Below, in pieces: positions 1 to 64,000 of a DNA stretch of 64,000 nt (the first letter of the stretch is position 1; every line of letters begins with the position of its first letter). Origin of the DNA: Comamonadaceae bacterium (GTDB lineage Bacteria; Pseudomonadota; Gammaproteobacteria; Burkholderiales; Burkholderiaceae_C); the NCBI GenBank assembly GCA_947443645.1, contig CANEXF010000003.1:62001-126000 (forward strand), given 5' to 3'. The notes under the pieces are model-generated. The model saw only the letters and a list, made by a program, of their open reading frames with translations. It was not told the DNA's origin and ran no database searches. The translations under genes were made by a program, and so were the position numbers.

Positions 1-953
1 ACTACTGGCGAAACACCGGCCAGCCTGAAAAATGTCGGTTTGTCGGGCTTGCCGGCGGTTACCACGGGGAAACGGTGGGCGCTCTGGCGGTCACCGACAT
101 CGCCCTTTTCCGCGAAGCTTACGCGCCCCTGGTGCGGCTGGCGGCCACTGTGCCCAGCCCGGACAGCCGAGCCGCAATGACCGGTGAGAGTCCCGCTGAT
201 GTAGCCACGCGTGCAGCCAGCGCGCTTCAGGCTTGGCTGGAGCAGCACCACGCCAGCACCGCGGCGCTGATTCTCGAGCCCCTGGTGCAATGCGCTGCCG
301 GCATGGCCATGCACGACGCCAGCTACCTGCAGCAAGTGCGCCTGCTCTGCGATCGCTACCAGGTGCACCTGGTCGTCGACGAGATTGCCACCGGGTTTGG
401 CCGCACCGGCAGCATGTTTGCGCACCAGCAGGCAGGCATCCTGCCAGACTTTATCTGCCTGTCAAAAGGTCTAACAGGCGGCACGCTGCCGCTGTCAGCC
501 GTGCTGACAACAGACACCGTCTATGAGGCTTTCTACGACGACCAGTTGGCACGCGGCTTTTTGCATTCGCACTCCTACACCGGCAATCCGCTGGCCTGCA
601 GCGTCGCATTGGCCACACTGGAGCTGTTTGAACAAGGCCAGGTGCTCGACAAGAACCTGCGCCTGGCCGGCACCCTGACCCAGGCCTTCGCACCGCTGAC
701 ACAGCATGCGCGCATCAACAACGCACGTCAGCTCGGCATGATCTGGGCCTGGGATGTCAGTGGCGTCTCGCCGTCGTTCTCGCACCGCTACCACCAGCAC
801 GCGATGGCGCATGGCGTACTGCTGCGGCCCATAGGCAACACGATTTACGCCATGCCGCCTTACGTCATGAACGAGGAGACGTCGGCGCACCTTGCGCGTG
901 GCGCGCTGCTGGCACTGGAGGCCACGCTGGCCGAGGAGAAGAGGCTTGGCTGA
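1..953 (+). CDS. bioA: adenosylmethionine-8-amino-7-oxononanoate aminotransferase, 5' end outside window
   Basis: The frame is open from base 3, so the gene starts before the window; about 316 codons are visible. The enzyme is a pyridoxal-phosphate aminotransferase that turns 8-amino-7-oxononanoate into 7,8-diaminononanoate, using S-adenosylmethionine as amino donor, in cytoplasmic biotin synthesis. Class III aminotransferase signs are the GGYHGETVGA block (bases 54-83), the PLP-contacting Asp in VDEIATGFGRTG (375-410) and the Schiff-base lysine in LSKGLTGG (Lys codon at 465). A GTG at 75 is not a plausible start because conserved BioA sequence (YWRNTGQPEK) lies upstream of it. bioD, bioF and bioB follow on the same strand with overlaps or short gaps, which suggests co-transcription. 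Confidence 0.95.
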   Translation, partial: YWRNTGQPEKCRFVGLAGGYHGETVGALAVTDIALFREAYAPLVRLAATVPSPDSRAAMTGESPADVATRAASALQAWLEQHHASTAALILEPLVQCAAGMAMHDASYLQQVRLLCDRYQVHLVVDEIATGFGRTGSMFAHQQAGILPDFICLSKGLTGGTLPLSAVLTTDTVYEAFYDDQLARGFLHSHSYTGNPLACSVALATLELFEQGQVLDKNLRLAGTLTQAFAPLTQHARINNARQLGMIWAWDVSGVSPSFSHRYHQHAMAHGVLLRPIGNTIYAMPPYVMNEETSAHLARGALLALEATLAEEKRLG

Positions 954-1644
954 ATCGAAAAAGCTTTCCATGTTCATCGCCGGCACCGACACCGGCGTCG
1001 GCAAGACGCTCGCAAGTACAGCGATGCTGCATGCGCTGGCAAAACACCACCGTGATGTTGTCGGCATGAAGCCTGTCGCAGCAGGCACCGCCATGATTGA
1101 CGGCCAGCAGGCCAACGAAGACGTATTGATGCTGCGTGCAGCGTCCAGCAAGCGCGTGCCGACCGGGCTGGACAACCCGGTGCTGCTACCGGACCCGGTA
1201 TCGCCGCACATCGCAGCAGCACGTGCCGGCGTCCAGATTGACCTGGCGCATATCGTGGCTTGTCACCAAAAGTTGATGCAGCTGGCCGATGTGGTTGTCG
1301 TCGAGGGTGCTGGCGGCTGGATGGTGCCGCTGTCAGACACGCTGACCGGTGCTGATCTGGCGCAGGCACTGCAGCTACCCGTCGTGCTGGTGGTGGGCCT
1401 GCGCCTGGGATGCCTGAACCATGCATTGCTGACGCTTGAGGCGATACAGAGGCGCGGCCTCAGCCTGGCCGGCTGGATCGCCAACCAGGTCGAGCCCGGC
1501 ATGCTGGCGCAGACCAGCAATATTGAATTCCTCCAGCGCCGCCTGAACGCGCCGCTGCTCGCCAATATCGCCCACCAGGCCCGACCTGACCCCAAGCAAG
1601 TGACGATGGCGCTTCCTGCATCATGGCAAACAAGCTCACCATGA
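946..1644 (+). CDS. bioD: dethiobiotin synthetase
   Basis: ATP-dependent closure of the ureido ring of dethiobiotin from 7,8-diaminononanoate and CO2. The N-terminal P-loop GTDTGVGKT, followed further on by VVVEGAGGWMVPL, identifies the family. The start is uncertain. TTG at 946 has a GGAG element about 7 bases upstream and overlaps the bioA stop, giving 232 residues. ATG at 970 gives 224 residues, close to the usual length of about 225, but has no visible ribosome binding site. The 3' end overlaps bioF by four bases (ATGA), which supports translational coupling inside the bio operon. Confidence 0.92.
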   Translation: MAESKKLSMFIAGTDTGVGKTLASTAMLHALAKHHRDVVGMKPVAAGTAMIDGQQANEDVLMLRAASSKRVPTGLDNPVLLPDPVSPHIAAARAGVQIDLAHIVACHQKLMQLADVVVVEGAGGWMVPLSDTLTGADLAQALQLPVVLVVGLRLGCLNHALLTLEAIQRRGLSLAGWIANQVEPGMLAQTSNIEFLQRRLNAPLLANIAHQARPDPKQVTMALPASWQTSSP

Positions 1645-2915
1645 CCACGCCCGAACCACGCTCATGGCTGGATGAGTTTCCGGTCCGTATCGGCGAGTTG
1701 GAACAGGCGCACCTGCGCCGCAAGCGTCACACCGTTGTCCCTGCGGATGGCGCTTATCTCGTGGTCGATGGACAGCGCATGCTGGCTTTTTGCAGCAATG
1801 ACTACCTGGGTCTGGCCCAGCACCCGGCACTGGTGCAATCCGCCTGCGAGGGTGCACAGGCCTTTGGTGTCGGCGCCGGTGGATCGCCGCTGGTAAGCGG
1901 TCACAGCGCTGCCAATGACAGGCTGGAGCGGGCGCTGGCCGAGTTCGTCCAGCTACCGCGTGCCCTGTATTTTTATGCCGGCTACGCCTGCAATATCGGG
2001 CTGGTGCCTGCACTGGTCGGTAAAGGCGATGCCATTTTTTCAGATGCGCTCAACCATGCCTGCCTGATTGACGGCGCCCGACTTTCAGGCGCGCAAATTC
2101 ACCGCTTCGCGCATGCCGACCTGGCGGCACTCGAATGTCAACTGGCGGCAAGCTCGGCCACGCGAAAACTCATCATCACCGACGCGGTTTTCAGCATGGA
2201 CGGCGACATCGCAGATATACCCCAGCTGCTGGCACTCGCCGAGCGCCATGACGCCCTGCTGCTGCTTGACGACGCACATGGTTTTGGCGTGCTCGGCCCG
2301 CAAGGGCGCGGCTGCCTGGCCCACTTTGGACTCAATGGCCAGCTCAGCGCGGTGGCCGCCAAGCGCGTGCTCTACATGGCCACACTAGGCAAGGCAGCGG
2401 GCGTTGCCGGCGCTTTTGTGGCCGGCAACGATGCGCTGATCGAGTGGTTGCTGCAAAAAACCCGCAGCTATATCTACGCCACCGCAGCGCCCGCTATGCT
2501 GGCAACCGCCCTGCAAGCGAGCTTGCTGCTGATAGAGCACGAAGATTGGCGACGCAAACACCTGCAGAGTCTGATCGCGCGTTTGCGCCGCGGACTGAGC
2601 GACGGCCTGCAAGCAAGCTGCTGGCGGCTTGGAAAGTCTGAAACCGCCATACAACCCTTGCTGATTGGTGCCAACGACGAAGCTCTGGCAGCCATGGAAG
2701 GCCTGCGTGCGCGGGGCCTGTGGGTGCCGGCGATTCGCCCACCCACTGTTGCCGAGGGCACGGCACGCTTGCGTATCGCGCTATCAGCGGCCCACACCGA
2801 AGCCGATGTTGACCGTCTGGTATCGGCAATCACGGAGATCGCGCGCACGGGTGCCGACCGGAAAGCCGGTCAAAGCGCCAGCGTGCCAGCCTTGGGTAAA
2901 ATTGGTCCTGAATGA
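1641..2915 (+). CDS. bioF: 8-amino-7-oxononanoate synthase
   Basis: PLP-dependent alpha-oxoamine synthase that condenses pimeloyl-ACP (or -CoA) with L-alanine, the first ring-assembly step of biotin. Visible motifs are [10 protein letters not shown] (PLP Asp and His) and the Schiff-base lysine in TLGKAAG (about residue 251). I chose ATG 1641 because it gives an ATGA overlap with the bioD stop and an N-terminus ([13 protein letters not shown]) like that of other BioF proteins; an in-frame ATG at 1623 would add six residues. At 424 residues it is slightly longer than the usual 380-400, because of a C-terminal tail of roughly 25 residues after the conserved domain. bioB follows on the same strand after 134 bases. 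Confidence 0.95.
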
Positions 2916-3049
2916 GGGCCCATCCTGCGCAGACCGCAAACAGCAGGGATTCAGGGCCCGTCGATCAGATTGACACGCTGCTGGGCATCCATCGCCAGGC
3001 AGGCGTAAACACATCAAGCACTATTAATTCTTTCAGGAGCTCCTCCAAC

Positions 3050-4063
3050 ATGTCCTCTGTTACAACCCAACCCCTTGCCTTTCACCCGCAGCGTCCGGCA
3101 GCCGTGCCGCGCGAAGCGGGCCGCTGGACTGTGGATGCGATTGAGGCCTTGTTCAATCTGCCCTTTCCTGAACTGATGCATCGCGCGCAAACCGTGCACC
3201 GTGAGAACTTTGACCCCACACATGTCGAATTTGCCACGCTGCTGTCAGTCAAGACCGGTGGTTGCGCTGAAGATTGCGGCTATTGCCCGCAAGCGGCCCG
3301 CTATGACACCGGCGTTGAAGCAAGCAAGCTGATGGAGCCTGCCGAAGTGCTGCTTGCTGCCAAGGCCGCGCAAGCTGCCGGGGCCACCCGTTTTTGCATG
3401 GGTGCGGCCTGGCGCTCACCCAAAGACCGCGATATTGAAAAAGTGGCCGAGCTGGTGCGCACCGTCAAGGCGCTGGGCTTGGAGACCTGTGCCACGCTGG
3501 GCATGCTGGAAGACGGCCACGCCCAGACCCTGCAAAGCGCCGGACTGGACTACTACAACCACAACCTGGACAGCTCACCGGACTTCTATGGCGACATCAT
3601 CAGCACACGCGACTACCAGGACCGGCTCGATACCCTGGCGCGCGTGCGCAGTGCCGGCGTCAAGGTCTGCTGCGGCGGCATTGTCGGCATGGGCGAAACC
3701 CGGCGCCAGCGCGCTGGCCTGGTCGCCGAGCTGGCCAATCTCACGCCCTATCCCGAGTCAGTGCCCATCAACAACCTGGTCAAGGTTGAAGGCACGCCAC
3801 TGGCGAATCAGGCCGACCTCGACCCCTTTGAATTCGTGCGTACCATTGCTGTGGCCCGCATCACCATGCCAACGGCCCGCGTGCGTCTGTCGGCAGGCCG
3901 CCAGCAAATGGGCGACGGCATACAGGCCTTGTGTTTCCTGGCCGGTGCCAACTCCATTTTTTACGGTGACAAATTGCTGACTACAGGCAACCCGGACACC
4001 GATGCGGACGTCAATTTGCTGGCGCGACTGGGTATGAGCCGCGCCGCGCCAGAAGTACGCTAG
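3050..4063 (+). CDS. bioB: biotin synthase
   Basis: Radical S-adenosylmethionine enzyme that inserts sulfur into dethiobiotin, the last step of biotin synthesis. The radical-SAM cysteines are in [12 protein letters not shown] (Cys72, Cys76, Cys79, spacing CxxxCxxC). Later motifs include YYNHNLDSS and the conserved tail region with [12 protein letters not shown] 3050 is chosen because CAGGAGC stands nine bases upstream and the following protein (337 residues) has normal family length. The same frame is open back to 2912, but those 46 codons resemble no BioB N-terminus. It is the last gene of the bio run; a hairpin follows at 4083-4106. Confidence 0.96.
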
Positions 4064-4082
4064 ACGCTTCGCCCACCCTCTG

Positions 4083-4106
4083 GATCCAGGCCACCAGGCC
4101 TGGTCC
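4083..4106 (+). terminator. GC-rich hairpin after bioB
   Basis: Perfect inverted repeat CCAGGCC / GGCCTGG around an ACCA loop, extendable with one bulged T. It sits 20 bases after the bioB stop and about 90 bases before panB. There is no following T-run, so it is at best a weak or Rho-assisted terminator between the biotin and pantothenate genes. Confidence 0.4.
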
Positions 4107-4196
4107 CGAGATAGGCCCGGAGATCAGGTCAAACGCGGGCTCGCCCTCAAAGACCTGCAGTGTTGATTAGACTCTCGCTCATTCACGAGGTGTACC

Positions 4197-5123
4197 ATGA
4201 CCCAAGCCCCCAGCCTGACTTCAACGTCCACCAGCGCACCTGACACGCCTCATGGCGCGCCGCAGGCCACGCCCTACGGCACACTGCCGCCGGCATCTAC
4301 CCCGTCTGCGCGCAAACCCCTGAGCCTGCCGCGTCTGCGCGAGATGCATGCGCAAGGCGAAAAAATCACCATGCTCACGGCCTATGACGCCACCTTTGCT
4401 GCGGTGGCCGATGCCGCCGGCGTCGAATGCATATTGGTTGGTGACTCCCTGGGCATGGTTTGCCAAGGCCTGAGCAGCACGGTGGGCGTGACACTGGAGA
4501 CCATGCGGCACCACACAGAGTGTGTGGCCAACGGCCTGCGTCGCTCGCAGGGCGTGGCATGGCTGATTGGCGACCTGCCATTTGGCACTTACCACGAATC
4601 CAGGGATCAGGCGCTGCGCAGCGCTGTGACACTTATGCAGGCCGGCGCCCACATGGTCAAGCTTGAAGGCGGCGGCTGGACCGCCGACACCGTACGTTTC
4701 CTGGTCGAGCGCGGCATTCCGGTCTGCGCCCACCTTGGCCTGACCCCGCAAACCGTACATGCCCTGGGCGGCTACCGCGTACAGGGAAAAACAGACGAAG
4801 CCGCGGACCAGCTCAAGCGCGAAGCACACGAATTGCAGGACGCGGGCGCCGCCATGCTGGTGCTGGAGATGGTGCCCGCCATACTGGCCGCGACGCTCAG
4901 CAAGACCCTCACACGCTGCCCAACGATTGGCATAGGCGCGGGCGATGGCACCTCGGGCCAGGTGCTGGTGTTGCATGACATGCTGGGCATGAACCTGGGC
5001 AAGATGCCCAAATTTGTGCGTAATTTCATGGACGACGCCCACAGCGTGCGCGGCGCCATGCAGGCCTATGTGCGCGCCGTCAAGGACGGCAGCTTTCCGG
5101 TCAATGCGACCCACGCCTGGTGA
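4197..5123 (+). CDS. panB: 3-methyl-2-oxobutanoate hydroxymethyltransferase
   Basis: Ketopantoate hydroxymethyltransferase: transfers a hydroxymethyl group from 5,10-methylene-tetrahydrofolate to 2-oxoisovalerate, the first committed step to pantothenate and coenzyme A. The family core starts near residue 50 ([14 protein letters not shown]) and includes [19 protein letters not shown] and [14 protein letters not shown]. At 308 residues it is about 40 longer than E. coli PanB. The excess is a Pro/Ser/Thr-rich N-terminal tail that looks disordered. GAGGT shortly upstream of ATG 4197 supports the long start. It is followed 28 bases later by panC, so the two probably form an operon. Confidence 0.95.
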
Positions 5124-5133
5124 TGAAAAGTGA

Positions 5134-6003
<870 letters not shown>

Positions 6004-6022
6004 GGCCCTGGCGCAGCAGCGC

Positions 6023-6805
6023 TCAGGCTGGAATGCGCGTGCGTGCCCAGTCCTGGCTGCGCAGCATCGTTGGCAGAAATTGCCGCACCATTTCACTGGT
6101 GGTCATGCGTTCGGCTCGGGTGGAAACACTCATGGCCGCCACGGTCGCGCCGCTGTGGTCATAAAGTGGGATGGCGATCGAGCGCACACCGAGCTCGATT
6201 TCTTCATCACAGCTGGCATAGCCGGTATCACGGCACGACTGCAGCAGCTGGCGCAAGCCGGTCAGCGTGACTTCCGTTCGCGTGGTCATTGCCGTCATAG
6301 GCAAGGCATTAACCAGTTTTTCCCATTGTTCGCATGGCAGGTGCGCCAGCAGCGCGCGTCCCGCTGCCGAGCAATACAGAGGCAGATGCGATCCTATGCC
6401 CAGGTTGACCCGCATGGACTTGCGCGCGGTGGAGCGCGCAGCAATCACCGCGAACTGCCCATCCAGAACCGACAAGGATGCCGATTCCCGGGTTTTCTCG
6501 CTGAGCGCATCGAGCGCCGGCTGAAGCATGGATGGCAAGCGGGTTGAGACCGCATAGGCATGGGCGATCCGCAAAGCCCCGTTGCCAAGCCAGAAATATT
6601 TACCATCGGTCTGGGCATAGCCGAGATCACACAGCGTCAACAGGCAACGCCGCGCCGACGCCGGGCTGATGCCGACACGCAGTGCCGCCTGGCTCAGGGT
6701 CATGCGGTGATGCGCTGCATCAAAGGCCTCAATAAGACGCAGACCCTTGATCAGGCCCCCTATCTGGTCAGGCTTGCGTGGTACACGGGCATCGGGCTCG
6801 CTCAA
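6023..6805 (-). CDS. IclR-family transcriptional regulator
   Basis: 260-residue DNA-binding regulator. The N-terminal winged helix-turn-helix spans about residues 20-80 (IKGLRLIEAF, then LSQAALRVGISPASARRCL). The C-terminal effector-binding domain spans about 85-255 and includes GSHLPLYCSAAGRALLAHL and GVRSIAIPLYDHSG. The pattern resembles the PcaR/PobR/TphR subgroup, which senses aromatic acids; that assignment is by resemblance only. It is transcribed divergently from the Rieske oxygenase operon at 6964, with a candidate operator palindrome in between, so it most likely controls that operon and itself. Confidence 0.88.
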   Translation of the reverse strand: MSEPDARVPRKPDQIGGLIKGLRLIEAFDAAHHRMTLSQAALRVGISPASARRCLLTLCDLGYAQTDGKYFWLGNGALRIAHAYAVSTRLPSMLQPALDALSEKTRESASLSVLDGQFAVIAARSTARKSMRVNLGIGSHLPLYCSAAGRALLAHLPCEQWEKLVNALPMTAMTTRTEVTLTGLRQLLQSCRDTGYASCDEEIELGVRSIAIPLYDHSGATVAAMSVSTRAERMTTSEMVRQFLPTMLRSQDWARTRIPA

Positions 6806-6852
6806 GGGCTGACTCCTGATTTGAGGGTTTTCACTGGTTAAAAACAGCCGCT

Positions 6853-6874
6853 ATTTTGCGCTATGCGCAGAAAT
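6853..6874. promoter_or_regulatory. candidate IclR operator palindrome
   Basis: Near-perfect inverted repeat with arms ATTTTGCGC and GCGCAGAAAT around TAT; one extra G breaks the symmetry. It lies in the 158-base divergent region between the IclR gene (start 6805) and the oxygenase gene (start 6964). Palindromes with a TGCGCA-like centre and A/T flanks are typical operator shapes for IclR proteins. The role is inferred from position and symmetry. Confidence 0.45.
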
Positions 6875-6963
6875 GCCTTCTGAATAAGGGCTTGGGCCGT
6901 TAGTCTGGCAGGCACGCGTGATCCTTCGGTCATGGTCAGCAGCCATCTCAAAAATTATTAGCT

Positions 6964-8256
6964 ATGTGTCCTCTTGATTCACCCCAAACGCAAGCCGTGC
7001 TGCGCGGCCCGCAAGTCCACCCCCAGAGCACTGCCCGCCAATGGCCGGCAGAAGGCTTTACCCGCGCACCCTACTGGGTTTACAGCGACCCGGATATTTA
7101 CGCGCAGGAGCAGCTGAAGATCTTTCGCGGCAAGACCTGGAACTACCTGGGCCTTGAAGCCGAGGTGCCTCATGCCGGCGCCTACAAGACCACCTACATC
7201 GGCGAAACCTCGGTCTTGCTGACGCGTGCTGAAGACGGCTCCTTGCACGCGCTGGTCAACCGCTGCGCGCACCGCGGCAACATGGTTTGCCGCGAGGCCT
7301 TTGGCACGGTCAAGAAACTGAACTGCGTCTACCACGCCTGGAACTACAACCTCAAGGGCGATCTGACCCATGCCGCTTTCAGCAAGGGACTGCGCGGCGA
7401 AGGCGGCCTGCCCAAGGACTTTGACATGGCCGAGCACGGCCTGCAAAAGCTCCGTGTCGCCACTATTTGTGGACTGGTGTTCGCATCCTTCTCGGATGAG
7501 ACCGAGCCGCTGGAAGAATGGCTGGGCGATGTGGCTGCGGGCATACGCCGCCTGCTGCACAAGCCGCTCAAGGTGCTGGGTTACGACACGCAGCGTATCC
7601 ACGCGAACTGGAAGGCCTATCACGAGAACCCGCGTGACTCCTACCACGCCAACATCCTGCACACTTTTTACGGCACCTTCGGTTTGTCGCGCCAGTCGCA
7701 GGAGTCCGGCATGGTGCTGGACAGTGCGGGCCGCCATGTTTATTTCTACACCAAGGCCGGCACCGAGAAAAACGGCGGCGACTACAAGGAGACCGCGTCT
7801 GACCTGCGCTCCCACAACGACGAGCTCAAGCTCGAAGACCCCGGCATCCTCAAATGGCGCGACGAATTCGGCGACGGCGTCAGCGTGCAGATCCTGACAA
7901 CCTACCCCTCGTTTGTGCTGCACCAGATTGCCAACAGCCTGGCCACCCGGCAGCTGCTGCCCAAAGGCCCGACGCAGGCAGACCTGGTCTGGACTTACTT
8001 TGGTTTTGAAGACGACGACGAGGAAACAACCCGGATGCGCTTATTGCAGGCCAATCTTGCAGGCTCTGCCGGCATGATCTCGGTCGAAGACGCAGCCGTC
8101 TGCGAAATGATGCAACGCGCGATGGCTGACGGCCAAAGCGGTGAGTCCTTCATAGAAATGGGTGGACGCGAACTCGACAGCGGCGGCGCCAGCAAACTCT
8201 CGGAGCGCGCCATCCGCAATTTCTGGCACAACTACCGCCTGGACATGGAGCTGTGA
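6964..8256 (+). CDS. Rieske aromatic ring-hydroxylating oxygenase, alpha subunit
   Basis: Catalytic subunit of a non-heme iron dioxygenase. The Rieske [2Fe-2S] ligands are Cys101-x-His103 (CAHRGN) and Cys121-x2-His124 (CVYHAW). The mononuclear iron site is in ENPRDSYHANILHTF, with His228 and His233 as ligands and Asp225 as the likely bridging residue. At 430 residues it resembles large subunits of anthranilate-, salicylate- or terephthalate-type oxygenases; the substrate cannot be read from sequence. The beta subunit gene overlaps its end by four bases. No ferredoxin or reductase gene is in the window, so electrons must come from a partner encoded elsewhere. No clear ribosome binding site precedes ATG 6964, which leaves the start slightly uncertain. 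Confidence 0.9.
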   Translation: MCPLDSPQTQAVLRGPQVHPQSTARQWPAEGFTRAPYWVYSDPDIYAQEQLKIFRGKTWNYLGLEAEVPHAGAYKTTYIGETSVLLTRAEDGSLHALVNRCAHRGNMVCREAFGTVKKLNCVYHAWNYNLKGDLTHAAFSKGLRGEGGLPKDFDMAEHGLQKLRVATICGLVFASFSDETEPLEEWLGDVAAGIRRLLHKPLKVLGYDTQRIHANWKAYHENPRDSYHANILHTFYGTFGLSRQSQESGMVLDSAGRHVYFYTKAGTEKNGGDYKETASDLRSHNDELKLEDPGILKWRDEFGDGVSVQILTTYPSFVLHQIANSLATRQLLPKGPTQADLVWTYFGFEDDDEETTRMRLLQANLAGSAGMISVEDAAVCEMMQRAMADGQSGESFIEMGGRELDSGGASKLSERAIRNFWHNYRLDMEL

Positions 8257-8786
8257 TGAAGTCGACAGAAACTGGCCCCAACATGACCTTCAAACATTTA
8301 CCGCTTGCCACGCCACATGAGTCGCACTTTCGTGCCGTCGAGAACCTGATTTACGAGTGGGCACGCGCGATTGATGACAACCGCGTCGAGGCCATTTGCG
8401 AACTGCTGGCGCCGCAAGGCCGCTACACCGTCACCTCGCGCTTCAACAACGACAGGCAGCTGCCTATGGCCGTCATCGACTGCCACAGCGCAGCGCAGCT
8501 GCGCGACCGCATCAAGTCCATGCGGATTGCCAACATCTATGAACCACACCACTACCGCCACATCGTGTCGGGCGTGCAGATCACCGGCGAGCAGGACGGC
8601 GCGCTGCTTGTGGTTTCCAATTACCTGATAGTGCGCACCATGGATCTGGATGGCAACATGATGATTTATTCCAGTGGCCAATGCCATGACCTGGTCGACG
8701 TGACACCCGACGGGGTTTGCTTCAGAAGCCGCAAATACATCTACGACTCCCGCGTGATCGAGACCTTGATGGTGATACCGCTGTAG
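8253..8786 (+). CDS. aromatic ring-hydroxylating oxygenase, beta subunit
   Basis: 177-residue small subunit of the NTF2-like fold that caps the alpha3 ring of alpha3beta3 Rieske oxygenases. Family signs are the early stretch ENLIYEWARAIDDNRVEAIC, the central HYRHIVSGVQITG and the closing SRKYIYDSRVIETLMVIPL. It starts inside the alpha-subunit stop (ATGA overlap), which implies coupled, equimolar translation. An alternative start is ATG 8283 (MTFKHLP). A short hairpin (GTGCC / GGCAC) lies right after the stop, before the binding-protein gene. Confidence 0.85.
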   Translation: MMKSTETGPNMTFKHLPLATPHESHFRAVENLIYEWARAIDDNRVEAICELLAPQGRYTVTSRFNNDRQLPMAVIDCHSAAQLRDRIKSMRIANIYEPHHYRHIVSGVQITGEQDGALLVVSNYLIVRTMDLDGNMMIYSSGQCHDLVDVTPDGVCFRSRKYIYDSRVIETLMVIPL

Positions 8787-8833
8787 TGCCATGAGGCACG
8801 GATTTCACGCAAGCTAGAACGCAGGAGACAAGA

Positions 8834-9826
8834 ATGCCAACACTTCATCAAAATCGTCGCCGCTTTGTTGCGTCGACACTGTCACTTGCCAGCCTCTGGT
8901 CAGCGCACGATGCGCTGGCGCAAAGCGCTGGGGCCTGGCCGCAAAAACTGATACGTATCGTGGTGCCCAATCCCGCGGGTGGCACTGCAGACCTGTTGCC
9001 GCGGCTGATCAGCGAGCAGCTGACGCTCAAGCTGGGCCAGCCCGTCATCATAGAGAACCGGCCCGGTGCCGCTGGCAATATCGCGGCGGAGTATGTCTTT
9101 AACGCCGAGCCGGACGGCTACACCCTGATGGCTGCGCCACCACCGCCGCTGTCCATCAACATCAGCCTGTATCCCAGGCTGAACTATGACCCGGCGAAAT
9201 TTGTTCCGGTCACAGTGCTGGCACATGTGCCGAATGCGCTGCTGATCAACCCCTTGCTCCCGGTGCAGACCATTCAGGAGTTCATGGCCTATGTCAAAGC
9301 CAACCCGGACAAGCTGAGCTACGCCTCGCAGGGCAACGGCTCCACGGCCCATTTGACGGCGGAATTGTTCAAGCTCAAGACCGGTCTGCGTATGGTGCAC
9401 GTGCCCTACAAGGGTGACGCACCGGCCTTGGCGGACTTGCTGGCCGGCCATGTCGACGTGATGTTTGGCAACGTGGGCGCTGCATCGGTGCATCTGCGCA
9501 GCGGCAAGTTGCGGATACTGGCAGTCACCAGCAGCAAGCGCCTGCCGGCCATGCCCAGCATCCCGGCCATGAACGAAGTTGTGCCTGGCGTGGTCGCCGT
9601 GGCCTGGTTTGCATTGGTGGCGCCACCGCGCACGCCTGCCGCTGTGGCCGCGCGGCTGTCGGCAACAGTTGCAGAAATACTGCGCTCGCCCGAAATGACG
9701 CGCCGCTATGCCGAGGTCGGCGCCGAGCCCATTGGCAACACGCCGCAGGAAATGGCGGCCTGGATGAAGGAAGATACCGAGCGCTGGCGAGCTGTGATCA
9801 AGGCCGGCAATATCAGCGTCGACTGA
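8834..9826 (+). CDS. Bug/TctC-family periplasmic substrate-binding protein
   Basis: 330-residue extracytoplasmic binding protein of the tripartite tricarboxylate transporter receptor family, abundant in Burkholderiales. The signal peptide ends near ALAQSAG. It begins HQNRRRFVAST, which resembles a twin-arginine signal. Family blocks are IRIVVPNPAGGTADLLPR, IIENRPGAAGNIAAE, VPYKGDAPALADLLAGHVD and PGVVAVAWFALVAPP. CAGGAGA stands just upstream of ATG 8834. It follows the oxygenase genes by 47 bases, suggesting it delivers or senses the aromatic substrate, as TphC does for terephthalate. The TctA/TctB membrane partners are absent here, as is common for Bug proteins. Its stop lies 9 bases from the convergent gpsA stop. 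Confidence 0.9.
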   Translation: MPTLHQNRRRFVASTLSLASLWSAHDALAQSAGAWPQKLIRIVVPNPAGGTADLLPRLISEQLTLKLGQPVIIENRPGAAGNIAAEYVFNAEPDGYTLMAAPPPPLSINISLYPRLNYDPAKFVPVTVLAHVPNALLINPLLPVQTIQEFMAYVKANPDKLSYASQGNGSTAHLTAELFKLKTGLRMVHVPYKGDAPALADLLAGHVDVMFGNVGAASVHLRSGKLRILAVTSSKRLPAMPSIPAMNEVVPGVVAVAWFALVAPPRTPAAVAARLSATVAEILRSPEMTRRYAEVGAEPIGNTPQEMAAWMKEDTERWRAVIKAGNISVD

Positions 9827-9835
9827 AGGCCTGAC

Positions 9836-10849
9836 TCAAACCAGCTCGTCTCTGGGTCCGCGCCCCATAAGCGCCGCGACCGCCTCCAGCGGTGTGATCC
9901 TGCCGTCCAGCAAGGCCACCACAGCCGCTGAAATCGGCATCTCGACACCCAGACCGGCAGCGCGCTGCACGACTGTGCGGGCGCAATACACGCCCTCGGC
10001 CACATGCCCAAGTGAAGCGACCGCTTGCTGCAGGCTCTGACCTTGGGCGAGCGCCAAACCGACCCGGCGGTTGCGGCTGAGGTCGCCGGTGGCCGTGAGC
10101 ACGAGATCGCCCAGGCCAGACAGACCGGTAAAGGTTTCTGCCCGCGCGCCAAGCGCCACGCCCAGACGCGTTATTTCGGCCAGCCCGCGCGTGATCAGAG
10201 CAGCTCTGGCGTTCAGGCCCAGTTGCAGGCCGTCGCACAAGCCGGTGGCAATCGCCAGCACGTTCTTGACGGCTCCACCGACTTCCACGCCGACCAGATC
10301 GTCGTTGGCATAAATGCGCAGTGTGGGGCTGTGGAACGCCGCCACCAATGCGGCGCGCACCTCGGCATGTTCGCTGGCAGCGACCAGCGCCGTCGGTTGA
10401 CCACGCGCCACCTCTTGAGCGAAACTTGGGCCACTGAGCACGCCCGCTCTTAAATTGATAGCTACCTGCGCCCGTATCTCGTGCACCATCAGCCCAAAAG
10501 CCTGATTAACAGGGGCTTCAAAGCCCTTGCTCAGCCAGGCCACCGGTGCGCGCACCTCTGACAGGCGTTGCAGCAAGCCGCGCGCTGCCGATACCGGCGT
10601 AGCCAGAATGACAAGATCTTGCCCGAGCAACGCTTCTTGCAGCGTGTCTGCGCCCCCGGTGAGCCTCAGACTATCGGGAAAGCCAATGCCTGGCAGGTAG
10701 CGGGTGTTGGCGCGCTCGGCCTGCAGCTTCTGGGCATGCGCAGCATCGCGCGCCCACAGCGTGACCTGATGGCTTGACGCGCGATTTGACGAGGCACTGA
10801 TGGCCAGCGCCGTGCCCCAGGCACCGGCACCCAACAAAAGGATCTTCAT
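9836..10849 (-). CDS. gpsA: NAD(P)-dependent glycerol-3-phosphate dehydrogenase
   Basis: Reduces dihydroxyacetone phosphate to sn-glycerol-3-phosphate, the backbone for phospholipid synthesis. The Rossmann glycine motif is GAGAWGTA (residues 7-14). The substrate region has WLSKGFEA and [12 protein letters not shown], and the catalytic lysine is in [13 protein letters not shown]. The 337-residue length is normal. The coding segment for [12 protein letters not shown] contains a match to the dispersed GATAGCT repeat seen elsewhere in the window (10455-10478). It lies 58 bases after secB in the run rhodanese-grxC-secB-gpsA. Confidence 0.96.
10455..10510 (+). repeat. match to GATAGCT-type repeat inside gpsA
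   Basis: AATTGATAGCT, then CCTGCGCCCGTATC, agreeing with the copy at 58038 in about 20 of 24 core positions, and AGCCCAAAAGCCTGATTAA matching the tail of that copy loosely. It lies within the gpsA coding sequence, antisense to it, and leaves the reading frame and protein family length intact. Confidence 0.5.
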
Positions 10850-10907
10850 GGCGACAACACCAGGTAAACGCTATGCCGGGCGGACAAGTGGCGCAAACTC
10901 AGGCGAC

Positions 10908-11366
10908 TTAAACGATGATTTGGGGTGCGGCGGCTGCTGCTTCAGCTTGCTGCTGCTCGTACATAGCCTGGAAATTGATTTCAGCCAGATGCACTGGCGG
11001 GAAACCGCCGCGTTGGATCACATCGGCCACGTTGCCGCGCAAGTAGGGATAAACGATTTGCGGACAGGCAATGCCAAGCACAGCGCCGAGTTGCTCTTGC
11101 GGCATGTTGCGCAGCTCAAAAATACCGGCCTGTTTGGCTTCCACCAGGAACAGGGTCTTGTCGCCAATTTTGGCCTGCACCGTTGCAGTCACGCAAACTT
11201 CAAACAGACCCTCGGCGACCGGTGTGGCTTCCACACCCAGCTGGATATCGACGGCAGGCTGGTCCTGGTTGAGCAAAATTTCCGGGGAATTGGGCTGCTC
11301 AAGCGATACGTCCTTGAGGTAAACGCGTTGGATCTGGAATACGGGGTCAAGATTGGCTTCGGCCAT
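10908..11366 (-). CDS. secB: protein-export chaperone SecB
   Basis: Tetrameric cytosolic chaperone that keeps precursor proteins unfolded and hands them to SecA. The N-terminus ([19 protein letters not shown]) and the block [20 protein letters not shown] are hallmark SecB sequence. It is 152 residues with an Ala/Gln-rich C-terminal tail. It lies between grxC and gpsA on the minus strand, a conserved arrangement in proteobacteria. Confidence 0.97.
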
Positions 11367-11494
11367 GGCTAACTTTCGGTGGACTTATTAAAAATAGTGA
11401 CTCAGGCGGCCTGCCAGCAAACGACAGGCAAGGTCGCATTATCTCAGTCCGCAGCGAGGCATCCGAGCCAGGCAGCAAACAGACTCAGGCGAAC

Positions 11495-11764
11495 TCAGAC
11501 GCCTTGGGAGCCATTGAGCAGTGGCAGCAAACCGCCCTTGCCATCCAGCGCAACCAGGTCATCGCAGCCCCCGACATGGGTCTCGCCGATGAAAATCTGC
11601 GGCACCGTGCGGCGACCCGAGATCTCCATCATTTTTTGACGCTCTGCGGGCTGCATGTCAACCCGGATCTCATCGAGTTCGGTCACGCCGCGTGCTTTGA
11701 GCAGCTGCTTGGCGTGGATGCAGTAGGGGCAGGTGCCCGTGGTGTAGATCTTGACGGTTTGCAT
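11495..11764 (-). CDS. grxC: glutaredoxin 3
   Basis: Small dithiol glutaredoxin that reduces disulfides and glutathione mixed disulfides. The active site CPYC is at Cys12 and Cys15, and the cis-proline glutathione-binding loop is in RRTVPQIFIGETHVGG. The start is ATG 11764 (MQTVKIYTTG), giving the normal 89 residues. The same frame is open upstream to 11944, but that part is not glutaredoxin-like. It lies 50 bases after the rhodanese gene. Confidence 0.95.
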   Translation of the reverse strand: MQTVKIYTTGTCPYCIHAKQLLKARGVTELDEIRVDMQPAERQKMMEISGRRTVPQIFIGETHVGGCDDLVALDGKGGLLPLLNGSQGV

Positions 11765-11814
11765 GCGTTGATTCCGGGTCAGTAGTCGTTTGAAATGCGG
11801 GAAAACAGGCTTTA

Positions 11815-12225
11815 TCAAGCCTTCTCGACTGGCAAGTTGGCGTCTTTCCAGGCTTTGAGTCCACCGCCCAATGCCTGGGCCTGCTCGTACCCGAGCTTCT
11901 TGGCCACAGCGACTGCGCGGTTGGCGCGGGCGCCAGACGCACAAACCAGAATCAGCGGCAAGGCCTTGTTCTTGACGGTCGCGGGCAGTTTTTCTTCAAA
12001 CTGGCCCAAAGGCAGATTTTTGGCGCCGCCCACATGGCCGGCCGCAAACTCTTCCGGCTCGCAGACGTCGATGACCACAGCTTTTTCTCGGTTGATCAAT
12101 TGCACCGCGGCGCTGGCACTGAGGGCGCCCGCATTCATGCCGCTGGCAATCAGGGGCCACACCAGCCCGCCGCCAGAAACCAGGGCAAGGGAGATCAGCA
12201 TCCAGTTATCGATCAGAAATTTCAC
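11815..12225 (-). CDS. rhodanese-like domain protein with N-terminal membrane anchor
   Basis: 136 residues. A hydrophobic segment at about residues 8-28 (MLISLALVSGGGLVWPLIAS) should anchor it in the inner membrane. One rhodanese domain follows (about 35-130), with the CEPEEFAAGHVGGA block and catalytic Cys95 in LVCASGARANRA. Rhodanese domains carry sulfane sulfur as a cysteine persulfide. The conserved position beside grxC and secB suggests a redox or sulfur-transfer role; the physiological partner is unknown. Confidence 0.9.
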   Translation of the reverse strand: MKFLIDNWMLISLALVSGGGLVWPLIASGMNAGALSASAAVQLINREKAVVIDVCEPEEFAAGHVGGAKNLPLGQFEEKLPATVKNKALPLILVCASGARANRAVAVAKKLGYEQAQALGGGLKAWKDANLPVEKA

Positions 12226-12360
12226 GGTAAACCTTTTAAATATTTTTCACTAAGCCAGTGATTTTAGAATGCAGGGGTGACTTTTCCCGTCGGGCACCCT
12301 TTATTGTCCTTGTCGGCATCATTTGCCCCGCTCTTTCAATCGCATACAAACGCATCACCC

Positions 12361-13116
12361 ATGTCCAACAACGTGCACAAACTCGTACTGATACGCCACG
12401 GCGAATCCACCTGGAATCTTGAAAACCGCTTTACCGGGTGGACCGATGTCGACCTGACTGAAACCGGCATTGCCCAGGCCAAGAGTGCCGGCAAGCTGCT
12501 CAAAAGCGAAGGCTATGACTTTGACCTGGCATACACCAGCGTGCTCAAGCGCGCGACACGCACACTGTGGCACACCCTGGACGAGATGGATCGCACCTGG
12601 CTGCCCGTGGTCAACAGCTGGCGGCTCAATGAGCGGCATTACGGCGCCCTGCAAGGCCTGAACAAGGCGGAAACCGCCAAGAAATATGGCGAGGAGCAGG
12701 TGTTGCTCTGGCGCCGCAGCTACGATACGCCGCCTCCGGCGCTGGATGCGAACGACCCGCGCTGCGAGCGCAACGACCCGCGATACGCCAAGCTGCAGCC
12801 TGGTCAGGTGCCGCTGACGGAATGTCTGAAGGACACCGTAGCGCGTGTGCTGCCATTTTGGAACGAGTCCATGGCGCCCGCCATCAAGGCCGGCAAACGC
12901 ATTGTAGTGGCGGCTCATGGCAATTCCATACGCGCGCTGGTCAAGTACCTGGACAACATCTCCGACAAGGACATCGTGGGCCTGAACATTCCCAATGGGA
13001 TTCCGCTGGTCTATGAGCTGGACGCCGAACTCAAGCCGCTGCGCCACTACTACCTCGGCGACAGCGAGGCCGCAGCCAAGGCCGCCCTGTCGGTAGGCGC
13101 GCAAGGCAAAGCCTGA
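12361..13116 (+). CDS. gpmA: 2,3-bisphosphoglycerate-dependent phosphoglycerate mutase
   Basis: Interconverts 3- and 2-phosphoglycerate in glycolysis. The phosphohistidine motif [10 protein letters not shown] (His13) is at the N-terminus, [12 protein letters not shown] carries the conserved Glu, and the second active-site histidine is in [13 protein letters not shown] 12361 gives 251 residues, the usual length of dPGM. The frame is open for 28 more codons upstream, but these lack family similarity. It is divergent from the rhodanese-grxC-secB-gpsA group. Confidence 0.96.
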
Positions 13117-13316
13117 AGCAATGACCGGCCGGACTCAGAGCGAGCCTGTTTTGTAAACGCCGGGTAAATCCCCCAGGGTTTACGGCTTTAAGTGGCTTAT
13201 TTTGAGCTTGAAGGCCACATCTGCGGAACTGCGGCGCTGGGTCTTTCTCCTAGGTGTATATTGCTCACGGTATTGGGGGGCAAAGCTTCCTCAACAGGTT
13301 TAACAAGGTAGTTTCT

Positions 13317-14756
13317 ATGCGTCAGACGCTCAAGATAGCAGGCTGGATTTCAATGGGTGCAGTGGCAGGCGCACTGACCACAGTGCAACTGCAGGCCGTT
13401 GCACGTGGCGGCCTGATGCCTTTGCCACTCGAAGAGCTGCAGCAGCTGGCTGCGGTATTCGGCATGGTCAAGTCCGATTACGTTGAACCGGTCGATGAGA
13501 AAAAGCTTATCACCGACGCGATCTCCGGCATGGTGTCCAGCCTTGACCCCCACTCGGTTTACTTCGACAAGAAATCCTTCAAGGAATTTCGCGAGGGCAC
13601 AAGTGGCCGCTTTGTCGGCGTAGGCATAGAAATCAGCCAGGAGGACGGTCTGGTCAAGGTGGTCTCACCGATTGAGGGCTCACCAGCAGACCGCGCAGGC
13701 CTCAAGCCCAACGACCTGATAACCAAAATTGACGACACGGCGGTCAAGGGACTGTCGCTCAACGAAGCCGTGAAAAAAATGCGCGGCGAACCCAAGAGCA
13801 AAGTGGTGCTGATGATTTTCCGCAAGGATGAGAGCCGCACCTTTCCGGTGACCATAGTTCGCGAAGAAATCCGTACCCAGTCAGTGCGCAGCAAAGTGGT
13901 TGAGCCAGGCTATGCCTGGATTCGACTGAGCCAGTTTCAGGAACGCACGGTTGATGACTTCGCGACCAAGCTGGAGCAAATCTACAAACAGGAGCCCAAC
14001 CTCAAAGGACTGGTGCTTGACTTGCGCAATGACCCAGGTGGCCTGCTGGACGCGGCAGTAGCTGTTTCAGCGGCATTCTTGCCAGAGAACGTGACCGTGG
14101 TTTCAACCAACGGACAGCTGGCAGAAAGCAAATTCACCTACAAGGCCGCACCCGAGTTTTATATGCGCCGCAGCGGCAATGACCCTTTGAAAAAGCTGCC
14201 CGCCGCACTGAAAACCGTGCCCCTGGTCGTGCTGGTCAACGAAGGCTCGGCATCTGCGAGTGAAATTGTCGCCGGCGCCCTGCAGGACCACAAACGCGCC
14301 ATCGTCATGGGCAACCAGACTTTTGGCAAGGGCTCTGTCCAGACCGTCAGGCCGCTTGGCCCGGACACCGGCATCAAACTCACCACCGCGCGCTACTACA
14401 CACCAAGTGGAAAATCCATACAGGCCAAGGGCATCGTGCCTGACGTGATGGTCGACGAAACCCTTGAAGGCAGCCCATTCGCCGCATTGCGCACGCGTGA
14501 GGCCGATCTGGAAAAGCATCTGGGCAGCGGCCAGGGCGCTGAAATAAAGGATGCCAACCGGGAAAAAGCCCGTGAAGATGCCGTAAAAAAACTTGAAGAA
14601 GAGTCCAGGAAACCACCTGAACTGCGGCGGCCACCAGAGCTCGGCAGCGACAAGGATTTCCCCTTGATGCAGGCCATCAACCAGCTCAAGGGACGTCCAG
14701 TGATCGTGAGCAAGACCGCCATCGTCGAGAACAAGAACGAGAAAAAAGAAAACTGA
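13317..14756 (+). CDS. S41-family C-terminal processing protease
   Basis: 479-residue periplasmic serine protease of the CtpA/Prc type. Order: an N-terminal signal or anchor segment (residues 5-28), a PDZ domain (about 98-180, with GVGIEI and GSPADRAGLKPNDLI), then the S41 catalytic domain with the Ser313/Lys338 dyad in EGSASASEI and FGKGSVQ. A charged C-terminal region (about 410-479) is rich in Lys and Glu. Such enzymes trim C-termini of envelope proteins and control peptidoglycan hydrolases. ATG 13317 is preferred because AACAAGG lies upstream and the next residues form the signal segment. It sits between gpmA and the moeB homologue. Confidence 0.93.
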   Translation: MRQTLKIAGWISMGAVAGALTTVQLQAVARGGLMPLPLEELQQLAAVFGMVKSDYVEPVDEKKLITDAISGMVSSLDPHSVYFDKKSFKEFREGTSGRFVGVGIEISQEDGLVKVVSPIEGSPADRAGLKPNDLITKIDDTAVKGLSLNEAVKKMRGEPKSKVVLMIFRKDESRTFPVTIVREEIRTQSVRSKVVEPGYAWIRLSQFQERTVDDFATKLEQIYKQEPNLKGLVLDLRNDPGGLLDAAVAVSAAFLPENVTVVSTNGQLAESKFTYKAAPEFYMRRSGNDPLKKLPAALKTVPLVVLVNEGSASASEIVAGALQDHKRAIVMGNQTFGKGSVQTVRPLGPDTGIKLTTARYYTPSGKSIQAKGIVPDVMVDETLEGSPFAALRTREADLEKHLGSGQGAEIKDANREKAREDAVKKLEEESRKPPELRRPPELGSDKDFPLMQAINQLKGRPVIVSKTAIVENKNEKKEN

Positions 14757-14787
14757 TGGGCTGCTTGGGCTCTGATCCGAAATCGGC

Positions 14788-15537
14788 ATGAACGACGAGC
14801 AGCTGCTTCGCTATTCCCGGCATATTCTTCTCGACGAGTTGGGCATAGACGGCCAGCAAAAGCTGCTGGCCTCGCATGCGCTAGTTGTGGGCGCTGGCGG
14901 CCTGGGTTCGCCTGCTGCTCTTTATCTTGGCAGCGCAGGCGTCGGTCGCATCACCATCGTTGACCACGACAGGATTGACGCGACCAATTTGCAGCGGCAA
15001 ATTGCCCACAAGCTTTCTGGCATTGGCCATTTCAAGGCCCACTCGGTGCAGCAAGCCATTGCCGAACTCAACCCGGACGTCAGCGTTACAGCGGTCACCG
15101 TGCGAGCAGACGACGCGCTACTTGACAGCCTGGTCCAGCAAGTCGATGTGGTGCTGGACTGCACCGACAACTTCGCCACTCGGCACGCGATCAACCGCGC
15201 TTGTGTAAGGCACCGCAAGCCACTGGTGTCTGGTGCCGCCATACGCTTTGATGGGCAAGTCTCCGTCTACGACCGCCGTCAGGATGCATCACCGTGCTAT
15301 GCCTGCGTGTTTCCCGAAACTGACCAATTTGAAGAAACGCGTTGCAGCACCATGGGCGTCTTTGCTCCGTTGGTCGGCGTCATCGGCAGCGTGCAAGCAG
15401 CAGAAGCGCTCAAACTGCTGTGTGACGTTGGTGAGCCCTTGACCGGCCGGCTACAGATGCTGGACGGACGCAGCATGCGCTGGAACGAAGTCAAAATGCC
15501 TCGCGACAGCGCGTGCAGTGTTTGCGCCGGGCGCTGA
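14788..15537 (+). CDS. moeB: MoeB/ThiF/HesA-family adenylyltransferase
   Basis: E1-like enzyme that adenylates the C-terminal glycine of a ubiquitin-like sulfur carrier (MoaD in molybdopterin or ThiS in thiamine synthesis). The nucleotide-binding motif is GAGGLGSPAALYLGSAGVG, the conserved arginine is in NLQRQIAH, a conserved cysteine is in RCSTMGVFAPL, and zinc is held by CYAC and CSVC. The 249-residue length fits MoeB, and there is no C-terminal rhodanese domain. MoeB versus ThiF cannot be fully separated by sequence; the gpmA-ctp-moeB order favours moeB. It is convergent with the AsmA-like gene. Confidence 0.88.
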   Translation: MNDEQLLRYSRHILLDELGIDGQQKLLASHALVVGAGGLGSPAALYLGSAGVGRITIVDHDRIDATNLQRQIAHKLSGIGHFKAHSVQQAIAELNPDVSVTAVTVRADDALLDSLVQQVDVVLDCTDNFATRHAINRACVRHRKPLVSGAAIRFDGQVSVYDRRQDASPCYACVFPETDQFEETRCSTMGVFAPLVGVIGSVQAAEALKLLCDVGEPLTGRLQMLDGRSMRWNEVKMPRDSACSVCAGR

Positions 15538-15554
15538 GGCTCTGGCCATAGGGC

Positions 15555-17633
15555 TCACGGCCGTGACGCCCCGGGCTTGACGGCGGATTTAGGTGCGGGC
15601 TGCACTTTGGTGGGATTGCCCGCCAGCGTCAGGACGCTGCGGCAATCTGCGTCCTGGCCGGGTCCGGTTTCAATCGTTGCCGCCAACGCCAGCAAAGGAT
15701 TGATGACGCCCAGAGCCAAAGCCAGACCGACCCGCTCAGCCAGTGCCACCTTGTCAGGACCCGCCGAGGGCGACGCAAAAGTCCCGGAGATCCTGAGTGG
15801 GGAACGCAAACTCAGAAAACTGCGGTCTTTAGGCTGAGGGTAAAGCATGATGTCCAGCGTCTCATCAGCCAGACTGATTCGTCCGCTGCCATTGACTACA
15901 GTGTCCGAGGTGTCCAGCACAATGGTTTTACTCCGCATCAAGCCCTGCTTGACCTCAAAAGCGGCAGCAGCACAACGCAGCATCACATTTCGGTCGCCGC
16001 GCAGCAAAAACTTGATGATCTCTCCACCGTCGAGCCCGACATACTCAAGCAGTATGTTGCTGAGTTCACCCTTGCCCATCAAGACCGCAACATCACCTGT
16101 TGCAGATCCCAGCATCTGTGCGGCAGAGTTGCCCCGCCCTTTGAGCTCAAGCTGTCCGCTGATTTTTCCGAAACTGCTTTTGGTGGTCTGAATCGTCGGG
16201 AACAACTTGTTTAGCTGCACCGCACGGACATCTAAACGGGTATCGAAAGCGGCGGGCTCGACATTGACGTCGATAGTGATTCGGCCCGCCAGAGAGCCCC
16301 CGGCCACGCCCAAGGCGATGGGCTCAAGCTGCAAGACACCATTGTTCAACTTGACATGGACATTTCCCTTGTCCAAAGGCAATTGCTCGACGTGTCGAAT
16401 ATTCGCCGCGCTATAAACCACATCGGCGTTCATGGCTTTGAGGCGTACCAGATCCAGTGGTGTGGTCGGTAAAACCTTGCGCGAAGACGGTGCCAAACGC
16501 GCCGGTCTGGAACTTGCGGCCGATCGGGTTTTATTTGCTGAGGCTGAATCCGCCAGCGTCAAGGTGGCGGCTACTGAGGACTTGACGGGTAAGCCTATCA
16601 CCGGCCTCAGATCTTCAAAGTCCAGAAGTTTCGACTGCACCTTTCCGCTCAGCAGAGCGACCGGTCCAGACCGGTCAAAACTCAAGTCGCCGCTCAGGTC
16701 AGAACTGCCCAGCACGCCATGCATTTGACTGGCCGACCAGACTTGCCCACGTTTGTCCAATTTACCGCTGAGCTGGTAAGGCGGCGTCGATGGCAGCACG
16801 ATGCCGAGGAGTTTGTACAGCTCTTCAAGGTTTCTTCCGCGTATGTCAAATGTCGCATCCAGTCCGCTCAACTCTTGAAGGTTTTCAATCTCGCCTTTGG
16901 CTTTGAGCGTGGTTTTACCCGCCACCGCATTGATCTCCAGCGGAAAGGACTCCTTCAAATCCCTGCTCAACTGCAGCACACCGCCGGTCCGCCCGTTGGC
17001 TGTGAACGCTTCATTCTTCCACTTGCCGGCCGCCGTGAAAGTCAGCGGAAGTGCTGCAGAAAGCGCTGACGCAACTGATGCGGAAGGCAGGGAACTTACT
17101 CCCGCCTCTGAGACAAGGGCAATCTGCGCTGTTATGTCGGCACCTTGCGCCAGCGCACGGTATTTGACCGTACCATGGTCAATCGTCAAGCTTCCGATCT
17201 TGGGAACGGAATTGGCATCTGAGGTATCCCTGGACAGCGCCCAGGTGCGCCGCCCATCGGGCTCTATTTGCAGACCGATTTGTGGCTCAATCAACAGCAC
17301 ACGCGGCAAATCAAGCCTGCCAAGCATTAGCGGCCAGAGCTTTATTTCAAACTCTGCAGCGCTGGCTTTGATCAGATAAGGCTCGCTTGCCCACTCCGGG
17401 TTGGCAAATTCCAGACCATCCGCCCTGACGGTGATGCTTCGACCCAAGCGGACTGACAGATGCTGCGTGATTTCAAACCTGCGTCCTAGTTGATCAGAAA
17501 CGTAACGATTGACAGGGCCACGCAAACTATCCCATGGAAAGAATGCAAGCGCCAATGCCATCGACACCAAAATGATGATCAAACCGACGGCAAGGCGCCG
17601 AACAAGGACTGGTTCGGATGAAGGGGGGCGCAT
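15555..17633 (-). CDS. AsmA-family protein
   Basis: 692-residue inner-membrane protein with a large periplasmic part. One N-terminal membrane segment (about residues 12-32) is followed by the AsmA signature (RRFEITQHLSVRLGRSI, then the LWPLMLGRLDLPRVLLIEPQ type of block) and a C-terminal AsmA repeat (SGRISLADETLDIMLYPQPK). AsmA-like proteins are implicated in outer-membrane assembly and lipid transport between membranes. ATG 17633 is chosen because GGAGAG lies just upstream and the membrane anchor follows. The open frame extends 100 codons further upstream, but that part has no membrane or family character. Confidence 0.85.
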   Translation of the reverse strand: MRPPSSEPVLVRRLAVGLIIILVSMALALAFFPWDSLRGPVNRYVSDQLGRRFEITQHLSVRLGRSITVRADGLEFANPEWASEPYLIKASAAEFEIKLWPLMLGRLDLPRVLLIEPQIGLQIEPDGRRTWALSRDTSDANSVPKIGSLTIDHGTVKYRALAQGADITAQIALVSEAGVSSLPSASVASALSAALPLTFTAAGKWKNEAFTANGRTGGVLQLSRDLKESFPLEINAVAGKTTLKAKGEIENLQELSGLDATFDIRGRNLEELYKLLGIVLPSTPPYQLSGKLDKRGQVWSASQMHGVLGSSDLSGDLSFDRSGPVALLSGKVQSKLLDFEDLRPVIGLPVKSSVAATLTLADSASANKTRSAASSRPARLAPSSRKVLPTTPLDLVRLKAMNADVVYSAANIRHVEQLPLDKGNVHVKLNNGVLQLEPIALGVAGGSLAGRITIDVNVEPAAFDTRLDVRAVQLNKLFPTIQTTKSSFGKISGQLELKGRGNSAAQMLGSATGDVAVLMGKGELSNILLEYVGLDGGEIIKFLLRGDRNVMLRCAAAAFEVKQGLMRSKTIVLDTSDTVVNGSGRISLADETLDIMLYPQPKDRSFLSLRSPLRISGTFASPSAGPDKVALAERVGLALALGVINPLLALAATIETGPGQDADCRSVLTLAGNPTKVQPAPKSAVKPGASRP

Positions 17634-18009
17634 GACTCTCCAATAAGGCTCTGAGGACGTTTTGAATTTTTTGAACAGGGGCGGCAAACCAGCGTCAGCA
17701 CACCAGGATTGCCTGGCCATCCAACTCTTCGCCCGCGTCAGCCCAGCCCTCGTGCTGATCGCAAAACACTTGCACCTGCCTAATGTCGGACCTGGGCTAG
17801 GTCCTGTCCATGGGCCTGCGCCACACAGCGGTGTGGGCATGCACCTACACACCAGTCCAATAACTATCCTACAAACGTCCAACCTGGAAACTGGCACAAT
17901 CAAAGTGCCTTGCGGGACAGCCGGGCGGAACAAAAATTTGAAGTTGCTAATTTTTCAGCGCCAAACCTTGGCCTGCGCTGACAAAAATCAACCCACTTGG
18001 GCCTGTGCT
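17634..18009. other. 376-base intergenic region between asmA-like gene and response regulator
   Basis: The two genes diverge from here, so it should carry both promoters. An open frame on the plus strand (from 17662) runs through it into the response regulator, but its composition and sequence are not protein-like. I see one small hairpin (CCACAC / GTGTGG near 17820) and no clear operator. Confidence 0.5.
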
Positions 18010-18390
18010 GTGAGACTGAAAACCTATTTCGTTGAAGACAACCCCACAATTCGCGATAACCTCGTTGCCACTCTTGAAGAGCTTGCCCGTGTTGATGCGG
18101 TTGGAACTGCAGACACAGAAAACGAAGGCAAGGCTTGGCTGATAGACGGCCTTCATGAGTGGGACTTGGCGATCGTCGACCTGTTCTTGAAGCAGGGAAG
18201 CGGGCTAGGCGTGCTGGCGGCATGCCGGGACCGCAATCCCAGGCAAAAGATGGTGGTCTTGAGCAACTACGCCACGCTGGACATTCGTCAGCGCTGCGCC
18301 CAGCTTGGCGTGGACGCAGTATTCGATAAATCCAATGAAATTGACGCTCTGGTTGAGTACTGCATCGATCAATGCAACGCCAGGGGTTGA
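18010..18390 (+). CDS. single-domain response regulator (receiver only)
   Basis: 126-residue CheY-like receiver with no output domain. Acidic pocket residues Glu9 and Asp10 (FVEDNP), phosphoacceptor Asp57 (LAIVDLFLKQG), Ser85 (VLSNY) and Lys107 (VFDKSNE) are all present. The start is taken as GTG 18010 because the receiver fold begins immediately (VRLKTYFVED); no strong ribosome binding site is visible. Lacking a DNA-binding domain, it probably acts by protein contact or as a phosphate sink for the histidine kinase encoded at 19213. It is convergent with the NarL-type regulator. Confidence 0.85.
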   Translation: MRLKTYFVEDNPTIRDNLVATLEELARVDAVGTADTENEGKAWLIDGLHEWDLAIVDLFLKQGSGLGVLAACRDRNPRQKMVVLSNYATLDIRQRCAQLGVDAVFDKSNEIDALVEYCIDQCNARG

Positions 18391-18438
18391 AACGCACAAG
18401 TGTCTGGCGCTCAAATCCCCCGCCGATTCAGCCGGACC

Positions 18439-19071
18439 TCAGTCGATCAATTTATTCTTCAGCGCGTAGTAAGTGAGATCGCTGTTGGACGACAGGCTCA
18501 TTTTTTCCATCACACGCGTCCTGTAGGTGCTCACCGTCTTGACGCTCAGCGAAAGCGCTTTTGCTATATCTCCGGCGGTTTCCCCTTTGGCCAGCTTGAG
18601 AAAAACCTGGAACTCCCGTTCGGACAATTGCTCATGCGAGGCCATGTCGTTCGGCCGGTTCAGCTGTTGCGCCAGCAATTCCGCAACCGTAGGCGTGATG
18701 TAGCGCTTGCCCAGCGATATCACCCGAATCGCATCTACGATCTCCGAGGGGTCGCACTCCTTGTTGAGGTAGCCGCTGGCACCTTGGCGGATCAGGTTCA
18801 CTGCATAGTGCTCCTCCGGATAACCGCTCAAAATGAGAATGCCAACATCGGGGGCTTTGGCGCGGATCATGGCCAAGGCGTCTATGCCGCTTTGACCTGG
18901 CATGGACAAATCCATCACCAGAATATCCAGCTCAACATTGCGAACCAGATCTATCGCTTCACGGCCGCTACCCGCCTCGCCAACCACCCGCAAATCCACC
19001 TGGTCGGAGAAAAACTGCCTGAGCCCCGAACGCACGATGGCGTGGTCGTCCACAATTCCAATTTTGATCAT
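18439..19071 (-). CDS. NarL/FixJ-family response regulator with LuxR-type DNA-binding domain
   Basis: 210 residues. The receiver domain (1-120) has Asp8, Asp9, phosphoacceptor Asp54 (LVMDLSMPG) and Lys104. The LuxR-type helix-turn-helix (about 145-208) has LSEREFQVFLKLAKGE and IAKALSLSVKTVSTYRTRV. This is the usual architecture of partners for HisKA_3 kinases. It is divergent from exactly such a kinase (19213), with 141 bases between the starts, so the two very likely form a pair. Target genes are unknown; the stress-type genes just downstream of the kinase are plausible candidates. Confidence 0.93.
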   Translation of the reverse strand: MIKIGIVDDHAIVRSGLRQFFSDQVDLRVVGEAGSGREAIDLVRNVELDILVMDLSMPGQSGIDALAMIRAKAPDVGILILSGYPEEHYAVNLIRQGASGYLNKECDPSEIVDAIRVISLGKRYITPTVAELLAQQLNRPNDMASHEQLSEREFQVFLKLAKGETAGDIAKALSLSVKTVSTYRTRVMEKMSLSSNSDLTYYALKNKLID

Positions 19072-19212
19072 TTCTCTGTCCCACTGTCAATCTGTCAAGG
19101 CCTGTAACGACAGGCAAACGGAATGAAAAAAGCCACCGGAGTTGGCTATCTACATCGACCTTCAATGTCTATTATTGACGAATAACAAAAAAATAATTCC
19201 AGAGATCATGTC

Positions 19213-20553
19213 ATGAAAAATTTTCCTTTTTTGAAAATGTCGATCAGCCTGCCTCTGGCGGTACTGGCAACTGCAGTGCTGATCTCCATCAACGAAATCA
19301 GCTACAGGCAGTCTACGACAGCGGCTGCCAACATTGAAGAGGCCCAAAATACCCGCAGTTCTCTCAACAAACTCATGCAGCATGTGCTGGACGCTGAAAC
19401 GGGCCAACGCGGCTACCTGCTGACCGGTGACGAGCGCTATCTGGAGCCCTACAGTGCAGCAACTGCTGAGCTCAACCAGAACATGGACGTACTTCGGCAG
19501 CTGTTCACGCCTTACCGAGAGCAGTTGGCAGATTTCGCGGCCATGTCACGGCACATATCCAGCAAGCTGGCTGAAATGGATTTGAGCGTTCGTATGCGCA
19601 AGGAAGGCAACGAGGAGGCCTGGAAATTTGTGTTGACAACTGATGTCGGACAAGAGCACATGGAAGTGATTCGAGCGCAGTCGGCCAAGCTCGCGGCCAG
19701 CAGCATCACCAAGATGGAGCAAGGACAAAGCCAGATCAAAAAGACCCTGCTGCTGTCGCGCATAGGTGTTGCCATCATGTCGCTGCTGGGCCTGTTGGCC
19801 TTTTACATGTACCTCAATCAGACCAAGGCACTTTTTCAATCAGGATTGCGGGAAAAGGAGTCTTTGCGCAAGGAACGTGACCAGCTGGACTTGCTGGTGC
19901 GGGAGCGGACCGAACGCTTGGCACAGTTGGCCACACATTTGCAAAACGTACGAGAAGATGAACGTGGTCACCTGGCGCGTGAGCTGCACGACGAGCTGGG
20001 AGCGCTTCTGACAGCCGCAAAGCTGGATGTCGCACGGTTGAAGTCTCGCATTACTGGCGATTTTCCGGAAGTAACAGAACGTCTGGCGCACCTGACGGCG
20101 ACGCTCAACAGCGGTATAGCGCTCAAGCGCCGCATCGTCGAAGATCTGCGGCCATCTTCCCTCTCGCATCTTGGACTGGTAGCCTCGCTCGAGATTCTGG
20201 CAAGAGAATTCGAAGAACAGTCAGGCTTGTCCATCACGACGGATCTTGAGGATGTCGAACTGGGAGGCTCGGCCCAATTGACGGTGTACCGCCTGGTGCA
20301 GGAGTCACTAACCAATATTGGTAAATATGCCGAGGCGACCCAGGTCATCATCAGCCTGCAGAACATGGACGGCTATGTTTCCATTGAAGTGCATGACAAC
20401 GGCCAGGGCTTTGATCTGGACGGCATTGGAGCGGGCAGCCACGGCCTTGCCGGAATGCGCCACCGGGTGGAAGCAGCAGGCGGGCGCCTGACCGTTGCCA
20501 GCGCAGTTGGAAGCGGCACGCACATCTACGCCGCGTTGCCCAACGTCTCCTGA
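19213..20553 (+). CDS. sensor histidine kinase with CHASE3 domain
   Basis: 446-residue inner-membrane kinase. Order: membrane segment (about 9-28), periplasmic CHASE3 domain (about 35-175, with HVLDAETGQRGYLLTGDERY), second membrane segment (about 181-200), coiled coil (205-240), HisKA_3 dimerisation domain with phospho-His259 in LARELHDELGALL, and HATPase domain with N box Asn368 (QESLTNIGKYAEA), DNGQGF (395-400) and GLAGMR (411-416). CHASE3 is a sensory domain of unknown ligand. The HisKA_3 type normally phosphorylates NarL-type regulators such as the one encoded divergently at 18439. The start has no competing upstream codon near the first membrane segment. Confidence 0.94.
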   Translation: MKNFPFLKMSISLPLAVLATAVLISINEISYRQSTTAAANIEEAQNTRSSLNKLMQHVLDAETGQRGYLLTGDERYLEPYSAATAELNQNMDVLRQLFTPYREQLADFAAMSRHISSKLAEMDLSVRMRKEGNEEAWKFVLTTDVGQEHMEVIRAQSAKLAASSITKMEQGQSQIKKTLLLSRIGVAIMSLLGLLAFYMYLNQTKALFQSGLREKESLRKERDQLDLLVRERTERLAQLATHLQNVREDERGHLARELHDELGALLTAAKLDVARLKSRITGDFPEVTERLAHLTATLNSGIALKRRIVEDLRPSSLSHLGLVASLEILAREFEEQSGLSITTDLEDVELGGSAQLTVYRLVQESLTNIGKYAEATQVIISLQNMDGYVSIEVHDNGQGFDLDGIGAGSHGLAGMRHRVEAAGGRLTVASAVGSGTHIYAALPNVS

Positions 20554-20748
20554 ATCTGCAACAAGTGCCGTGCTCGTCGCGGTACAAACCGTCAGCCCCA
20601 TCCTACAGCGCCAAGCCCATCGCGCTGACACAGGCGCAGGGCCACAGCCGATGATGAAAAAATCGCAAGTTCATTAACCTTGCAGCATGTGTTTGAAAGG
20701 CACCTCGACTGAGGTACCTCTCGAGTCAACCCACGCAAGGAGATATGG

Positions 20749-20913
20749 ATGCTGCACTACTCAGTCGTTTTTCTGGTCATTGCGCTGATTGCCGCGGTCT
20801 TTGGCTTCGGTGGCATCGCCGCTGGTGCAGTTGAAATCGCAAAGATTCTTTTTTTCATCTTCGCCATCATGGCCATCGTGAGTTTTGTCATCAGTCTGGT
20901 ACGCAAGAACTGA
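20749..20913 (+). CDS. DUF1328 small membrane protein (YtjA-like), 54 residues
   Basis: Very short gene: ATG 20749 preceded by AAGGAGA at about seven bases. It encodes 54 residues beginning [19 protein letters not shown], with the family block [18 protein letters not shown] and a closing LVRKN. Two membrane helices fill nearly the whole protein. DUF1328 proteins are common and uncharacterised, and often lie near stress-response genes. An overlapping frame from ATG 20745 gives no sensible protein. It heads the series of small stress or envelope genes that follows the histidine kinase. Confidence 0.9.
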
Positions 20914-21046
20914 CACTTTGCATAGTGGGCTCTGGAGTTGACGCACATCATCAGTCGCCACAGTCTTCGTCTGCAGAATTCACCTTTGTTGTGATGGACT
21001 GAAGCTTCCAGACCACTGAGACTTTTTATTTAACAAGGACATCAAT

Positions 21047-21445
21047 ATGAGCACCAACATAACATCAGCTTCCCGGGAAGCGAGCGCGGCCGTTCGTCAA
21101 GCTTCTGACGACCTGCTGCAAGGCGCAGGCAAAGTGGTCGATTCAGGCCGCGACTACGCCAATCGGGCACTGGACCATGCAGAAGACAAGGTCCGTGAAC
21201 TTCGCGGCGACGTGGATCCTCTTGTCGACATGCTGGCGTCGAAAGCCCAGAAATTGGCGCGTCAAAGCCTGGACATGGCAGCCGAAGCTAAAGACCGAGC
21301 CCAGCAGTCGCTTTCGCGCTACGCCCAGGTAACGACCCGCTATGTCGCCGAGCAACCCGTTCGCTCTGTCCTGATCGCAGCAGCAGTCGGGGCAGCCGTG
21401 GCCTTGCTGGTTTCGGCCAGACTGCACCAAAAACACAATCGTTAA
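21047..21445 (+). CDS. DUF883/YqjD-ElaB-like membrane-anchored protein
   Basis: 132 residues: a long amphipathic, Ala/Asp/Arg-rich helical part (1-95) and a C-terminal membrane helix (about 103-123) introduced by YVAEQPVRSVLIAAAVGA. That pattern (helical body, 'EQPxxSV' then a C-terminal anchor) is typical of the YqjD/ElaB family, inner-membrane proteins reported to bind ribosomes in stationary phase in E. coli. AACAAGGA precedes ATG 21047. The next two genes match the yqjE/yqjK positions of the enteric cluster. Confidence 0.82.
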   Translation: MSTNITSASREASAAVRQASDDLLQGAGKVVDSGRDYANRALDHAEDKVRELRGDVDPLVDMLASKAQKLARQSLDMAAEAKDRAQQSLSRYAQVTTRYVAEQPVRSVLIAAAVGAAVALLVSARLHQKHNR

Positions 21446-21494
21446 TCATATTTCAATACCCGCCTGACAAGATTGCCAACGGTTGACAAAATCC

Positions 21495-21860
21495 ATGCTG
21501 CACCCACTCATCGCCACTGTGATACAGCGCCCCGATCTGGTTGTCGAGCATGTCGCAGCCTATGCATCGCTCATCAATCAGGAAGCAAAAACGGCCGGCT
21601 CGCAGATTCTCAGGCACGGCGTATCGTGGGCTGTAGCCATTATCTGCGGCGCTGTTTTTTTGTCCTTGTCCGGCGTGGCCTTGATGCTTGGATTTCTGCA
21701 AGGCCAGTTCCATTGGATTCTCCTGGCGGTGCCTGGCACGGCTTTGATTCTGACAATTATTGCGGTTCATGATGCGCGAAAGGCTCTGCCAACTGAGCAC
21801 TTTCCTGAACTCAAGGCGCAGTTGGACAGTGACGCCATGGCCTTGCGCATGGTCGCATGA
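21495..21860 (+). CDS. YqjE-like (holin-like fold) membrane protein
   Basis: 121 residues with two hydrophobic helices (about 38-60 and 68-88, with WAVAIICGAVFLSLSGVAL and WILLAVPGTALILTIIAV), a short linker and a soluble C-terminal tail. Similar proteins are filed as 'phage holin family' or YqjE; here the context is chromosomal, not phage. I take ATG 21495; an in-frame TTG at 21483 would add four residues. The stop overlaps the next start (ATGA). Confidence 0.7.
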   Translation: MLHPLIATVIQRPDLVVEHVAAYASLINQEAKTAGSQILRHGVSWAVAIICGAVFLSLSGVALMLGFLQGQFHWILLAVPGTALILTIIAVHDARKALPTEHFPELKAQLDSDAMALRMVA

Positions 21861-22342
21861 ATGCCCCACAGATGTACCCAGCCACCATGAGCAGCCACCT
21901 TGAATTCAGCCCTCAGGACAGATTGGCGCTCAGCCGACGCGCCATTCTCAGGCACATGACTCAGCACAACGGAACATCTTTAGAGCACGGTCGCCACGAT
22001 GACCGAGATAACGAAAACGATGGGCTCGGTAACTCGCAGGCAACGGGTACTTGGGAGGTCATCAAGCATGCGCTGCAGGTGTGGTGGAGAAATCACCCTG
22101 TCCATATTGCGCTGGAACTTGCAAAGCCGGCGCTCGACCAGTACGCCCAAAGGAAACCTATCCAACTAATGGTCACTTCAGCAGCTATTGGCGCAGCCTT
22201 GGTGCTGGTGCGGCCTTGGCGCCTGGTGTCCATGACGGGCCTGCTGCTTTCGACGTTGAAGTCTTCTCAGCTTTCGACGCTGGCGCTATCCCTTCTTTCT
22301 GACAGATCAAAATCAACCGCGAACACAAAGGACTCCCAATGA
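21857..22342 (+). CDS. hypothetical protein, possible YqjK-position membrane protein
   Basis: I do not recognise a family. It has 161 residues: a polar, Asp/Asn/His-rich N-terminal half (about 1-70), then WEVIKHALQVWWRNHPVHIALELAKPAL-type amphipathic sequence (about 66-93) and one or two weak membrane segments (about 103-145). It starts in the stop codon of the YqjE-like gene and overlaps the ferritin-like gene by four bases, so all three are translationally coupled. Position, though not sequence, matches yqjK of the enteric yqjDEK cluster. Confidence 0.6.
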   Translation: MNAPQMYPATMSSHLEFSPQDRLALSRRAILRHMTQHNGTSLEHGRHDDRDNENDGLGNSQATGTWEVIKHALQVWWRNHPVHIALELAKPALDQYAQRKPIQLMVTSAAIGAALVLVRPWRLVSMTGLLLSTLKSSQLSTLALSLLSDRSKSTANTKDSQ

Positions 22343-22884
22343 CCCAAGCGACGCCATCAGCCCACGCCAAACTGGAGCTCAATGATGCTGGCCTGAAAGC
22401 TGCCAAAAAAAGCCTGGATAAGGGTGCTGTAACGCCCGCCTATGGTCCTCACCGCGAGTCCATCATCAAACTACTCAATGACTCCCTGGCAACGGAACTG
22501 GTTTGCGTGCTGCGCTACAAACGCCATCACTTCATGGCCAGCGGACTGTCCTCACCGAAGATCGCCGAGGAGTTTCTGGTGCATGCCAATGAAGAGTCAG
22601 CCCACGCCGACCGCATCGCGCGTCGAATTGTGCAACTCGGCGGGGAACCTGACTTCTCACCCAATACCCTGCTTGCGCGCAGCCATGCTGACTACGATGA
22701 ATCCAACGATTTGAAGACCATGGTGCGCGTCAATCTGATCGCAGAAAGAGTGGCGGTGGAAAGCTACCACCAGATGATCACCTTGATAGGCGACAAGGAC
22801 ACCACGACACGCCGCATGCTGGAAGACATTCTGGCGGACGAAGAAGAGCATGCAGACGAGCTCAAAGACTGGCTGGAAGATTGA
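22339..22884 (+). CDS. ferritin-like (bacterioferritin/Dps-type) diiron protein
   Basis: 181-residue four-helix-bundle protein. Diiron ligand motifs are visible as Glu53-type ATELVCVLRYKRHH, EESAH (ExxH), ESYH (ExxH) and DEEEH near the C-terminus. Such proteins oxidise and store iron or detoxify peroxide. The N-terminal 30 residues are polar and probably flexible. It is coupled by ATGA overlap to the upstream membrane protein gene, an unusual neighbourhood for a cytosolic ferritin and a hint that the cluster serves oxidative or general stress. A terminator-like hairpin follows. Confidence 0.85.
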   Translation: MTQATPSAHAKLELNDAGLKAAKKSLDKGAVTPAYGPHRESIIKLLNDSLATELVCVLRYKRHHFMASGLSSPKIAEEFLVHANEESAHADRIARRIVQLGGEPDFSPNTLLARSHADYDESNDLKTMVRVNLIAERVAVESYHQMITLIGDKDTTTRRMLEDILADEEEHADELKDWLED

Positions 22885-22907
22885 AGTAAGACCATTTTTT
22901 TTAGTAA

Positions 22908-22947
22908 CTGTAGGTCGGTGTGGTGCGACTGAACTACAGGATTTTTT
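22908..22947 (+). terminator. terminator after the YqjD/ferritin group
   Basis: Stem CTGTAG + GTCG pairing with CGAC + CTACAG (four-base bulge TGAA), followed by six Ts at 22942-22947. It lies 24 bases after the ferritin-like stop and before the BON lipoprotein gene, separating the two transcription units. Confidence 0.55.
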
Positions 22948-22986
22948 AACGACAACACCGCTTGAACTCACACTAAAGGAAACGAT

Positions 22987-23301
22987 ATGAAATACGCTCG
23001 CACACTCGTACTTGCCGCCATGACTGGCATCACAATTTTGTCTACCGGTTGCGCGGTTGTACGCGGTCAGGAGACCGCTGGTTCATATGTTGATGATGCG
23101 GCAATCACGACAGCGGTCAAGGCAAAAATGGTGGACGACAAGACTGTCGCCGCATCGTCCATTAGCGTAGAGACGCTCAACGGCACAGTGCAGCTGTCCG
23201 GTTTTGCCAAATCCAGCGCTGAAAAGGCGCAGGCAGAGTACATCGCGCGCGGCGTCAAGAACGTGCGGGCTGTACGTAACGACATCGTCGTTCGCCCCTG
23301 A
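22987..23301 (+). CDS. BON-domain lipoprotein
   Basis: 104 residues. A lipoprotein signal peptide ends in the lipobox LSTGC (acylated Cys about residue 22), followed by one BON domain (about 38-104; DAAITTAVKAKMVDD, then VETLNGTVQLSGFAKS and VRNDIVV). BON domains are thought to bind phospholipid, and the family includes OsmY-like and Kbp-like stress proteins. AAAGGAAA precedes ATG 22987. It is convergent with a second BON lipoprotein (23512) and closed by its own terminator at 23383. Confidence 0.88.
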   Translation: MKYARTLVLAAMTGITILSTGCAVVRGQETAGSYVDDAAITTAVKAKMVDDKTVAASSISVETLNGTVQLSGFAKSSAEKAQAEYIARGVKNVRAVRNDIVVRP

Positions 23302-23382
23302 ACGCAGTCGTTCAGCCCTGGACTCTCAAGCCATTGAGTGCTTGAATTTTCCTGGTCCTGATCGACGGTTTGTGGAATCAAT

Positions 23383-23418
23383 GCAGGCGCTGGCGTGAGG
23401 CTGGCGCCTGCATTTTTT
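23383..23418 (+). terminator. intrinsic terminator of the plus-strand BON gene
   Basis: Eight-base perfect stem GCAGGCGC (23383-23390) / GCGCCTGC (23404-23411) with a 13-base loop, followed by a six-T run at 23413-23418. It sits about 80 bases after the BON gene stop. Confidence 0.75.
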
Positions 23419-23460
23419 ATTGAGGTTTGCGGTGTACGACATCCAGCATAGAAAATACTG

Positions 23461-23497
23461 ACGTAAGAAAGCCTCCTAGCGGAGGCTTTCTTTACGT
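23461..23497. terminator. bidirectional terminator between convergent BON genes
   Basis: Long stem: AAGAAAGCCTCC-type arm (23461-23476) and its complement (23481-23497, one unpaired T), loop TAGC. The flanks give T-rich ends on both strands, so it can end transcription from either side. It lies just after the stop of the minus-strand BON gene (23512). Confidence 0.85.
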
Positions 23498-23511
23498 CCA
23501 GTGGCTAGAAA

Positions 23512-24009
23512 TTAGCCGGCCTTGACTACCAGTTTATTGGTGACGGAGGTCACGCCCTTCACCGCTTTGGCCAGCGTGGTAGCCTTCTCGCGGGCGGCTT
23601 CAGTCGGTGCTGGTCCATCAAGCGTCACAGCGCCATTTTTAGTATCGACATTAATTTTGATGGCGCTCAGATCCGCGTCCTTGGCAAGCGCTGCGGACAC
23701 CGATGCGGTGATTGCCAGATCTTCTGCAGATGCGGCAATCGAATCAGCAGTCTTCTTGCCAGTACTCTCCGCTTTCTGGGCGGCCTCCTTCATGGACTCC
23801 TCGGCTTTGGCGACCGATGCTTCGGTCTTGGCCTTGGCTTCAGCGGCAGCCTGCTCGGTCTTGGCCACTGCGGAGTCAAGCTTCTGACCAACCGTCTGAC
23901 CATCATCCTTCTTTTGACATGCGCCCAGAGCAACCAGCAACACAAGGGAGCAGGCGGTCGCCAGTTTTTTACCGGTAAAAAATGGTGGAAAGATCGTCGT
24001 AGTTGTCAT
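23512..24009 (-). CDS. BON-domain lipoprotein with Ala/Lys/Glu-rich helical linker
   Basis: 165 residues. The signal peptide has a lipobox LVALGAC (Cys about residue 31), then a strongly charged, alanine-rich heptad-like stretch (about 40-92; KTEQAAAEAKAKTEASVAK) likely to form a coiled coil. A BON domain follows (about 95-165; LAITASVSAALAKD, VDTKNGAVTLDGPAP, VTSVTNKLVV). The linker would hold the BON domain away from the membrane, or mediate assembly, in the periplasm. TCCAGGAGG precedes the start on the minus strand. It resembles OsmY-type stress proteins in domain content only. Confidence 0.87.
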   Translation of the reverse strand: MTTTTIFPPFFTGKKLATACSLVLLVALGACQKKDDGQTVGQKLDSAVAKTEQAAAEAKAKTEASVAKAEESMKEAAQKAESTGKKTADSIAASAEDLAITASVSAALAKDADLSAIKINVDTKNGAVTLDGPAPTEAAREKATTLAKAVKGVTSVTNKLVVKAG

Positions 24010-24200
24010 GAATTCCTCCTGGAAATATTTGCTTGGATGCTAAGACCATGCGGCAATGTTTGCCTCAGATGTAGGCGCGACTGCAGGTGCGCCACTTCAT
24101 CCTGTGTTGAAATCTAAAGCGCACGCCCGAGTCTGGAAGTCGGAGAGGAATGGCAACCGCTGTAGGACAAGCGGTATTTTTTAAATGATATGTTTCGAAC

Positions 24201-24749
24201 TCAGGCATGGCAACTGCCATGCCACTTTCGAAAACTGCGCGGAAGTTCTGCTGCACCGTCTGCAAACAAGCCGCGCTGCGCAAGCTGCGCCTGAGACTGC
24301 TCCGCCGAGTAAGGGCCCGGCTGGCGACCATAGCCGTTGGACCAGGCATGCCCGTTGACCACCATCCAGCGGCCGACATCATCGGCACCCAAATCTATCC
24401 TGGCCAGCAAGCGTCCATAGTCGTCATGCCGACGCTTGGACACGGTCAATGCGACTGTCTGACCCAGTATCTGGTGCTCAAGCGCAGCGCGGGCGTCGCG
24501 CCCCCAAGACTGGCATATCTCAGGCGCGTCAATCCCGACGATACGGACTTTCAGGATTTCGGCGCCGGGCGCTGTTTTCACCCACACCGTATCGCCATCC
24601 ACAACGCGAATCACGACGCCGGCGTAGCTGCGTGCCACTGCTTGCGCATAAACGAATGCCGACCCTGTCCAAAGCGGCACGGACAAGATGACCGCCGCAA
24701 GCGTGTGCAGCGATGACCGTACGGACAGCTTGAATCTAAGCATAAGCAT
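24201..24749 (-). CDS. secreted staphylococcal-nuclease-like (SNase) protein
   Basis: 182 residues: signal peptide (about 1-36, ending near VYAQA) and an SNase domain (about 42-160). The motif VVDGDTVWV supplies calcium-binding aspartates, and the catalytic triad of the family is complete: Arg69 (VRIVGIDAPE), Glu77 and Arg113 (YGRLLARI). It should be an active calcium-dependent nuclease in the periplasm or outside the cell. An alternative start is ATG 24743. Its start overlaps the stop of the DUF429 gene by one base (TGATG), so the two are probably co-translated. Confidence 0.88.
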   Translation of the reverse strand: MLMLRFKLSVRSSLHTLAAVILSVPLWTGSAFVYAQAVARSYAGVVIRVVDGDTVWVKTAPGAEILKVRIVGIDAPEICQSWGRDARAALEHQILGQTVALTVSKRRHDDYGRLLARIDLGADDVGRWMVVNGHAWSNGYGRQPGPYSAEQSQAQLAQRGLFADGAAELPRSFRKWHGSCHA

Positions 24750-25579
24750 CAGGCCGTGATAATCCAGCCTTCAAGTGGGTCAAGCGCCTCGGGCAAACCA
24801 TACAAGACGGCGCCCTTTTCATGCTGACTCTGCGCCCAGGCTGCCTGCATCAGGCAGAGCACAGCATCCAGACTATCGCCCTTGGCGTCATCAACCAAAG
24901 CATCGCGTTGGGCGTGGCTGAGCTTGAGCCGGAGATTCAGGCGCGTTTGCCCGTGCTCCAGCGCAGTGATCAGGTCCTTGCGGGCAATCAAGCGCTCGGG
25001 CGTCTGTTTGGCTTTGTCATCGCTTTTATACGAGCGTTTTCCCAGAACTTCACGCGCGAGCAAGCCCGGGTAACCCTCAAGCGCAACACGCGTGATGTCA
25101 CCATCGATCAGCCCCGGCAGATGTGCGCCAGCCTTGACCAGTCGGGGTGTGCCCGCGTGCAGCATGTAGGCCACAGGCGGGTTTACCCACTTCATGGAAG
25201 GGCTGGAGCCCGCAGGCAGATCTGCAGCGCGATGCGCAAATTTTTTACCTGTCGGTCTGGCATCACAAAAGGCAGCGAAAGTGTTGCGTATCTGTTCGCG
25301 ACTCAGGCTCGCGTAGTGCGCCATGAAGTCGGACCAGTTTGTGGGCCAGCCCAACTGCGTCACGAGCTCACGCGGCAGGCCAAAAGGAAAGTCAAAGGCC
25401 CCCAGCCATTTTTCGGGCCGCTGCAGCCAGTCACCGAAGGCATCCAGAGACTCCAAACGCTCCAGTTTTGAAAGCCGCACGCAGCTCTGACGACATTCAC
25501 CCAGGGCCATGATGATGGGCTTGAGGCGTGTGGGACTGCTGGAGAAATCACAACCCAGCAGCATGGGCGAAGCCGACAC
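24749..25579 (-). CDS. DUF429 protein (predicted RNase H-like fold)
   Basis: 276 residues, uncharacterised. The N-terminus MLLGCDFSSSPTRLKPI matches the DUF429 pattern of an early Asp in an RNase H-like core. Further conserved-looking parts are FDFPFGLPREL, ALEGYPGLLAREVLG and AKGDSLDAVLCLMQAAWA, with acidic residues that could form a metal site. ATG 25579 is followed by a second in-frame ATG at 25564 (MLLG), which may be the true start. It is translationally coupled to the SNase-like gene; no substrate can be inferred. Confidence 0.72.
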   Translation of the reverse strand: MSASPMLLGCDFSSSPTRLKPIIMALGECRQSCVRLSKLERLESLDAFGDWLQRPEKWLGAFDFPFGLPRELVTQLGWPTNWSDFMAHYASLSREQIRNTFAAFCDARPTGKKFAHRAADLPAGSSPSMKWVNPPVAYMLHAGTPRLVKAGAHLPGLIDGDITRVALEGYPGLLAREVLGKRSYKSDDKAKQTPERLIARKDLITALEHGQTRLNLRLKLSHAQRDALVDDAKGDSLDAVLCLMQAAWAQSQHEKGAVLYGLPEALDPLEGWIITA

Positions 25580-25613
25580 TTATGAAATACGCGGAATCAG
25601 GACAAGAAGCGGC

Positions 25614-26036
25614 TCAGGAGCGTCCGATGATCGAAGCTGTCGCCATCAGCTCTTCAAGCAGCGCCAACGACATTTTCCCCGACACAGCGTAGGGGTCAAG
25701 CTCTGGTTTTTCGGAATATTTGAGCAGGATGGACGTGTTGAGTTTGGCCACGTTGACCTGGCCCATGGTCCAGCCACCGAAGCGGCGTTCAAAAATTTCT
25801 TCATAGTCAAGCAGCACAACGTCCTTGTGGCGCTTGTCTTTTTGAATGTGCGCGTACAACTCATTGACCTGGTTGCGGCCACCCTCCAGAGCCTGAAGGA
25901 AAATGCCGCCGCCGTAGCAGAGTATGCCGGTGATTCCGCAGACCGGGTTGTGGCTGCGCGACTGGGCGAGTATGGCCTCGGTGGCCTCTGCGGCGGGTTC
26001 AACCACGCGGCTGACGTAAAGAAGGCGTACTAACAT
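25614..26036 (-). CDS. BLUF-domain blue-light sensor protein
   Basis: 140-residue short BLUF protein that should bind FAD and switch hydrogen bonding under blue light. Key residues are in the expected places: Tyr7 (LLYVSR), Asn30 (HNPVCGITGIL), Gln48 (GIFLQALEG), Trp89 and Met91 (GGWTMG), corresponding to Tyr21, Asn45, Gln63, Trp104 and Met106 of AppA. There is no attached output domain; the C-terminal 45 residues would form the short cap helices through which PixD-type BLUF proteins contact partners. It starts 11 bases after the folE stop on the same strand, so it is very likely co-transcribed with folE. Confidence 0.93.
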   Translation of the reverse strand: MLVRLLYVSRVVEPAAEATEAILAQSRSHNPVCGITGILCYGGGIFLQALEGGRNQVNELYAHIQKDKRHKDVVLLDYEEIFERRFGGWTMGQVNVAKLNTSILLKYSEKPELDPYAVSGKMSLALLEELMATASIIGRS

Positions 26037-26047
26037 GTTCTTAATCC

Positions 26048-26776
26048 TCAGTTGCCACTGGCTTTGGGTATGAGCGCGAGGAACTCACGACGCAAATTGG
26101 CGTCCTTGAGGAATTTCCCGCGCATGACAGAATTGATCATCTTGCTGTCCATGTCCTTCACGCCGCGCCAGCCCATGCAGAAATGGCTGGCTTCCATGAC
26201 GATGGCAAGACCATCAGGAGAGGTTTTCTCCTGAATCAGGTCGGCCAGCTGAACCACCGCCTCTTCCTGAATTTGCGGCCTGCCCATGACCCATTCAGCC
26301 AGCCTTGCGTACTTGGACAGACCAATGACGTTGGTATGCTCATTGGGTAGCACGCCAATCCAGATTTTTCCAATCACCGGGCAAAAATGATGTGAGCAGG
26401 CGCTGCGCACCGTAATCGGGCCAACAATCATCAACTCGTTGAGGTGCTCAGCGTTGGGGAATTCGGTGATCGCGGGCGCCGCGACGTAACGACCCTTGAA
26501 GACCTCGTTCAAATACATCTTGGCGACACGCCGGGCTGTATTGTTGGTGTTGTGGTCACGCTCGGTGTCAATCACCAGACTGTCCAGTACGCCCTGCATC
26601 TTGCTTTCGACTTCATCGAGCAGCTTTTCCAGATCACCCGGCTCTATGAATTGCGCGATGTTGTCATTGGCATTAAAGCGCTTTTGCGCAGCGGCCAGAC
26701 GTTCGCGAATTTTGACGGAAACAGGTGTGCCCTCGTCAGTGGCATCTTGTGGTGACGTAGCGGATTTCATAAGCAT
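26048..26776 (-). CDS. folE: GTP cyclohydrolase I
   Basis: Opens the imidazole ring of GTP to form 7,8-dihydroneopterin triphosphate, the first step of folate and tetrahydropterin synthesis. Zinc ligands are Cys127, His130 (RSACSHHFCPVIG) and Cys200 (ASHFCMGWRG), matching Cys110, His113 and Cys181 of E. coli FolE. At 242 residues it is slightly long because of a polar N-terminal extension. ATG 26770 is an alternative start two codons in. The BLUF gene follows directly, and the next folate-pathway enzyme candidate, NudB, is encoded 4 kb away on the same strand. Confidence 0.96.
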   Translation of the reverse strand: MLMKSATSPQDATDEGTPVSVKIRERLAAAQKRFNANDNIAQFIEPGDLEKLLDEVESKMQGVLDSLVIDTERDHNTNNTARRVAKMYLNEVFKGRYVAAPAITEFPNAEHLNELMIVGPITVRSACSHHFCPVIGKIWIGVLPNEHTNVIGLSKYARLAEWVMGRPQIQEEAVVQLADLIQEKTSPDGLAIVMEASHFCMGWRGVKDMDSKMINSVMRGKFLKDANLRREFLALIPKASGN

Positions 26777-26812
26777 GTATCGATATTAACAGCCCGACCA
26801 AAAATACGGCTT

Positions 26813-26837
26813 CCCCTTTGATTACAAAGGGGTTTTT
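26813..26837 (+). terminator. perfect hairpin with T-run on the plus strand
   Basis: CCCCTTTG / CAAAGGGG around ATTA, followed by TTTTT on the plus strand. Both flanking genes (ligase ending at 26873, folE starting at 26776) are on the minus strand, where the stem is followed by AAGCCGTATTTTT rather than an immediate T-run. It may end ligase transcription imperfectly, or stop a plus-strand (antisense) transcript. Confidence 0.6.
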
Positions 26838-26872
26838 ACCCTCCCCTCAGCCAATTCGACCACAATCAGCTA

Positions 26873-28594
26873 TCAGTTCAATAGCAACCTCAAGTCTTCA
26901 AGCGTATTGGCCTCATGCAGCGGTTTATCCGCTCTAATCCGCAGCATGCGGGGAAATCGAACCGCCAGGCCACTTTTATGCCTGCCGCTTGGGCTGATGC
27001 CCTCAAAAGCGAGTTCAAAGACCAGCGTGGGCTTGACACTGCGCACAGGCCCGAACTTTTCCAGTGTACTTTTTCGAATAAGGCCGTCGACTAGTTTGAA
27101 TTCGGCATCGCTCAAGCCTGAATAAGCCTTCGCAAAGGCCAGCAACTGCAAAGCGCCAGCCTGGGCCGGCTCACGCCTTTCAATGGCATCAACAACGCTT
27201 TGCGCCTCGGCTGCATCCTGCGGCGTGCGGCTCCAGACTGCAAAGGTGTAGTCGGTGTATAGCGAGGCGCGCCGGCCATGCCCGGCCTGCGCGTAGATCA
27301 GAACGCAGTCAACCGTCATAGGCTCGAGCTTGGATTTCCACCAGGAAAATACCGGTGTCACGAGGGCGCCTTCAGAGCTTTGTCTTTTCTGACGCCCGCT
27401 GCCATAAGCGCTGGCAACATGCTTGAGCATGAAGCCTTCCACGCCGCGCTCGCGCGCCTGCATGCGCAGCGCTGCAAACTCAGCCCATGAAACGCGTTGC
27501 TCGATCGCTGAAATTTTGATGCCGCTGCCTGCCAGCGACTGCTCCAGTTTTAAACGGCGCAGCTGCTGCGGCTGATCCCTGAGGTCTTGACCAAGCATTT
27601 CGAGCAGGTCGTAAGCCATGAAAGTAACCGGCGCATCGGTCAGAATTTTCCTGCTTAGCGTTTTAAGGCCCACGCGTTGCTGCAGTACTGCAAAGCTGGC
27701 GGGCGCATCCTTGCGCCAAACCAGGATCTCGCCGTCCAATACCGTCCCATCTGGCAGTGACTGTGCCAGCGCCACGATTTCCGGAAAACGCTCGGTTAGC
27801 AATTCCTCGCCGCGCGACCAGATCCACACCTGGCCCGCGCGTTTGACAAGCTGGCCGCGAATGCCGTCGTACTTCCACTCGACCAGCCAGTCTTGAACCG
27901 GACCTAAGCGCTCGCCCAGCGACTCCAGAGGCGCGTCAAGTGCATGTGCCAGAAAAAAAGGATAGGGCTGACCGGCGTCAAGAATATCGGCTGCTGCGCC
28001 CGTGGAATGGGCGATAAGCGCTTCAAATTTAGTAGCGCTTGGAAGCGCTTTGGCATCCACATAGCCCATCATGCGCTGGGCGATACGCTTGGCGTCCAGA
28101 CCGCAATGCGCGGCCAGTGCACGTTGCACCAGCAATTTGCTCACACCAACGCGAAAACCGCCGCCCACCAGCTTGATCAGCAAAAACCGCCCCTGTGGAT
28201 CAAGTTCCTGCCAGAAGGAGCGTATGCGCTGCGCGATGTCGACATCATTCAGTCCACGCAGTGGCAGCAAACGCGCCTCAACCCATTCGGCGAGTCCGAC
28301 GTCGCTGGGCTCAAACTCTGCCGGCAGGATGTAGGCAATCGTTTCGGCCAGGTCGCCGACGGCTTGGTAACAGGCTTCGAACAACCAGTCTTCAATCCCT
28401 GCTGAGGCACAGGCCAGCGCACGCATCGTAGCGGTTTTGACCACCTGCCGGGGCTTGCCGCCGGACAGAAAATACACCGCCCAGGCAGCATCGCGGGAAC
28501 TGGCCAGCGCGAAGTAGCGCTGCAGTGCTGCAACCTTGGCGAGCGTCGAGGTCGTGGCGTCGAGTTCTGTAAAAAGTCGCGAGAACTGCTTCAT
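26873..28594 (-). CDS. ATP-dependent DNA ligase
   Basis: 573-residue ATP-dependent ligase of the bacterial type found with an MBL-fold exonuclease. The N-terminal DNA-binding domain spans about 1-200. The adenylation domain has the lysine motif KYDGIR (Lys241), DGEILVW and EGFMLKH, and the OB domain holds the closing motif with WWKSKLEPMTVDCVL. It seals nicks through a ligase-AMP intermediate and is additional to the NAD-dependent LigA that bacteria use for replication. The start overlaps the exonuclease stop by four bases, so the two are coupled and probably act together in DNA repair. Confidence 0.94.
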   Translation of the reverse strand: MKQFSRLFTELDATTSTLAKVAALQRYFALASSRDAAWAVYFLSGGKPRQVVKTATMRALACASAGIEDWLFEACYQAVGDLAETIAYILPAEFEPSDVGLAEWVEARLLPLRGLNDVDIAQRIRSFWQELDPQGRFLLIKLVGGGFRVGVSKLLVQRALAAHCGLDAKRIAQRMMGYVDAKALPSATKFEALIAHSTGAAADILDAGQPYPFFLAHALDAPLESLGERLGPVQDWLVEWKYDGIRGQLVKRAGQVWIWSRGEELLTERFPEIVALAQSLPDGTVLDGEILVWRKDAPASFAVLQQRVGLKTLSRKILTDAPVTFMAYDLLEMLGQDLRDQPQQLRRLKLEQSLAGSGIKISAIEQRVSWAEFAALRMQARERGVEGFMLKHVASAYGSGRQKRQSSEGALVTPVFSWWKSKLEPMTVDCVLIYAQAGHGRRASLYTDYTFAVWSRTPQDAAEAQSVVDAIERREPAQAGALQLLAFAKAYSGLSDAEFKLVDGLIRKSTLEKFGPVRSVKPTLVFELAFEGISPSGRHKSGLAVRFPRMLRIRADKPLHEANTLEDLRLLLN

Positions 28595-29652
28595 GTTCTG
28601 CTTTGCAAAACGACTTCTGGCGCGATTTCCGCCGGTACTTCTGCCGATGCCTGCTTGTCTTCCAGCGCATCCCCGCCGTACTCGGTATGAAATGCGCCCG
28701 CTTGCAATCCTTGCTCCGACAAGTAACGCACCATCACAGGAACGCTGCCGTGCGTGACGATGACACGGCCTGCGCCCGTCGCAGCAATGGCCGACATCAG
28801 GCCGGGCCAGTCGGCGTGGTCGCTAAGCACAAACCCCCTGTCATAGCCACCGCGACGCCGCGCGCCACGCAGCTGCATCCAGCCGCTGGCAAACGCGTCA
28901 CTGAAGACGCCAAAACGCTGCAACCAGGGGCTGGCTGCCGCACCGGGCGGACACAGCACCAGCGCACGCTTGAAATCGGCGACATCAGCCACTTCGGTGA
29001 CCAGGCGGGTTTCGGGAAGCTGCACGCCCGCCGCACGATAGGCCGTGTTCAGCGCCTGCACCGCGCTGTGCACAACAATGGGCGCGATGCTGGCATCAAC
29101 GCCACTCAAAATGCGCTGCGCCTTGCCAAAGCTATAGCACATCAGCACGCTGGCCCGTCCGACAGCGGCGTTGGCCGCCCACCAGGCATTGATCTCGGCA
29201 AACACTTCGGCATCGGGACGCCAGCGGTAAATCGGCAAGCCGAAAGTGGACTCGGTAATGAACACATCACAACGCACTGGCTCAAATGGCGTGCAGGTGG
29301 CATCGGGCGCAACCTTGTAGTCACCGCTGGCCACCCAGGTCTGGCCGGCATGGCGCAAGCTGACCTGGGCCGAGCCCAGCACGTGACCTGCGGGATGCAG
29401 CGACAGCGTTACGCCCTTGTGCGTGACTTCCTCACCATAGTGCAGGCTCTGCAAGTTGATGCCCGACCCGAGTCGCGCGCGCAACACGGCTTCTGCTGGG
29501 GCCGCCGCGAGGTAATGTTGATGCCCGGAGCGCGCATGGTCGGCATGCGCGTGAGTGATCACGGCGCGGTCTACTGGCCGCCAGGGATCAATAAAAAAAT
29601 CACCGGCTGGACAGTAAAGGCCTTCTGGCCGCTGAACGATCAGATCCTGCAT
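28591..29652 (-). CDS. ligase-associated MBL-fold DNA exonuclease
   Basis: 353 residues of the metallo-beta-lactamase/beta-CASP-like type. The metal motif HAHADH (His34 to His39) near the N-terminus, HPAGHVLGSAQ, FITESTFGLPIYRW and the late VLSDHADWPG and VTHGS match the 'ligase-associated DNA exonuclease' family. The coupled ligase downstream makes a nuclease-ligase pair, as in the larger exonuclease-ligase-Lhr-phosphoesterase repair cluster of other bacteria. The Lhr helicase and phosphoesterase genes are not adjacent here. It begins 13 bases after the clsB stop. Confidence 0.93.
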   Translation of the reverse strand: MQDLIVQRPEGLYCPAGDFFIDPWRPVDRAVITHAHADHARSGHQHYLAAAPAEAVLRARLGSGINLQSLHYGEEVTHKGVTLSLHPAGHVLGSAQVSLRHAGQTWVASGDYKVAPDATCTPFEPVRCDVFITESTFGLPIYRWRPDAEVFAEINAWWAANAAVGRASVLMCYSFGKAQRILSGVDASIAPIVVHSAVQALNTAYRAAGVQLPETRLVTEVADVADFKRALVLCPPGAAASPWLQRFGVFSDAFASGWMQLRGARRRGGYDRGFVLSDHADWPGLMSAIAATGAGRVIVTHGSVPVMVRYLSEQGLQAGAFHTEYGGDALEDKQASAEVPAEIAPEVVLQSRT

Positions 29653-29665
29653 GGTGTTAAGTCGG

Positions 29666-30931
29666 TCAATAGCGCTTGCCGGCCACCCAGATCGCGATGC
29701 GCATTAACGCATAAGCCAGACCACCCAAGACACGCTGAGACAAAGGACGTTTCCCGTGGCTGGCCGGATCAACGCGGTGGCCATGGTGGCTGATCGCATC
29801 AAGCAGAAGCTCACGCAACTGAGCCGCAAAGGCCTTGTCCTCGACCACCACATTGGCTTCGCGCGCCAGCAGCAGACTCAGTGGCTCAAGGTTGGATGAA
29901 CCCACTGTCGCCCAATGCCCGTCAATCACCGCAACCTTGGCATGCAGGAAACTGGCCTCGTACTCGTGAATCTCTATCCCGGCTGCAAGCAGGGCGTCGT
30001 AAACAGGCCGTGAGGCGTGGTACTGCATGAAGTACTCGTACTTGCCTTGCAGCAACAGCGTCACCTTGACGCCGCGTCGGGCTGCTCCTGTGAGCGCGCG
30101 CCGCAGTTTTCCGCCAGGCACGAAGTAGGCATTGGCAATGATGATCTCGTGGTGCGCCCGGCCTATGGCCTTGAGATAGGCCTTTTCGATGCTGCTGCGG
30201 TTGCGCAGGTTGTCGCGCAGCACCAGCGCTGCTTTGGCGCCAGGAATGACCCGGGCGCGGGAAGCCGGGTCGAACTCAGAGTCTGCGGCGCTGGCAAGCC
30301 GGGTGATACCAGTTCGTCCGCCATAGCCCGCCGCCTTGAACTTGTCCCAGGCCTCGCTCAGATGCCGCTGCCGCGCACTGTAACCGGCCTGCACTCGCCA
30401 CCAGAGCAAGGCCAGCGCATCGGCGGCCTCCACGGCCAGTGGTCCGGTGACAGCGACCGCAAAATCAAGTCGCGGTGCCGGCAAATCGCCGTGATTTGGG
30501 TCGTAAAGATCATCGAGCACGTTGATGCCGCCGCAAAACACGATACGCTGGTCAATCACGCACAGCTTGCGGTGCAGTCTGCGCCAGCGGTCGGGCACCA
30601 GCAGGCCCAGGCCCCCCAAGCCGGCCGTCAGCGGCGAGTAGACACTCCACTGCACGCCGGCAGACCCGATTTTCTGCTGCCATTGCGGCGTCAAGGCCTG
30701 CGAGCCTATGCCGTCAACCAGCACCTGTACCGTGACACCGCGCTGCGCCGCACGAATCAAGGCCTCGGCCACTTCCGCGCCTGCACCATGGACATCAAAA
30801 ATATAAGTTTCCAGCTGCACCCAAGCAGCGGCGGCATCAATGGCCTTGATCAGCGCCGGAAACAAGGCCTGAGCGCCTTGCAGCAACTGCAAGTCTTGTG
30901 CATTTTGCAGTGGCATATTGAGGGAACGCAT
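29666..30931 (-). CDS. clsB: cardiolipin synthase B-type phospholipase D protein
   Basis: Makes cardiolipin or related phospholipids by phosphatidyl transfer at the membrane. Two HKD motifs are visible: HRKLCVIDQRIVFCGG in the first half and HAKVAVIDGHWATVGS in the second, along with IIIANAYFVPGG. ClsB lacks the two N-terminal membrane helices of ClsA, as here. The start is uncertain: ATG 30931 (421 residues) clears the nudB stop by 11 bases, ATG 30916 (MPLQN) is five codons shorter, and a longer frame into nudB is less likely. It lies in the tight run nudB-clsB-exonuclease-ligase. Confidence 0.88.
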   Translation of the reverse strand: MRSLNMPLQNAQDLQLLQGAQALFPALIKAIDAAAAWVQLETYIFDVHGAGAEVAEALIRAAQRGVTVQVLVDGIGSQALTPQWQQKIGSAGVQWSVYSPLTAGLGGLGLLVPDRWRRLHRKLCVIDQRIVFCGGINVLDDLYDPNHGDLPAPRLDFAVAVTGPLAVEAADALALLWWRVQAGYSARQRHLSEAWDKFKAAGYGGRTGITRLASAADSEFDPASRARVIPGAKAALVLRDNLRNRSSIEKAYLKAIGRAHHEIIIANAYFVPGGKLRRALTGAARRGVKVTLLLQGKYEYFMQYHASRPVYDALLAAGIEIHEYEASFLHAKVAVIDGHWATVGSSNLEPLSLLLAREANVVVEDKAFAAQLRELLLDAISHHGHRVDPASHGKRPLSQRVLGGLAYALMRIAIWVAGKRY

Positions 30932-30942
30932 GGCAGCCAAGC

Positions 30943-31389
30943 TTATGCCATGAACTGTGGCAGCAGCAAAAGCGCTTCTGCGTTGGACGGAGAAAAACAC
31001 CTGTCCGCCGCATCCAGACAGCTCAGCCATTCATAGGCCGTGTGCTCACGGGGACTCAATCGCACAGGTGTGTCGCGCGGCACACACAGGCTGAAGACAT
31101 GCTCGGTGTTACGCGTCACGCCAGGCGCATAGCGGTGACGCCAGACCGGATAAATTTCATAGCTGTTTGAAACACCCCAGTCGACAAACTGGCTCGCACT
31201 GGCCTGGATGCCGGTTTCTTCGCTGACCTCGCGCATGGCGGTGTGCAGCAAGGGCTCGTCCAGCGCATCCCGGGAGCCGGTCACACTTTGCCAGAAGCCA
31301 GGCTGATCGGCACGCTCTATCAGCAGCACCTGCCGGTCTGGGGTGTGAATGATCACCAGGACCGATTCGGGGATCTTGAAATCTTTCAA
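30943..31389 (-). CDS. nudB: dihydroneopterin triphosphate diphosphatase
   Basis: 148-residue Nudix hydrolase that removes pyrophosphate from dihydroneopterin triphosphate, the step after FolE in folate synthesis. The Nudix box is present (G-x5-E form with REVSEETGI). NudB-like features are SVLVIIHTPDRQVLLIER, FWQSVTGSRD and the late EHTAYEWLS. It stands downstream of aspS and upstream of clsB, an arrangement common in Burkholderiales. Assignment to NudB rather than another Nudix type rests on these blocks and the neighbourhood. Confidence 0.88.
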   Translation of the reverse strand: MKDFKIPESVLVIIHTPDRQVLLIERADQPGFWQSVTGSRDALDEPLLHTAMREVSEETGIQASASQFVDWGVSNSYEIYPVWRHRYAPGVTRNTEHVFSLCVPRDTPVRLSPREHTAYEWLSCLDAADRCFSPSNAEALLLLPQFMA

Positions 31390-31471
31390 TCTCGGCCTTC
31401 CACGGTGGCGTTAAATTCACACAGACCACATGGCACGCGATGGCCTGGAACCTGCCCTATATCGCTGGAAG

Positions 31472-31496
31472 CCTGAGCCCTCGGGGAAGGCTCAGG
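31472..31496. terminator. hairpin between aspS and nudB
   Basis: Eight-base perfect stem CCTGAGCC / GGCTCAGG with a nine-base loop, lying 25 bases after the aspS stop on the minus strand. There is no T-run. Its right arm is part of the sequence CTCAGGACGAAC that recurs at 44245, so it may also be a dispersed-repeat remnant. Confidence 0.4.
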
Positions 31497-31520
31497 ACGA
31501 ACAGCGTGAGGCTCAGAACC

Positions 31521-33350
31521 TCAGACGGGCAGCGGATTACGCAAGCGAATGTGCAACTCGCGCAATTGCTTTTCATCCACCGAGCTGGGCGCATGCGTGA
31601 GCAGGCACTGGGCGCGCTGGGTTTTTGGAAATGCAATCACGTCGCGAATCGATTCAGCGCCCGTCATCATGGTCACGATACGGTCCAGGCCAAACGCCAG
31701 GCCACCGTGCGGCGGTGCACCGTATTGCAGCGCGTCGAGCAGGAAGCCAAATTTTTCCTGCGCTTCTTCGGGTCCGATCTTCAGCGCGTTGAAGACCTTG
31801 CTCTGCACGTCGGCGCGATGGATACGCACTGAACCACCACCGAGCTCCCAACCATTGAGCACCATGTCGTAGGCCTTGGCAATACATTTGCCCGGGTCGG
31901 TGTCCATCCAGTCTTCGTGACCGTCTTTGGGCGCAGTGAAAGGATGGTGCACGGCGCTCCAGCGCTGGCCTTCTTCGTCATGTTCAAACATCGGGAAGTC
32001 AACCACCCAGAGCGGCTTCCAGCCGGTGGTGAACAGACCCGTTTTTTTGCCAAACGGGCTGTGACCAACTTTCAGGCGCAATGCGCCTATGCTGTCATTG
32101 ACCACCTTGGATTTGTCGGCGCCAAAGAAGATGATGTCGCCATTGGCCGCGCCAGTGCGCTTGAGGATCTCTGCAATCGCTGCGTCATGAATGTTCTTGA
32201 CGATGGGGCTTTGCAAGCCCTCACGGCCTTTGCTCACATCATTGACCTTGATCCAGGCCAGCCCCTTGGCGCCATAGATCTTGACGAATTCGGTGTAGCC
32301 GTCGATCTCGCCGCGGCTCATTTCAGAACCACCGGGAACGCGCAGGGCCACCACGCGGCCACCAGGGGTGGTGGCTGGCGCGCTGAAGACCTTGAAATCA
32401 ACGTCGGCCATCACATCGGTCAGCTCGGTGAACTCGAGATTCACGCGCAGATCGGGCTTGTCCGAGCCAAAGCGATGCATGGCATCGTGGTAGGCCATCA
32501 CCGGAAATTCGCCGAGATCGGTGTTCAGAACGGTCTTGAAAATGTTGCTGATCATGCCCTGGAACATGTCGCGTATGTCCTGCTCGCCCATGAACGAGGT
32601 CTCGATATCGATCTGCGTGAACTCGGGCTGGCGGTCAGCGCGCAAGTCCTCGTCGCGAAAGCATTTGGTGATCTGGTAGTAGCGGTCAAAGCCGGCCACC
32701 ATCAGCAGCTGTTTGAACAGCTGCGGGCTCTGCGGCAAGGCGAAGAACTGGCCTTCGTTGACACGACTGGGAACCAGGTAGTCGCGTGCGCCTTCAGGCG
32801 TGCTTTTGGTCAACATCGGCGTCTCGATATCGATGAAGCCGTTGGCATCGAGGAATTTGCGCGTTTCCATGGCCACGCGGTAACGCAGCATCAGGTTGTT
32901 CTGCATGTAGGGACGACGCAGGTCAAGCACCCGGTGCGTCAGGCGTGTGGTCTCGGACAGATTGTCATCGTCGAGCTGGAATGGCGGCGTCACGCTCGGG
33001 TTGAGTACCGTGAACTCATGGCACAGCACCTCAATTTTTCCGCTTTTCAACGCTTCATTGGCGGTGCCCTCTGGGCGCGCGCGCACCAGACCCTTGATCT
33101 GCACGCAAAACTCGTTGCGCACGCCTTCTGCGGTCTTGAACATGTCGGCGCGGTCAGGATCGCAAACCACTTGCACATAACCCTCACGGTCACGCAAATC
33201 AACAAATATCACGCCACCATGGTCGCGCCGGCGATTGACCCAGCCGCACAAGGTAACCGTCTGGCCCAACAGGGCCTCGGTCACCAGACCGCAATAGTGG
33301 GAACGCATTTGGGATTGCACGGGGGATTGCAGGGAGGAAGTTGTAGACAT
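31521..33350 (-). CDS. aspS: aspartyl-tRNA synthetase
   Basis: Class II synthetase that charges tRNA-Asp. Visible are the N-terminal OB fold ([20 protein letters not shown]), the motif 2 region [18 protein letters not shown], the bacterial GAD insertion domain, and motif 3 [18 protein letters not shown] 33350 gives 610 residues; ATG 33308 (MRSHYCG) gives 596, closer to the usual 590-600. GAGGAAG lies between the two, well placed for neither. Whether it also charges tRNA-Asn cannot be read from sequence. It lies downstream of the DUF502 gene. Confidence 0.96.
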
Positions 33351-33424
33351 AAAAATTGGTTCGCTTGTAAATCCAGCGGCACGAGCGGTAGGGTGCGCCG
33401 GGGTCGGGTCAAATCTTGCGCAGC

Positions 33425-34057
33425 TTAGTGGGGCCTGCCGGGTTTGTAGTTGGCAGCGCTGCCGGGCACCACCACCCCCATGGAGATCACGTAAGTCAGG
33501 GCTTCGTCCACGCTCATCTTGAGTTCTATGCAGTCCTCGCGCTTGAGCATCACAAAATAACCACCCGTGGGATTGGGTGTGGTGGGCACGTAAACGCTGA
33601 GGTATTCGCCGGCCAGATGATTCGCGACATCGCCGCCTGGTGTTCCAGTCTGAAAAGCGATAGTCCAGACGCCCTCGCGCGGCCACTGCACCAGCAAGGC
33701 CTTGCGAAAAGCGTTGCCATTTTCAGAAAACAGGGTGTCGGAGACCTGCTTGACGCTGGAGTAAATCGACCGCACGATGGGAATGCGGTTTAGCAGCAGA
33801 TCCCACCAGCTCACCAGCTTTTTGCCGAGGAAATTGCTGGCGATGGCGCCTATCAACAACACGATGGCCAGGGCCAGCAACACGCCGAAGCCCGGAATAT
33901 GAAAACCGAGCAAGCGGTCTGGATGCCAGGAGCCCGGCAGGATCAGCAAGGTGCGGTCCAGCGAGCCAACAATCCAGTCCAGCAGCCAGACCGTGATGCC
34001 CAGGGGCACCAGGACCAGCAGGCCGGCAAGCAGCCACTTACGTATCGCAGCCATCAT
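33425..34057 (-). CDS. DUF502 membrane protein
   Basis: 210 residues with two N-terminal membrane helices (about 8-30 and 55-76; [19 protein letters not shown] and [17 protein letters not shown]), then a conserved soluble part with [28 protein letters not shown] and [13 protein letters not shown]. Function is unknown; the family (COG2928) is widespread in proteobacteria. Its start overlaps the FmdB stop (ATGA), and aspS follows 74 bases later, giving the conserved fmdB-DUF502-aspS order. Confidence 0.9.
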
Positions 34058-34419
34058 TCACTGGCCTTGCCAGACGAAGCCGTGCTGGCAGCGGGTGCCG
34101 CAGAAGGTGTGGCCGACGCTGCAGGCGCTGGCGCCGCACCTGCGGCTGGGGCGCTGCTGCCAGAAGATGCCGACTCAGCAGATTTGCTGACGCTAGACGA
34201 TGCGCCAGACTCACCGGCAGGCGCACCGTTGCCGGAGCCGCCACGAAAATCTGTCACGTACCAGCCGGAGCCCTTGAGCTGAAAGCCCGCTGCCGTGAGC
34301 TGCTTTTTGAAAGCCGCCGCACCGCACTGAGGGCAATCTGTCAGTGGCGCGTCCGACATTTTCTGTAAAACGTCCTTGGTATGCCCGCAGGACTCGCATT
34401 TATAGGCGTAGATTGGCAT
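34054..34419 (-). CDS. FmdB-family zinc-ribbon protein
   Basis: 121 residues. The N-terminal zinc ribbon (1-50) has CESC and CPQC pairs in MPIYAYKCESCGH and TDCPQCGAA, the FmdB/CxxC_CXXC_SSSS family. The rest (about 70-121) is a low-complexity Ser/Ala/Pro tail. These small proteins are of uncertain function and were first described as putative regulators of formamidase genes. ATG 34419 is chosen because the ribbon starts there; the longer frame upstream is not conserved in type. Confidence 0.88.
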   Translation of the reverse strand: MPIYAYKCESCGHTKDVLQKMSDAPLTDCPQCGAAAFKKQLTAAGFQLKGSGWYVTDFRGGSGNGAPAGESGASSSVSKSAESASSGSSAPAAGAAPAPAASATPSAAPAASTASSGKASE

Positions 34420-34553
34420 AGTTCTAGAGGTTTCTTGGAGTAGGGCCAGCTCGGCTGTAGCCCGAGATGCAAAGCCATTAATTATAGGCGTTGCCCGGAT
34501 AATCAAGCCGGAAAGCCAGACAGCCTTTGGCCGCAGCCTGGTCAATGGCTGGA

Positions 34554-36107
34554 CTAAAAAATCCGCACGCGCAACAGCACCTGCATCACGATCAAACCCA
34601 GCACAAAACCCATGCCGCCATAAATCAGGCTTTGCAGAAGCTTGTTGGTGCGTTTTTGTTCGGCCAGCAGCGCGCGCAACTCAGGTCCATCGGAGCCGGG
34701 TTTGTTTTTCAGAAACTGGGCCAGCAGTCGCGGCAATTCCGGGAGTAACTTAGCATAAGCCGGTGCTTCGGCCTTGAGCTGGGCCAGCAGTTTTTCTGGC
34801 CCCACCTGCTCGAGCATCCACTTTTCAAGAAAAGGCTTTGCCGTGCTCCAAAGATCGAGGTCAGGGTCGAGTTCACGCCCCAGACCTTCAATATTGAGCA
34901 GTGTTTTTTGCAGCAGTACCAGCTGCGGCTGTATCTCCACCTGAAAGCGGCGCGAGGTCTGGAACAGCCGCATCAGCACGATGCCGAGCGAAATCTGCTT
35001 GAGCGGGCGATCAAAATATGGCTCGCAACAAGAGCGGATCGCGGCTTCCAGCTCGTCCACACGGGTCGTTCCCGGGACCCAGCCAGATTCGATGTGCAGC
35101 TCAGCCACACGTTTGTAGTCACGGCGAAAAAAAGCCGTGAAGTTTTGCGCCAGGTATTCCTTGTCGGTCTCGGTCAGCGTGCCGACAATGCCAAAGTCCA
35201 GAGAGATGTAGCGGCCAAAAGTCGCCGGCTCCAGGCTGACCTGGATATTGCCCGGATGCATGTCGGCATGGAAAAAACCGTCGCGAAACACCTGGGTGAA
35301 AAAAATCGTGACGCCATCGCGCGCCAGCTTTTTCATGTTGACCCCGGCATCTCGCAGTCGCTGGATCTGGCCAATCGGCACGCCCTTCATGCGCTGCATT
35401 ACCATCACGTCAGGCATGCAGAAGTCCCAGACCATCTCGGGGATCATGACCAGATCAAGATCCTGCATATTGCGACGCAACTGTGCGGCGTTCGCCGCTT
35501 CACGCAGCAAGTCAAGCTCGTCATGCAGGTATTTATCGAACTCGGCGACCACCTCGCGCGGCTTGAGGCGCTTGCCATCAGCCGAGACCTTCTCCAGCCA
35601 GCCCGCCATCATGTGGAGCAGTGCCAGGTCTTTTTCTATTGCCGGCAGCATGTTGGGACGCAAGACCTTGACAGCGACTTCACGGCCGTCCGGCAGTGTG
35701 GCGAAATGGACCTGGGCAATGGATGCGCTGGCCACGGGAATCCGCTCGAAGCTGGCGAAAATTTGAGCCAGTGGCTTGGCAAATGCCTTTTCTATCATGG
35801 CAATCGCCACGTCGGAATCAAAGGGCGGGACGCGGTCCTGCAGACGCGCCAACTCATTGGCAATGTCTGGCGCCAACAGGTCACGGCGTGTGGACATCAC
35901 CTGGCCAAATTTGACAAATATTGGCCCCAGGCTTTCGAGCGCCAGGCGGATGCGCTCGCCACGCGGTGCCTTCAGCTTACGCCCTAAGGAAAATACATAC
36001 CGCAATGCCCTTGCCCACGGCCTGTCAAAAGTCGACAGCAGCAAGTCGTCCAACCCAAAACGCAGCAGCGTCCAGACAATAAATACACCCCTGAACATCC
36101 GGCTCAT
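34554..36107 (-). CDS. ubiB: UbiB, ubiquinone biosynthesis protein kinase-like ATPase
   Basis: 517-residue member of the ABC1/ADCK/UbiB family, needed for aerobic ubiquinone synthesis. Family signs are the KxGQ motif (KFGQVMSTR), the alanine-rich loop ([12 protein letters not shown]), VAVKVLRPN, the catalytic loop [10 protein letters not shown] and the metal-binding LDFGIVG. The last 25 residues form a membrane helix. It starts inside the ubiJ stop (ATGA overlap), so UbiJ and UbiB are made together, and ubiE is encoded two genes upstream. Confidence 0.96.
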
Positions 36108-36673
36108 TGAGCCGCCCTGTCCGCGTCGGAAGCAACCGGGGCAGACGCCGTAGCGCCCTGGCCACCGGGCCGCCGGGCCAGAAACTGCTGCAGGCCGGCC
36201 AGCAAACTGCGTCCCGCGTCAGCCAGCGCGTGCGCGGGTATGTCGCCAAGCAAACGCGACAGGTCTTCCTCTATGTCCCAGCGTAAATTCTCCGCAAGCC
36301 AGCCCAGCTCTGCGGCCAGCTGCACATCGCCTTCAATTTTCACCGGCGGCGGCTTGCCCGCCATCAGCGACTGGAGCACCGCCGCGGCTGAATCCGAGGA
36401 CACGCTGATCAGCAGGTCCGGCTTGGGTGTGGCTGGAGCGCGGTCAAACAGTCCGGCAGGTGTGATCAACAGGTCGATGGCAAAAAGACCCCAGCGTACA
36501 TGCAGTACGCTGCCTTTTTTCCGGGCCAGGCGATCTTGTGCCTCTTTTTCCTGCATCAGGACATGGTTCAGGAAAAGTACCATGCGTTGCTGCCCTTCAT
36601 CGACCACCCAAGCGGGCGGCTGAAAACGACTTGCAATGGACTCCAGAAACGAAAAAGGGGACGTTGTGTTCAT
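36104..36673 (-). CDS. ubiJ: UbiJ, ubiquinone biosynthesis accessory factor (SCP2 domain)
   Basis: 189 residues with an N-terminal sterol-carrier-like SCP2 domain (about 15-120; [18 protein letters not shown], then [19 protein letters not shown]) and a C-terminal helical part. UbiJ binds lipid intermediates and organises the cytosolic Ubi complex. ATG 36673 ([12 protein letters not shown]) is preferred over an in-frame TTG seven codons upstream. The gene is weakly conserved in sequence but sits in the standard ubiE-ubiJ-ubiB order, here interrupted by a Tim44-like gene. Repeat copy A lies just upstream. Confidence 0.88.
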
Positions 36674-36748
36674 ACGTCCCCGATTTTGCAGCAAATTGAA
36701 GAAGTCCCTCGAACGCGCGAGCGATTGGAGGGGCTTTAAAGACCAGCC

Positions 36749-36835
36749 GGGGCCGCGGATCCGGCTTCGCCGGTCCGCAGGCGCAGCGGCCCCCCGGGGG
36801 GCAGGAAGCTACACGCAGTGAGCGACCGTGGGGGC
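36749..36835 (+). repeat. structured dispersed repeat, copy A
   Basis: About 87 bases. An outer stem GGGGCCGC / GCGGCCCC encloses an inner hairpin CCGGC-TTC-GCCGG (36761-36773), followed by GCCCCCCGGGGGGC, then CAC-GCA-GTG and a terminal GTGGGGGC. It fills most of the gap between the Tim44-like gene and ubiJ. Its GTGGGGGC end meets the stop codon of the Tim44-like gene. Other copies: 40721-40809, 44305-44393 and (partial) 44441-44491. Confidence 0.88.
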
Positions 36836-37815
36836 TATTGGAGAGCCTGTACTCCAGCCACCAGCCAGCCACTGCTACCAGATTTGGGCTTGGTCATGTT
36901 CCAGACTTCGCGGAAAGGACTGGCACCGGCTGAGGCGTCTTCGCGGATCATGCCGGAGAACTCCACGCTGGCGAGGTAGCTGTCACTGAGCTCTTCTATG
37001 CCCAGCAGTTTGGCATCGAGCATCACGACGTCGGTCTTGTTGATGCCACCACCGGTGTGCGACTCGCGGTCAGACAGCTGCACCTTGATCTGTTCCAGCA
37101 TCTCGTCGGTCATCATCGCGCGCAGGCTGTTGATGTCGGAACGGTCCCAGGCATCTTGCAAGGTGAGGAAATTGGTCTTGCAGGCTGTGAGGAAGCCTTC
37201 TGCGTCGAATCCTGCAGGCACGCCCCAGGACTGGGAGCCCAGCAAGGCCGAACCTATCATGGAGCCGGGAGCCGCAGCCGAGCCGTCCTTGCCGGCATCA
37301 AAAGCCGTGTTGTTTGCTTCCCAGGGTCGGGCAGATGAATCGTTGCCGACGTTTTGTGGGTTGTAGGCTCTTGGGGTTTCGGCGTTGCCGGCACCCTGAA
37401 AAGCATAAGGCGACCCACCCTGTCCGGCCGAACCCTCGCCCCGGAGTTTGCGCATCACAAAGCCGATCACCAGCATCACCACAAAAGCCAGCAAGGCAAA
37501 CATGATGACCTGACTGAACGCACCGCCCAAACCCAGGGACGAAGCCAGCCAGGCCAGCCCGAGGCCAGCGGCCAGACCGCCCAGCATCGCACCCCAAGGC
37601 TTTTTAGGCGCTACTGGTGCCGCTGCGGGTGCCGCAGGTGTGGCCGGTTTGGCGGTCTGTGTAGCGCCGCCAGGTGCGGCCTGTCGCTGCGTGACATTGG
37701 ACGACTGCTTGCCGACCGACTGACCACCGCCCAGGCGCTTGGCCTCGGCTTGTACCCCAGCGAAGGTCAGCGTGAGCGCCAACAGGACGGAAAAAATCGT
37801 GGTCCACATTTTCAT
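36835..37815 (-). CDS. Tim44-like domain membrane protein
   Basis: 326 residues: signal peptide or anchor (1-23), an Ala/Pro-rich linker (about 40-75), a glycine-rich hydrophobic region with one or two membrane helices (about 75-118; LGGLAAGLGLAWLASSLGL and FALLAFVVMLVIGFV), another flexible linker, and a C-terminal Tim44-like/NTF2-fold domain (about 200-325). In mitochondria Tim44 tethers the import motor to the membrane; bacterial versions have no settled function. It lies between ubiE and ubiJ, so it may serve the membrane-bound Ubi assembly; that is inference from position only. Confidence 0.85.
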   Translation of the reverse strand: MKMWTTIFSVLLALTLTFAGVQAEAKRLGGGQSVGKQSSNVTQRQAAPGGATQTAKPATPAAPAAAPVAPKKPWGAMLGGLAAGLGLAWLASSLGLGGAFSQVIMFALLAFVVMLVIGFVMRKLRGEGSAGQGGSPYAFQGAGNAETPRAYNPQNVGNDSSARPWEANNTAFDAGKDGSAAAPGSMIGSALLGSQSWGVPAGFDAEGFLTACKTNFLTLQDAWDRSDINSLRAMMTDEMLEQIKVQLSDRESHTGGGINKTDVVMLDAKLLGIEELSDSYLASVEFSGMIREDASAGASPFREVWNMTKPKSGSSGWLVAGVQALQ

Positions 37816-37867
37816 AAGGTCTCCTTGAGCTATTTTTTAATCTTGTTTAGAGGGCGTCAGCCGCGTT

Positions 37868-38599
37868 TCAACACTTGATTCCAACATGCAATGCCACAAC
37901 GCCGCCTGACATGTTGTGATAGTCCACATGACCGAAACCACCTTTATGCATCATGGCCTTTAATTCGTCCTGCCCCGGGTGCATGCGAATCGACTCGGCC
38001 AGGTACTGGTAACTTGAATCATCGTTGGCCACCAGCTTGCCCAGTTTGGGCAGCACCTTGAACGAGTACCAGTCATAAATTTTTTCCAGCGGCTTGGCGA
38101 CTTTGGAAAATTCCAGCACCAGCAGCTTGCCGCCGGGCTTGAGCACGCGGTTCATTTCGCGCAAGGCCACATCCTTGTGTGTCATGTTGCGCAAGCCAAA
38201 AGCCACTGTGACGAGATCGAAATGCGCATCGGGAAACGGCAGCTTTTCGGCGTCGCACACCAGCGTAGGCAGACTCAGGCCCGCATCAATCAGACGATTG
38301 CGCCCTTCGCGCAGCATGGCCTCGTTGATGTCGGTGTGCACCACCTGGCCACTTGCGCCCACCTTGGGCGCAAACGCCAGGGCCAGATCACCCGTACCGC
38401 CGGCAATGTCTAGTACCGACTGACCTTCCTTGACGTTGGCGACAAGAACCGTGTAAGCCTTCCAGGCCCGATGCAGACCCAGCGACATCAAATCATTCAT
38501 GACGTCGTACTTGGAGGCCACGGAGTCGAACACCCCGCGAACGCGCTTCGCCTTGTCGTGCTCATCGACGGACTGAAAACCAAAGTGGGTGCTTGACAT
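37868..38599 (-). CDS. ubiE: UbiE, ubiquinone/menaquinone C-methyltransferase
   Basis: 243-residue SAM-dependent methyltransferase for the C-methylation step of ubiquinone (and demethylmenaquinone, where present). The SAM-binding motif is [11 protein letters not shown], and the UbiE signatures [17 protein letters not shown] and [20 protein letters not shown] are clear. The length is close to E. coli UbiE (251). It lies in the minus-strand run DUF971-ubiE-tim44-ubiJ-ubiB. Confidence 0.97.
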
Positions 38600-38637
38600 A
38601 AGTGAATGCTAGGGGCCAATGCCCGGTTGATGATGAC

Positions 38638-38682
38638 AAGCCCCCTGCTGACGCCGGGCTATGTCGTGATTTAAGGGGGCTT
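38638..38682. other. hairpin between the DUF971 gene and ubiE
   Basis: AAGCCCCCT and AAGGGGGCTT pair over a 26-base loop in the 121-base gap. There is no T-run on the minus strand that carries the genes, so termination is doubtful. Confidence 0.3.
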
Positions 38683-38720
38683 TATGCTCGAAAAACAACA
38701 GTCAACGCTGCATGCGCAGA

Positions 38721-39134
38721 TCAGTGCGAGCCGCAAGCAGCGCCACCGGCGGCCAGCATGAGTGCGTCACGGTCGGCGCCAGCGGCTTGCAGTCTGCGCT
38801 GGTAGTCTGCCCAGAGCTGATCTTGCTCGGCACCCAGCTTGTAGAGGTAGTCCCAGGAAAAAATGCCGCTCTCGTGGCCATCGGAAAATATCGGCTTGAC
38901 GGCGTAATTGCCTATGGGTTCGAGTTCAAGCAGGTCGACTTCGCGCTTGCCGGTCTGCAGTACTTCCTGACCCGGGCCATGGCCCTGGACTTCTGCAGAC
39001 GGCGAATACACGCGCATCAGCTCAAATGGAATCTTGAACTGCGCACCGTCCGAAAATGCGATTTCGAGAATCCGCGACTGGCTGTGAACCGTCAGCGCTG
39101 TAGGGGTTGGAGCCCCGGCTTGAAGACCTGCCAT
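38721..39134 (-). CDS. DUF971 domain protein
   Basis: 137 residues with the DUF971/gamma-butyrobetaine hydroxylase N-terminal-like fold (about 12-105; LTVHSQSRILEIAFSDG, then PFELMRVYSPSAEVQG, VEPIGNYAVKPIFSDGHESG-type sequence and FSWDYLYKLG). Homologues occur as short stand-alone proteins and as N-terminal domains of 2-oxoglutarate dioxygenases; related proteins bind iron-sulfur clusters, but a role here is not established. It is upstream of ubiE in the same direction, as in many betaproteobacteria. Confidence 0.85.
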   Translation of the reverse strand: MAGLQAGAPTPTALTVHSQSRILEIAFSDGAQFKIPFELMRVYSPSAEVQGHGPGQEVLQTGKREVDLLELEPIGNYAVKPIFSDGHESGIFSWDYLYKLGAEQDQLWADYQRRLQAAGADRDALMLAAGGAACGSH

Positions 39135-39194
39135 GGTGTGATGCTTTATGAAAATAAACAGGCCGGCCGCACGATAAGCGCAGGCGGCCTGGTG

Positions 39195-42100
39195 TTAAAC
39201 CAGAACCCGCTCTATGCCGCCGTGGTTGGCCGCATCCACATAGCTGGGCAACCACTCTTTGCCCAGTATCTGGTTGGCCATTTCAACGACGATGTAATCG
39301 GCTTCGAGCAGACCGTTTTTCATGTCGTCGCCGTAGCGGCTCAGACCCTGCAGGCAGCTTGGGCAACTGGTCAGAATTTTGACGTTCTCATTGGCGCCCA
39401 GCGCGCCGGATGCTCGCAGTTCGGCTTCACCTTTTAGGAGCTCTTCTTCCTTGCGAAAGCGAATTTGCGTGGCAATGTCCGGCCGGGTCACGCCCAGCGT
39501 GCCCGACTCGCCGCAGCAACGCTCGTTTTTCAGCACGTTGTCGCCCAGCAGCGCCTTGACCGTCTTCATCGGCTCTTGCAACTTCATCGGGCTGTGGCAA
39601 GGGTCGTGGTAGAGATAGCCCTGGCCGGTGTTGAGTGTGATGCCTTTTTCCAGCAGGTACTCATGGATGTCTATGATGCGGCTGCCCGGAAAAATCTTGT
39701 CAAACTCATAGCCCTGAAGCTGGTCGTAGCAGGTGCCGCAGGACACCACCACGGTCTTGATGTCCAGGTAATTCAGTGTGTTGGCGACGCGGTGAAACAG
39801 CACCCGGTTGTCGGTGATGATCTTGTCGGCCTTGTCAAACTGGCCGCTGCCTTTTTGCGGGTAGCCGCAGCACAGGTAACCCGGCGGCAACACCGTCTGC
39901 ACGCCCGCATGCCAGAGCATGGCCTGGGTCGCCAGACCGACTTGTGAAAACAGGCGCTCGGAGCCGCAACCCGGAAAGTAAAACACCGCCTCGGTTTCGG
40001 CCGTCGTGTTTTTCGGATTGCGGATGATGGGGACATAGTCCTTGTCTTCAATGTCGAGCAGCGCGCGTGCGGTTTTCTTGGGCAAACCGCCTGGCATTTT
40101 CTTGTTGATGAAGTGAATCACCTGCTCTTTGATCGGCGATTTCCCCACCGTGGCCGGGGGCTTGGCGGTCTGCTTGCGCGCCAAGCGGCCCAGCAAGTCA
40201 TTGGCCAGGCGCTGGACCTTGAAGCCCACACCCACCATGGCGCTACGCATCAGCTTGATGGTTTGCGGATTGGTCGCGTTCAAAAAGAACATCGCAGCGG
40301 CGTTGCCGGGGCGGAAGGATTTCTGGCCCATCTTGCGCAGCAGGTTGCGCATGTTCATGGATACGTCGCCGAAATCGATATCCACCGGGCAAGGGCTCAG
40401 GCACTTGTGGCAGACCGTGCAATGGTCGGCCACGTCTTCAAACTCTTCCCAGTGCTTGACGCTGATGCCGCGCCGGGTCTGCTCTTCGTACAGAAAAGCC
40501 TCGACCAGCAGCGAGGTCGCCAAAATCTTGTTGCGCGGGCTGTAAAGCAAGTTGGCGCGCGGCACATGGGTGGCGCACACCGGCTTGCACTTGCCGCAGC
40601 GCAGGCAGTCTTTCACGCTGTCGGCAATCGCGCCTATGTCGGACTGCTGCATGATCAGCGACTCATGACCCATCAGTCCAAAGCTTGGCGTGTATGCATT
40701 AGTCAAATCCGAAGAGATTTGGCCCCCACGTTCGCTCACTTCGTGTAACTCGCTGCCCCCCGAGGGGGCCGCTGCGCCTGCTGCCTGGCGGAGCCAGTTC
40801 CGCGGCCCCTGTTTGAATGAAGAGACAGTCGGCTCTCCAGTTTCGTTCGATATCTGGGCAAATTCGGACTGCACACCAATGGATACGGGCGCTAGCAGCT
40901 CCTTATTTCGTAGCAGCTTGCCTTTGTTGAAACGCCCCTCGGGATCGATCCTGGCCTTGTAGTCGGCAAAGGGCTGAAGCTCGGCGTCACTCAGAAACTC
41001 CATCTTGGTGATGCCAATGCCGTGCTCGCCGGAAATCACGCCGTCGAGCGACCGCGCCAGCACCATGATGCGTGCAACCGCGCCGTGGGCGGCCTGCAGC
41101 ATTTCGTAGTCATCGCTGTTGACCGGCAAATTGGTGTGCACATTGCCGTCACCGGCATGCATGTGCAGCGCGGCCCAGACGCGGCCCTTGAGCACACGCT
41201 TGTGAATCGCCGTGCATTCGGCCAGTATCGGCAAAAACGCCCCGCCCGTGAAAATCGTCTGCAGCGGCGCACGCAACTGGGTTTTCCAGCTGGCGCGTAG
41301 CGAATGGTCTTGCAACTGCAGAAACAGCGGCTCAACATCCTTCAGCCAGCCAGACCACAGTGCGCGCACCTCGGTGACCAGCGCTAGCGCTTGCGCAACG
41401 CGGTCTTCAAGCAGCTCGGCCGAAGGAATCTCGTTGGCGTCGTCCGACTTGCCCAAAGGCAGATTACCCTTGAGAAAAAACTGCTCCAGCTCGTCACACA
41501 GCTTGATCTTGTTGGCCAGGCTGAGCTCGATATTGATGCGTTCAATGCCGTCGGTGTACTCGGCCATGCGCGGCAGCGGAATCACCACGTCTTCGTTGAT
41601 CTTGAAGGCGTTGGTGTGCTTTGAAATTGCCGCCGTGCGTTTGCGGTCCAGCCAGAATTTCTTGCGTGCTTCAGCGCTGATGGCGATAAAGCCCTCGCCG
41701 CTACGCGAATTGGCAATGCGCACCACTTCACTGGTTGCGCGGGCCACGGCATCGGCGTCGTCACCGGCAATGTCGCCAATCAAGACCATCTTGGGCAGGC
41801 CGCCGCGTTTGGACTTGGTGGCATAACCGACGGCGCGCAGATAACGGTCGTCCAGGTGTTCCAGGCCAGCGAGCAAGACCGGCGAGCCCAGGGCTTCGCT
41901 GCGCTTTTGCTCGGCAAACATGAAGTCCTTGATCTCGACGATGCTGGGCACGGCGTCCTTGGCATTGCCAAAAAACTCCATGCAGACGGTTCGCGTGTGC
42001 GCCGGCATACGGTGCACAATCCAGCGCGCGCTGGTGATCAGGCCGTCGCAGCCTTCTTTTTGTATGCCTGGCAAACCGCTCAGGAATTTGTCGGTGACGT

Positions 42101-43268
42101 CCTTGCCCAGGCCTTCCTTGCGAAAGCTTTTGCCGGGAATATCCAGGCGCTCGGTGCGCACTGGCGTCTTGCCATCGGCTTCAAAATATTTAAGTTCAAA
42201 GCTGGCCAGCTCGGCATCGTGAATCTTGCCCAGATTGTGGTTCAGCCGTGTCACTTCCAGCCACTGCGAGTCGGGCGTCACCATGCGCCAGGAAGCCAGA
42301 TTGTCCAGCGCCGTGCCCCAGAGCACGGCCTTTTTGCCGCCTGCATTCATGGCGATATTGCCGCCAATACAGGACGCTTCTGCCGACGTCGGGTCAACCG
42401 CAAACACAAAGCCACCTCGCTCGGCAGCATCGGCCACACGCTGCGTGACCACCCCGGCTTCGGTCCAGATGGTGGCTACCGGCTTGCTCAGGCCTGGCAA
42501 GACCTGCATTTCGACCTCGGTCATGGCCTCGAGCTTTTCGGTGTTGATGACCGCCGATTTCCAGGTCAGCGGAATCGCGCCGCCGGTGTAACCAGTGCCG
42601 CCGCCACGCGGAACAATCGTCAGGCCCAACTCAATACAGCCATTGACCAAGCCAGCCATTTCGACTTCGGTGTCCGGTGTGAGCACCACAAACGGGTATT
42701 CAACGCGCCAGTCGGTGGCATCGGTCACGTGAGACACGCGTGACAGACCGTCAAACTTGATGTTGTCCTTGAGTGTGAGCTTGCGCAGCTTGCGCTCGGT
42801 CAGCCGTCGCAACTCGGCCATGTCCTCGAATGAGGCGGAAAAGCGGCTGACAGCGGCTCTGGCAGCGTCGAGCAACTCGCCAACAATGGCGTCGCGCTGG
42901 CTGTCAACATCGGGCGTGCGGCGTTTTTCAACCTCGCCGAGGCGATGCTGCAAGGCCTCGACCAGCAATTTGCGGCGTTTGGGGTTGTCCAGCAGGTCAT
43001 CCTGCAAATAGGGGTTGCGCTGAACCACCCAGATATCACCGAGGACTTCATACAGCATGCGTGCGGAGCGGCCGGTGCGGCGCTCACCTCTGAGCTGGTT
43101 GAGCAAATCCCAGGCGCGGCTGCCGAGCAGGCGGATGACGACTTCACGGTCGGAAAACGACGTGTAGTTGTAGGGAATCTCGCGTATGCGAGCTTGATCG
43201 TGCTTGATGTCGCCGGCAACGGTGGCATCAAAAGAATGGAGTTCTTGGAGGGTAGTTGGAGCGTTCAT
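39195..43268 (-). CDS. giant FAD-linked oxidase / iron-sulfur oxidoreductase (DUF3683, GlcD/GlcF-like fusion)
   Basis: 1357 residues. Order: a DUF3683-type N-terminal domain (about 1-130), a FAD-binding PCMH domain ([18 protein letters not shown]), a FAD-oxidase C-terminal domain (with [14 protein letters not shown] and GEHGIG), a linker, a two-[4Fe-4S] ferredoxin part (Cys888/891/894/898 in [11 protein letters not shown]; Cys950/953/956/960 in [11 protein letters not shown]), and two CCG domains ([30 protein letters not shown]). It resembles D-2-hydroxyacid dehydrogenases fused to their electron-transfer subunit; the substrate is unknown. Residues 821-849 of the linker are encoded by a dispersed repeat (copy B). 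ATG 43268 ([10 protein letters not shown]) is chosen; the longer frame starts with no family similarity. Confidence 0.92.
40721..40809 (-). repeat. structured dispersed repeat, copy B, inside a coding sequence
   Basis: Reads in the gene's own direction and encodes residues 821-849 (GPRNWLRQ... to ...SERGG) of the giant oxidoreductase. It has the outer stem GGGGCCGC / GCGGCCCC, an inner hairpin CTGGC-TCC-GCCAG (a paired change from CCGGC / GCCGG in copies A and C), GGCCCCCTCGGGGGGC, CAC-GAA-GTG and the closing GTGGGGGC. The frame stays open through it. Confidence 0.9.
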
Positions 43269-43439
43269 CTTGAATAGCCAGCTGCTTGGCGGGAACGTAC
43301 AAGCCCGCATCCAGAGCCGAAGCACTATGTTAACGCAGGGTAGCATTCAGACCGGATCAAGAAAGAATGACCTCATGAAATCCAGCTTGTAGCCGGCAAA
43401 TGCGCGGCTGCGGGGCTGGTAACAACAACGAACCCCGCG

Positions 43440-44195
43440 ATGCCCCACCCTGTTTCTGTCACGCACTGGCCTTATCCGCGCTGGATCGCCCACCGCGGCG
43501 CAGGCCAGCTGGCGCCTGAAAACACGCTCGCGGCCTTCAAACTCGGCGCCCGCCACGGCTTTCGCATGTTCGAGTGCGACGTCAAGCTCAGCGCCGATGG
43601 CCTGCCCTTTCTGCTTCACGACGACAAGCTGGAGCGAACCAGCGATGGCAGGGGCGCTGCGGGCGATCGCACCTGGGCAGAGCTGTCCCGACTCGACGCT
43701 GGCAGCTGGCATTCGCCGGCTTTTGCCGGTGAGCCGCTGGCCAGCCTGGATGCGGTGGCCGATTTTTGCCTTGCGCAGGGCTATTTGCTCAACATCGAGA
43801 TCAAACCATCGCCCGGGCTGGAAGCCGTGACCGGCACCCGCGTGGCCCAGGCCGCGGCCAGACTCTGGAGAGATGCGGCGCCCCCGCCCCTGCTGAGCTC
43901 GTTTCAACCCGCGTCACTGCAAGCGGCCAGACTGGCCCAGCCCGAGCTGCCGCGGGCCTTGCTGCTCAACGAGTCCAGACCCGACTGGCTGCAAACAGCG
44001 CTTGAACTTGGCTGCGTCGCCGTGGTCTGCCAGCACCGTTTGTGGGATGAAAGCCGCGTGCACCAAGCGCGACAAGCCGGCCTCAGAACACTGGCTTACA
44101 CCGCCAACGACGAGTCAACTGTGCAAAAACTCATCACGCTGGGCCTGGACGGCATCATCACAGACCGGGTGGACCGGTTCGGACCCGGTACCTGA
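43440..44195 (+). CDS. ugpQ: glycerophosphodiester phosphodiesterase
   Basis: 251-residue TIM-barrel GDPD that cleaves glycerophosphodiesters to glycerol-3-phosphate and an alcohol. Metal and catalytic motifs are IAHRGAGQLAPENTLAAF (first catalytic His and Glu), FECDVKLSADGLPFLLHDD (second His) and LLNIEIKPSPG. There is no signal peptide, so it is the cytoplasmic UgpQ type. The C-terminal DGIITDRVDRF is typical. It is divergent from the giant oxidoreductase gene and stands alone, followed by a repeat-rich gap. Confidence 0.93.
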   Translation: MPHPVSVTHWPYPRWIAHRGAGQLAPENTLAAFKLGARHGFRMFECDVKLSADGLPFLLHDDKLERTSDGRGAAGDRTWAELSRLDAGSWHSPAFAGEPLASLDAVADFCLAQGYLLNIEIKPSPGLEAVTGTRVAQAAARLWRDAAPPPLLSSFQPASLQAARLAQPELPRALLLNESRPDWLQTALELGCVAVVCQHRLWDESRVHQARQAGLRTLAYTANDESTVQKLITLGLDGIITDRVDRFGPGT

Positions 44196-44244
44196 ACACT
44201 AGTTGCCGCAAGCGCTGCGGTCTCCGCAGGGAGCAACCTTAGCC

Positions 44245-44262
44245 GAGCTCAGGACGAACGGA
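44245..44262 (+). repeat. short dispersed motif GAGCTCAGGACGAACGG
   Basis: The same core (CTCAGGACGAAC) recurs at 31491-31502 after aspS. Such motifs are common extragenic repeats in proteobacterial genomes, often as halves of larger palindromes. Here it lies between the GDPD gene and repeat copy C. Confidence 0.45.
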
Positions 44263-44304
44263 ATCCAGACTAGGCAAGCCTGGGGTTGCGTTCCCATTCA
44301 AGCA

Positions 44305-44393
44305 GGAGCCGCGGAACCGGCTTTGCCGGGCCGCAGGCGCAGCGGCCCCCTCGGGGGGGCAGGAAGCTATACGCAGCGAGCGAGCGTGGGGGC
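44305..44393 (+). repeat. structured dispersed repeat, copy C
   Basis: Nearly the same as copy A, with outer stem GGAGCCGC / GCGGCCCC (one mismatch), inner hairpin CCGGC-TTT-GCCGG (44317-44329), GCCCCCTCGGGGGGGC and closing GTGGGGGC. It lies in the 300-base noncoding gap 44196-44495, which otherwise holds only copy D and the short GAGCTCAGGACGAACGG motif. Confidence 0.88.
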
Positions 44394-44440
44394 GTCGGTA
44401 TTAAGGGCCACAATTTTCCGCCGGGCCGCCCCAAGGAAAA

Positions 44441-44491
44441 TTAGCCCCCTCGGGGGGCAGAGAGCTACGCGAAGCGAGCGAACGTGGGGGC
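44441..44491 (+). repeat. structured dispersed repeat, partial copy D (right half)
   Basis: Holds the right half only: GCCCCCTCGGGGGGC, then CGC-GAA-GCG (paired change from CAC / GTG in copies A and B) and GTGGGGGC. The left half is replaced by a different sequence flanked by AATTTTCC and GGAAAATT (44411-44442), itself an imperfect inverted repeat. The right end lies 4 bases from the stop codon of the minus-strand gene at 44496. Confidence 0.8.
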
Positions 44492-44495
44492 AACA

Positions 44496-44786
44496 TCACC
44501 CCTTCCAGCCCCTAAGCAGCACCCACTGGCAGCTGGCCGCACCGACCACCAGCAAGGCATAGCTGGCCATCTTGCCGTCGCTGCCGAAGTACACCAGGCC
44601 AGCGACCAGCAGGGCCAGATTCACTATAAAAACAATAGCTGCTTGCGCCCATAGGCCGGTCACCAGCGGCCTTTTTGATCTGAAATATCGGGAGAAAAGA
44701 CGGGTCAACAACAACACACCGAGCGCCACAAAAGCAGCGGGCGCCATGAAGTTGAGCAAGTGGTCAGCCAGCAGATAAGCGGTCAT
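44496..44786 (-). CDS. hypothetical small membrane protein
   Basis: 96 residues from ATG 44786, with three hydrophobic helices (about 10-30, 40-64 and 70-90; MAPAAFVALGVLLLTRLF, IVFIVNLALLVAGLVYFG and YALLVVGAASCQWVLL). I recognise no named family. A longer frame to 44891 adds a non-hydrophobic stretch and is less likely. The codons for WAQAAI coincide with a match to the GATAGCT-type repeat core (44634-44657). It is divergent from hemA. Confidence 0.65.
   Translation of the reverse strand: MTAYLLADHLLNFMAPAAFVALGVLLLTRLFSRYFRSKRPLVTGLWAQAAIVFIVNLALLVAGLVYFGSDGKMASYALLVVGAASCQWVLLRGWKG
44634..44657 (+). repeat. match to GATAGCT-type repeat core inside a membrane-protein gene
   Basis: AATAGCTGCTTGCGCCC followed by ATAGGCC, the same core as at 47466-47520 and 58038-58088. 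On the gene strand it encodes WAQAAI within a membrane helix, so the match could also be partly coincidental. Confidence 0.45.
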
Positions 44787-44925
44787 TGCAAGGGGTCCAG
44801 CTTGGGGGCAGTCGGAGAAAAAGGAAAGTCTTGAGGACGCGTATTTGACGCTGCGCTCATCAGGCTGAAAAACTAATATTGCCTGCTTCAAGCCAGTCCT
44901 GCTGCTTCAATTTTATAATCTGTGA

Positions 44926-46215
44926 ATGTCAGTCTGGGCCCTTGGGCTAAACCATCACACCGCACCGCTCGATTTACGTGGGCGATTTGCGTTCACCATA
45001 GACCAGATTGCGCCCACTTTGACGGGTTTGCGCGAGTCGCTGGCGCGGCGACCTGAAGCGACCCTGCTTTCGACCTGCAACCGCACGGAAATCTATTGTG
45101 CCGGAGAGCGGCCCGACCTGGACCACGCGCTGGAATGGCTGGCTCACAGCGGCGGTGTCTCGCCAGAGCTGTTGCGCGCCCACGCCTACACGCTGCATGG
45201 CGACCAGGCCGCGCGTCACGCTTTTCGTGTCGCCAGCGGGCTCGACTCCATGGTGTTGGGCGAACCGCAGATTCTCGGCCAGATGAAAGACGCTGTGCGC
45301 GCCGCGGAAGACGCCGGCGCCATGGGCTCGACACTGCACCAGTTGTTCCAGCGCTCATTTTCTGTCGCCAAGGAAGTCCGCACCAGCACCGAAATTGGCG
45401 CGCACAGCATCAGCATGGCTGCTGCCAGCGTGCGGCTGGCCGGCCAGCTGTTTGAAGACCTGGGCGACATCAAGGTTCTGTTTGTCGGCGCGGGTGAGAT
45501 GATTGAGCTGGCCGCCACCCACTTCGCGGCCAAAAAGCCCAAGTCCATGGTGATTGCCAACCGCACGCTGGAGCGCGGCGAAAAACTCGCCCAGCGCTTT
45601 GGTGCCGAGGTGATGCGGCTGGCCGACCTGCCCAGCCGTCTGCACGAGTTTGATGCCGTCATCAGTTGCACCGCCAGCACCCTGCCCATCATTGGTCTGG
45701 GCGCTGTCGAGCGCGCTGTCAAGCTGCGCAAGCACCGGCCCATGTTCATGGTCGATCTGGCCGTGCCGCGCGACATTGAACCCGAGGTCAAGGCGCTGCC
45801 AGATATTTACCTCTACACCGTGGACGATCTGGCACAGGTAGTGCAAACCGGCAAGGACAGCCGTCAGGCGGCGGTGGCCGAGGCCGAGGTCATCATTGAT
45901 GCCGGTGTGCAGAACTTCATGCGTTGGCTGGGCCAGCGCGGCACCGTGCCGCTGATTCAGCAGCTCAATACGCAAGCCGACGAGTGGCGCGCACTGGAGA
46001 TTCAGCGCGCCAAGAAACTGCTGGCCAAAGGCGAATCGATTGATTCCGTGCTGGAGGCCCTGAGCCGCGGACTGACCCAAAAAATGCTGCACGGCACGCT
46101 GACGGAGCTGCATGCCGGCGACGTGAGCCGGCGTGAAGCCACGGCGCAGACGGTTTCCAGGCTGTTTCTGCGCGGGCAATTGCCCGACACGCGTCAAGAA
46201 GACAAAGAGCGTTAG
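44926..46215 (+). CDS. hemA: glutamyl-tRNA reductase
   Basis: Reduces glutamyl-tRNA(Glu) to glutamate-1-semialdehyde with NADPH, the first step of C5-pathway heme synthesis. The N-terminal [17 protein letters not shown], catalytic Cys51 (STCNRTEIY), [15 protein letters not shown] and the NADPH domain with [14 protein letters not shown] identify it. The length of 429 is normal. prfA and prmC follow on the same strand, the usual hemA-prfA-prmC order. Confidence 0.97.
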
Positions 46216-46319
46216 CGCAGAATTATTGACGCCGCCGGCCCTGCGCCGGCTCCCGAGCTGCAGCCGCGCCAGCGCCAGCGCCATTTCCAGAATTTTTTGC
46301 CCTGACGGCCCCAAGCCCC

Positions 46320-47435
46320 ATGAAACCCTTTCTCCGCCAAACCCTGGACCGCCAGCTGCTCAGGCTGCATGAGCTCGACGCCTTGCTGTCCGCCAGCGAC
46401 GTTGTCAGCGACCTGAACCGCTTTCGCAGCCTGACGCGTGAGCATGCCGAAGCCAGCCTGGTGGCCGAGCAGTACAACCGGCTCACCAGCCGCGAAGCCG
46501 ATCTGGCCAGCGCCCAAAGCATGCTGGCAGAAGCCAAAAATGAGCCTGAGATGGCGGCCATGGCCGAGGAAGAAATCAGCGCCGCCAAGGCCGACATCGC
46601 GCTGATTGACGAAGCGCTGCAGCTCACGCTGATCCCCAAGGACCCCGATGACGCGCGCCCGGCCTTTGTCGAAATCCGCGCCGGCACGGGCGGCGACGAG
46701 TCGGCGCTGTTCGCTGGCGACCTGTTTCGCATGTACACGCGTTACGCCGAACGCAAACACTGGCAGACCGAAATCATCAGCGAATCAGCCGGCGAACTGG
46801 GCGGCTACAAGGAAGTCGTGCTGCGCATAGACGGCCCTCGGGACGAGATGGGCGTGGGCGTCTATGGCAAGCTGCGTTTTGAGTCCGGCGGCCACCGCGT
46901 GCAGCGGGTGCCAGCCACCGAAACCCAGGGCCGCATCCACACCAGCGCCTGCACCGTGGCGGTGCTGCCCGAGCCTGACGAGGCCGTGGCTATACAGATC
47001 AATCCGGCGGACCTGCGCATAGACACTTACCGCGCCAGCGGTGCCGGCGGCCAGCACATCAACAAGACCGACTCGGCCGTGCGCATTACCCACTTGCCAA
47101 CCGGCATCGTCGCCGAATGCCAGGAGGGCCGCAGCCAGCATGGCAACAAGGCACAGGCCTTGAAAGTGCTGACAGCCCGCATTCATGAAAAAGACCGCTC
47201 CGAGCGTGCCGCCAAGGACGCGGCCATGCGCAAGGGCCTGGTCGGCAGCGGCGACCGCAGCGACCGCATACGTACCTACAACTTCCCGCAAGGCAGGCTG
47301 ACCGACCACCGCATCAACCTGACGCTTTACAAGCTCTTGAGCATCATGGAAGGTGATCTGGAGGACGTGTTGACCGCGCTGCAGGTCGCGCGTGGCGTCG
47401 AACAGCTGGCTGAACTGGAAACGGCGTCGCAGTGA
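46320..47435 (+). CDS. prfA: peptide chain release factor 1
   Basis: Recognises UAA and UAG and triggers release of the finished peptide. The codon-reading PAT motif is at 198-200 ([10 protein letters not shown]) and the catalytic GGQ at 243-245 ([15 protein letters not shown]). The length of 371 residues is about 10 more than E. coli RF1. PrmC, which methylates the GGQ glutamine, is encoded next. The 104-base gap after hemA contains a GCCGGC / GCCGGC hairpin (46234-46250) without a T-run. Confidence 0.97.
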
Positions 47436-47465
47436 TGGCTTGCCGGCCAGACTTCCCATCGAGCA

Positions 47466-47520
47466 TTAAAAAGGCCTATGACGCCCGTCTGGCGGGCGCA
47501 AGCAGCTATTTATTCAATAG
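47466..47520 (-). repeat. dispersed repeat with GATAGCT-type core, copy between prfA and prmC
   Basis: Read on the minus strand it starts AATAGCTGCTTGCGCCCG and ends ATAGGCCTTTTTAA; inside is a hairpin GCCCG-TCTGG-CGGGC (47483-47497). The same core stands before proB (58038) and within gpsA (10455). It occupies most of the 103-base prfA-prmC gap. Confidence 0.7.
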
Positions 47521-47538
47521 CATTCAGCGGGGCCGGTC

Positions 47539-48420
47539 TTGACCCAGCCAAGCGTCAGCCAGGCCCTGCAGGCTGCCAAAGCGCTGGGGCTGGAGCGTCT
47601 GGACGCCGAGCTGCTGCTGCTGCATGCCCTGGCCAGATCACCGCGCGAGCGCGCCTGGCTGCGGGCCCATGACAGTGACTTGCTGGAGGGCGCTGCAGCC
47701 CAGGCGTTTGACGCCTTGAGCCTCAGACGCGTGGCCGGCGAGCCGCTGGCCTACCTCGTTGGCTACCAGGAGTTTTTCGGGCTGACGCTGCAAGTCGATG
47801 CGCGCGTGCTGGTGCCCAGGCCGGATACCGAAACCCTGGTGCAATGGGCGCTGGAGCTGCTGCAGGCGCCCGGCATGGTGGCCAACCCGTCGGTGCTGGA
47901 CCTGGGCACCGGCAGCGGCGCGATTGCGATTGCCATCGCGCACAGCCTGCTGCAAGCCGGGCAAGCGGCGCAAGTCAGCGCGATCGACGCCAGCGCTGAC
48001 GCGCTGACAGTAGCGACTCAAAACGCCAGCCGGCTTGGCCTGAAGCTGCAGTTCATCCAAAGCCATTGGCTCGAGCAAATCAGCCAGCCGCAACAAGTCA
48101 TCGTCAGCAATCCGCCCTATATTGCCAGCGCCGACCCGCATCTGGCCGCGCTGCGCCACGAACCATTGCAGGCACTGACCGCAGGCAGCGACGGACTGGA
48201 CGACCTCCGGCAAATCATCGATCAAGCGCCCGCGCGCCTGTTGCCTGGCGGCTGGCTGCTGCTTGAGCACGGCTATGACCAGGCAGCGCAAGTGCGCGCC
48301 CTGCTGACCCTGCGCGGCTTTGCGCAGGTTCAAAGCCGCCTGGATCTGGCCGGCATTCAACGCTGCTCGGGGGGTCAATGGCCAGGACAGCGCAGCCAGG
48401 ATATGGAAATCACGGGATAA
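47539..48420 (+). CDS. prmC: peptide chain release factor N5-glutamine methyltransferase
   Basis: Methylates the glutamine of the GGQ motif of RF1 and RF2. The SAM site is [12 protein letters not shown] (121-132) and the catalytic NPPY is at 191-194. The N-terminal helical domain includes [19 protein letters not shown]. Translation appears to start with TTG 47539 ([10 protein letters not shown]); no ATG gives a complete N-terminal domain. The length of 293 fits the family (about 280). Confidence 0.95.
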
Positions 48421-48493
48421 TCAGGCCATTGATTTTTGCCAAGCTGCTTGCATCTGTTGGCTGAGCGGCAACCAGACCTTAAAGGATTTCCCC

Positions 48494-48814
48494 ATGAGCG
48501 ATACCCAGCAACGCATAGACCAGATCGTCAAATCCAGTGACGTCGTGCTGTTTATGAAGGGCACGGCCCAGTTTCCACAGTGCGGCTTTTCAGGCCGCGC
48601 AATCCAGATACTCAAGGCCTGCGGCGTGAACAAGCCCGCCACCGTGAACGTGCTGGAAGACCCGGAAATCCGCAACGGCGTCAAGGAATACAGCAACTGG
48701 CCGACAGTGCCGCAGCTCTACGTCAAAGGCGAATTTGTGGGCGGCTCCGACATCATGATGGAGATGTACGAAAGCGGCGAGCTGCAGCAGGTTCTGGGCA
48801 CCCCCGCAGCCTGA
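48494..48814 (+). CDS. grxD: monothiol glutaredoxin Grx4
   Basis: 106-residue CGFS-type glutaredoxin (Cys30 in [10 protein letters not shown]) that carries and transfers [2Fe-2S] clusters with glutathione. Family blocks are [37 protein letters not shown] and the closing ELQQVLG. AAAGGA at 48481 supports ATG 48494; the frame upstream is open but not conserved. It follows prmC and is convergent with a small secreted protein gene. Confidence 0.96.
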
Positions 48815-48818
48815 TGGC

Positions 48819-49103
48819 TCAGCGGGTGTAGCCTTGGCAGACACCCGCATTGACGCCATCCTTGCACTCGCGCAGCAAGCGCGCCCTGCGCTCGCTTGGC
48901 GTTTCCTGAGAGCCCGGTAAAAACTTCACCCGACTCGCAGAACTGGCCGCCGGCTTTGCAGCTTTGGCGGTTTTCTTTTTCTTTTTGACCGCCACCTTGG
49001 CGGGCTTTTCCACTGCCTCGGCAGGCTGCGCATGTGCATTTCCCAGCAGCAGCGCGGCGATCACCATGCAGGACATGGCGGGTTTGATCAGCATTTTTTT
49101 CAT
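48819..49103 (-). CDS. small secreted basic protein, hypothetical
   Basis: 94 residues. A clear signal peptide (1-25, cleavage near NAHAQ), then a lysine-rich stretch (VAVKKKKKTAKAAKPAAS) and a compact C-terminal part with two cysteines (RRARLLRECKDGVNAGVCQG). CAGGAGC stands well placed before ATG 49103. The layout recalls short periplasmic PsiF-like or Arg/Lys-rich proteins, but I do not recognise a family. Confidence 0.65.
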   Translation of the reverse strand: MKKMLIKPAMSCMVIAALLLGNAHAQPAEAVEKPAKVAVKKKKKTAKAAKPAASSASRVKFLPGSQETPSERRARLLRECKDGVNAGVCQGYTR

Positions 49104-49184
49104 TGCCCAAGCTCCTGTTACGTTCCACCTTCCACATTCAGCCTGACCGTGCAAGCAGCGCATTACCGCTTGCAGATTTGAAAC

Positions 49185-49391
49185 TTATTGCAGTCTGGGA
49201 TCGCCGTAGACGGCATCATCGGGCGGCGCGTCGACCGGCATCCGGAAACTCTCACTAGCCCAAGCCCCCAGATCCATGTTTTTGCAGCGCTGGCTGCAAA
49301 ACGGGCGGTAGATATTGCTGGGCGCGTAAACGCTTTTGCCCTTGCAGGCAGGGCAAACGACTATTTTGACGGCGGCTTTTTCGGGCTTCAT
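49185..49391 (-). CDS. yacG: DNA gyrase inhibitor YacG (zinc protein)
   Basis: 68-residue zinc-binding protein that in E. coli binds GyrB and blocks its DNA interaction. The four zinc cysteines are Cys13, Cys16 (VCPACKG), Cys32 and Cys36 (FCSQRCKNMDLGAWA). The acidic tail (DAPPDDAVYGD) is typical. It is the last gene of the pilB-pilC-pilD-coaE-zapD-yacG run. Confidence 0.95.
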   Translation of the reverse strand: MKPEKAAVKIVVCPACKGKSVYAPSNIYRPFCSQRCKNMDLGAWASESFRMPVDAPPDDAVYGDPRLQ

Positions 49392-49407
49392 GACGAGCGG
49401 CCGGGCT

Positions 49408-50163
49408 TCAGGAGCAAAGCGTCAATTCAAATGAGGCATCGTTGGTGCTGGCATGCAGCCTGTCGTCACTCTCGTGGCGCATCAAACGCACCGACAACAT
49501 CAGGCGATTGCCGCTGATTTCAGGAATCAGGCCGAGCGATGAATCAATACGCAGGCGCAACAACTGGAAAGTACGGCCCTGCGGCAGGGCTTGCTGGTAT
49601 TGACCCGAGGGCGCAATGACTTTCTGTGCAGCGCCTGAATCGCGCAGCAGTTGCAGCAGCAGCCGAATCGACTCGGCCAATGGCACCAGGGTTGAGATCC
49701 AGCGCTGCAGTCCTTGCTGCCGGGTCTTGGCGTCCAGATGTTGCCAGGCAAAGTAGGCAGGCAAATCAAACTCGCAGGTGCCGCCGGGAATACCGACCCG
49801 GCTGCGAATACTCATTAGCCAGTCGTTTTCGGTCAGGGTCTGACCGGCCTTGCCCGACAGGCTGTTCAGCGCGGCAAAGCAGCTTTCGAGCTGGCCTATG
49901 ACCTCGTCCAGAACGGTCTCGGCAATCGCCGGATTGCCGCGATAGCTGTTGAGAACCTGTTTTTGTTTTTCGAGATCCTTGAGCACGTCCATCTTCAGGT
50001 CCGCACGCGCAGCCACATCCATCACTTCAAAAATAGTGGTGATGGCGTAGTGATGATCGGTTGGATGCTCGCGCGCAGCCAGCTCGCCAAGACGACGAAA
50101 CAGGTGCTCAAGCCGCAAATAAGTGCGTATGCGTTCGTTGAAGGGATACTCGTAAAGGATCAC
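49408..50163 (-). CDS. zapD: cell division protein ZapD
   Basis: 251-residue FtsZ-binding protein (formerly YacF/DUF1342) that bundles FtsZ filaments at the division ring. The N-terminal ILYEYPFNERIRTYLRLEHLF and central RVGIPGGTCEFDLPAYFAWQ are family hallmarks. It lies 16 bases before yacG and 37 bases after coaE, the standard gene order. Confidence 0.96.
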   Translation of the reverse strand: MILYEYPFNERIRTYLRLEHLFRRLGELAAREHPTDHHYAITTIFEVMDVAARADLKMDVLKDLEKQKQVLNSYRGNPAIAETVLDEVIGQLESCFAALNSLSGKAGQTLTENDWLMSIRSRVGIPGGTCEFDLPAYFAWQHLDAKTRQQGLQRWISTLVPLAESIRLLLQLLRDSGAAQKVIAPSGQYQQALPQGRTFQLLRLRIDSSLGLIPEISGNRLMLSVRLMRHESDDRLHASTNDASFELTLCS

Positions 50164-50200
50164 GGCGCTGTCTTTATCGGCTCATTGTTGGGTTTGCGCA

Positions 50201-50833
50201 TCATAGCTTGAAGCGCTGCAAAATCTGCTTGACTGTCAGACCCAACGCCGCAAGCGACAAGTCCTCGTTGTAGATACACAGGTCTGCAGCGGCGCGGCGC
50301 TGCGCACGACTGGCCTGGCCATCAATGACTTTGCGCACAGTTTCAGGCGTCCAGCCGCTGGCGGCTTCACGCGCCATGACGCGGCTGATTTGTGTGGCTT
50401 CTTCACAATCGACCACCAGCACTTGGTCAAGTCGCTGACGCCAGCGGCCGGACTCCACCAGCAAGGGGATGTCAAAGACCAGACAAGTGCTGCCAGCTGA
50501 TTCGGCAAGTTGCGCCTGGCGCGCAGACTCCTGAGCGACCAGGGGGTGAATGATGGCTTCGAGTTGCAGCCGTGCGGCCGAGTCACCAAACACCAGGCGC
50601 CGCATGACGTCCCTGTCCATGGCGCCGTCCGCCGTGATGGCCGAGGCGCCAAAGCGGTCAGCAATAGGCGCTATGGCGGCGCCACCCGGCGCGGTGACCT
50701 GGCGTGAGATCGCATCAGCATCAATCACCGTCGCGCCCGCATCGGCCAGCATGCGGGCCACGGTGCTTTTGCCGCTGCCTATGCCTCCCGTCAAGCCAAT
50801 GCGCCAAGCCGGCAAATGCTGCGTTACCTGCAT
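50201..50833 (-). CDS. coaE: dephospho-CoA kinase
   Basis: Phosphorylates dephospho-CoA at the 3' hydroxyl, the final step of coenzyme A synthesis. The P-loop is GLTGGIGSGKST, with the family segments VIDADAISRQV, HPLVAQE and VFDIPLLVESGRW. It is 210 residues. It starts 4 bases after the pilD stop. Together with panB and panC at 4-6 kb, the window supplies both ends of the CoA route. Confidence 0.96.
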   Translation of the reverse strand: MQVTQHLPAWRIGLTGGIGSGKSTVARMLADAGATVIDADAISRQVTAPGGAAIAPIADRFGASAITADGAMDRDVMRRLVFGDSAARLQLEAIIHPLVAQESARQAQLAESAGSTCLVFDIPLLVESGRWRQRLDQVLVVDCEEATQISRVMAREAASGWTPETVRKVIDGQASRAQRRAAADLCIYNEDLSLAALGLTVKQILQRFKL

Positions 50834-50837
50834 GCGC

Positions 50838-51779
50838 TCAAAGCCCTATGAATCGAAGTATGGATTGCGGACCGAAAATCATCGCGGTAAAACCAGCGCC
50901 CGCCAGAAATGGGCCGAACGGTACATAGCCGCCTTCGCGCAAACCACTTGAGAATTTCATGCCAATGCCGACGACAGCGCCGATCACGGAGGCCATCAGC
51001 ACGATGGGCACCAGGGCAGTCCAGCCAAACCAGGCGCCCAATGCGGCGAAGAGTTTGAAGTCGCCATAGCCCATGCCTTCCTTGCCACTCGCGGCGCGCG
51101 CCACCCAGTGCTCGGCAGTCCACGGCCAGTGCGGCGAGCCGCTTCCTGTCAAGAGCTTGAAAGCCCAATACACCAGCCAGAGCGACACATAACCGGCGAC
51201 AGCGCCCCACAACGCATCGGCCAGCCTCACCGCAGGATTCCATTGCAGGGCTGCAACAACCAGCCCGGCCCACAACAAGGTCAAGGTGATGTCATCGGGC
51301 AGCAGCGTGGTGTCCCAGTCAATCACCGCCAACACCAGCAAAGCGGCGGAAAAGCCGCACCAGGCCAGTGCCTCGACGGAATTGCCCCAGCGCCAGAAAC
51401 AAAAGGCAAACAGCAAGCCGGTTGCAAGCTCAATCACCGGGTAACGCAAGCCATAAGGAGCCTTGCAAACCGAACACCGGCCTTTGAGAAAAAGGTAGCT
51501 CAGCACCGGAATGTTCTCGTACCAGCTGATCGCGTGACCGCAATGCGAGCAACGCGAACGTGGCACCAGCAAATTAAAGGCCTCAGCTGGCCCATTCACA
51601 TTGGGAAGTTCTGGTGACGCCAGGGACATGTCAGCCAGTTCGGCACACTCGCGCGCCCACTGCTGCTCCATCATTTTTGGCAGGCGATAAATCACCACAT
51701 TGAGAAAGCTGCCAATCAGCAACCCGACGAGGCCAGCCAACCCGGCAAGCACTTGCAGCGGCAAAGCGTCCGGCATCAA
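50838..51779 (-). CDS. pilD: type IV prepilin peptidase PilD
   Basis: Inner-membrane aspartic protease that cleaves the leader of type IV prepilins and methylates the new N-terminus. Zinc cysteines are Cys77/Cys80 and Cys102/Cys105 (CSHCGH, CSVCKA). Catalytic aspartates are Asp154 (VIDWDTTLLPDD) and Asp240 in GMGYGDFKLFAALG. About eight membrane helices are visible over 313 residues. It overlaps pilC by four bases. Confidence 0.96.
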   Translation of the reverse strand: MMPDALPLQVLAGLAGLVGLLIGSFLNVVIYRLPKMMEQQWARECAELADMSLASPELPNVNGPAEAFNLLVPRSRCSHCGHAISWYENIPVLSYLFLKGRCSVCKAPYGLRYPVIELATGLLFAFCFWRWGNSVEALAWCGFSAALLVLAVIDWDTTLLPDDITLTLLWAGLVVAALQWNPAVRLADALWGAVAGYVSLWLVYWAFKLLTGSGSPHWPWTAEHWVARAASGKEGMGYGDFKLFAALGAWFGWTALVPIVLMASVIGAVVGIGMKFSSGLREGGYVPFGPFLAGAGFTAMIFGPQSILRFIGL

Positions 51780-52990
51780 ACGACCTGGCCCAGTTTGAAA
51801 ATAGGCAGGTACATGGACACCACAATGCCGCCGATTAACGTGCCTAAAAACACGATGATGATGGGCTCCATGAGGCTGGACAGCCCGGCGACCATCTCGT
51901 CGACTTCGGCTTCATAAAAATCCGCCGCCTTGCCCAGCATATGGTCAACAGAGCCGGACTCTTCCCCAATCGCGCACATCTGCAGCACCATGGTGGGGAA
52001 CAGATTGGCATTGGTCATGGCTGCGGTCAGGCTGGTGCCGGAAGAAACCTCTTGCTGAATTTTTTCGGTCGCGTCGGCATACAGCGAGTTACCCGAGGCA
52101 CCGCCCACGGAGTCCAGCGCCTCCACCAGCGGCACGCCGGCGGCGAACATGGTTGACAGGGTACGGGTCCAGCGCGCAATGCATGACTTCTCTATCAAGG
52201 GACCAAATACCGGAACCTTGAGCAGCAACCGGTCCATGAATTTCTGCATCTTTTCGTTGCGCTGCCAGGCCTGGAAGAAGAAGTACAGGCCGCCTCCTAT
52301 GCCGCCAAAAATCAGCCACCAATAGGCAACAAAAAACTCGCTGATGGCGATCACAAACAACGTCGGTGCGGGCAGGTCCGCACCGAAGGAAGAGAAAACG
52401 CTTTTGAAAGCCGGGATCACGAAAATCATGATCACGGCGACCACCACAAAGGCCACCACCACGACAGAAATCGGATACATCAATGCAGACTTGATCTTGG
52501 ACTTGATGGCTTCGGTTTTTTCCATATAGACCGCTAGCCGGTCCAGCAGGGACTCCAAAATACCTGCAGCTTCGCCCGCTTCGACAAGGTTGCAGTAAAG
52601 CGCGTTGAAATACAGGGGATATTTTCGAAAAGCGGCGCTCAGGGATGTGCCGGTCTCCACATCGGTACGCACATCATTGAGCAGCTTGGTCACGCTGGCA
52701 TTGGGATTACCGCGACCAACGATGTCAAAAGACTGCAACAGCGGCACGCCGGCCTTCATCATGGTTGCGAGCTGGCGGGTAAAGATGGCGATATCCCTGG
52801 GCTTGATGGACTTGCCCGAACGCATGCGGCGCTTCTTGATTTTGATAGGCAGCACACCCTGGCGGCGCAGTGAGGCCTTGACCTGGTTTTCGCCCGAGGC
52901 GCGGATTTCACCCCTGACCTGCTTGCCGCCGCGATCCTTGCCCTCCCACTCGAAGACAAACTCCTGTATACCTCTGGATGCTGTTGCCAT
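51776..52990 (-). CDS. pilC: type IV pilus inner-membrane platform protein PilC
   Basis: 404-residue platform protein with two T2SSF domains (about 75-200 and 280-400) and three membrane helices (about 175-195, 218-245 and 378-398). Family marks are FTRQLATMMKAGVPLLQSFDI and its repeat TLSTMFAAGVPLVEALDSV, plus MCAIGEESGSVDHML. It couples the PilB motor to the growing pilus. The N-terminal part carries GKQVRGEIRASGENQVKASL. It is 82 bases after pilB and overlaps pilD. Confidence 0.96.
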   Translation of the reverse strand: MATASRGIQEFVFEWEGKDRGGKQVRGEIRASGENQVKASLRRQGVLPIKIKKRRMRSGKSIKPRDIAIFTRQLATMMKAGVPLLQSFDIVGRGNPNASVTKLLNDVRTDVETGTSLSAAFRKYPLYFNALYCNLVEAGEAAGILESLLDRLAVYMEKTEAIKSKIKSALMYPISVVVVAFVVVAVIMIFVIPAFKSVFSSFGADLPAPTLFVIAISEFFVAYWWLIFGGIGGGLYFFFQAWQRNEKMQKFMDRLLLKVPVFGPLIEKSCIARWTRTLSTMFAAGVPLVEALDSVGGASGNSLYADATEKIQQEVSSGTSLTAAMTNANLFPTMVLQMCAIGEESGSVDHMLGKAADFYEAEVDEMVAGLSSLMEPIIIVFLGTLIGGIVVSMYLPIFKLGQVV

Positions 52991-53072
52991 GATGCCTTCT
53001 CGTTTTAGCGTTGGACTGTTTTCATCAATCTGCCAACCTTAGCCTGCTTCAGGCCGAACAAAATGTAAGAGT

Positions 53073-54809
53073 TCAAACATTGGTGCAGCCCAACACCTCT
53101 TCGACCGATGTCATGCCCAGTTTAACTTTGTGCAGACCAGACTGACGCAAACTGCGCACGCCCTCGGACTCCGCCTGCGCGGCGATTTCAAGCGCACTGC
53201 CATCACGCAAAATGATTCGCTGAATCTCTTCGGTGATCGGCATGACCTGATAAATGCCCACCCGCCCTTTGTAGCCGTTGGTGCACATGGAGCAGCCTAC
53301 CGGCCGATAGGGTGTCCACGAGCCATCGACGTCTTCTTCCTTGAAACCGGCATCGAGCAAGGCTTCACGCGGAATGTCTGCCGGCGCCTTGCAATTGACG
53401 CACAGACGTCTGGCCAGGCGCTGGGCAGTGATCAGGATCACGCTAGACGCAATGTTGAAAGGCGCGATGCCCATGTTGCGCATACGGGTCAGCGTGGTTG
53501 GCGCATCATTGGTGTGCAGGGTGGACAGCACCAGGTGGCCGGTCTGGGCCGCCTTGATGGAAATATCCGCCGTCTCGAGGTCGCGGATCTCACCGACCAT
53601 GATGATGTCAGGATCCTGGCGCAAGAAAGCCTTGAGCGCGACCGGAAAAGTCATGCCGGCCTTGTCATTCATGCTGACCTGATTGACACCAGGCATGGTG
53701 ATCTCGGCTGGATCTTCGGCCGTGGCGATGTTGACGCCAGGCTTGTTCAGGATATTCAGGCAGGTGTAGAGCGAAACCGTTTTGCCTGAACCGGTGGGGC
53801 CTGTGACAAGCACCATGCCGTAAGGCCGGCCAATGGCTGCGAGCAAGCGCTCTTTTTCAACCGGTTCATAGCCCAGCGCATCGATGCCCAGCTTGGCACT
53901 GCTCGGGTCGAGAATACGAATCACAATTTTCTCGCCGTACATGGTCGGCAAGGTGCTCACGCGAAAGTCAATGACACGGTCCGGACCAATCTTGAGCTTC
54001 ATCTTGCCGTCTTGCGGCACCCGCTTTTCGGAAATATCGAGCTTGGAAATGACCTTGATGCGCGCGGCCAGCTTTTCCTTGATGGCGACAGGCGGCGAGG
54101 CGATTTCACGCAGCTCACCATCGACACGAAAGCGCACGCGATAGCTGTGCTCGAAAGGCTCGAAGTGCAGGTCCGAAGCGCGCATGCTGAAAGCGTCAAG
54201 CAGCATTTTCTGCAGGAACTTGACTACCGGCGCGTCCTCCACCTCGGCAACGCTGGTGTCGGCGCTTTCACTCGTGGCCATCTCGGCGCTGGCTTCGTCA
54301 AACTCGAAGTCATCACCAATGATGTTCTCCATCGCCTCCGAAGCTGTCGTGGTCGAGACTTCAACAAGCTTGGACAGCTTGTCGTATTCGGCGATCACCC
54401 AGTCAACCCCCATTTGCGTGGAGAACTTGATCTTCTCGGCGGCTTCCTGATCGGAAGGGTCGGCCGTGGCCACGATCAGGCGGTTGTTTCTTTTGCTCAG
54501 AACAACGATGCGATAAGTCTGACAAATCTTGGCGTCCAGCAAGCCCTTGGGCAGCCGCTGGGTGTCTATGGCCTCGAGGTCCAGCAGCGGTGCGGCAAAC
54601 GCGGACGACATGGTGTGCGCCAGATCGAAGGCCGAAACGGCGCCTGATCCGGTCAACTCCGCAATAAAGCTGGTGCGCCCGCTCTGGGCCTTGCGGAAAA
54701 TCTCTTCTGCGGCTTTCTGACCCAGCTTGCCCGCGACCACGAGCGCTCTACCCAGCCCAGGCAGAGCCATAGCGGGAGCTTCATTCATCACGGTGTCAAC
54801 AGCGGCCAT
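53073..54809 (-). CDS. pilB: type IV pilus assembly ATPase PilB
   Basis: Hexameric extension motor of type IV pili. The N-terminal MshEN-type domain (LPGLGRALVVAGKLGQKAAEE) is followed by the GspE ATPase core with Walker A GPTGSGKT (about 337-344), Walker B and Asp/His boxes (MVGEIRDLETADI, LSTLHTNDA), and the zinc tetracysteine region (CVNC, CSMC). ATG 54809 (MAAVDTV) gives 578 residues, the usual length, with AAAGGA close upstream. An in-frame ATG at 54884 would add 25 residues of different character. The tRNA-Pro gene lies upstream. Confidence 0.95.
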   Translation of the reverse strand: MAAVDTVMNEAPAMALPGLGRALVVAGKLGQKAAEEIFRKAQSGRTSFIAELTGSGAVSAFDLAHTMSSAFAAPLLDLEAIDTQRLPKGLLDAKICQTYRIVVLSKRNNRLIVATADPSDQEAAEKIKFSTQMGVDWVIAEYDKLSKLVEVSTTTASEAMENIIGDDFEFDEASAEMATSESADTSVAEVEDAPVVKFLQKMLLDAFSMRASDLHFEPFEHSYRVRFRVDGELREIASPPVAIKEKLAARIKVISKLDISEKRVPQDGKMKLKIGPDRVIDFRVSTLPTMYGEKIVIRILDPSSAKLGIDALGYEPVEKERLLAAIGRPYGMVLVTGPTGSGKTVSLYTCLNILNKPGVNIATAEDPAEITMPGVNQVSMNDKAGMTFPVALKAFLRQDPDIIMVGEIRDLETADISIKAAQTGHLVLSTLHTNDAPTTLTRMRNMGIAPFNIASSVILITAQRLARRLCVNCKAPADIPREALLDAGFKEEDVDGSWTPYRPVGCSMCTNGYKGRVGIYQVMPITEEIQRIILRDGSALEIAAQAESEGVRSLRQSGLHKVKLGMTSVEEVLGCTNV

Positions 54810-54929
54810 AGTCCTTTGTATCCCGACCAAAGTCACATCATCGCTGAATGGGTCCGGGGTGTAAATCGAATTGAACTCAGCCACCGCAGCAGTGTTGGTA
54901 CAACGTGAACTAAGTCACGACCACAGAAC

Positions 54930-55006
54930 TGGTCGGGGTGAGAGGATTCGAACCTCCGGCCTCTACGTCCCGAACGTAGCGCTCTACCTGGCTAAGCTAC
55001 ACCCCG
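54930..55006 (-). tRNA. tRNA-Pro, anticodon CGG
   Basis: 77 bases including the encoded CCA end. The acceptor stem is CGGGGTG / CACCCCG with the C1:G72 pair typical of proline tRNAs. The D-loop has AGCTTAGCCAGGTAGAG, the anticodon stem is CTACG / CGTAG with loop TTCGGGA (anticodon CGG, reading CCG), and the T-loop is TTCGAAT. It stands alone between pilB and ispB. Confidence 0.95.
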
Positions 55007-55055
55007 TAGCCGAACAAGCCCCAAGCAACCGTGACACAACTACAACAGGGCAGTC

Positions 55056-56039
55056 TCAAGAACGCCTGTCCAGCAGCTGCGAGGCCAATTGACGCAAGGC
55101 ATCACTGTAAATGTTTTGTGGCAACGCCTGCAAGGCATCCAGCGCGCGCTGCGCCTCGACGGCGGCAGCAGCGCGGGTCGCCGTCAGCGCGCCCGTGCTG
55201 TGCACGATCGAAATGATTTCCGCCATCTGCGCTGTTCCACCGGTCTCAATGGCCTCGCGAATGGTCTTGCGCTGCAGCTCGGTGCCGCGTTGCATCGCGA
55301 TGATGAGCGGCAGCGTCGCCTTGCCCTCGCGCAAGTCGTCGCCCAGATTCTTGCCCATTTCGAGCGCGTCACCGTCATAGTCAAGCACGTCGTCTATGAC
55401 CTGAAAAGCCGTACCCAGGGCCTGGCCATAGTCAGCGCAACAGGCTTCAAGGGCTGCCGACGATTGCGCCAGCAAGGCCGCCAGCCGCGCACTGGCCTCG
55501 AAAAGCTTGGCTGTCTTGGAACGGATCACCAGCAAATAACCCTCCTCGGACAAGGAGGCATCGTGCATATTCATAAGCTGAAGGACTTCGCCCTCGGCGA
55601 TCACGTTAGTGGCCTCTGCCAGCGTTTGCATCACGCGCATGTCGCCAGCGTCCACCATCATCTGAAAGGCCCGCGAGTACAGAAAGTCGCCGACCAGCAC
55701 GCTCGCCGGGTTGCCAAAGGCCTCGTTGGCGGTCTCGCGGCCGCGCCGCAAAGTGGACTCGTCGACCACATCGTCGTGCAGCAAAGTCGCCGTGTGAATA
55801 AACTCCACTACTGCTGCGAGGTTGTGGCGCTGATCGCCGCTGTAGCCGAGCGCGCCGCACATCAGCAGCAATAATGCCGGCCGTAGCCGCTTGCCACCCG
55901 CAGCCACGATGTAGCTCGAAACCTGGCTGACCAGTGCAACTTCGGATTTAAGGCGGCGCGCTATGACCGCGTCCATTGCACGCATGTCGTCGGCGATCAG
56001 GGCCAGAGCGGCAGCGGTGCTTGAAGAATTTGCAGACAA
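55056..56039 (-). CDS. ispB: octaprenyl (all-trans-polyprenyl) diphosphate synthase
   Basis: Builds the C40 side chain of ubiquinone by adding isopentenyl diphosphate units. The first aspartate-rich motif is HDDVVDES (88-95), preceded by GGKRLRPALLLL; the second is VIDDVLDYDGD, and LGKNLGDDLREGKATLPL is typical. It is 327 residues. It is divergent from rplU, as in many proteobacteria, and supplies the polyprenyl tail for the ubiE/ubiB/ubiJ pathway also in this window. Confidence 0.95.
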   Translation of the reverse strand: MSANSSSTAAALALIADDMRAMDAVIARRLKSEVALVSQVSSYIVAAGGKRLRPALLLLMCGALGYSGDQRHNLAAVVEFIHTATLLHDDVVDESTLRRGRETANEAFGNPASVLVGDFLYSRAFQMMVDAGDMRVMQTLAEATNVIAEGEVLQLMNMHDASLSEEGYLLVIRSKTAKLFEASARLAALLAQSSAALEACCADYGQALGTAFQVIDDVLDYDGDALEMGKNLGDDLREGKATLPLIIAMQRGTELQRKTIREAIETGGTAQMAEIISIVHSTGALTATRAAAAVEAQRALDALQALPQNIYSDALRQLASQLLDRRS

Positions 56040-56125
56040 GTGACAGTCCAGACGTTAAGTTTGCGCAGATTATAGGAAGGCCAAGCCGGTCCATTTGTGC
56101 CAGCAAGGCGCTAAAACCAGCCTGC

Positions 56126-56154
56126 TGGTCATTTCCGGCGGCGCATGCTAGAAT
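56126..56154 (+). promoter_or_regulatory. candidate promoter of rplU-rpmA
   Basis: Extended -10 TGC-TAGAAT (56146-56154) with a weak -35 TGGTCA (56126-56131) at 17-base spacing, about 50 bases before ATG 56205. The site is in the 165-base divergent gap with ispB. Confidence 0.4.
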
Positions 56155-56204
56155 CATCGGCTCTGCGGAAATCCGTCTGCGGAACTCAAATTACGAGGTC
56201 ATAC

Positions 56205-56516
56205 ATGTACGCGGTCATAAAAACCGGTGGCAAACAATACAAAGTTGCTACTGGTGAAAAAATTAAAGTAGAACAGATTGCTGCGGACGTAGGCCAAGAG
56301 ATCGTTATTGACCAGGTATTGGCTGTCGGCTCCGGCAGCACAATCACGGTTGGTACGCCCTTGGTGTCCGGCGCTACTGTTACAGTCACTGTCATATCCC
56401 ATGGCAGGCACGACAAAATTCGCATTTTCAAAATGCGTCGTCGTAAACATTACCAAAAACGCCAGGGTCACAGGCAGAACTTCACTGAACTGCAAATCGG
56501 CGCTATCGCCGGTTAA
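56205..56516 (+). CDS. rplU: 50S ribosomal protein L21
   Basis: 103-residue ribosomal protein that binds 23S r[39 protein letters not shown] and [11 protein letters not shown] are diagnostic. ATG 56205 has GAGG upstream; an in-frame upstream start at 56145 is not protein-like. It heads the rplU-rpmA pair. Confidence 0.98.
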
Positions 56517-56543
56517 TCAGAACAGTACCAGGAGTAACGAAAA

Positions 56544-56801
56544 ATGGCACAGAAAAAAGGCGGCGGCTCTACGCGAAATGGGCGTGATTCACAGCCCAAA
56601 ATGTTGGGCGTCAAGAAATTTGGCGGCGAAGTCATCAACGCAGGCAGCATCATTGTTCGCCAGCGCGGGACCAAGTTTCACCCAGGCGTCAATGTCGGCA
56701 TCGGCAAAGACCACACCTTGTTTGCACTGGTTGACGGACAAGTGTCCTTCGCCATCAAAGGTGCGTTGAACAAGCACACCGTCAATGTGACTCCGGCGTA
56801 A
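56544..56801 (+). CDS. rpmA: 50S ribosomal protein L27
   Basis: 85-residue ribosomal protein whose N-terminus reaches the peptidyl transferase centre. It starts [16 protein letters not shown], so there is no cleaved N-terminal extension of the Firmicute type. [20 protein letters not shown] is the conserved core. AGGAG precedes the start. It is followed by a strong terminator. Confidence 0.98.
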
Positions 56802-56837
56802 GCGGATCACTTCGATAAGTCACTTCGACTGACGCGA

Positions 56838-56862
56838 AGCCCCGACCTGTCGGGGCTTTTTT
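56838..56862 (+). terminator. intrinsic terminator after rpmA
   Basis: AGCCCCGA / TCGGGGCT stem with CCTG loop and a T-run (56857-56862), 37 bases after the rpmA stop. It separates the ribosomal protein pair from obgE. Confidence 0.88.
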
Positions 56863-56917
56863 GTTTGTAAACTGCTTTTAACGCCTCCCATCCACCTCCT
56901 ACGAACCCGAGCTCATC

Positions 56918-58012
56918 ATGAAATTTGTAGACGAAGCCTTTATTGACATTGCCGCAGGTGATGGCGGGAGTGGCTGCGTCTCCTTCAGCCACGAGAAGTA
57001 CAAGGAATTTGGTGGCCCGAATGGTGGCGATGGCGGGCGTGGCGGTCATGTCTACGCGGTTGCAGACATCAACCTGAACACCCTGGTCGACTTCCGCTTT
57101 TCGCGCCGCCACGATGCGCGCAATGGTGGACACGGCATGGGCTCGGACATGTTCGGCGCCAAGGGCGACGACGTGATCCTCAAAATGCCGGTGGGCACCA
57201 TACTGACCGACTCCGAAACCGGCGAAGTTCTGTTTGAACTGCTGGTGCCGGGCGAACAAATCCTGATTGCCAAGGGTGGCGATGGCGGCTTTGGCAACCT
57301 GCGCTTTAAAAGCTCCACCAACCGCGCGCCACGCAGCAAGACACCGGGCTGGCCTGGCGAGCGCAAAAGCATCAAACTCGAGTTGAAGGTGCTGGCCGAT
57401 GTCGGTTTGCTGGGCATGCCCAACGCCGGCAAGTCGACCTTCATCACGGCCGTTTCCAACGCCAGGCCACGTATTGCCGACTACCCGTTCACCACCTTGC
57501 ACCCCAATCTGGGCGTGGTCAGGGTCGGTCCGGAGCAGAGCTTTGTGGTCGCAGACTTGCCCGGCCTGATAGAAGGTGCCTCAGAAGGCGCCGGTCTGGG
57601 TCATCTGTTCTTGCGCCATCTTCAGCGCACCCGTTTGCTGCTGCACATTGTTGACCTGGCGCCTTTCGATGAGGGCGTGGACCCGGTGGCCCAGGCCAAG
57701 GCGATCGTTGGCGAGCTCAAAAAATACGATGAAGCGCTGTATAAAAAACCGCGCTGGCTGGTGCTCAACAAGCTCGACATGGTCGACGGCGACAATCGCG
57801 CGGCCATCGTCAAGGATTTCGTCAAACGCTTCAAGTTCAAAGGCCCGGTATTTGAAATCTCGGCGCTGACACGTGAAGGCTGCGACCAGCTGATCAAGAC
57901 GATTTACAAGCATGTCAAGGAAGTGCAAAAAAGCGAGCAGCCGGTGGAGGAGATTGATCCACGCTTTGCCGTACTGCCGCCAGAAGCACCCGAATCGTCA
58001 ACTTCCGACTGA
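56918..58012 (+). CDS. obgE: Obg-family GTPase (CgtA)
   Basis: 364 residues. The glycine-rich Obg fold (1-158; [39 protein letters not shown]) is followed by the G domain with G1 GMPNAGKST, the switch region [14 protein letters not shown]3 [16 protein letters not shown] and G4 NKLDMVD. It binds the 50S subunit and couples ribosome maturation to growth and stringent control. The C-terminal tail is short and acidic. proB follows after 81 bases, most of them a repeat. Confidence 0.97.
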
Positions 58013-58037
58013 CTAGCCGCTCCAAGAACGCTACCTA

Positions 58038-58088
58038 ATTGATAGCTGCTTGCGCACGTATTTATTGGCTTGAAGCTTTATAGCCCAT
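58038..58088 (+). repeat. dispersed repeat with GATAGCT-type core, copy before proB
   Basis: TAATTGATAGCTGCTTGCGC, then CGTATTTATTGGCTTGAAGC and ATAGCCCATTAAAA. It occupies the obgE-proB gap up to a few bases before ATG 58094, so it also supplies the 5' leader of proB; no ribosome binding site is visible there. Confidence 0.7.
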
Positions 58089-58093
58089 TAAAA

Positions 58094-59230
58094 ATGCAAG
58101 AAAAAACAGGCGCTGATGTACTGCGCAACGCCAAGCGCATTGTGGTCAAGGTCGGCTCCAGTCTGGTGACGGACGAAGGCCGGGGACTCGATGCCCAGGC
58201 CATAGGCCAGTGGTGTGAACAATTGGCCACGCTGGTCAAGGCCGGCTGCGAAGTCATCATGGTCAGCAGCGGCGCGATTGCCGAGGGCATGAAGCGCCTG
58301 GGCTGGGCCACCCGGCCCAAAGCCATCCATGAGTTGCAGGCAGCGGCTGCCGTCGGCCAGATGGGGCTGGTCCAGGTCTACGAGAGCAAGCTGCGAGAAA
58401 TGGGCGTCGGCAGCGCGCAGGTGCTGCTCACGCATGCCGACCTGGCCGACCGCGAGCGCTACCTCAATGCGCGCTCAACGCTGTTGGCGCTGTTGCAGCT
58501 GGGCGTGGTGCCCGTCATCAATGAAAACGACACCGTCGTCAACGACGAGATCAAGTTTGGCGACAACGACACGCTGGGCGCGCTGGTGGCAAATCTGGTC
58601 GAGGCCGATGCACTGATCATCCTGACTGACCAGAAAGGCCTGTATACCGCCGATCCGCGCAAAGACCCGAACGCACAATTTGTGCATGTGGGCCAGGCCG
58701 GTGACGCGGCACTGGAAGCCATGGCGGGCGGCGCAGGCTCCAGCATTGGCAGCGGCGGCATGATCACCAAAATTCTGGCGGCCAAGCGCGCCGCGGGCTC
58801 GGGTGCATCGACGGTGATTGCCTGGGGCCGCGAGCCACAAGTGCTGATCCGCTTGAGCCAGGGCGAGGCGATTGGCACGCTGCTACTGGCGCAAACCCCG
58901 AAAAACCAGGCCCGCAAGCAATGGATGGCCGACCACCTGCAGATGCGCGGCTCGGTCACGGTCGATGCCGGCGCCATAGGCAAGGTGCGCGACGAAGGCA
59001 AGAGCCTGCTGCCGATTGGCATGACCGCTGTTCAGGGCGAGTTTTCTCGCGGTGATGTGATCGCGATCCGCGGCGACGACGGCCTGGAGATTGCGCGGGG
59101 ACTGGCGAACTATTCCAGCCCCGAAGCGCGGCTGATTTGCCGCAAGGCGTCTTCGGAGTTCGAAAAGCTGCTGGGCTACACCGGCGAGCCGGAAATGGTT
59201 CACAGAACCAATCTGGTCCTGACGCGCTAA
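58094..59230 (+). CDS. proB: glutamate 5-kinase
   Basis: Phosphorylates glutamate as the first step of proline synthesis and is normally feedback-inhibited by proline. The amino-acid kinase domain (1-260) has [36 protein letters not shown] and [14 protein letters not shown]-terminal PUA domain (about 285-375) follows. ATG 58094 gives 378 residues; an in-frame TTG at 58070 lies in the repeat and is unlikely. It is downstream of obgE, as in many betaproteobacteria, and convergent with the CNP1-like gene. Confidence 0.96.
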
Positions 59231-59248
59231 ACCGCCGACTCAGGGCGG

Positions 59249-59785
59249 CTACTGACCGACGCTGGTCGGATACTTCAGTCGCCTGACCAGTTCCTGCACC
59301 GAACTGGCAGGCGCCGCACCATCACATCCACCCGCCTTGGCAAACTGCAGGGCGTGCCTGGAGGGCATGGCCTCAAACATCGAGCGCCACTGCGGATTGC
59401 TGACCGCCAGCCAACGACCGTCGGATGTGTAGCGGGCATAGCTCTTGAACTCGCCCGTCGAGCAGCGTATGCCTTCGTACATGATGTTTCTGACGCCGCT
59501 GGGACTGGTCGCGACCACCACATAGCGCACCAGGCTGTCACTTCTGGAGATGCTCAGCGTGGCCGGGTCAACGCCATAGACCAGCGAGGACATCGGCGAC
59601 ACCTCAAAGCTCAAGAGCTTGCCGAGATCAAACGCCGGCGGTGGCGGCACGTCGGATTCTTTCCAATCCTGACTCTCCAACTGCTGGGCCTGTAGCGCGC
59701 AACTCATGACCAGCAGCTGGGCCAACAAGGCCGCCGACAGCATGTATCTGAGCGCGGTGGCGCTGCTTGCAGGTTTCGAGCTCAT
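59249..59785 (-). CDS. CNP1-like family envelope protein
   Basis: 178 residues. The N-terminal signal (about 1-33) ends at a cysteine in [11 protein letters not shown] that could be a lipoprotein site, though the lipobox is imperfect. The mature part ([14 protein letters not shown], then [21 protein letters not shown] and [12 protein letters not shown]) matches the CNP1-like family, named after a Neisseria protein and without known function. Two cysteines (IRC, GGC) may form a disulfide. It starts in the rppH stop (ATGA overlap), so its expression is tied to rppH. Confidence 0.8.
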
Positions 59786-60507
59786 GATTTCCTGGCGCAG
59801 GCATCTGCATCCAGGCCGGTTTGCGGATCCGGCTCGAAAGTCGCACCTGGCGGCAACTCGAACATGGCGCCCACCCGGCTCGAATGCTGGTGCGCCGACT
59901 CAATCGGCCTTTGCGCACCCGCACCGTCGCCGTGGCTTGAAGACTGATCGCGAAACGGCATGCCCGCGCGAAGGTAACGATTTCTCGGGTCCGAGCGTGC
60001 GTCGGGCCGCGTATCGAGCCGGTTGTCCGAGTGCGGCACAAAGCGCGACAACTCGGTCAGCGCCATTTCATAGACGCCGCGCTTGAACTCCACCACCACG
60101 TCCAGCGGCACCCAGTAGTCGTTCCAGCGCCAGGCGTCGAATTCGGGATGATCAGTCGCGCGCAGGTTCAGGTTCCAGTCGTGACCGACCAGCTGGAGTA
60201 AGAACCAGATTTGTTTCTGGCCTTTGTAATGTCCGCGCGCATCACGACGGATGAACCGGTCAGGCACCTCATAGCGCAACCAGTCGCGGGTTCTGGCCAG
60301 CACTTGTACGTGCTGCGGAAACAAACCCACCTCTTCGTGCAATTCGCGAAACATGGCCTGCTCGGGATTTTCACCCCGGTCAATGCCACCCTGCGGAAAT
60401 TGCCACGAGTGGGTGCGTATACGTTTACCCCAAAATACCTGACTTCTCTGGTTGAGCAAGATGATGCCGACGTTGGGCCTAAAGCCGTCCCGGTCAAGCA
60501 TAATCAA
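59782..60507 (-). CDS. rppH: RNA pyrophosphohydrolase
   Basis: Nudix hydrolase that removes pyrophosphate from the 5' end of mRNA and so starts decay. The RppH marks are [17 protein letters not shown], the Nudix box around [20 protein letters not shown], and FWQFPQGG-like HSWQFPQGG. At 241 residues it is much longer than E. coli RppH (176); the last 75 or so residues are a polar, apparently disordered tail. ATG 60501 (MLDRDGF) is an equally good start. It is divergent from proS. Confidence 0.93.
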
Positions 60508-60614
60508 ACCTCAAATTTTTTAAACTGAGTCCATTATGCACAGCGCAGGCAGTCACGCCAAGCGCACAGCACGACTCCAGTCCCTCGCAACCCCGAATTC
60601 CAGAAAAATAATCC

Positions 60615-62357
60615 ATGAAAGCTTCCCAGTTCTTCATTTCCACCCTCAAGGAAGCGCCGGCCGATGCGGAAGTCGTCAGCCACCAGCTCATGATGCGTGC
60701 CGGTCTGATTAAAAAACTGGGCGCTGGCATCTACAACTACATGCCCATGGGCCTTCGCGTTATCCGCAAGGTCGAGGCGATTGTTCGCGAGGAAATGAAC
60801 CGCGCTGGCGCCATTGAGATGTCCATGCCGGTGATTCAGCCAGCCGAGCTCTGGCAGGAAACCGGGCGCTTCGAAAAAATGGGTCCCGAGTTGCTGCGCA
60901 TCAAGGACAGACATGGCCGCGACTTTGTGGTTCAGCCCACCAGCGAAGAAGTCATCACCGACGTGGTGCGCCAGGACATCAAGAGCTACAAGCAACTGCC
61001 CAAGAACTTCTACCAGATCCAGACCAAGTTCCGTGACGAGCGTCGCCCACGTTTTGGCCTGATGCGCGGGCGCGAGTTCATCATGAAGGACGCCTACAGC
61101 TTTGACCGCGACCAGACCGCAGCCAAGGTCAGCTACCAGATCATGGCGCAGGCCTACCGCCGGATTTTTGACCGCTTTGGCCTACGCTACCGCGCTGTGG
61201 CTGCTGACAGCGGCGCCATAGGCGGCGATTTGAGCGAAGAGTTCCAGGTGATAGCCGCTACCGGCGAAGACGCCATCGTCTATTGCCCGAGCAGCGACTA
61301 CGCGGCCAATATGGAAAAAGCCGAGGCGCTGGCGCCAAAGGGCGAGCGCCTGGCGCCGTCACAGGCCCTGACAAAAACCGCCACGCCTGGCAAGTCCACC
61401 TGCGCCGAGGTGGCCGAGCTGCTGGCGATTCCGCTGCAGTCCACGGTCAAATCACTGGTGCTGGCCACTGACACGCGCAACGAAGCCGGTGAAGTGCTCA
61501 AGACGCAAGTCTGGCTGCTGCTGCTGCGTGGTGACCACGACATGAACGAAGTCAAGGTCGGCAAGGTCGCCGGCCTGGCCGACTTCCGCTTTGCCAGCCT
61601 GGCTGAAATTGAAGACCACTTCGGCTGCCAGCCCGGCTACCTCGGCCCGGTGAATCTGAAAAAACCCGTCAAGCTGGTCGTTGACCGTGAAGTGGCCGTG
61701 ATGGCCGACTGGGTTTGCGGCGCCAATGAGATCGACTTTCATACAACCGGCGTGAACTGGAGCCGTGACCTGCCAGAGCCAGAGCTGATCGCCGACATTC
61801 GCAACGTGGTGGCCGGCGATGCCTCACCCGACGGGCAGGGCGTGCTGGCGATTGAACGCGGCATAGAGGTCGGCCATGTGTTTTACCTGGGCACCAAATA
61901 CAGCCAGGCCATGAATGCGACCTTTCTGGGTGAAAACGGCAAACCGCAGTTCATGGAAATGGGTTGCTACGGCATTGGCATCACGCGCCTGCCGGCCGCC
62001 GCCATCGAACAAAACCACGACGCCAAAGGCATCATCTGGCCAGACGCGATTGCACCATTCACCGTGGTGCTCTGCCCCATCAGCCCGGACCGCTTCCCTG
62101 AAGTCAAAGCCGCTACCGACAAGCTCTATGAAGAGCTGCTTGCGGTCGGCGTCGACGTGATCCTGGACGACCGTGGCGAGCGCCCCGGCGCGATGTTTGC
62201 CGACTGGGAGCTCATAGGCGTGCCACACCGCGTCACCATAGGCGACCGTGGCCTGAAAGACGGCCAGCTGGAGTACCAGCACCGCCGGGATGCCGAGTCG
62301 AGCAAAGTTGAAGCCGCCACTGCGCTGGCTTTCCTCAAGGAAAAACTCGGCCTGTGA
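60615..62357 (+). CDS. proS: prolyl-tRNA synthetase
   Basis: 580-residue class II synthetase of the bacterial type. Motif 1 and 2 regions are [14 protein letters not shown] and [17 protein letters not shown], a YbaK-like editing domain that removes mischarged alanine is inserted at about 225-405, and motif 3 is [11 protein letters not shown]. The anticodon-binding domain ends the protein ([17 protein letters not shown]). It charges, among others, the tRNA-Pro(CGG) encoded at 54930. Confidence 0.97.
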
Positions 62358-62419
62358 CGAGCTGCCATTTGACGGCTCCATAAATCGGCACTAGCGTGGG
62401 CTTTGCGACAGCTTAAAAC

Positions 62420-63061
62420 ATGCCAGACAACTCATTTTCTTCTAATTTCTCACGAAGAATCTGCCTGCAAGCCACGCTGGCCGGGTGCAGTCCGCTCCTT
62501 TTTCAGGAGCATGCCAAGGCCGGTGCGCAGGTCGAAGAGCCGCTGATGGATTCGGTGCGCACGGCTTTGAGCTCAGCCATCGCCAACCAGGCACCGCCGG
62601 TCCCGGAGTTTCGGGACACCGAGGAGCGCCTGGCCTATCTGCGCTGGCTGGGTGCCATGAGCCAGCGTCTGAGAAACAAGAAACCAGAGTGGCAAATCCG
62701 CAAGGAGTTCCTGCAAACCGTCTGGTACGAGAGCCGGCGCGCCGGACTGGACACCACACTGGTGCTGGGCCTGATCCAGGTCGAGAGCAATTTCCGCAAA
62801 TTCGCCGTTAGCAATGTGGGCGCGCGCGGCTACATGCAGGTGATGCCGTTCTGGACCCGTGTCATCGGTGACGGCGACGCGAGCAAGCTGTTTCACATGC
62901 AGACCAATTTGCGCTTTGGCTGCGTGATCTTGCGCCACTACCTCGACCGTGAAAAAGGCGACCTGTTCCTCGGCCTGGGCCGCTACAACGGATCGCGCGG
63001 CAAGGCGCCCTACCCCGACGCGGTGCTAGGCGCCAGCCGGCACTGGGAGTTCAAGGCCTGA
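62420..63061 (+). CDS. lytic transglycosylase (SLT domain), probable lipoprotein
   Basis: 213 residues. The N-terminus has SRRICLQATLAGC: a twin-arginine-like pair and a lipobox-like LAGC, so it may be exported and lipid-anchored. The SLT domain (about 95-210) carries the catalytic Glu in LGLIQVESNFRKFAVSNVGA, GYMQVMPFW and GLGRYNGSRGKAPY. It cleaves peptidoglycan glycan strands with 1,6-anhydro ends. It follows proS by 62 bases in the same direction. Confidence 0.9.
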   Translation: MPDNSFSSNFSRRICLQATLAGCSPLLFQEHAKAGAQVEEPLMDSVRTALSSAIANQAPPVPEFRDTEERLAYLRWLGAMSQRLRNKKPEWQIRKEFLQTVWYESRRAGLDTTLVLGLIQVESNFRKFAVSNVGARGYMQVMPFWTRVIGDGDASKLFHMQTNLRFGCVILRHYLDREKGDLFLGLGRYNGSRGKAPYPDAVLGASRHWEFKA

Positions 63062-63117
63062 AGGTTTGAACTCCTGTGCTGCCCGTCAGGCGCCTGGCAG
63101 CACAGCGCCCAAAGCAG

Positions 63118-63588
63118 CTAGTGCGTGGCGCCCAAAAAGCCGCGCTCCTCGGCAAACCAGGCCAGCACCGGAACCGTCCCTGGCAACACCGGCTGCACGG
63201 ACACCGGCAATGACTGCCAGGAAAATAACTGACCTTCGTGCATCTGCAGCTCGCCCGTCCACGCAAACACCTTGCAGAAATTGAGCCGCACCAGCGCGTG
63301 CGGATAGTCCACCAACTCGACGCGCCAAGGCAGTACGGCGCCTATGCTGATGCCGATTTCTTCTTGCAGCTCACGGCGCAGCGCCTGCTCCACGGTCTCG
63401 CCGAGCTCCAGCTTGCCGCCAGGGAACTCCCAATAGCCTTCATAGACTTTGCCAGGCGGGCGCGAGGTCAGCAGGAAGTCGCCGTTCGGCCGCACCAATA
63501 CACCGACGGCGACATCGACGATCTTGCGCGCCTTGCCGGGCTCCACGCCTTCACGCGGCCTGTCGCCGTGCGCTACCAGCACCGACAT
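63118..63588 (-). CDS. mutT: MutT-like Nudix hydrolase (probable 8-oxo-dGTP diphosphatase)
   Basis: 156-residue Nudix protein. The box is complete (GGKLELGETVEQ... RELQEEIGI) and is preceded by VDVAVGVLVRPNGDFLLTSRP and YWEFPG, the MutT pattern for cleaning 8-oxo-dGTP from the nucleotide pool. The first 18 residues are extra compared with E. coli MutT (129). It lies one base after the DUF815 ATPase gene in the same direction. Confidence 0.86.
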   Translation of the reverse strand: MSVLVAHGDRPREGVEPGKARKIVDVAVGVLVRPNGDFLLTSRPPGKVYEGYWEFPGGKLELGETVEQALRRELQEEIGISIGAVLPWRVELVDYPHALVRLNFCKVFAWTGELQMHEGQLFSWQSLPVSVQPVLPGTVPVLAWFAEERGFLGATH

Positions 63589-63589
63589 G

Positions 63590-64000
63590 TCAGTAGTCCT
63601 GCGATTTCTCGGATGGGTTTCGTACGCGGTAATCGGCTACTGGCTTGATGGCAGGCGCCTCTACCGCGTCGCGGCCGGCATAGTCGCGTGCAAACTGGTA
63701 AGCCACCCGACCACTGCGTGAACCGCGCTCCAGAGCCCACACCAGCGACTCCGCACGCGCGGCCGCCATGGCAGTTTCAGGCACGCCAAACGACGACAGC
63801 CACTGCGTGACGATGGTGAGGTATTCGTCCTGGCTGAAAGGGTAAAAACTAACCCACAAACCAAAGCGCTCAGACAAGGAAATCTTTTCTTCCACCACCT
63901 CACCTGGGTGCACTTCCCCATCCTCGGAGTGGGTGTAGGTCAGGTTCTCCGTCATGTACTCAGGCAACAGGTGGCGCCGGTTACTGGTCGCATAAATCAG
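63590..64000 (-). CDS. DUF815-family ATP-binding protein, C-terminal part
   Basis: The frame is open to the window edge, so the start lies outside. The visible 136 residues begin LIYATSNRRHLLPEYM, the AAA+ sensor region of DUF815 ATPases, then LSERFGLWVSFYPFSQDEYL and a C-terminal helical lid (VWALERGSRSGRVAYQFARDY). Function is unknown; the gene is regularly found next to mutT in Burkholderiales. Confidence 0.88.
   Translation of the reverse strand: MIYATSNRRHLLPEYMTENLTYTHSEDGEVHPGEVVEEKISLSERFGLWVSFYPFSQDEYLTIVTQWLSSFGVPETAMAAARAESLVWALERGSRSGRVAYQFARDYAGRDAVEAPAIKPVADYRVRNPSEKSQDY

What the first reader, a model, noticed from the sequence alone, without database searches (positions are those of the whole stretch)
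40721..40809. Dispersed structured repeat read in frame inside the giant FAD/Fe-S oxidoreductase
Copy B adds 29 codons (residues 821-849) exactly in the linker between the flavin and the iron-sulfur halves. The frame stays open, and the sequence matches the noncoding copies A and C along its whole length. It looks like an insertion tolerated because it fell between domains and happens to be translatable, similar in idea to the palindromic elements found inside Rickettsia proteins. It could change the electron-transfer linker.
Basis: partly seen in the sequence, partly recalled or inferred. Interest (0 to 1): 0.72.

Follow-up and report, generated by a model that had tools for sequence, protein, structure and literature searches.

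The report
Genomic repeat translated inside enzyme linker
A short structured DNA repeat that normally sits between genes is read in frame as about 32 extra amino acids in the linker of a large bacterial redox enzyme, and the same repeat is found in the same way inside some other conserved proteins of related bacteria.

Summary
Window 40722-40817 (minus) is a 96-nt copy of a dispersed repeat (R1; at least 56 matching places in this Polaromonas genome), in frame as 32 residues between the flavin and Fe-S halves of a 1383-aa protein. Of 80 Polaromonas linkers measured (87 genomes), 5 carry R1 and 75 do not; linkers run from 6 to 66 aa. R1 has covarying hairpins, and one end abuts stop codons (25 of 53 copies within 10 nt; other end 0 of 53): REP-like, and very probably the published BRE repeat.

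New here: capture recurs. R1 lies in the same frame in a family-9 glycosyltransferase (6 of 30 loci) and a MoCF_biosynth protein (19 of the 20 best-scoring loci; also this genome), and in another frame in a topoisomerase IB. The upstream linker resembles a second dispersed repeat. In four glycosyltransferase genes the insert is nearly frozen at silent sites (pS 0.04; flanks 0.30-0.31).

Best reading: a tolerated, passive linker made from a mobile repeat. Intragenic REPs, RPEs and BREs are already in print: new variant of a known kind.

The parts
40722..40817 (-). R1 copy B, read in frame as [32 protein letters not shown] (residues 844-875 of the 1383-aa ORF)
   Evidence: profile match over positions 1-96, E 3.9e-25; end phase 0 relative to the codons
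40713..40910 (-). whole variable linker (198 nt, residues 813-878) between the FAD half and the Fe-S half
   Evidence: anchored comparison with orthologues: 18 to 213 nt in 160 loci, each a multiple of 3, no stop
40869..40915 (-). stretch resembling the second dispersed repeat R2, coding for [16 protein letters not shown]
   Evidence: iterated profile 40915-40869; a profile built from 20 copies elsewhere in the genome hits 40915-40877, E 1.4e-7 in 64 kb
39195..43346 (-). host gene, DUF3683 / FAD-linked oxidase / 4Fe-4S / CCG / DUF3400 protein; probable start at 43268 (M27)
36744..36835 (+). R1 copy A, intergenic, abutting the stop codon of the gene 36835-37815 (-)
44297..44393 (+). R1 copy C, intergenic
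44417..44491 (+). partial R1 copy next to copy C (model positions 26-96)
47468..47522 (-). R2 copy that led to the R2 family

Best explanation
Copy B is an R1 element, a 96-nt REP-like structured repeat of Polaromonas and its relatives that often lies just behind stop codons. It landed in frame in a linker that tolerates length change. Shown: the repeat family, its hairpins, the open frame, its absence from most orthologues measured, and similar in-frame copies in other proteins. Inferred: the encoded 32 residues act as a passive, flexible spacer; insertions that break the frame or hit a folded core are purged; and copies have entered this linker several times rather than once. The agent that moves R1 is unknown.
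For: At least 56 matching places in the genome. Of 53 near-full copies in the stretches examined, copy B is the only one inside the body of an ORF (five other overlaps sit at called ORF starts and were judged start mis-calls). Covarying hairpins. Linker census: R1 in 5 of 80 Polaromonas genomes, R1-like modules in 3 of 80 named loci, all on the coding strand and in one phase (one match stops a base short). The five carriers are scattered on a tree of the flanking protein, fewest changes 5. The four full-length linker copies are 0.81-0.90 identical to each other and 0.89-0.96 to the best other copy of G000. In-frame R1 in a Glyco_transf_9 protein in 6 of 30 loci, with a 12-24 nt gap in the other 24. 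In-frame R1 in a MoCF_biosynth protein in 19 of the 20 best-scoring loci and in this genome. Frame +1 in a topoisomerase IB.
Against: If the insert were merely tolerated, its silent sites should drift. In the glycosyltransferase they hardly do: pS 0.042 against 0.31 and 0.303 in the flanks, third codon positions variable 3 of 32 against 89 of 220. Recurrence rests on one quick FastTree tree with many weak forks and on incomplete genomes. The one Y1_Tnp gene found has no R1 in its 3.3-kb stretch. In G021 a stop codon stands in frame just upstream of R1 in the glycosyltransferase remnant near a contig end, so there the gene is broken or misassembled. The structure model was too poor to show a flexible linker.
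Confidence: 0.82

Rival explanations
1. The insert entered this linker once in an ancestor, was lost many times, and was later overwritten by other genomic R1 copies through gene conversion, so that it looks like several insertions.
For: Same orientation, phase and position in all five Polaromonas carriers; the upstream linker text of G065, G039 and G000 looks alike although G065 groups with short-linker genomes (likeness by eye).
Against: Needs many losses on the tree (fewest changes 5). In the glycosyltransferase inherited copies are not overwritten: 0.95-0.98 alike across four species against 88-94% for the best other scored copy in their own genomes.
Confidence: 0.3
2. The in-frame copies are kept because the hairpins or the DNA sequence do something inside the coding region, for example slow the ribosome at a domain boundary; the peptide is secondary.
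For: Silent sites almost frozen in the glycosyltransferase insert of four genomes; overwriting by other copies of the same genome is unlikely; stems covary in the family; REPs within 15 nt of a stop codon stall ribosomes (stated in PMC12306157, passages).
Against: Only one protein and four genomes tested, with few fourfold sites (1 of 16 against 47 of 114, p 0.005). A copy outside this gene in G059 is 96% identical to the G019 insert over 92 positions, so recent spread of one subfamily could give the same picture. Orientation in genes is opposite to that behind stop codons. The fold of copy B is no more stable than shuffles (z -0.16). MoCF copies differ by 0.178 on average and show no such clear picture. 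Most orthologues measured do without.
Confidence: 0.13
3. The residues are original protein sequence and the noncoding copies derive from it.
For: The frame is open in every carrier linker.
Against: Missing in 75 of 80 Polaromonas linkers; the same repeat is inside unrelated proteins and in dozens of other places in the genome.
Confidence: 0.02
4. Assembly or binning artefact.
For: Several carriers are draft genomes in hundreds of contigs.
Against: The window's genome is 99.97% complete in 50 contigs; the linker and its flanks were read from one continuous stretch in each of the five genomes.
Confidence: 0.02

Closest known systems
BRE, Beta-proteobacterial repeat element (Hot et al. 2011, PMC3110155; section on BRE read whole)
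   Same: About 90 bp, GC-rich, mostly intergenic, tandem arrays, Betaproteobacteria with the highest count (29) in Polaromonas sp. [quoted passage not shown]
   Different: The BRE sequence is not printed in the main text held, so identity was not checked letter by letter. That section does not say which proteins, which frame, or whether one site is hit again.
Intragenic REPs of the GTAG and CGTC families (PMC3733652; one section read whole plus passages)
   Same: Structured repeats close to the 3' ends of genes, mostly between co-directional or convergent genes; some lie in ORFs and encode 20-30 amino acids; two Xanthomonas recB genes carry REPs at about the same site; truB is a host gene there too.
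   Different: R1 was not shown to carry their end tags; the words Polaromonas and Comamonadaceae do not occur in that paper's main text.
Rickettsia palindromic elements, RPE (review PMC10969869, passages; one original paper was looked up and is not held)
   Same: Palindromic repeats inserted in frame in unrelated conserved proteins.
   Different: RPEs are about 150 bp and nearly half of those first reported sit in ORFs; in this genome copy B is the only near-full R1 copy found in an ORF body (one of 53), with one partial copy in the MoCF protein. Polaromonas is free-living (recalled).
E. coli REP / BIME behind stop codons (PMC12306157, passages)
   Same: One end close to stop codons.
   Different: No R1 near the one Y1_Tnp gene found here.

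Membership tests
BRE | 75-91 bp in Bordetella, about 90 bp in general; GC 63.7-78.9%, mean 69% | tested here: inconclusive
   model of 96 nt, slightly longer; mean GC 0.737, range 0.621-0.802, in 51 copies
BRE | present in Betaproteobacteria, abundant in Polaromonas, in tandem arrays | tested here: met
   matches in 138 of 200 genomes of the family, in the listed rows mostly the 3' half; three copies 105 nt apart at G000:C10:72484-72787
BRE | same sequence as the published BRE | not testable with these tools
   sequence is in a figure and a supplement that are not held
REP | palindromic structure | tested here: met
   95.1% of cells paired, 65 two-sided changes, 0 of 500 shuffles reach it; single-copy folding energy is not exceptional
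REP | mostly extragenic, near gene ends, rarely between divergent genes | tested here: met
   of 53 copies 32 between co-directional, 9 convergent, 1 divergent, 5 with a neighbour missing, 6 overlapping a called ORF; X end within 10 nt of a stop in 25 of 53, Y end 0 of 53 (crude gene caller)
REP | flanks a RAYT tyrosine transposase gene | tested here: not met
   one Y1_Tnp match in the genome; no R1 match and only chance-level R2 matches in the 3.3 kb around it
GTAG or CGTC REP superfamilies | terminal GTAG or CGTC tag at the foot of the stem | not tested
   no scan for the tag at the stem foot was made
RPE | in-frame insertion in unrelated conserved proteins | tested here: met
RPE | a large share of copies inside ORFs | tested here: not met
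   1 of 53 near-full copies in this genome lies in an ORF body, plus one partial copy in the MoCF protein
Known Rfam family | match above threshold | tested here: not met
   window 36600-47600 searched: one weak match elsewhere (RF03018 at 43679-43845, 20.6 against 82 bits), none on R1 or R2

The most novel reading that the evidence does not exclude
R1 is a genus-wide supplier of in-frame linkers whose coding copies are kept for their nucleic-acid structure: selection holds the hairpin DNA or RNA inside the message (silent sites frozen), perhaps as a translation pause between domains, while the amino acids themselves are almost free.
Probability: 0.1. Interest if true: 0.82.

Novelty: new variant of a known kind. 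Interest (0 to 1): 0.6.

Why it matters
It gives a comparative series (short, repeat-derived and double-repeat linkers) for one enzyme across 80 genomes, and further proteins with the same capture. That makes it possible to test how mobile intergenic repeats become protein sequence, whether they are neutral, and why the same frame returns. RPE-like capture is best known from Rickettsia; here it can be followed in Polaromonas, which has cultured species.

Tried and rejected
Original protein sequence: rejected by the census. A special open frame: not needed; frames +0, +1, +2 and -1 are stop-free in 41, 40, 32 and 38 of 51 copies, -0 and -2 in 22 and 21; single-base shuffles give 59-69%. So forward frames +0 and +1 are more open than shuffles and -0 and -2 less. 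A strict one-frame rule: not strict, since a topoisomerase IB carries R1 in frame +1 (its orthologues were not compared). A RAYT source: not supported. An Rfam family: none. Single-copy folding: no more stable than shuffles, so structure rests on covariation. AlphaFold2 of residues 195-1383 with 36 close sequences gave mean pLDDT 45.5 and says nothing. Long ORFs over R1: of 20 fetched loci plus one held locus for frame +0, three were MoCF; TruB (G048) and a GluQ-like protein (G002) have R1 at or before the start; the rest were judged shadow ORFs or native starts by eye. Of 20 loci fetched for frames +1 and -1, one topoisomerase IB. Frames +2, -0 and -2 were not searched. Match lists are cut at about 150 rows, so in-frame cases are a lower bound. 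The upstream codon alignment of G001 was wrong and was redone.

R2: with a profile that leaves out the linker copy, 41 of 148 orthologue rows hit in the linker at E up to 10, but only 16 below 1e-3 (some rows are the same genome twice); 34 hits lie outside linkers, 7 of them below 1e-3. R2 also hits a conserved small membrane protein without an obvious length change, so which way the likeness arose is open.

Changed on re-checking: identity among full-length linker copies is 0.81-0.90; the G021 stop codon and the 96% copy in G059 were added, and the odds of the structure reading and of the novel case were lowered by 0.02 for the latter.

Full report
What is there. The window lies in a genome (G000, 3.23 Mb, 50 contigs) of a genus that I take as Polaromonas, because unnamed genus members are identical in the tree rows to named records such as Polaromonas sp. 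JS666, CF318, YR568 and P. jejuensis. The gene at 39195-43346 on the minus strand codes for a 1383-aa protein with DUF3683, FAD_binding_4, FAD-oxidase_C, Fer4_8, CCG and DUF3400 domains. The repeat copy is at 40722-40817, 96 nt, 32 codons, in frame.

The repeat family. A search with copy B finds 56 places in the genome, itself included, with 40 of 193 candidates scored. A profile gives 53 near-full copies and 17 shorter ones in the window and the 37 stretches fetched. In 51 aligned copies a structure of three helices pairs in 95.1% of cells with 65 two-sided changes (17.7 +- 6.6 in shuffles; 0 of 500 reach it). The structure was drawn by hand on the same alignment, and the fold of copy B alone is not more stable than shuffles. 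With a simple codon-based gene caller, 32 copies lie between co-directional genes, 9 between convergent, 1 between divergent, 5 have a neighbour missing, and 6 overlap a called ORF. Of these six only copy B lies in the body of an ORF; the other five lie at called starts and I take them as mis-called. The end GTGGGGGC lies within 10 nt of a stop codon of a gene running into it in 25 of 53 copies, the other end in 0 of 53. In the family, 138 of 200 genomes match, in the listed rows mostly with the 3' half.

The linker in relatives. The linker was measured by fixed anchors in 80 of 87 Polaromonas genomes and in 80 named loci, some of them Polaromonas too and the rest relatives in Comamonadaceae and near it. 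Lengths in the 80 genus genomes: 18 nt in 24, 42 nt in 25, 54-90 nt in 25, 105 nt in 1, and 168-198 nt in 5. All 160 lengths are multiples of three without stops. R1 (E <= 0.01) is found in the five long ones (G000, G039, G048, G059, G065), and R1-like modules in three named loci (L060, L073 twice in tandem, L094). All are on the coding strand; eight of the nine matches end in codon phase 0, and the ninth (L060) stops one model position short, which fits the same phase. G071 (L145) and L127 carry a different proline-rich stretch (called repeat-like by eye). On a FastTree tree of the flanking protein the five carriers are scattered (fewest changes 5; two for the R1-like modules), with many weak forks. 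The four full-length linker copies are 0.81-0.90 identical to each other, while each is 0.89-0.96 identical to some other copy in G000. The G039 copy shares only the 3' module and pairs best with the G014 glycosyltransferase copy (0.92). This favours several captures, but loss plus overwriting is not excluded.

A second repeat. The upstream half of the linker matches a second dispersed family, R2 (consensus TGCTATTAAATAAATAGCTGCTTGCGCCCGCCAGTCGGGCGCTGCAGCCCTTTTT). A profile from 20 copies elsewhere in the genome hits the linker at 40915-40877 with E 1.4e-7 in 64 kb. In 148 orthologue rows the hit recurs in the linker at E below 1e-3 in 16 rows, and 41 rows up to E 10. R2 also matches inside a conserved small membrane protein at 44624-44676, with no clear length change, so the direction of the likeness is open.

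Other proteins. R1 is in frame, same orientation and same frame, in a Glyco_transf_9 protein: 6 of the 30 best-scoring loci have 102-144 nt where the other 24 have 12-24 nt. In a seventh, G021, R1 stands next to the C-terminal part of this gene near a contig end with a stop codon in frame upstream, so that gene is broken or misassembled there. In a MoCF_biosynth protein 19 of the 20 best-scoring loci hold R1 or part of it (E <= 0.0011); 18 matches end in codon phase 0 and one stops a model position short. The ranking favours carriers because both queries held the insert. Of 8 more MoCF loci, most picked for long gaps, G000 itself, G012, G030 and G054 (already among the 20) have parts of R1, and G023, G018, G005 and G039 none. 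In G000 the MoCF insert is itself interrupted in frame by a palindrome-like stretch that resembles the sequence beside the Y1_Tnp gene (likeness by eye). One topoisomerase IB (G056) carries R1 in frame +1. Because most protein queries were in frame +0, only the linker census is free of frame bias; carriers at one site may not be independent, so I give no probability for the shared frame.

Signs of selection. In four genomes the glycosyltransferase insert has pS 0.042 and pN 0.035, while the flanks have pS 0.31 and 0.303 and pN 0.046 and 0.024. Variable sites by codon position are 2, 2 and 3 of 32 in the insert and 22, 14 and 89 of 220 in the flanks; fourfold sites 1 of 16 against 47 of 114, Fisher p 0.005. 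Overwriting by other copies of the same genome does not explain it: the four inserts are 0.95-0.98 alike, the best other scored copies in those genomes 88-94% identical to the G019 insert. But a copy elsewhere in a fifth genome, G059, is 96% identical to it, so recent spread of one subfamily or exchange between species remains possible beside a nucleic-acid constraint. In MoCF the R1 difference between genomes (mean 0.178 over 105 pairs) shows no such clear picture against flank third positions (mean 0.396).

What is known. BRE (PMC3110155, section read whole) resembles R1 in size, GC content, hosts, tandem habit and occasional place inside coding sequence. REPs inside ORFs that encode 20-30 residues, and at about the same site in two Xanthomonas recB genes, were described in PMC3733652 (section read whole). 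RPEs are reviewed in PMC10969869 (passages). Ribosome stalling by REPs close to stop codons is stated in PMC12306157 (passages). My searches listed no title or abstract start on R1 captures in these proteins; they cover only the open-licence library, apart from the four papers named I saw listings only, and the BRE supplement might name some of these genes.

Verdict. The finding is real and its interpretation holds. It is one case of a recurrent process already known in kind. The nearly frozen silent sites and the repeated use of one frame deserve follow-up.

Noticed in passing
window 44624-44676: An R2 repeat copy lies in frame inside a conserved small membrane protein (ORF 44496-44891, minus; conserved from MTAYLL); orthologues keep the reading without clear length change, so R2 may be coding here by origin or by replacement.
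   Followed up: partly
L345 (G000:C32:4800-6800): The genome's own MoCF_biosynth gene carries a partial R1 in frame with a second palindrome-like stretch nested in it, also in frame.
   Followed up: partly
L278 (G048:C396) and L276 (G002:C218): A TruB gene and a tRNA-synt_1c (GluQ-like, recalled) gene have R1 directly at the N-terminus; a GTG in R1 with an upstream GGGAG could serve as start.
   Followed up: no
L145 and L127 linkers: The same FAD/Fe-S linker holds a different proline/glycine-rich, repeat-like insert (PSPQPSPESERGS..., SPPSGEGAEGRGEG).
   Followed up: no
L073 linker: An R1-like module is present twice in tandem, both in frame.
   Followed up: partly
L221 (around G000:C3:173808-174134): The only Y1_Tnp (RAYT-like) match in the genome has AATTGGGGTCAGACTCCAATT-type palindromes near it, not R1.
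   Followed up: partly
L353 (G021:C103:1-1200): R1 joins the C-terminal part of the glycosyltransferase gene with an in-frame stop upstream, near a contig end.
   Followed up: partly
L083 linker: A 46-aa linker of other origin in a Polaromonas MAG; not matched to R1.
   Followed up: no
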